Source of the DNA: a virus
Strand: one strand, 5' to 3'
Virus record (IMG/VR): IMGVR_UViG_3300031566_000434
Span: 1-21,540 of that record
Length of the DNA: 21,540 nucleotides
Under the pieces are notes generated by a model. The model was not told the origin of the DNA. It saw only the letters and a program-made list of their open reading frames with translations, and searched no databases. Within the stretch, counting starts at the first letter, position 1. Every line of letters starts with the position of its first letter. This document shows positions 1 to 21,540 of the stretch, piece after piece. Position numbers and translations under genes: made by a program.

Positions 1-251
1 ACATAGTTTTTTGCAATACTAAAGACCCAAGAACTAAATTTAGATTTTGTTTCATCAAATGTTTGTAGTTTTGTGAAAATTTTAATCATTATTTCTGATA
101 CATCATCATCAAGGTCATAATATTGCAAATATTTATTTTTCAGAAAATTCTTAACGGAGTTACTATATCTATTATATACTATTTCTTGAGCTTTTGAGTC
201 TCCCATCAAAATATCTTGAATTAGTTCCGTATCTTTTTTTACTTCTATCAT
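1..251 (-). CDS. ECF-like RNA polymerase sigma factor (N-terminal part, cut by window edge)
   Basis: Reading the minus strand from an ATG at 249-251 gives 83 codons that run open off the left edge. The protein begins MIEVKKDTELIQDIL and reads as sigma-70 region 2 of the ECF type: a first helix with GDSKAQEIVYNRYS (residues 17-30), an acidic DLDDDVSEIMIKIF (47-59, the place of the usual 'D-x-E-D-L-x-Q-E' core-binding helix), then TFDETKSKFSSWVFSIAKNY (64-83, the region 2.3/2.4 pattern F-x-x-W-x-x-x-I-A-x-N that melts and reads the -10 element). Region 4 would lie outside the window. The start overlaps the end of the primase gene by 80 bases in another frame, which is long for a phage overlap; the next in-frame ATG (residue 16) would still lie inside the overlap. 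It would direct RNA polymerase to phage promoters, a role like that of T4 gp55 although the sequence is ECF-like. Family assignment comes from visible motifs and is fairly sure; the regulon is inferred. Confidence 0.85.
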   Translation of the reverse strand, partial: MIEVKKDTELIQDILMGDSKAQEIVYNRYSNSVKNFLKNKYLQYYDLDDDVSEIMIKIFTKLQTFDETKSKFSSWVFSIAKNY

Positions 252-1257
252 ATGGTTTATGTAACTTTTGAATAAAATAATCTTCAGTAGTCAAACCTCT
301 TGCGTTATAAAGTGCGTTTAAAACTGCGTCATAACCTTCTTTTTTTCTTAATTCATCAAGATCATCTTCAGTAGGTAATTTGACTAACTTAACCCTTTCT
401 TCGCAGTCAACATAAATAGTTTGTAAAATATAAAATAACTCCACACTATTTTTAAATGCGTCAGGGTCTAATAAAATAACAACATCAGGTTTTAATTCTT
501 TCAGTTTCATAAACAATGTGGTAGAGAGAGTTTTCCCTAACATCGGAATGATGTTTACAGGGAAAGAGAGCATCTCAAACGCACCTTCAACAAGATATAC
601 AGTAGAATCCCAATTTACAAGACCTTCATTAAAAATAATTAAATCCTTATCAGCAAGAGGGTTGAGATAAGGTAATTTTTTTCTAATCTTTAGGTCAGTT
701 CCATAATATCTACCAACAAAATAATTAATTTCTCCTTTTGCATCGTAGGATGGAATAATTATTCTCTCAGCATATTTTCCAATAATACAAAAACCAAGCC
801 TATATTTTAAAATAACATCTCGGCTTATTTTTCTTTCATTCACTAAGTAATTATATGCTTCAAAATGTTCAGGATTTGTCACATCCATTTTAGAAAACAA
901 AATCATTTCATCTGGTAATTTTACCTGAATATATTCTTTTTCTTCATCATCATAAATGTAATCCTGATAAATTCCAGCATATGATTTATACAAGTCATAA
1001 TCAATACTACTACCAAATTTTCTTATAAGTCTTCCTAATGAACCACTAAATTTAGGTTCATCACATTTCCAACAACGAAATAATCTTTTACCAGTATTAA
1101 TTTCCAAATTAAATTTACCATCTGGATATGTAAGTTCTTCTCTTTCTTGACAACATGGACAATTTACTTGCAATTGTTCTGATTGCAAGTATCCATTAAC
1201 ATCACCAAAAATATTTTGAATTATGCTATGAAACTCCTGACCTCGAATTGAACTCAT
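172..1257 (-). CDS. DnaG-type DNA primase (zinc ribbon + Toprim)
   Basis: Makes RNA primers at the replication fork. The 361-aa protein has an N-terminal zinc ribbon, C33-P-C-C36 and C62-W-K-C65, which recognises template. A primase core follows: RIIIPSYDAKGEINYFVGR (165-183) and the KLPYLNP motif (194-200) match DnaG's 'R-x-x-x-P-x-x-D...G-R...KYLN' pattern. The Toprim metal site is YLVEGAFE (E224, G225) and LLDPDA (D264, D266). It is shorter than bacterial DnaG and lacks an obvious helicase-binding C-terminal domain, as expected for a stand-alone phage primase. The ATG overlaps the TGA of the upstream repeat ORF (ATGA), suggesting coupled translation. The last ~27 residues are encoded by DNA that also encodes the sigma factor start; that tail is basic and low in complexity. 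Helicase and polymerase partners are not in the window. Confidence 0.93.
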   Translation of the reverse strand: MSSIRGQEFHSIIQNIFGDVNGYLQSEQLQVNCPCCQEREELTYPDGKFNLEINTGKRLFRCWKCDEPKFSGSLGRLIRKFGSSIDYDLYKSYAGIYQDYIYDDEEKEYIQVKLPDEMILFSKMDVTNPEHFEAYNYLVNERKISRDVILKYRLGFCIIGKYAERIIIPSYDAKGEINYFVGRYYGTDLKIRKKLPYLNPLADKDLIIFNEGLVNWDSTVYLVEGAFEMLSFPVNIIPMLGKTLSTTLFMKLKELKPDVVILLDPDAFKNSVELFYILQTIYVDCEERVKLVKLPTEDDLDELRKKEGYDAVLNALYNARGLTTEDYFIQKLHKPYDRSKKRYGTNSRYFDGRLKSSRNSI

Positions 1258-1403
1258 GACGTAAATATTTCATTTAACCATTTATTCCTACAAGCAGCAT
1301 GATACGCACCACACGCCTTATCATGAAATTCGGTTCTGTTTCGATATTTCATCGCTTCTAATTTACATGCCTCAAATGTCCAAGGTTTGATAACATATTT
1401 CAT
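1254..1403 (-). CDS. 49-aa protein with one phage 'AY-AA-WLDEI' repeat module
   Basis: A short open frame from an ATG at 1401-1403 gives a 49-aa protein beginning MKYVIKPWTFEACKLEAMKY and ending NKWLNEIFTS. It matches a repeat I recognise from memory in phage and Bacteroidota proteins, with the pattern W-T-x-E-x-C-x-x-E-A-x-K-Y-x-x-R-x-E-F-(x)n-A-Y-x-A-A-x-x-N-x-W-L-x-E-I. Such repeats often accompany GIY-YIG-like or other endonuclease domains and may bind DNA. One full module is present. The frame continues upstream without a start codon into a second, 5'-truncated module (see the entry at 1404-1490), so this may be the tail of a broken longer gene rather than a free-standing one. Its stop overlaps the primase start. 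Coding is likely from the repeat match; function is unknown. Confidence 0.55.
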   Translation of the reverse strand: MKYVIKPWTFEACKLEAMKYRNRTEFHDKACGAYHAACRNKWLNEIFTS

Positions 1404-1490
1404 GTGACCACAAATCTCATCTAACCACTTATTAAGACGTGCTGCTTCATAAGCAGAACGATTATTCTTTTTAATATTTCTTAAATTCTT
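1404..1490 (-). pseudogene. 5'-truncated repeat module, in frame with the 49-aa protein
   Basis: Between a TAG (1491-1493) and the ATG at 1403, the same minus-strand frame encodes KNLRNIKKNNRSAYEAARL followed by NKWLDEICGH. This is the second half of another copy of the same module (A-Y-x-A-A-R-L-N-K-W-L-D-E-I-C-x-H-M). No ATG, GTG or TTG start is available in frame, and the first part of the module is missing: the bases upstream encode the C-terminus of the neighbouring 176-aa protein in a different frame. The simplest reading is a remnant of a longer multi-module protein whose 5' part was lost. A +1 frameshift from the end of the upstream gene is an alternative that I cannot exclude. Confidence 0.5.
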
Positions 1491-2001
1491 CTAAAAACGG
1501 AAAGAATTTAATTAAACGATTAAGGAAACCGGGACAATAAATCCTAAAATTACCAATTTGTGATTGTGGGTTAACCCCCATTTTAAGATAATTTGTTTGT
1601 AATTCATCAAATAAATCAATTACAGCTTTTTTTATTTTGTTATCAACAACAATTGAAGTACCACCTCCGTTTTCACCTAATTGTAATTCAAGACTTTTAA
1701 TTTTCTCTGCTTGTAAAACTAATTGTTCTTCAAGCCATTCAACATTCTGTGTGCCAACAACAGGAGCTTCTGGAGTTTCATCAAGTTCAAGTAATTCATC
1801 TTTCTTATCAAGAGATAAATCAACATCTTGAAGTAATTCACTAACTTTTGCTTTTGCTTTTATGTCTCTTTGTTCTTCAGGAGTTAATACTGGTTCTGGT
1901 TTCTTTGCAGTAGATTTTCTCCTTACTGGTTTCTTTGCAGTAGATTTTTTCGTGGTTTTACTCTTCGCTAAACCAACTACACCTTTTCTTTGATTTGTCA
2001 T
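1471..2001 (-). CDS. Uncharacterised protein with KSTAKKP repeat and coiled coil
   Basis: I do not recognise this 176-aa protein. The N-terminus is strongly basic, with a direct repeat: KKSTAKKPVRRKSTAKKP around residues 18-35, reminiscent of the AKKP tails of histone-like or nucleic-acid-binding proteins. An acidic stretch follows (about 46-80: LLQDVDLSLDKKDELLELDE), then a short coiled coil (EWLEEQLVLQAEKIKSLELQ, about 88-107) and a globular-looking C-terminal half containing one cysteine (IYCPGFLNRLIKFFPFLEEF). It sits one base after the metallophosphoesterase gene in the replication block, so a role as a DNA-associated accessory protein is possible but inferred. Its 3' end overlaps, in another frame, the truncated repeat module. 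The DNA of the N-terminal repeat is itself duplicated. Confidence 0.85.
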   Translation of the reverse strand: MTNQRKGVVGLAKSKTTKKSTAKKPVRRKSTAKKPEPVLTPEEQRDIKAKAKVSELLQDVDLSLDKKDELLELDETPEAPVVGTQNVEWLEEQLVLQAEKIKSLELQLGENGGGTSIVVDNKIKKAVIDLFDELQTNYLKMGVNPQSQIGNFRIYCPGFLNRLIKFFPFLEEFKKY

Positions 2002-2002
2002 A

Positions 2003-3493
2003 TTATTCTAATATTAAGTTTGTATTCAGATGTGCAACCAATCCAAATTCGTGATTCCAAACAAAACCATCAGCAGCTTTTGTTGAACCAACAAAACCTT
2101 TCTTATGATGCCATTCTTCAGTACCAGTTAAACTTGATAAATATCTAATTGTAACACCTAAATCTTCGTTCAATGACCTTGATTTGTCAAGAACAATGTA
2201 ATTTACATTTCTTTTTCTGTGAATATGTCCTAAATGCCATTCATGGAATTTAGTTTCGCTCCAAAATGGTTTAGATGGAACATCTGTTGCCATTAACATT
2301 GGAAGACTTGCTTCTTTTTCTTCACCACCATGAGTTAACCCAAGCAATACATTACCAAATACATAATATTTCCTTGGTGATGCATGATTATCTATATTAA
2401 CAGCAGAGTCTTGATTAAACCAAGCATTAAGAACACTACCTAAATAATAACTACGTTCAAAATCATGATTACCCGGGATAACCACCACATCAACAGGAAC
2501 ACCTGTTTGTTTCAATAAATTAATTGCATCAATAAGTAATCTACAACCAATATCAAATGTTTTTTGCCATCTAAGGTCTTCATCTTGTGGTGTGCCTTTA
2601 GTTGTTGTGTTCACCATTGTATCACTATTGAAGAAATCATTTCCAACAGGGAAAAGTATTCTATTATAATTAAAACCACTAGCACCTTTTAAAAGTTTTT
2701 CAATTGATTCCATAAATCTACTACGTGCTATTTTTACATCGTAGTTTTCAAATGTTTCACCACCCCATGCAAGTTTACCTATATGTAAGTCAAATATTGA
2801 AATTTCAAGTAAATTATTATCCTCATCAACACCCTGTTTCAATTTAAGATTAGTATGAAGTACTGGTGGATTATAATTTTTTGTCATTTCTTGAAAAACT
2901 TCACCAGCTATTCGTTCCTTAACGAATTTAATGTCACGTTCCAAACGTGCTTTTACTTGCCAATTCTGGTATGTTTTTGCCACCCACTCTCCATCTTCTA
3001 AAATTTTCATAGTGACATCCCATTTATTAATTAAATAGTCTTTTACCTTCCAAGTCTTAGAATTAACATTAGCACCACCTAATAATTGAGGAAGAGTGTG
3101 AATATGATCTACAGGATAATTACCTCCACCAACCCATTCGAACTCAGCATCATTCCCATTTTGTCTAAAACTTTCACGATTCCCTGTTTTTGGAATGTCT
3201 TTAGGTTTGTTAGGTTCGGATGGTCTTTGATTATTTTGATTACTTTGTGTGTGGAAGGAATTTTTTTTATTTATGGAACTGTTGATGTATTTTATGTATG
3301 CATCATTAAAGATGTTATATTGTTCTTCGGTAACATTTTTATTTTTTGTACTTGTACCATAAACTTCTCTTTTTACGTTTTTCAGGTAAGTATCGGCAAA
3401 TCCAGAAATTTTTGATGCTTCTTTTACTGATATCTCGTGTTTTATTGCATAATTAATAATTTCAAGTGCGTTTTCAAGTCTTACTCTTTTCAT
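2003..3493 (-). CDS. Calcineurin-like metallophosphoesterase (Mre11/SbcD-like fold) with N-terminal HTH-like region
   Basis: Probable metal-dependent phosphodiesterase or nuclease. The 496-aa protein carries the ordered metal ligands of the calcineurin/Mre11 superfamily in its C-terminal half: FDLHIGK (D235, H237), VGNDFF (G284-N-D286), PGNHDFE (341-344), LTHGGEE (H388) and LGHIHRK (422-425). The N-terminal ~45 residues (ISVKEASKISGFADTYLKNV) look like a helix-turn-helix, followed by a polar low-complexity linker (about 75-115, N/Q/K/P-rich) and a middle domain unknown to me. Motif II is GND rather than the GD-x-x-x of classical Mre11. No SbcC/gp46-like ATPase partner lies in the window. Placement with a resolvase, primase and sigma factor suggests DNA recombination, repair or genome processing. 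Fold assignment is confident; substrate is unknown. Confidence 0.9.
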   Translation of the reverse strand: MKRVRLENALEIINYAIKHEISVKEASKISGFADTYLKNVKREVYGTSTKNKNVTEEQYNIFNDAYIKYINSSINKKNSFHTQSNQNNQRPSEPNKPKDIPKTGNRESFRQNGNDAEFEWVGGGNYPVDHIHTLPQLLGGANVNSKTWKVKDYLINKWDVTMKILEDGEWVAKTYQNWQVKARLERDIKFVKERIAGEVFQEMTKNYNPPVLHTNLKLKQGVDEDNNLLEISIFDLHIGKLAWGGETFENYDVKIARSRFMESIEKLLKGASGFNYNRILFPVGNDFFNSDTMVNTTTKGTPQDEDLRWQKTFDIGCRLLIDAINLLKQTGVPVDVVVIPGNHDFERSYYLGSVLNAWFNQDSAVNIDNHASPRKYYVFGNVLLGLTHGGEEKEASLPMLMATDVPSKPFWSETKFHEWHLGHIHRKRNVNYIVLDKSRSLNEDLGVTIRYLSSLTGTEEWHHKKGFVGSTKAADGFVWNHEFGLVAHLNTNLILE

Positions 3494-3511
3494 TATATAT
3501 TTTTTAAATAA

Positions 3512-3545
3512 AATTATTTATGTAATGTTTCTTGATAATTTTGTC
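3512..3545 (-). promoter_or_regulatory. Possible sigma70-like promoter before the metallophosphoesterase gene
   Basis: On the minus strand a perfect TTGACA is followed 17 bases later by TACATA, a poor match (3 of 6) to TATAAT. It lies in the 86-base gap upstream of the metallophosphoesterase start. Bacteroidota hosts use different promoter elements, and in DNA this AT-rich a chance match is plausible, so this is weak. The region also begins with a GTATTTATA element overlapping the stop codon of the preceding gene, which could serve the same gene. Confidence 0.25.
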
Positions 3546-3579
3546 AAACTTAAAGCAAAAATACCAAAAACACAAGATT

Positions 3580-3891
3580 TTATATAAATACATTCCCACT
3601 TTTTTTCAAAAATTTAATATTTTCTTCAATTTGCTTACATTCTGAAAGAAAGGACACTTCATGTTCAATTGACATATCGAACCATTCACCTTCTTTTTTT
3701 AAATAAGAATATTTGCGATGTAGTGTTCGTTCGATTTTATTAGCATATTCTGTCTGAAACGATTCTATGAGTTTTAATTTGGAAGAATTTCCAGTCTGCA
3801 ACGCACATAATCTACGAGTAGGATGTTTAGATACCCCAATCTTATAACGACTATCTTCTAATGATTGAATTAAATAAACATATTTAATCAT
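3580..3891 (-). CDS. T5orf172 / GIY-YIG-like domain protein
   Basis: A 103-aa protein consisting almost only of a T5orf172 domain (a GIY-YIG nuclease relative): KYVYLIQSLEDSRYKIGVSK (3-22) with the Y-V-Y and Y-K-I-G-V strands, R26/R27 in PTRRL, then IERTLHRKY (E54, H58) and GEWFDMS (W70, F71). In this family the tyrosines, arginine, histidine and glutamate form the active-site region. Such proteins may act as nucleases, homing-type endonucleases or DNA-binding modules; activity is not shown by sequence alone. The start ATG overlaps the preceding TGA (ATGA). Its stop codon is embedded in a GTATTTATA element. Its position between a resolvase and a metallophosphoesterase supports a DNA-processing role, but free insertion as a selfish gene is equally possible. 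Confidence 0.85.
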   Translation of the reverse strand: MIKYVYLIQSLEDSRYKIGVSKHPTRRLCALQTGNSSKLKLIESFQTEYANKIERTLHRKYSYLKKEGEWFDMSIEHEVSFLSECKQIEENIKFLKKSGNVFI

Positions 3892-4259
3892 ATTAAATGA
3901 ATAATTGGAAGCGATTTACCACTCTCAAGTCCATTAATATCTTGAAATCTTTCATCATATTTGTATAAATCAAAATGGTTTTCGTTTAATGCAATCAATT
4001 CGAGTGTATGTTTCGTAGAAGTATTATCCCTTTCCATTGGTAATTCTGAAAAATAATTTATTGATTTAATTTCCTCAACTAACAAATTTGAGAGTAATGT
4101 ATATAGAATTTTATCACCAACCTTAATATCACTACCGTTTTTATATGTTTTTATATTTAACTTCTCTAATATTTCTTCAGTTACGATATTGTTATCATTC
4201 ACCATTTTTCTGTTTGCCAATTTTTTAAAAAACTCTAAATTATATATTCTCTTTCCCAT
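3888..4259 (-). CDS. Hypothetical protein, 123 aa
   Basis: I do not recognise this protein. It is soluble-looking, with mixed charge, no membrane segment and no cysteine. The N-terminus is helical and basic (MGKRIYNLEFFKKLANRK). The central part, GSDIKVGDKILYTLLSNLLV, resembles a beta-strand element common in small phage proteins. The gene is tightly packed: its stop overlaps the start of the T5orf172 gene (ATGA), and only one base separates its start from the stop of the resolvase gene, so it is co-translated with DNA-metabolism genes. Function unknown. Confidence 0.8.
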   Translation of the reverse strand: MGKRIYNLEFFKKLANRKMVNDNNIVTEEILEKLNIKTYKNGSDIKVGDKILYTLLSNLLVEEIKSINYFSELPMERDNTSTKHTLELIALNENHFDLYKYDERFQDINGLESGKSLPIIHLI

Positions 4260-4260
4260 T

Positions 4261-4872
4261 TTATTTTAATATTCCTAACTGTTTCAAACCCGCAACACCT
4301 ACCGCGTATGAATCAGACATATCAAAACACATGTCTTTTGGGTTAGTACTATTCTTTTTGTAAAACCATTCGATTTGTGGTTCTAATTTACACACTTTTT
4401 TCCAGATATATAATTTCTTTTCATTACGATATTCAGGTGGGAAACTAAGTGTTTCTTTTATTTCACCTTTTACTTTACTAACTTTCACTAATTCGGTGCA
4501 AAATAATTTTCTGGACTCATAAACACTAATTTTCATTGGGAAAATTCCAAATATTGTTGAAAGAATATATCTACAAATCCCATTGAATCCAAATAATAAT
4601 GAAACAGTATTAGCATTATTACTACCACCTAATGGTTCTTCCACAATAATATGTATAATCTCACCATTTAATTCATGTAAAACTCTATCTTTATATTCCA
4701 ACACATATTTTTTAAAGATTTCAGCTTTATATAAATCTCTATTTTCAATAGGTGTGTTTTTATCGGTTTTTAATGCAAGATGTTTTAGTTCAATAAGTTT
4801 CCCTTTATTGTCCCATAACGCACTACCAATATTCGTTGTACTGATGTCTAATGACCAGATATATTTTATCAT
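4261..4872 (-). CDS. RuvC-like Holliday-junction resolvase / RNase H-fold nuclease
   Basis: Likely resolves branched DNA during phage recombination or before packaging. The 203-aa protein has the acidic residues of the RuvC/RNase H fold in order: SLDISTTNIGSALW (D9 in strand 1, with the STT-x-x-G turn), IIVEEPLGGSNN (E78/E79) and FDMSDSYAVGVAG (D184 and D187). The basic KKLYIWKKVCK stretch (152-162) lies before the last motif, as in many phage RuvC-like proteins. Length is close to bacterial RuvC. It is six bases downstream of the RHH gene, in the same operon as primase and metallophosphoesterase. In T4 this job is done by the unrelated endonuclease VII, so this phage would use a different resolvase. 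Family call from visible motifs; substrate preference inferred. Confidence 0.85.
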   Translation of the reverse strand: MIKYIWSLDISTTNIGSALWDNKGKLIELKHLALKTDKNTPIENRDLYKAEIFKKYVLEYKDRVLHELNGEIIHIIVEEPLGGSNNANTVSLLFGFNGICRYILSTIFGIFPMKISVYESRKLFCTELVKVSKVKGEIKETLSFPPEYRNEKKLYIWKKVCKLEPQIEWFYKKNSTNPKDMCFDMSDSYAVGVAGLKQLGILK

Positions 4873-4878
4873 ATTTAA

Positions 4879-5094
4879 TTATTTATGAAGCTCTTCGTAA
4901 TTTACTGTTTTTGCTTCTTCAATTAATGTTTGAATCTTTTTGGGGTTATCTAAATATAATATTATTAAATTTTCAATAACACCACCAATTTTTAAACTCT
5001 TACCTTTACATAACATTTTAAACTTACCATGTAAGTCACCATCAATAATAACTGATTTTGGTTTTGTTGAGGTAAAAATATCAATATTCTTCAT
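4879..5094 (-). CDS. Small ribbon-helix-helix-like DNA-binding protein
   Basis: A 71-aa protein with the layout of a ribbon-helix-helix (MetJ/Arc) repressor: a short strand PKSVIIDGDLHGKFKML (residues 12-28, strand then helix 1) followed by LKIGGVIENLIILYL (34-48, turn and helix 2) and a polar tail. Spacing fits the usual RHH pattern. It is the first gene of the left-hand replication operon, and a perfect palindrome lies four bases upstream of its start codon, overlapping a promoter-like element. RHH proteins typically bind such palindromes as dimers of dimers and repress their own operon, so autoregulation is a reasonable inference. An alternative is a small phage nucleic-acid-binding protein with another fold. 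Confidence 0.7.
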   Translation of the reverse strand: MKNIDIFTSTKPKSVIIDGDLHGKFKMLCKGKSLKIGGVIENLIILYLDNPKKIQTLIEEAKTVNYEELHK

Positions 5095-5098
5095 ATCT

Positions 5099-5114
5099 AT
5101 TATAAATTTATAAT
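5099..5114. promoter_or_regulatory. Perfect 16-bp palindrome, candidate operator for the RHH protein
   Basis: The sequence attataaatttataat is its own reverse complement over all 16 bases. It lies between the GTATTTATT element and the ATG of the RHH gene and overlaps the last bases of that element. A repressor bound here would block initiation. Because the DNA is very AT-rich, one or two perfect 16-bp palindromes are expected by chance in a window this size; the position is what makes this one notable. Confidence 0.45.
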
Positions 5115-5120
5115 AAATAC
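5111..5120 (-). promoter_or_regulatory. GTATTTATTA promoter-like element, replication/sigma operon
   Basis: A copy of the shared GTATTTAT(A/T) element, ending about 17 bases before the ATG of the RHH gene. It has T rather than A at the ninth base, like the copy at 19844-19853 and unlike the copies before baseplate genes. No -35-type match is visible upstream. If it is a promoter, it would drive the operon that ends in the sigma factor gene. Confidence 0.5.
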
Positions 5121-5175
5121 TAAGAAATTATAAAAAATTATAGATTTCGAGAATTATTTTGATTTTTCTTTTGAT

Positions 5176-5946
5176 TTAAAAATCAAGAGCAAAAACAATT
5201 GTTCTGGCAATTGTTGCGTTTTTAGCTACAGGGTCATTTAATTTTCCTATCGCCACAAGGTTTTTATTACTATCGTATATACCAATTTCAGTAAAATAAA
5301 CAGTTTCAAGTCCATCCCATGTTGAATTTGATGTTGAGTTAAATTCGTTTAGGGGTAAATTAATAGTAATATCAGTAGTATAAACATCTGCTTTGATTTT
5401 AGTAGAAACATTCCCAAAGAAATATGTAGCTTCTCCAAAAGGTAAATTATTAGTTTCGGTTTCTCCGGGGTAGTTTAAATAATTCAAATTATATGGTATA
5501 TATATTAATGGATTAGTGTATTGCAATAATGGTATTTTAAATACAACGCTTGTGAGTTTAGAGGCAGTTAAAAAGAAAGTACTACCACTACTATATCCAC
5601 TTACTTGAGGGGTAATGTTAATCTGTTTCCATTGTGTTGGGTCGGGTTCAACATCAGCAAAACTATTAAAAGCACCGTTACTTACCATTTGTACTAATGC
5701 ATGAATTTTATGTGCCGTATATCCTGTACCAATAGGATTTATAATACCAGCAGCAATTTCACCAGCTAAGAATTTAAAATCGTTTGAATCTGGGAAATTT
5801 AAGTTAATTTCCTGAACATAAGGGTTATTTGTACCCAAAGCAATTTTTTTAATGTAATTACAATGAATTGCCTGACTATATCCATTAACTGTTTCACCAG
5901 TTATTGGTAATAAGATATATGATATGAATACTGTATTTCCTTCCAT
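5176..5946 (-). CDS. Phage tail/baseplate structural protein, 256 aa
   Basis: Probable virion protein of the distal tail. The sequence is rich in N, T, I and beta-forming residues and low in lysine, as in tail-fibre and baseplate proteins. The C-terminal part (ETVYFTEIGIYDSNKNLVAI then GKLNDPVAK, about 214-240) matches a pattern common in phage tail-fibre/collar-type proteins ('i-t-E-i-G-l-Y-D-x-x-x-x-L-v-a-i-g'). It has a single cysteine near the N-terminus (AIHCNYIKK). It follows the 555-aa tail protein by 11 bases and is the last gene of that unit; the intergenic region after it carries the next promoter-like element. I cannot say whether it is fibre, fibre adaptor or baseplate plug. Confidence 0.75.
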   Translation of the reverse strand: MEGNTVFISYILLPITGETVNGYSQAIHCNYIKKIALGTNNPYVQEINLNFPDSNDFKFLAGEIAAGIINPIGTGYTAHKIHALVQMVSNGAFNSFADVEPDPTQWKQINITPQVSGYSSGSTFFLTASKLTSVVFKIPLLQYTNPLIYIPYNLNYLNYPGETETNNLPFGEATYFFGNVSTKIKADVYTTDITINLPLNEFNSTSNSTWDGLETVYFTEIGIYDSNKNLVAIGKLNDPVAKNATIARTIVFALDF

Positions 5947-5957
5947 TATTTCATTTT

Positions 5958-7625
5958 TTAGTTTTCAGCAATAGTCCCACCAAAACAATAATCGTTTGTG
6001 TGATTAACATCAGTAATCGTTGCTGTTACAACACATGAACCCGCAAGAAAATAAAATGTAGATGTTTTACCTGCTAAACAACAACTATTAATATAATCAT
6101 ATGCACAAATACTAAGCATACCACCAGTAGAGGTTGTACATGCACATCCACGTGCCCTATAACCAGTGCTTACTACATTGTTTCGACTTATGGTAGTACC
6201 AACATTAAACGGTATCCATCCTGTTGACGTTCCACCTGATACATAACAATAACATTGAGATACAATACAAACTTTACCTACATCTTGATTAATTGGTGTT
6301 GTCCAAGTAACTGTTGTAGTTGGTGTTGAAGATGTTGTTTCTGTTCCAATACCAGCATAATAATCAGGAACTGTCCATGACCTATTTGATTTATAAGACA
6401 TAGCAAAAAGCAATTCTTGGTCTTCAATTACAAATATTTTTAAATCAGGAAACATTTTTCCAACAACAAATCCTTCTGAATCTGCAAGGTCATAGTAATA
6501 AAGATTAAGACCTGTGAGTAATTGTTGTCCACCAATTGGTGCTAATGTAATTCCAAGTGTTTTTGTTGTTGATTTATGCCACATTATTGTTGGAATATCC
6601 ACAGTTGGTGTAGTTTGAAGAAATCCTTCTCCGTATACATTTGCTGGACTACTATTCGTATAATGAATCACACCTAATTTCTTTATAGTTGCTGCTTGAT
6701 TTTGAATATATGACACAAATCCACCAAATGTTCTATTTTTAAATTGTGTATATTTCAAATTACCAGCTTGTACTCCAGCAATTTCTTCGGTATAAATTAT
6801 TGATAAATTCCAATAAGGAAAAACGATTGTAGGACATTGATTATTTTCCAGAAAACTTAATACAGTTTCATTAAGATAATCTGTTGGTGACATATTAAGA
6901 ATAGTATCACCACTATAAGTAAGTTCATTATAAAGAATCATTGCACCAGCATTATATGCAGGTGTTGGAGATACATTATCAATATCAGGTAATTCCCTAT
7001 CAACACGTACTGTGACACTTCCACTTGCTAATGTACCACCACTAATTTCAGTAATTCTATAAAATAAATGTGGTCTAGGTTCAATTTTATTAACAGTGAA
7101 TCCTGTTGTATGTTCAGTATACGCCCATTTAATAAATAGAATATCACCAACAGCAGGTTCTTCACCACTTGTGCCATATGTTGGTGTTTTCAATAGCGTT
7201 AAAACTTTCCCACCACCAACAGATTGCATATCAATCATTACGTCTGGTTGTTTTATGTGATTACTATCTATAACATATTCAGTATTGTTATTAGTAAAAA
7301 AACCCAGAGATTCAACTTGATTTTCCACCTGATATGCCGTTGAAGGTACGTTTGTCATTTCAACATATGGGTCACCGCTTAAATTTCTTGGTATAAAAGA
7401 TATTAAATTAGCATTTTTATCCGCAGGTCTTAATATTGTAGAATTAAATGCGGTATATTCACTATCACCATCCTCAACAATTGCTTTATTGAATTTATAA
7501 TCAATTTCACTATCACCAATAGCATAGTATTTAAAATCCAAACTACCTTTAGATAGTAATTCTCTACCTTTTGATGTTAATTTGATGTTTAATACTACGG
7601 GGTCTTTTTTTCCTATAAATGCCAT
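5958..7625 (-). CDS. Tail/baseplate protein with cysteine-rich C-terminal module, 555 aa
   Basis: Structural protein of the distal tail. The N-terminus, VLNIKLTSKGRELLSKGSLD and then FKYYAIGDSEIDY (about 11-43), is a pattern I recognise from tail/baseplate proteins of Bacteroidota phages. The middle is beta-rich. A T/S/P-rich linker (about 427-445: TETTSSTPTTTVTWTTP) leads to a C-terminal ~104-residue module with ten cysteines (C453, C458, C460, C494, C496, C507, C515, C516, C531, C547). Several cysteines alternate along apparent strands (VCIVSQCYCYVS; RGCACTT). The rest of the protein has about one cysteine. The module shares DYINS flanked by cysteines with the C-terminus of the 1568-aa neighbour. 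A GTATTTATAG element sits 16 bases upstream of the ATG. The module could be a receptor-binding or metal-holding tip; that is inference. Confidence 0.82.
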   Translation of the reverse strand: MAFIGKKDPVVLNIKLTSKGRELLSKGSLDFKYYAIGDSEIDYKFNKAIVEDGDSEYTAFNSTILRPADKNANLISFIPRNLSGDPYVEMTNVPSTAYQVENQVESLGFFTNNNTEYVIDSNHIKQPDVMIDMQSVGGGKVLTLLKTPTYGTSGEEPAVGDILFIKWAYTEHTTGFTVNKIEPRPHLFYRITEISGGTLASGSVTVRVDRELPDIDNVSPTPAYNAGAMILYNELTYSGDTILNMSPTDYLNETVLSFLENNQCPTIVFPYWNLSIIYTEEIAGVQAGNLKYTQFKNRTFGGFVSYIQNQAATIKKLGVIHYTNSSPANVYGEGFLQTTPTVDIPTIMWHKSTTKTLGITLAPIGGQQLLTGLNLYYYDLADSEGFVVGKMFPDLKIFVIEDQELLFAMSYKSNRSWTVPDYYAGIGTETTSSTPTTTVTWTTPINQDVGKVCIVSQCYCYVSGGTSTGWIPFNVGTTISRNNVVSTGYRARGCACTTSTGGMLSICAYDYINSCCLAGKTSTFYFLAGSCVVTATITDVNHTNDYCFGGTIAEN

Positions 7626-7640
7626 TTATTTTTTACTTTT

Positions 7641-7650
7641 CTATAAATAC
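7641..7650 (-). promoter_or_regulatory. GTATTTATAG promoter-like element before the 555-aa tail gene
   Basis: Sits in the short gap between the stop of the 1568-aa gene and this gene, about 16 bases upstream of the ATG. It is identical over ten bases to the copy before the 1568-aa gene. The sequence from it to the ATG is A-rich with no Shine-Dalgarno. If transcription begins 6-7 bases past the element, the mRNA leader would be only about 10 bases. Confidence 0.55.
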
Positions 7651-7670
7651 AAGTAATTTTATTTTAATTT

Positions 7671-10600
7671 TTAATGTTGGGATTCCGATATTGCCAATAA
7701 AGTGCTTGGTTTACAAATTTCAAATATTCCACCACATTGATTACTAATTGAACTTAATGTAATTTTAGCAGAGTTAATATAATCATCACATACATTATCA
7801 AAATGACTACATGCTGTTACACAAACACAATAATTACTTGGAATACATAATGAATCTATTTTTATTGTATTTATTGTAGAACACCAATTAGTATCTGCAA
7901 CTAATGCTTCCACATGACTATGGGCGAACCCACAAGGAATAGTACTTCTCATAATACAAGAATCAGCAGTAATTGGTTGCGCTAATCCCACTGATGTTGA
8001 AGAACGTGTACAAGCTGTATATGTTAAACAGAATCCCATTCCTGAAGTTATTGGTTTACTTGTTGATATTTTACCACCGAATGAATTCAATCCTTCTGGA
8101 ATAGAACTATCATCACTAATACTATCAATATAAACATAGATAGGACCGTCTGTTTGCTTAGTTTCAACAGTACCATATCCAACAGCACTTATAGCATCAT
8201 CATTCCTTGCAAATGCTCTATAATATACTGTTGTGTTTGATGGTAATTTAGTTGCATCTTTATCCCAATAAACACCAGTACCAATATCACTAATTGTTGA
8301 ATCTTTATATATTCCAGAAGGTAATATTGATGTTAATTTCAAATTTGTTGATGTACCTAATGATGGATTTGTTGTCCACAATATACCATATTCTACGATT
8401 ATTGTTGGGTTTCCTTTATTTCCAATCACATTATTAGTAACAGGGAAACTAGTTTCGGTTGCAGTTCCAGCTAAACCAGTTTTAACTGTTGGTGCTATTG
8501 GTGGAAGCTCAAGAGTTGTTTTTTGTTTAATTGTACCATAATATGTAATACCATTAACAATCATATATGCACGATATTGATATAAAGTATCTGGTGAAAG
8601 ACCAGTTATTGTTTTAGTAAAATAATTAACTCCTAGCGGTCCTGACGTAGGTGGACTTGGTTGTAACAGCCAACTACCAGTTATACCTGTTCTATATTGC
8701 ATTGCATAATATTGAATATCTCCATAACGCACAATATTTTGACCACCAGTTGCAACTATTGTTGTTTGAGTTACAGATGTTGCTATTGTGGTTTCAATTG
8801 ATGGTGGTGGTAGTGGTGCAACAGGAGTATGAATTAAACGAGTATTGCCAGTATAACCAGTCGATGGTGATTGAACAAATGCACGATATTGATAATCAGT
8901 ATCATATTCCAAACCAGTTAATGTCATACTAAAGTGATTAAGAGTAAGCGGGTCTGTGTCTGATATTCTTGTCCAATCGTTTCCCACATCTTCTACTTCA
9001 AAATCAATTCCTTCAGTTAAATTCTCTAAACCAATTGGTTCAGAAGTACTATAATAATAATTAATTTTCTTATAATCAATACCATATTTACTAAGTTCTT
9101 CATATCCAATAATATTTTTACCACCAGTTGTAAGACTACCAAGAACACCTAGAGTCGTTTCAACATATAATTGTGTTGGTGGCGGTGGGGGTGGTAAAAT
9201 TTGTTGAACTATTTGAAATTTACTTCCATCATCACCAAAAAACTGAACCAAATCATTACCTCTCATATCTTTTGTAAGATTTGATGGATTTGCTACATTA
9301 ACACCTCTTTTATACCAATGTTTTTGTTTAGTAAATACACTATTTCTAATTAATAATCCACCTCTTTTAAGAATTATAGTTGCGGGTAATAATTGGTCAA
9401 CAAATCTCTGAAAGAAAGCATTATATTTACTTAAAAATGGATATAAATTCTGAAAAGTATATCCATTAGAGTGTAATGGATTATCATCTGAAAGTAATGC
9501 CCTATCCAAATAATCTTCATATATTCTTAATAACGCTGGATACCATCCACCTTTAAAATCAGTTACCACTTTTCTGTTTCTAGCATTAATCATTTTTCTT
9601 TGAATCAATTCAATAAATTCAAGAAATGATAAATTACTTATATCACCAAGACCAAAATTATCTCCAACAACTGGTGTAAATGCACTACTATCTGCAACAA
9701 GATAGTAAGTACTGATTACATCTCCATATTTTATACCTTTCGGTAAAAATATTTCGAAAGGATTTTGTACATTAATATTATAATCCAAATTTGGTTCTAA
9801 TGCAATTCCATTAATTAAAAACTTAACATCATTTGTATTTGTTACTTTATAGTTAAGTTTATATACATATTTATTCGCACTAGCATTAAAATAAATTTTA
9901 CTTGTATTGAAACTATCAACTCTAACAACCTCACTTCTTAAATTAATATCATTACTACCTGCAACTTCCATATATGCAACTTGTACTGTAGGATTTGAAT
10001 TAAGAAAAGTAACAATATCTGGATTCTGAATAATAATTCGATTTGTTCCACCACTTGAATTTGCTGGGTCAAGAATATAATCCGCAGTAAATTGGGAAGT
10101 ACCTTTGGTAAGTGCAATTCCATTAATTGTTAATTGTAAATCGCCTCGTGGATAACTTGGTAAGTCGAGATAAATACTACCATTTGTTGCTTGAAGTCTG
10201 GTGACAATATATTGAATAGTAATTCCACTAATTGATGATGTTGTTCCAGAATTAACAAAAGTTGCTTGAATAACATCTCTTCTACCACCACCATTAATAG
10301 CAGTTCCACTAATTGTAAAAGTATTTGCAGTATAATTAATAATATAATCTGCTTGATAATCAGTTAATGTTGTGCCAGTTTTAGGTGCATTTAATAATAT
10401 ACCATTATAACGAACCTCAAAATCTCCTTGATTATTATATGTTGTTGGAATCTGAAAAGTATTCTCTGAATCAGCATATGGTAATGATATGTTTACATAT
10501 GAATATGGTAAAGTATAACCACTTGAATTAGCTTCAAAATCTTTTTGAATGTATTCCCAAACATCATATTCAATACCACGTGCAGTATCCAGTGCAACAT

Positions 10601-12377
10601 CAATTTCTTTTGTATTGATTACAAGTTTACTATCTTCTTGATAATATTGTGGTGTCGTGTTGTGTATTCTGGTTGTCCCACTTGCTTGTACCCACGATTT
10701 TTTATTATCAACCGTTGCAGATAAATTAAAACCAGCCATTCTAAAAACATCAAGATATGCTTGACCACTATCTGTATTTCCACTAAGCTGAAAATAGAAA
10801 TCATTTGTTTCAAGAGGTGCTATAGGATAACCACCAATATCGTATGGTAATGAATTTGAAGGAAACTCTGCTTGTGTTAAGGGAACAGTATTAGGATTTA
10901 TTTTCCCATCAACAGTATAAACATATTCAGTTATGTTAATGAATGGTTCTGGTATTCCAATCAACAAAAACATTGATTTTATTGCATGACGAGTACCTTT
11001 TGATTTCCAGAAATAACTAGTATTATTTATTATTCTTCTCCAGAGTTCAATATCGATTTCTGCTGGTAGAATATTATCATTTAAGTTTCTTTCATTATCA
11101 TCAATAGTTAAAAACCCATCAACTAATTCTTTTTCATTTACTAATGAAAAATAATCCCAACCAAAAGTATTTGACATATTTTTAATCAGTTGGTCTGGAA
11201 TATTATTGATTTTATCATAAGTTACCTTATTAATATGTACTAATGAATCAATAAATTGTCTCATTTGGTCAAATTCCCTACCATAGATTCTTAATAACTT
11301 ATTCACCTTACCTTCTTCAGTAAAGTCATAAGTTTTAAGTGAGGATGGAGTTAGAAATCTAGCTATTAAGTCTGTTTTAATTTTATCATATTTAGCACCA
11401 ATAGTTAAAACAATTTTCAAAAATTTCTGATAAGCTGGTGTGTTAATATCGATATTATATTTATCACCAGTTGCCCAAAGTATTTGCGAATCACTATATA
11501 CTATTTTTCCATCTTCGAGTAATGTTGGGTCTTTCAAAATAAAAACGAATCCGTCCGTTTCTTCTCTTTGAGAAATAATGTTTTGTTCATATGAACTAAG
11601 AAGTGCTCTAAATTCTTCAAAAATAATATTATTTGGTCTAATGTGGAAATCAAGACTACCTGTCGTACCAATACCATTTAAAACAAATGGATTACCTTCA
11701 ACTTCTAATTTTATGTGATTTGCTTTTGTTATACCAGAAACAAACACACCTGTACTATCCACACTATTCCCACTATAACCAACAATAGGATACAGAGTAT
11801 CACCTTCAAGAGTTGACCATATTACATATTTTAAATAAGAATCATTTAAATTCTTTAGTTCATCATCATCAGGAATAGTTTCATTACCTTCATTATATAT
11901 AATTCCAAAAGTATTATCAAGATATTCAACTGGAACATAAAATGTTGTAGTGTTTGAAACTTCATTATATGAATATTCTTTATATGTTGTGTTACCACCT
12001 TGTATTGATTGTGAATTAGCGAATAATGAACCGGGGTAATTTAAAATAATATTCTGAATACTTACCCTTAAAAATTCGTAAGCTGAACCAAATCTAACAA
12101 AAGTGTTTAAATCAGACTTATCAAGATTAAGTACAACATTTGTACTATAATAATCAAAAATTTCAGACTGTTTTTCATTAACACCAAGCGTTTCTAATGT
12201 AACAGGACGAACAAACGAACTTAACGTATTGGTATAATCAGTAGTTTCTTTCCCATCGAAATTTGTTGTGACAAAAAACTTTCCAAATGAAAATATAGTA
12301 TTAGAAGGAGTATCGTTAAAATACCCACCATTTAAGTTACCATTAAGTTGATTATTTATTACCTTTACTTTTGCCAC
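7671..12377 (-). CDS. Giant baseplate wedge/tail protein (P2 gpI-like core, three ~101-aa repeats, Fn3-type domains, Cys-rich tip)
   Basis: Very large (1568 aa) structural protein starting at GTG. Around residues 445-480, LWRRIINNTSYFWKSKGTRH followed by AIKSMFLLIGIPE resembles the P2 gpI-like / T4 gp7-type baseplate wedge motif. Three beta-domains repeat at ~101-residue spacing, each with an N-G-I-x-L core: RYNGILLN (~646), TINGIALT (~747), LINGIALE (~849). Another conserved-looking block, FVDQLLPATIILKRGGLLIR (~1010-1030), precedes a polyproline hinge (QILPPPPPPTQ, ~1060). Then come about four Fn3-like domains (starting near 1067, 1187, 1290, 1408), two showing T-G-L-x-x-D-T-x-Y-Q-Y-R-A-(F/Y). 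The last domain carries 12 cysteines after a cysteine-free stretch of ~1449 residues. Its own GTATTTATAG element lies 14 bases upstream. It probably joins the baseplate to fibres or surface contacts. Confidence 0.88.
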   Translation of the reverse strand: MAKVKVINNQLNGNLNGGYFNDTPSNTIFSFGKFFVTTNFDGKETTDYTNTLSSFVRPVTLETLGVNEKQSEIFDYYSTNVVLNLDKSDLNTFVRFGSAYEFLRVSIQNIILNYPGSLFANSQSIQGGNTTYKEYSYNEVSNTTTFYVPVEYLDNTFGIIYNEGNETIPDDDELKNLNDSYLKYVIWSTLEGDTLYPIVGYSGNSVDSTGVFVSGITKANHIKLEVEGNPFVLNGIGTTGSLDFHIRPNNIIFEEFRALLSSYEQNIISQREETDGFVFILKDPTLLEDGKIVYSDSQILWATGDKYNIDINTPAYQKFLKIVLTIGAKYDKIKTDLIARFLTPSSLKTYDFTEEGKVNKLLRIYGREFDQMRQFIDSLVHINKVTYDKINNIPDQLIKNMSNTFGWDYFSLVNEKELVDGFLTIDDNERNLNDNILPAEIDIELWRRIINNTSYFWKSKGTRHAIKSMFLLIGIPEPFINITEYVYTVDGKINPNTVPLTQAEFPSNSLPYDIGGYPIAPLETNDFYFQLSGNTDSGQAYLDVFRMAGFNLSATVDNKKSWVQASGTTRIHNTTPQYYQEDSKLVINTKEIDVALDTARGIEYDVWEYIQKDFEANSSGYTLPYSYVNISLPYADSENTFQIPTTYNNQGDFEVRYNGILLNAPKTGTTLTDYQADYIINYTANTFTISGTAINGGGRRDVIQATFVNSGTTSSISGITIQYIVTRLQATNGSIYLDLPSYPRGDLQLTINGIALTKGTSQFTADYILDPANSSGGTNRIIIQNPDIVTFLNSNPTVQVAYMEVAGSNDINLRSEVVRVDSFNTSKIYFNASANKYVYKLNYKVTNTNDVKFLINGIALEPNLDYNINVQNPFEIFLPKGIKYGDVISTYYLVADSSAFTPVVGDNFGLGDISNLSFLEFIELIQRKMINARNRKVVTDFKGGWYPALLRIYEDYLDRALLSDDNPLHSNGYTFQNLYPFLSKYNAFFQRFVDQLLPATIILKRGGLLIRNSVFTKQKHWYKRGVNVANPSNLTKDMRGNDLVQFFGDDGSKFQIVQQILPPPPPPTQLYVETTLGVLGSLTTGGKNIIGYEELSKYGIDYKKINYYYSTSEPIGLENLTEGIDFEVEDVGNDWTRISDTDPLTLNHFSMTLTGLEYDTDYQYRAFVQSPSTGYTGNTRLIHTPVAPLPPPSIETTIATSVTQTTIVATGGQNIVRYGDIQYYAMQYRTGITGSWLLQPSPPTSGPLGVNYFTKTITGLSPDTLYQYRAYMIVNGITYYGTIKQKTTLELPPIAPTVKTGLAGTATETSFPVTNNVIGNKGNPTIIVEYGILWTTNPSLGTSTNLKLTSILPSGIYKDSTISDIGTGVYWDKDATKLPSNTTVYYRAFARNDDAISAVGYGTVETKQTDGPIYVYIDSISDDSSIPEGLNSFGGKISTSKPITSGMGFCLTYTACTRSSTSVGLAQPITADSCIMRSTIPCGFAHSHVEALVADTNWCSTINTIKIDSLCIPSNYCVCVTACSHFDNVCDDYINSAKITLSSISNQCGGIFEICKPSTLLAISESQH

Positions 12378-12390
12378 AGTTTATGATTTA

Positions 12391-12400
12391 CTATAAATAC
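12391..12400 (-). promoter_or_regulatory. GTATTTATAG promoter-like element before the giant baseplate gene
   Basis: Located in the 87-base gap after the 299-aa structural gene, ending 14 bases upstream of the GTG start. The ten bases are identical to those before the 555-aa gene. No clear terminator hairpin with a T-run is seen in this gap, so read-through from the upstream unit is possible. The rest of the gap is AT-rich and otherwise featureless apart from a short CTAATTAG palindrome. Confidence 0.55.
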
Positions 12401-12464
12401 GATAAAAAGAAATTCTAATTAGTTTAATATAATTATTTTTCACATAATCATTCTTTATAATGTA

Positions 12465-13364
12465 TTAAAAATCAACAACTGAATCAAAATTTTGAGTTCC
12501 ATCAATATTTGTTCGTTTTTCCTTAACTTCGAAAAGCGGAACATTACCCACGTCATCTTTAATTTCAAAAATATTAAACTGTTTTGTAATAACTCTATTT
12601 TGGTCATAATATGTAAGGATACCATTATCAACATCTTTAATTTGTTCACCAGCCACATAATTACTAAGAGTATCGATTGTATTTGCAACCATATCTACTT
12701 CAATTACTAATGGTGAGAAAAATGTGTTTGATATTAAAATTGTTTGATTTGGTGTTCCAATAAATTGCGATGCATTTGGTTTAACATCACTTGCACTACT
12801 TGGTGTTAATTGACAGAATAATAACGTACCTGTATCATCAAACCTATATCTTATTGCACTTTGACTTGTATTACCAACGTTTTCAGTAACAGGAACAACC
12901 CTATTTGTTGTTACCACATAACGAACAAGATTCCTTATTTTATTGTTACTATCTGGGTCAACATATTCAATACGATATCCTTGTAAAGCATTATTTGTTC
13001 TAAGATTTTCAGGCAAATCATTAGCATCGAGAACAATACCTTTAACACTTGGTAATGAAGACAATACACTACAATCCATAATAATTGTATCGATTTTCTT
13101 TGGTTTTAAATAAATAGTGTAAAGTCCTAATTGACCAAATACTGTTGCTGGTAATCTTAAATTATAGAGTCCTTCTAATAAGTTTTCATTACCAACCACT
13201 TGTTCATCTTCAGGTAAATAATTATAAGACAAGATTTCAGTAGAATCTAATTTAAATACATCTGTACTAAGTGTCTCCCTATTAAGAGCATAAGTATAAT
13301 AAACATCAATATCTTCAATACTTACATCTGCGGGTCTTGTTATTCCATAGGTCCCAGTTGCCAT
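12465..13364 (-). CDS. Probable virion structural protein, 299 aa
   Basis: I do not recognise a named family. The 299-aa protein is beta-rich and acidic, with few cysteines (two: DCSVLSS, LLFCQLT) and no signal peptide or membrane segment. Composition (D, N, T, V and I, few K at the N-terminus) resembles tail sheath/tube accessory or baseplate proteins. The N-terminus MATGTYGITRPADVSIEDID is typical of a virion protein with a flexible arm. It is the last gene of the gp25-to-here operon and is followed by the promoter-like element of the giant baseplate gene. Role in baseplate or tail assembly is inferred from position only. Confidence 0.75.
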   Translation of the reverse strand: MATGTYGITRPADVSIEDIDVYYTYALNRETLSTDVFKLDSTEILSYNYLPEDEQVVGNENLLEGLYNLRLPATVFGQLGLYTIYLKPKKIDTIIMDCSVLSSLPSVKGIVLDANDLPENLRTNNALQGYRIEYVDPDSNNKIRNLVRYVVTTNRVVPVTENVGNTSQSAIRYRFDDTGTLLFCQLTPSSASDVKPNASQFIGTPNQTILISNTFFSPLVIEVDMVANTIDTLSNYVAGEQIKDVDNGILTYYDQNRVITKQFNIFEIKDDVGNVPLFEVKEKRTNIDGTQNFDSVVDF

Positions 13365-13411
13365 TGTTTATTTGTTTTAATTAATTATTCGTAGTATGTT
13401 GATTTGCCATC

Positions 13412-13660
13412 TTATGTATTATTTATTATATTAAAAAATTTACCACCAGCATATGTTGTTAAATCAATTAATGTTTTTATGTATTCCAATCTATAATTTT
13501 TATCGAATGCTGATTGTTCTGTTCTTACTATAAATACATCATTAAAAATTTTAGGGTTACTAATAATTTTTTCCTTATTTACGTTTTTATAGTAAGGTAC
13601 GTTAATAAAATCAGGACTATTAGTACCTACTGGTGTATATTCAAAAGTTGTTGTTTCCAT
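13412..13660 (-). CDS. Small structural-operon protein, 82 aa
   Basis: Unrecognised 82-aa protein (begins METTTFEYTPVGTNSPDFIN). It is polar and aromatic-rich, with no cysteine and no membrane segment, and resembles small baseplate or tail-completion proteins in composition. It lies two bases downstream of another 82-aa gene inside the baseplate operon. A GTATTTATAG sequence occurs within this gene (about 13525-13534, encoding V-F-I-V), which may be chance because it is inside coding sequence and not near a start. Confidence 0.75.
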   Translation of the reverse strand: METTTFEYTPVGTNSPDFINVPYYKNVNKEKIISNPKIFNDVFIVRTEQSAFDKNYRLEYIKTLIDLTTYAGGKFFNIINNT

Positions 13661-13662
13661 AA

Positions 13663-13911
13663 TTAAAATAAGTTACCACCACCTATAGGTAAGTGAGATT
13701 CTAAAGTATATGAATATGGAATATAATTATCAGTATATTTAATACCACCAATATAATATACAACCATATGATTTTCAACAGAATTATTATAATCCACACC
13801 ATCCCTTGTTAGTGAACCATCACCAAAATATTGACGTGAAAATGGCACACCCACAGCATACTTTTTCAATTCATTTAATCTACTATTAACTGTGCTACCT
13901 CTTACGTACAT
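13663..13911 (-). CDS. Small structural-operon protein, 82 aa, beta-rich
   Basis: Unrecognised 82-aa protein with a basic N-terminus (MYVRGSTVNSRLNELKKYAV) and a G/Y/N-rich remainder (YFGDGSLTRDGVDYNNSVEN; VVYYIGGIKYTDNYIPYSYT), suggesting a compact beta structure as in virion proteins. Its ATG lies 10 bases inside the end of the upstream glycosyltransferase gene, so it is translationally linked to it. Equal in length to the next gene, but I see no clear sequence similarity between them. Structural role inferred from the operon. Confidence 0.72.
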   Translation of the reverse strand: MYVRGSTVNSRLNELKKYAVGVPFSRQYFGDGSLTRDGVDYNNSVENHMVVYYIGGIKYTDNYIPYSYTLESHLPIGGGNLF

Positions 13912-14774
13912 ATCTCTTTTAAATATTTAGAATTTTTCATCACATCTTTCTCATATTTTTCAATATAATCAATTGCTTCAGGAAATTCTTTAATTACTTT
14001 ACTTCTAATTAATTTAACATAGTTCGGCATATATTTAGTTTCTAAATACATGTGAGTATATTTCATCATATTTCCAGTGATAGCAGGACCGTTCTTAATT
14101 ATTGATTTATGAGGTAATATCTCATATACTTTGAAACCAAACTTTAATTTCGATAAATAAAGTGCTAGTTCTTCACAAACCATTCCAATATAATTAATTT
14201 TGAATTTCTTTTCAGTCATAAAACCCTTCTTTATTGCTTCAGCTATTTGAATATAATCATCTTTTATTCTCATTCTCAACCCAACAGTACCACAACTATA
14301 ACATCGACCATCATATAATTTGGGGTCAAAAATATTATCTTTAATTAGATAGTTTTTATATAAATTCACATAGGTGTTTGAATAATTAGTTTTTTTCGGT
14401 ATTTTATCTTGAACAATAGCATCATAATTATTTGAATTAATGAATGATGAAAATAAATCGTCAAAAATGAAAACATCTGAATCAACATGAATAAAATCAT
14501 TACTCATTTGCTTTATAATATCAACCTTATAATATGACCAAAACTTAAATTTATTTTCATTTTCAATTAAATTAATTTTATCATAAGGTATATATTTCAC
14601 TAATAATTCATGTCCTTTCTTATCACAATACATGGTGATTTTCCCATAATATTTTTTTAATGTAAAATAGCTTAATAAGAACGAATAAAAATTTAAAACT
14701 TTCTTATTGTTTTCACTTTTCTTTAAATAAGGACTACCTTCATTTAAATGTGCATATGATTGTATTATTTCCAT
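13902..14774 (-). CDS. Glycosyltransferase (DUF6734-like, GT-A type with DxD)
   Basis: Probable sugar transferase. The N-terminal layout MEIIQSYAHL ... YSFLLSYFTLKKYYGKITMY, then CDKKGHELL and KYIPYDKI matches DUF6734-type glycosyltransferases (strand, aligned helix, 'Y-x-K-I-x-x-Y-x-D-x-x-G'). FIHVDSDVFIFD (D98 and D100) is the metal/nucleotide-sugar-binding DxD motif. Further conserved-looking parts are YSCGTVGLRMR and ITGNMMKYTHMYLETKYMPN near the C-terminus. At 290 aa it has the usual length. It is embedded in the baseplate operon, overlapping the next gene by 10 bases, so it is expressed with virion proteins; it may decorate tail proteins or alter host glycans. Acceptor and sugar are unknown. 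Confidence 0.8.
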   Translation of the reverse strand: MEIIQSYAHLNEGSPYLKKSENNKKVLNFYSFLLSYFTLKKYYGKITMYCDKKGHELLVKYIPYDKINLIENENKFKFWSYYKVDIIKQMSNDFIHVDSDVFIFDDLFSSFINSNNYDAIVQDKIPKKTNYSNTYVNLYKNYLIKDNIFDPKLYDGRCYSCGTVGLRMRIKDDYIQIAEAIKKGFMTEKKFKINYIGMVCEELALYLSKLKFGFKVYEILPHKSIIKNGPAITGNMMKYTHMYLETKYMPNYVKLIRSKVIKEFPEAIDYIEKYEKDVMKNSKYLKEICT

Positions 14775-14783
14775 ATCAAATAT

Positions 14784-15296
14784 TTATTCGTAACCAACAG
14801 TTACCCACCCTCTATTATATGGACTACTATCGGGATTCGTTGTTTTTTGATAATTCGTACCATCATAAACACTATTTGTTCGTCTAGTTAAAAATACATA
14901 TGCATAATTACTAATAAATGTCCATTGGTTCATTTGTATCATTGGAACGTTTGATGCTGTTCCATCCTGAACCGATAGAAAATCAGTATGCGCAAGTCCA
15001 TTATCATGTATAATAATTACATTAACAGTACGAATTTGAGTTTGTTGTATTGAGGGTGGGAAAATCGTTCCGGGTGGATATGGTAAGAAAAGCCCAATAA
15101 TACCACTTGAGGCACTAGTATCCATATTCCAAGCACCAATTGGTGATGTTATATGCTTAAGTTCATTGTCAGCCAAATAGCTTTTAAAGTTAGGCATTGT
15201 TATGTTCTTAAAGGGACTTCCAACTTTACCAAAAACTAATTTATCGGTATCAACTGGTGTTCCTTCTAAAAGTCCAAATAATTTCTTGTCTCCCAT
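14784..15296 (-). CDS. Tail-fibre-like structural protein, 170 aa
   Basis: The N-terminus (LFGLLEGTPVDTDKLVFGKV, then KNITMPNFKSYL) resembles the attachment region of phage fibre-type proteins, where a 'D-x-D-x-L-V-F-G ... I-T-x-x-x-F/L-x-x-Y-L' pattern precedes the fibre body. The remainder (IGAWNMDTSASSGIIGLFLP ... RTVNVIIIHDNGLAHTD ... YNRGWVTVGYE) is beta-rich, aromatic and ends in a short strand, as in small fibre tips. It has no cysteine. It follows the 91-aa gene by two bases within the baseplate operon. It could be a short fibre or a baseplate-attached decoration protein. Confidence 0.7.
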   Translation of the reverse strand: MGDKKLFGLLEGTPVDTDKLVFGKVGSPFKNITMPNFKSYLADNELKHITSPIGAWNMDTSASSGIIGLFLPYPPGTIFPPSIQQTQIRTVNVIIIHDNGLAHTDFLSVQDGTASNVPMIQMNQWTFISNYAYVFLTRRTNSVYDGTNYQKTTNPDSSPYNRGWVTVGYE

Positions 15297-15298
15297 AA

Positions 15299-15574
15299 TT
15301 ATTGGTATGTAAATTTATCGTTATTATAATCTGTAAAAATAGAACCATCATTATCCGTCAGATAATATGTTATTTCTGGCGGTACTGGTGGAACTGGAGG
15401 TATTGGTGAAACATATTCAACATATGCATCAAAAAATCCAAAATCATGTGCTAATTGTTTCAATCCAAATTTTAAATGGTAAATAGCATATAAATTAGGA
15501 ATAATTATTACACCACCAGTATTTGTTTTTCCTGTAGTTACTGCTTGTAATATTGTTTTTTTTAATCTCTCCAT
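15299..15574 (-). CDS. Small proline-hinged structural protein, 91 aa
   Basis: A 91-aa protein with a basic N-terminus (MERLKKTILQAVTTGKTNTG), a hydrophobic middle, a proline hinge (SPIPPVPPVPPEI, about 56-68) and an acidic, aromatic C-terminus ending in Y-L-T-D-N-D-G-S-I-F-T-D-Y-N-N-D. The hinge suggests an extended linker between two small folds. The start codon shares a base with the stop of the gp6-like gene (TAATG), implying coupled translation and near-stoichiometric production with the baseplate wedge. Not recognised as a named family; virion linker is an inference. Confidence 0.75.
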   Translation of the reverse strand: MERLKKTILQAVTTGKTNTGGVIIIPNLYAIYHLKFGLKQLAHDFGFFDAYVEYVSPIPPVPPVPPEITYYLTDNDGSIFTDYNNDKFTYQ

Positions 15575-17421
15575 TATTCAACATTCTTCCTCAACAATAC
15601 TTTAATATCTTTTTCTGGGTATTTTATTTCAAACATTGAATCCCTTGTTGAATAAATTGTGTTATTTTCAATTTTAATTTCACCTGTGCTAGTATTCGTA
15701 ATTGCTTGTGCAATTGTATTATTTGAATACTGGTCACCTACCTTATTAAACACTTTAATATTAATAATATTAATAACACCATTTACTCCACTAATCTTAT
15801 TTCCCAATTTACTTAAAAATAAATCTTGATTCATTTCATGAGAATTAATATCCAAATAATCTCTAACTATTGAAATTATATTATTGGCAATCTGATTATC
15901 TGCGGTATTAGTAACATAAACATCAATTTCAAAACCTAAATTATATATTTTACCATTGTTGATTTCAATATAATCATTAACCATCCTAAATTCCGTTAAA
16001 TATTCAGCAATATTAGTATTCATAATTGATGTACTACTGTTATCTAATTTACCTTCAGCATTAATACCTAGAGTTGAAATCAACACTTTATTATTTATTT
16101 TAAATGTGTTAATTCTGAATGGTGAACCATACTTCCCGGGCATTTTATAAACCTGTATTTTATAATCAGTTAAACTAACATCCCTATTTTGACTAGAAAA
16201 ATTATATTTAACTAAATACCTTATTTGTTCTGTGGTTAATCCATCGTTTCCACCAATAGCTGGAATAGGATTTGTTGTATTTAAACTTCTACGAACAGCT
16301 TGATTATATTCACTACGAGAACCATTAATTTCTAAATTATATGCACCAAGTTGTGTTAACACATCTGCTCCAATATTAGAAGCGATACCACCACCTGTCC
16401 TATATTTAACAAATAATGTATGATTTGCTTTTAATCTCTCACCCAAAGCTGTATTATTTAAAAAGTTTTCAAGAAAATAACGATTACTAACTCCTTCTTT
16501 TAATAAACCATCTTTAAAAGCATTGACATCTGAATCACCAGAACCAAAAGTTAATTTGCAGAAACCATTAGGTGTATATTCTTTTAAGAATTTTTTTGTA
16601 ACATCAATCCATTTACCAACCTTTAAATTATTAGTGTTGGTATTTGCAGATGAACTATATGAATCTTCAACAAAAACACGTTGTTGTGCCAAAGCATCAA
16701 CCTCATAAAATTTTTCACCTAATTGTACATAATCAACTTCCGTTGGATTTGTTGACCAATTAGTACCTTGCATCAAATATACACTTTCAATTTCAATAAC
16801 ATCTGGGTCAGGAAGCGTAAATGAAAAAAATGGTGTAACATCACTAATATTAATAATTTTCTTGAAAGTACTTGTACCACCATTTATGACAACTTCTCTT
16901 TTTGTAACATTATAACTAACAGGAATACCATTAGTATCAAGTACGGGTATAATACTTCGATTAGGGTCACCTAAACTACTAAGCGGTGAATTCCAATCAA
17001 TATTTTCTTGTGTTTCAAATATTTTACCACCACCAAGTACTTGTGCACCCGCCTTTAAAACTGGATAGTAAGTAGTATTTGGTGTATTTCCAAGAACAGG
17101 CACACTAACAGTGAAATCAACAACAGTAACACTTGGTCTTCTTGCTGGGATATTGAATCCCATATTTTTTGCTATATTTACAATACTAGCTCTTTGTTGT
17201 GCATATTCTAATTGAGTTTCTTGAAATGCTCTATCAGTATTAACACTAAGATTGTTAGTAACACCTGCGTTTAAATCGATAAGCATAGCACCAACGTTTG
17301 AATCAGTGAAATCTGAAAATATTTCAGAATATGTTTGACGAATCAAACCAATTAAGTCGGTTCTAATTTCTCCGAAAGTTCTGCTTCCATATTGAATTAC
17401 ATTTGTTATTTCTGTTGCCAT
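15574..17421 (-). CDS. Baseplate wedge protein, T4 gp6 / Baseplate_J-like
   Basis: Core baseplate wedge subunit that forms the ring around the tail tube. The 615-aa protein starts with the pattern of T4-like gp6 proteins: FGEIRTDLIGLIRQTYSEIF then SDFTDSNVGAMLIDLNAGVT (16-55), followed by QETQLEYAQQRASIVNIAKN and MGFNIPARRPS (67-97), where 'Q-x-R-x-S-x-x-x-x-A-x-x-x-G-Y/F' is typical of Baseplate_J. Further on, NRDVSLTDYKIQVYKMPGKY and GSPFRI (about 418-443) matches a block conserved in T4-like gp6. No cysteine is obvious. It lies 13 bases after the gp25-like gene, as in many contractile-tail loci where gp25 and gp6/J are adjacent. Very likely correct. Confidence 0.9.
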   Translation of the reverse strand: MATEITNVIQYGSRTFGEIRTDLIGLIRQTYSEIFSDFTDSNVGAMLIDLNAGVTNNLSVNTDRAFQETQLEYAQQRASIVNIAKNMGFNIPARRPSVTVVDFTVSVPVLGNTPNTTYYPVLKAGAQVLGGGKIFETQENIDWNSPLSSLGDPNRSIIPVLDTNGIPVSYNVTKREVVINGGTSTFKKIINISDVTPFFSFTLPDPDVIEIESVYLMQGTNWSTNPTEVDYVQLGEKFYEVDALAQQRVFVEDSYSSSANTNTNNLKVGKWIDVTKKFLKEYTPNGFCKLTFGSGDSDVNAFKDGLLKEGVSNRYFLENFLNNTALGERLKANHTLFVKYRTGGGIASNIGADVLTQLGAYNLEINGSRSEYNQAVRRSLNTTNPIPAIGGNDGLTTEQIRYLVKYNFSSQNRDVSLTDYKIQVYKMPGKYGSPFRINTFKINNKVLISTLGINAEGKLDNSSTSIMNTNIAEYLTEFRMVNDYIEINNGKIYNLGFEIDVYVTNTADNQIANNIISIVRDYLDINSHEMNQDLFLSKLGNKISGVNGVINIINIKVFNKVGDQYSNNTIAQAITNTSTGEIKIENNTIYSTRDSMFEIKYPEKDIKVLLRKNVE

Positions 17422-17434
17422 TATATTTTATATT

Positions 17435-17833
17435 TTAAAAATTCAAATCAATATTACCTTCTTCATTAAGTGCTCCTTCTTCATAAGTAAACTTAATATT
17501 AACATTAAGTTGATTTTCACTTATAGGATTTCCTTCTTCATTATTATTCCAATTAAAAGTTACTGAAGTAATTTTAACTTCAGGAATATATAATCCTACC
17601 GTATTTTTTATTTCTTCTTCAACATCACTAGCAGTCAGATTATCATTAGGTTCGAAGATGTATTTCAAAAGATTTGTTCCATAATCTGGTTCATAATACC
17701 TTTCATTTCTTTGTGTCAATAATAATAACAATAAATTGGAACTATATGAATCTTTACTTACTTGATTCATTTGAATAAAACTCCTAGTTTCGTTATTATC
17801 TTTAAAAGGATATGTAATATTATACGAATTCAT
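17435..17833 (-). CDS. Baseplate wedge protein, T4 gp25-like (GPW_gp25)
   Basis: Small baseplate component, lysozyme-like in fold, that in T4 initiates sheath polymerisation. The 132-aa protein has the family pattern: NLLLLLLTQRNERYYEPDYG (33-52) and TNLLKYIFEPND (53-64), corresponding to 'I-x-x-L-L-x-T-x-x-G-E-R-x-x-x-P-x-x-G-x-x-L-x-x-x-L-F-E', then EEEIKNTVGLYIPEVKITSV (77-96) with the conserved 'E-P-R-I/V-x-I' position. First gene of the baseplate operon; a GTATTTATAA element lies 15 bases before its ATG and a strong terminator lies just upstream of that. Confidence 0.92.
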   Translation of the reverse strand: MNSYNITYPFKDNNETRSFIQMNQVSKDSYSSNLLLLLLTQRNERYYEPDYGTNLLKYIFEPNDNLTASDVEEEIKNTVGLYIPEVKITSVTFNWNNNEEGNPISENQLNVNIKFTYEEGALNEEGNIDLNF

Positions 17834-17847
17834 TATAATTGATTTTT

Positions 17848-17857
17848 TTATAAATAC
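17848..17857 (-). promoter_or_regulatory. GTATTTATAA promoter-like element of the baseplate operon
   Basis: Lies 8 bases beyond a rho-independent terminator and about 15 bases before the gp25-like ATG. A terminator that closes the upstream unit followed at once by this element is the strongest positional support in the window that the element starts transcription. Upstream is GTTTAA, with no -35 match. Confidence 0.6.
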
Positions 17858-17864
17858 TTAAACA

Positions 17865-17895
17865 AAAAAATCCCGACAAATTTGTTTGTCAGGAT
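17865..17895 (-). terminator. Rho-independent terminator after the metallopeptidase-like gene
   Basis: On the minus strand, stem TCCTGACAAA and TTTGTCGGGA (10 pairs with one G-U) around a four-base CAAA loop, followed by a run of seven T. It lies 20 bases past the stop codon of the 151-aa gene and ends the unit that starts with the GT-B glycosyltransferase. The G/C pairs stand out in this AT-rich DNA. Confidence 0.9.
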
Positions 17896-17915
17896 TCATA
17901 TTCTAAGTCTAATTA

Positions 17916-18371
17916 TTATCCTTTTCTTTTTCCACCTTTTTTTGTTCGTGCTTTCTCTGCATCTTCTCTTTGCTTTTTATCGTCAAAAAGACTTTTAATT
18001 GATTCGTGTAAAGAAATTATTGTATTATCCCCATACTTTTGAAGTACACCAGTATGTGTATTGAAATTTGGTTTTTCCAGAGAAACAGCATCACTATCAC
18101 TTACACATACTCCAGCAAGACATTCATCAATTGCTGTTTCTTGCATATCAAGGGGTAAACCCTCAAGAATTTCTTCATTTAAAACAACCACAAAATTAAC
18201 TCCTTCTGTAAGAACCTCTATAATATCATTTGCTTTTACGATTTTATATAATTCTTTTTGTTTATCATTACAAAGAACTTCAAAAATAATCCATTGTGGA
18301 ATACTAGTTTTATTTCTAACACTATCAAATAATGCAACTACGTCATTAGACGCTTTTTCAATTTTAGCCAT
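17916..18371 (-). CDS. Phage metallopeptidase-like protein lacking the HExxH histidines
   Basis: The 151-aa protein follows the pattern I remember for phage putative metallopeptidases: VNFVVVLNEEILEGLPLDMQ, then ETAIDECLAGVCVSDSDAVS (about 78-117), then KPNFNTHTGVLQKYG (119-133), corresponding to 'V-V-x-L-N-E-E-x-x-x-x-L-x-x-x-x-x-x-x-x-I-D-H-E-L-x-H-V ... P-D-x-x-x-F-x-x-x-x-x-K-Y-G'. At the active-site helix, H-E-L-x-H is replaced by E-C-L-A-G, so the zinc ligands are gone. A charged tail ends KTKKGGKRKG-like. It may be a non-catalytic structural or assembly relative, or the resemblance may be limited to the fold. It is last in its unit and followed by a strong terminator. Family call tentative; coding is secure. 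Confidence 0.6.
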   Translation of the reverse strand: MAKIEKASNDVVALFDSVRNKTSIPQWIIFEVLCNDKQKELYKIVKANDIIEVLTEGVNFVVVLNEEILEGLPLDMQETAIDECLAGVCVSDSDAVSLEKPNFNTHTGVLQKYGDNTIISLHESIKSLFDDKKQREDAEKARTKKGGKRKG

Positions 18372-18375
18372 AAAT

Positions 18376-18873
18376 TTATTTTATTATTGGTTTATATTTC
18401 GATTTAATTTCTTTGATTTTTAATATAAGGTCAACAAATCTTGGGTCTTTAGCTTCAAATTCTTCATCAAATCGAGATTCGAGTCCATCAGCGAATTCAA
18501 ACATATCACCAATACTTGCTTTTACCATAGCTTCAATATCCATCAAAGTTATTAACTGTTGATGAACCATATTTTCATGGTCAGCAATTTCCTTATTTTT
18601 TCTCTCTTCATCTTTAAGAGCTTTCATTTTTTCCTCATACTTAGAATTAAGTTCTAATGCTTCTTCTTCAGAAACAGCTTTACTTTCTTTCGATTCCTCA
18701 CTACTAGCTTCACGTTTCATAAGACTTTCCTTAAGTTTCTCAATGTCGGCTTCAGTACCATTTCCTATTTTACTCTCAGCCAATTTATTGATTTCAAGTA
18801 TTTTTTTCGCTGCCTCTGAATTAAATTCTTCATTTTCCACAGCATTTTTTAATTTTTCTAAAAAGTCACTCAT
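18376..18873 (-). CDS. Acidic coiled-coil protein, 165 aa
   Basis: I do not recognise a family. I chose the ATG at 18871-18873 (MSDFLEKLKNAVENEEFNSE); a TTG eight codons upstream would overlap the stop of the previous gene and is less likely. The protein is highly charged and helical throughout: E/K/S-rich (KLKESLMKREASSEESKESK), then heptad-like EEEALELNSKYEEKMKALKD and HENMVHQQLITLMDIEAMVK, ending in KIKEIKSKYKPIIK. It has no cysteine. Such proteins in tail-assembly regions can be scaffolds, chaperones or length-determining factors, but that is inference. It is separated by four bases from the metallopeptidase-like gene, so both are likely co-translated. Confidence 0.8.
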   Translation of the reverse strand: MSDFLEKLKNAVENEEFNSEAAKKILEINKLAESKIGNGTEADIEKLKESLMKREASSEESKESKAVSEEEALELNSKYEEKMKALKDEERKNKEIADHENMVHQQLITLMDIEAMVKASIGDMFEFADGLESRFDEEFEAKDPRFVDLILKIKEIKSKYKPIIK

Positions 18874-18889
18874 TTTGTTTAGTTTTTTA

Positions 18890-19786
18890 TTACCCAATAG
18901 TTTCTATTTCAATTCCACTAAATTTTAATACTTCATGGGTATTATTATAAATTATTCTTTTCTTATATTTATTAATTCCAAATCCGATTAGTTTTCCATA
19001 TTCATCACGAATAAAAACTTGTTTAATATCAATAATTTGCTTGAAAATATCTGAATCATCATCAAGTTCATTTGTTTTAAAATGTAAAGGAATAAAAAAC
19101 TCTAATTGTCGATGTTCAAAACCAATCTTTTTCACATGAAGAAATTCTGTTAATTCTTCAATTTTATTTAAAATTTTCTGATTATCACGAATACCAAGAA
19201 TAGGGAATTTGAAAGTCTTTGACTGGTTTTCTAAATCAAGAACTTCAAATTCTCCATTATTTTTTTCTTTAACAACATCAAGTGCATTAACAATACCAAC
19301 CTCAATTGGTATATTATTAAAAATATACATAATTTCCAAATCATCATCCTTTGTACGTCTTTCTTCAAACTCCATAGCAATAACCTCACCTAAAGTTTTC
19401 CCAACATGCTTATGTTTATCATCAAAAAAACCATAGTGTTCATATCGTCTACCCCAACGGTCTTTCATACCATAAGAAGTTCCATGTTTATCAGCAGCAA
19501 CTGCCATTTGATGTGGAGTTGCTGTTTTTATGAACTTATCTGCTTTTTTTAATACTTCATAATAGTCTTTAACATATTTTTCATCGGTTTGTCCAACATA
19601 AAACTTTTCAAGCAACTGATTATGATTACGCATTCTCTGAGTGTGTTTATTTCTTTCATCCAGATTGTTGGGGTCAGCTTTAAGGATTTCTTGCTCAGTG
19701 TTATAAAGAGCAATACCGAGTGTAACCATTATTAATCGATACTTGAAGTAAACCCAAAGAATTATATTTTGAAAAATTTTAGGCAT
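18890..19786 (-). CDS. Uncharacterised phage protein, 298 aa
   Basis: No family recognised. The N-terminus as read (MPKIFQNIILWVYFKYRLIM) is hydrophobic and aromatic; a second ATG at residue 20 (19727-19729) gives MVTLGIALYNTEQEILKADP, which looks like a more natural start. The body is charged and helical (RNKHTQRMRNHNQLLEKFYV; DYYEVLKKADKFIK), with a His/Gly-rich segment AVAADKHGTSYGMKDRWGRR and YEHYGFFDDKHKHVGKTL (about 92-130). The C-terminal half is beta-rich, with DIKQVFIRDEYGKLIGFGIN. A nine-codon ORF ends in TAATG at its first ATG. Probably a neck, tail or assembly factor by position. Confidence 0.8.
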   Translation of the reverse strand: MPKIFQNIILWVYFKYRLIMVTLGIALYNTEQEILKADPNNLDERNKHTQRMRNHNQLLEKFYVGQTDEKYVKDYYEVLKKADKFIKTATPHQMAVAADKHGTSYGMKDRWGRRYEHYGFFDDKHKHVGKTLGEVIAMEFEERRTKDDDLEIMYIFNNIPIEVGIVNALDVVKEKNNGEFEVLDLENQSKTFKFPILGIRDNQKILNKIEELTEFLHVKKIGFEHRQLEFFIPLHFKTNELDDDSDIFKQIIDIKQVFIRDEYGKLIGFGINKYKKRIIYNNTHEVLKFSGIEIETIG

Positions 19787-19843
19787 TATATTTTAATTTG
19801 TTCTAAAAATTTCATAATTTTTTGTTTTTGTATGTGTTATTAT

Positions 19844-19853
19844 TAATAAATAC
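19844..19853 (-). promoter_or_regulatory. GTATTTATTA promoter-like element before the 298-aa gene
   Basis: Located in the 79-base gap between the GT-B gene and the 298-aa gene. It shares nine or ten bases with the copy before the RHH gene. Here the spacing is different: about 30 bases to a nine-codon ORF and 58 to the annotated ATG. The remaining gap is AT-rich with a T-run but no clear hairpin. Confidence 0.4.
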
Positions 19854-19865
19854 ACACATCTTAAT

Positions 19866-21248
19866 TTATTGAATTACTAACCCCCTAATGACCACTGATT
19901 TATAAAAATTAGCACGTTCTTTTGTCACATATTCTAAATTATATTTTTCTTTGAAATCCTCATATAATTGTTCACCTAGACGTTTACGTAAATCAGCATC
20001 TAATATCAACTGTTTCAGATATTTCTTCCAATATTTATGGGCATTTTTCTTATTAGGGATTAATACACAATTTTCCATGTGCCTACCATGTACATTATAT
20101 GGTGGAATATCACTACAAACAATAGGAAGTTTTCTTGTCCAACACTCAACTTGTTTCAAATTAGATTTTTTTATGTTAAAATCATTATCTGCAAGTGGTG
20201 CTAAAACAATATCTGTTTCATCTAATACTTGAGCATAAGTATTAGCTTTCTGAGTCCATCTTCTTCCAAAATTACCTTCATTTTCATACCTAACATTCCT
20301 TTCAAAATTCATAAGCCATTGAAGATAATCTGGATTTTCAATTAAATGGTGGTTATCGGTTAAGATTTTTTCATAAATAAGATATACGCTTTCCTTAGAC
20401 TTAATGTCTCGTTGTTTACTACTAAAAACTTTATCTCTATATTTTTCTTTAATATCATCAGGAAGTCTAGGGATTTTATCTACATCACCTCTTGATTTAT
20501 TAATAGCTTTCACTACTTCATGTACCCAAAGTCCTCTTTTTTCAAGCTCAGTTTTGAAATCTTGATTAAAAGTAATATCAGTTGTACTACCTTCAGTATC
20601 CCAACCAGCAATAATTATTTTAAATTTATCTCTAGTCTCTGAATTTGCTTGTAAATAATTTATAGTATTTTCTAATTGCTGAACATCACCCATGTGAGAA
20701 CTACCGGCTGCATATGTTATTCTTACTAAACCATCAGGGTCTGGTTTCCAATTATTCTGGAATTGTTTCATCCATTTAGGGTCAATACTATTGAAATAAA
20801 CTTGAACATTATCTTTACCAGTTATTTTACGAATTTCATCAGCAAAAATATCTGTTGTTGTTGTGACATAATCAGCAATTTTTAGATTCTCTAAAATAGG
20901 AACATGTAATTGTCTTTCAATACTCATACCATAAAATGGATGTTGTTTATGAAGTTTCCAATAGTCATCAATATCAACAATTAAAATAGTTCCAGCTTTT
21001 TTGAGTTCTGTCGCTAATTTTAACATTTGAGCAGTATCACTTATAAATTGACGATGATAATGTATGATGTGAAATGATTTAAGATAATCAACGATTTTAG
21101 GGTCATTAAAATCAAGCTGTGGATTTATTTCAACATAAAAATCATCACTATGATTTCTTTCCAGTTCCATTGCAGGTGTTAGAGTTCGAAAATAATTTAC
21201 ACCTGCTCCATCCAAATTATAAAACAATATTCTAATTTTTCCGTTCAT
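19866..21248 (-). CDS. GT-B fold glycosyltransferase (GT4-like)
   Basis: Probable glycosyltransferase of 460 aa with two Rossmann-like halves. The N-terminal half has a glycine-rich nucleotide-sugar loop, YNLDGAGVNYFR (10-21), VDIDDYW (91-97), and a second domain opened by YAAGSSHMGD (179-188). The C-terminal half has ETDIVLAPLADNDFNIKKSN then LKQVECWTRKLPIVCSDIPP, corresponding to the GT4 pattern 'A-P-L-x-x-x-x-F-N-x-x-K-S-x-L-K-x-x-E-x-x-x-x-x-x-P-V-V-x-S', where K and E contact the sugar-nucleotide. A ~100-residue charged insertion (about 230-320) separates the two halves. It is the first gene after the right-hand terminator. In phages such enzymes may glycosylate virion proteins, DNA or host surface sugars; nothing here decides which. 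Confidence 0.85.
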   Translation of the reverse strand: MNGKIRILFYNLDGAGVNYFRTLTPAMELERNHSDDFYVEINPQLDFNDPKIVDYLKSFHIIHYHRQFISDTAQMLKLATELKKAGTILIVDIDDYWKLHKQHPFYGMSIERQLHVPILENLKIADYVTTTTDIFADEIRKITGKDNVQVYFNSIDPKWMKQFQNNWKPDPDGLVRITYAAGSSHMGDVQQLENTINYLQANSETRDKFKIIIAGWDTEGSTTDITFNQDFKTELEKRGLWVHEVVKAINKSRGDVDKIPRLPDDIKEKYRDKVFSSKQRDIKSKESVYLIYEKILTDNHHLIENPDYLQWLMNFERNVRYENEGNFGRRWTQKANTYAQVLDETDIVLAPLADNDFNIKKSNLKQVECWTRKLPIVCSDIPPYNVHGRHMENCVLIPNKKNAHKYWKKYLKQLILDADLRKRLGEQLYEDFKEKYNLEYVTKERANFYKSVVIRGLVIQ

Positions 21249-21267
21249 ATTATAATTTTTTATAATT

Positions 21268-21296
21268 GTATTATATATAGTAATACGAATATTCTA
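21268..21296 (-). promoter_or_regulatory. Possible promoter / inverted repeat before the GT-B gene
   Basis: On the minus strand TTTAGA, 17 bases, TATAAT could be a sigma70-like promoter. Overlapping it, GTATTA and TAATAC form a 6-bp inverted repeat around CTATATA (21268-21286), 20 bases before the ATG. A promoter is expected here because a terminator lies just upstream, but none of the GTATTTAT copies is present. In AT-rich DNA the match is modest. Confidence 0.35.
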
Positions 21297-21317
21297 AAAA
21301 AATCTTGAATAATAAAT

Positions 21318-21347
21318 AAAAAAAGCCAACAAATAAATGTTAGCTTT
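21318..21347 (-). terminator. Rho-independent terminator after the right-edge gene
   Basis: On the minus strand, AAGCTAACA pairs with TGTTGGCTT (one G-U) around a short TTTAT-type loop, followed by a seven-base T run and TATTTATTATT. It ends transcription from the lysine-rich gene at the right edge, 30 bases after that gene's stop, and sits before the candidate promoter of the GT-B gene. Confidence 0.85.
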
Positions 21348-21377
21348 CTTATAGTGTGTGTATTAAATTAATCCCCC

Positions 21378-21540
21378 TTAAACTTTCTTTGTTATTTTTC
21401 CCTTTTTTTGTGACTCCACAGTAACTTCATCAACCGCTTCAATAATAGATTTTTTAACTTCAACAACCTTATTATTAGGTTTTTTTGATTTGGGTTTTCT
21501 AATAGCTTTAGGTTTTTTTGTGATTCTAGCAAGTTCAATG
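21378..21540 (-). CDS. C-terminus of a lysine-rich protein (cut by window edge)
   Basis: An open minus-strand frame enters at the right edge and ends at TAA (21378-21380), giving about 53 residues: IELARITKKPKAIRKPKSKK then PNNKVVEVKKSIIEAVDEVT then VESQKKGKITKKV. It is strongly basic with K-K-P motifs, like tails that contact nucleic acid, similar in style to the K-S-T-A-K-K-P repeats of the 176-aa protein but not evidently homologous. The family cannot be identified from this piece. A terminator follows. Coding is supported by the long open frame ending just before a terminator and by the codon pattern. Confidence 0.7.
   Translation of the reverse strand, partial: IELARITKKPKAIRKPKSKKPNNKVVEVKKSIIEAVDEVTVESQKKGKITKKV

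Follow-up and report, generated by a model that had tools for sequence, protein, structure and literature searches.

Cysteine-rich C-terminal tips with fluid cysteine positions on baseplate-region proteins of a jumbo phage clade

Introduction

In extracellular domains, few residues are normally as rare as cysteine or as strongly conserved in position. Structures such as phage tip domains, Fn3-like stalks and YadA-head fibres are already known, and among them the lambda protein gpJ is the central fibre of a siphophage. Another lambda protein, gpL, possesses a cysteine-bearing domain, located on the outer surface of the tail tip, whose cysteines ligate a cluster (PMC10721106). In Bdellovibrio, fibre tips include beta-sandwich domains carried by prey-recognising proteins (PMC10769870); that article does not mention the protein Bd1399, and it describes a single disulphide in Bd1334.

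Here, we analyse a 21.5-kb IMG/VR virus record, referred to as the window (21,540 nucleotides, the whole stretch of DNA, in which all positions are given unless a contig is named). The window encodes two neighbouring proteins, A and B, which both end in a cysteine-rich domain. We propose, with a probability of about 0.55, that selection throughout the clade favours exposed thiols on the surfaces that contact the receptor; the chemistry may be thiol exchange, metal bridging or modification.

Results

Two cysteine-rich tips in a baseplate region

Protein A (1568 aa, 7671..12377, minus strand) comprises an N-terminal part, Fn3-like repeats (approximately residues 1060-1407, 8157..9200, minus strand) and a tip domain (residues 1408-1568, 7674..8156, minus strand). 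The repeats, recognised by their sequence pattern and by a weak, sub-threshold Pfam match only, are devoid of cysteine. Indeed, the translation contains none in residues 1-1449 and then twelve, at 1450, 1456, 1474, 1482, 1499, 1511, 1517, 1519, 1523, 1530, 1548 and 1555 (codons at 7713..8030, minus strand), i.e., within the range (C1450 to C1555) given by a first-pass annotation. The chance of finding these 12 cysteines in the last 161 residues is around 1e-7 with a 1% background, and around 0.002 at the random-codon rate of 2.7% given by the A+T-rich base composition of the window. An assembly frameshift, which the annotation had raised as a possible origin of this end, was rejected, as was any other assembly artefact. 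The C-terminus is genuine because a second IMG/VR contig, L002, matches window 7454-11598 with 99.93% DNA identity (three mismatches, no gaps) and because relatives of A align across the entire C-terminus (around 30-38% identity). An alternative decoding of TGY is also unlikely, since the primase-like gene 172-1257 retains a CPxC...CxxC zinc-finger pattern. On the other hand, the last domain had been taken for an Fn3-like one. With the Pfam fn3 profile, no match was obtained for the tip or for any of 44 relatives, and the domain belongs instead to a family of its own, predicted from the AF2 model and from 59 family domains to form a beta-sandwich of 9-10 strands.

The description of a cysteine-rich tip in A was thus correct but incomplete, as the next gene shares this feature. 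Protein B (555 aa, 5958..7625, minus strand) consists of a conserved part of around 422 residues followed by a cysteine-rich C-terminal domain. Its tip (residues 424-555, 5961..6356, minus strand), a predicted beta-sandwich according to AF2 and alignment, carries ten cysteines within the last 103 residues of the protein, between C453 and C547 in the translation (codons at 5985..6269, minus strand).

The window belongs to a phage with a contractile tail and covers its baseplate region, because the gene at 15574..17421 (minus strand) matches gp6-like baseplate wedge subunits (phrog_219, E 2.5e-21) of the contractile-tail baseplate cluster; this gene is located around 3 kb upstream of A in the reading direction. 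A glycosyltransferase gene (19866-21248, phrog_7162) is also found near the tail genes, as is, judged by eye, a second glycosyltransferase-like gene (13902-14774). A and B therefore lie inside a tail/baseplate gene cluster, and both combine a conserved body (around 50-78% identity across relatives) with a rapidly diversifying C-terminal domain (10-40% identity, or replaced), as receptor-binding tips do.

Cysteine content is kept while positions turn over

Using iterated HMM searches, we united 59 tip domains, including that of the window, in one family. They contain on average 6.5% cysteine (2-17 residues per around 130), and in A proteins carrying such tips, residues 1-1000 contain 9 cysteines in 20,000 codons (0.045%). 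The near absence of cysteine from A bodies across relatives (0.045-0.09%) suggests an active avoidance outside the tip.

The positions of these cysteines are fluid. In the family alignment, whose columns are approximate at 10-30% identity, 86 of the 141 well-filled columns hold a cysteine in some member and only two do so in at least half of the members. Between relatives, cysteine conservation is average (0.53, compared to 0.70 for proline and 0.64 for glycine). Related tips with 61-73% identity share 3-7 cysteines and differ by 3-8, and among five closer relatives (54-82% identity), several positions differ in most pairs. Between such close relatives, cysteine is exchanged with Ser (TCA), Gln (CAA), His (CAT) or Val (GTT). 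In the B tip, one cysteine is invariant in 8/8 aligned members. The first-pass annotation had proposed a homologue alignment as a check, a lack of conservation of the cysteines speaking against its reading. Such a lack is observed for the positions and not for the content, which refutes a model with fixed sites and leaves the idea of a special tip standing.

The most extreme cysteine content was encountered in a 340-kb relative, L124 (IMGVR_UViG_3300028666_000022). Its tip protein (contig positions 3949-5943) has 52 cysteines and closes in a (Ser-Cys)n run, in which both serine (TCT and AGT) and cysteine codons (TGT and TGC) are mixed. A neighbour of 267 aa (9424-10224) has CGCCSCTCCCSCSCC and likewise CGCCSCTCCCSCSCCSCGCC, and a separate protein of 294 aa (265113-265994) ends with SCCSCCCCC. 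In a collection-wide scan, Ser-Cys runs were mostly simple repeats out of frame.

Predicted fold and exposure of the tips

The AF2 model of the A tip is a confident beta-sandwich (pLDDT 92, pTM 0.84), and the B tip was modelled with a pLDDT of 86 and a pTM of 0.79. The folds closest to the A tip are those of Bdellovibrio Bd1399 (8okh; Z 7.8, 3.3 A, 128 residues aligned) and of the distal portion of lambda gpJ that binds the receptor (Z 6.7, 4.1 A, 128 residues aligned), and the B tip best resembles streptococcal pilins (Z 8.0). In the VIA-align lists obtained for both tips, none of the remaining families was clearly set apart from the others. These middling matches reflect a common arrangement and not kinship.

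The residues found in place of cysteine in the tip alignment columns have a mean hydropathy of -0.97, which lies between the values of the Gln and the Asp/Glu columns. As these columns are otherwise polar, the cysteines are probably exposed. Moreover, strand alternation would place C1450, C1456, C1517, C1519 and C1523 (C43, C49, C110, C112 and C116 of the model) on a polar strand face. Together with the repeat frameworks described below, this argues for positions that are exposed and not in the core. That the surfaces of A and B contact the host is suggested by the gene context, by the location of the tips at the C-terminus and by the fold matches, the latter at Z values below 8 that can denote a common arrangement. 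The earlier proposal of a special host-facing tip is supported by the place of the domain at the C-terminus in a baseplate region, by the weak fold matches and by the cysteine enrichment observed throughout the family.

Distribution among relatives

Relatives of A and B were found on many IMG/VR contigs of up to 372 kb, and related jumbo phages carry cysteine-rich C-terminal tip domains on dozens of contigs, also up to 372 kb. All family data are metagenomic; the INPHARED phage records contain no match to A, to B or to the cysteine-rich proteins of contigs G025 and L106. In a genome scan for hosts, one relative was located on a 19-kb contig within a Bacteroidota MAG, a weak hint at a host among the Bacteroidota.

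Across all relatives, cysteine amounts to 0.09% in A bodies and 1.9% in A tails, and to 0.39% in B bodies and 2.1% in B tails. The cysteine-rich ends are carried by A, by a separate distal gene following A, by B or by extra genes nearby, and some relatives lack a cysteine-rich A tip (e.g., A of L009, L014 and L017). In L036, L050, L052, L061-L065, L072 and L127, A stops around residue 1229-1240 in the numbering of the window, and a separate following gene encodes the distal Fn3-like region with its tip; each half then often bears its own cysteine-rich tip. Gene B is duplicated in tandem (two copies) in L086, L093-L095, L100 and L125.

Cysteines at variable positions of YadA-head-like fibres

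Five long contigs were read in pieces, and further long proteins that resemble fibres turned out to be rich in cysteine in these phages as well. Two of them, distinct from A and B, match PF05658 (YadA head) above the cut-off (G037, 89320-95337; G039, 179066-181150). In the 14-residue repeats of this type, called SHAEG (G037 and G001), cysteines are located almost only at the variable positions 6, 7, 9, 11, 13 and 14, the framework positions totalling 0-1 cysteine in all proteins. At position 9, cysteine is even the commonest residue in two G037 proteins (14/41 and 20/68).

As a control, 79 loci with similar repeats were fetched and 56 fibres of other phages compared. Cysteine occupies 12.8% of the variable positions in the family and 0.1% in these 56 fibres, a comparison which involves three family proteins from two genomes and in which the Fisher P treats repeats as independent. 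Protein by protein, the three family members range from 9.7 to 15%, and the controls never exceed 1.5%; in a cultured Flavobacterium phage, none of 60 variable positions is a cysteine. Apart from cysteine, family and control fibres have similar residues at these positions. Cysteines do not cluster at stacked positions of the beta-roll and are spread at around one per repeat, a distribution that is not fully random (combined P 0.004). Another SHAEG-repeat protein of G037 (L290, 133001-153000) has no cysteine at all, so not every fibre is decorated.

Disulphides and metal sites

Once released into an oxidising medium, the cysteines of a domain could pair with one another and stiffen the tip, the positions of the pairs being free to drift. 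Such disulphide-stabilised tips, which we regard as doubtful, would account for the close spacing of the cysteines on one strand face and for the invariant cysteine of the B tip. The parity of cysteine counts in 52 tip domains (33 even, 19 odd) shows a slight even excess that could also hint at pairing. However, we observed no covariation between cysteine columns (5 pairs with z>3, for a null of 4.05), and the tip family displays neither conserved nor co-varying pairs of the kind expected for a disulphide knot. The merely average conservation of cysteine, below that of Pro and Gly, and the unclustered distribution in the beta-rolls, with around one cysteine per repeat, speak against pairing as well.

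By analogy with the iron-sulphur domain of lambda gpL, the exposed cysteines could otherwise form a metal-thiolate surface, binding soft metals (Zn, Fe, Cu) in clusters or as bridges to the receptor. Indeed, the domain on the outer surface of gpL harbours an oxygen-sensitive [4Fe-4S] cluster (PMC10721106), and the CxC and CC spacings, the (SC)n run and the CGCCSCTCCC stretch of L124 look metallothionein-like. This explanation is rather unlikely for the tips, in which CxC spacing is enriched only mildly (z 1.9) and no ligand set is conserved: a four-cysteine set of the gpL type is not found, cysteine being present in at least half of the members at 2 of 141 columns. In the beta-rolls, cysteines are dispersed and not clustered. 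Hence, a metal-binding or disulphide-stabilised, locked tip, as first suggested for A, is not borne out by cysteines that are poorly conserved in position, do not co-vary and appear exposed rather than buried in the core. Fixed metal sites or disulphides predict conserved or co-varying cysteines, and as none were found, exposed thiols acting in host contact are favoured.

Modification, relaxed avoidance and codon-level origins

The cysteines could also serve to attach a post-translational modification (S-glycosylation, a lipid or another group) for which exact positions matter little. The position-independent enrichment, the Ser-Cys runs and the glycosyltransferase gene near the tail genes would suit this improbable explanation, but glycosyltransferases are common in large phages and we identified no modification motif or dedicated S-transferase.

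Equally improbable is a relaxed counter-selection, in which exposed cysteines would be harmless in anoxic habitats and drift to mutational equilibrium. Some of the source samples are presumably anoxic, and control fibres avoid cysteine so strongly (0.1%) that the contrast could partly be a lost avoidance. However, the 6.5% of the tips and the 12.8% of the beta-roll variable positions exceed the 3.3% expected from random codons; at two to four times this rate, relaxed avoidance alone is insufficient. Moreover, the cysteine-free N-terminal part of A indicates that avoidance persists, one SHAEG protein of G037 is free of cysteine, and the same genome encodes a small subunit of class I ribonucleotide reductase (RNR), an enzyme that normally needs O2. 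As an oxygen indicator, the RNR class proved uninformative (no NrdD, one class I). Thioredoxin was detected in 9 of 24 contigs with no clear link, and an Evr1_Alr search gave no match anywhere, controls included, and is therefore uninformative.

Mutational bias as a source of the tip cysteines was rejected by a frame test. In-frame TGT and TGC reach 64.8 per 1000 codons in the tips and 0.5 in the N-terminal part, while the off-frame TGY counts are 9.1 versus 9.7 and 73 versus 57 per 1000. As TGY is enriched in the coding frame only and nearly equal off-frame, selection acts on the residues. TGC usage in the tips is close to that of other C-ending codons. At the variable positions of G037 (L287, 13320-19337), Ser prefers AGT and Arg CGT, unlike in the rest of the genome and in controls; this lean towards neighbours of TGT may reflect a turnover through cysteine. 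A diversity-generating retroelement writing TGT codons into variable regions, which the variability of these positions and this preference for codons one step from TGT might evoke, can practically be discarded: no reverse transcriptase (RVT_1) was found in 39 related contigs of up to 372 kb, some possibly incomplete, no template/variable repeat pair was found in the A/B region (window 5100-12400), Ser and Arg codon choice is the same in tips and N-terminal part, and the Gln and Lys present at beta-roll variable positions imply codons that are not NNY-limited.

Discussion

We favour a selection for exposed thiols on the contact surfaces of these phages. In this view, A and B would be located near the baseplate of a jumbo myovirus, probably one that infects Bacteroidota, and would face the host. 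The tip at the C-terminus of each would be a modular beta-sandwich, with selection for many cysteines acting on its exposed surface, the remainder of A being held almost free of them. In the same phages, fibre folds unrelated to these tips, such as the YadA-head-like beta-rolls, also carry cysteines at their variable and apparently exposed positions. The selected trait may then be the thiol-bearing contact surface itself, with exact positions turning over in the arms race with the receptor. Exposed thiols could aid adsorption by direct contact, by reversible disulphide or persulphide exchange or by metal-ion bridging, acting in contact rather than in building internal disulphides. More tentatively, surface thiols could constitute a general adhesive chemistry of this jumbo-phage clade, in which many cysteines of interchangeable position on several unrelated folds would bond reversibly with the host envelope, either covalently as disulphides or persulphides or through metal bridges, and make adsorption redox-dependent.

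If thiols do play a part in adsorption, phages would have a possibly covalent mode of host recognition that is sensitive to redox conditions. This would matter for the ecology of phages where oxygen is absent and for binder design, as well as for the isolation of such phages, which oxidation may inactivate. In the papers searched, a set whose coverage leaves out most subscription journals and all preprints, we found no precedent for cysteine-rich phage fibres, and the position-free decoration of several fibre folds within one clade is unreported there.

Each of the closest systems shares part of this organisation. The A tip finds its best structural match in a Bdellovibrio protein, Bd1399 (8okh, Z 7.8), and the trimeric fibre tips of Bdellovibrio include beta-sandwich domains as well, but there is no sequence relation. 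Like A, lambda gpJ is a protein of the tail end in which Fn3-like domains precede a C-terminal beta-sandwich (Z 6.7), but it is a central fibre, and we found neither sequence homology between them nor a counterpart to the cysteine decoration of A. Lambda gpL carries four conserved cysteines at one site, whereas the A and B tips carry many non-conserved ones. A further comparison is provided by the YadA-head (SHAEG) fibres of other phages, which have the same 14-residue repeat, the same variable positions and the same Pfam family (PF05658) as the G037 and G039 fibres. This scaffold is nearly without cysteine in the 56 other phage fibres (0.1% of variable positions) and reaches 12.8% in the family. 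Across this large clade of phages, cysteine is common, apparently exposed and positionally fluid on proteins that presumably face the host.
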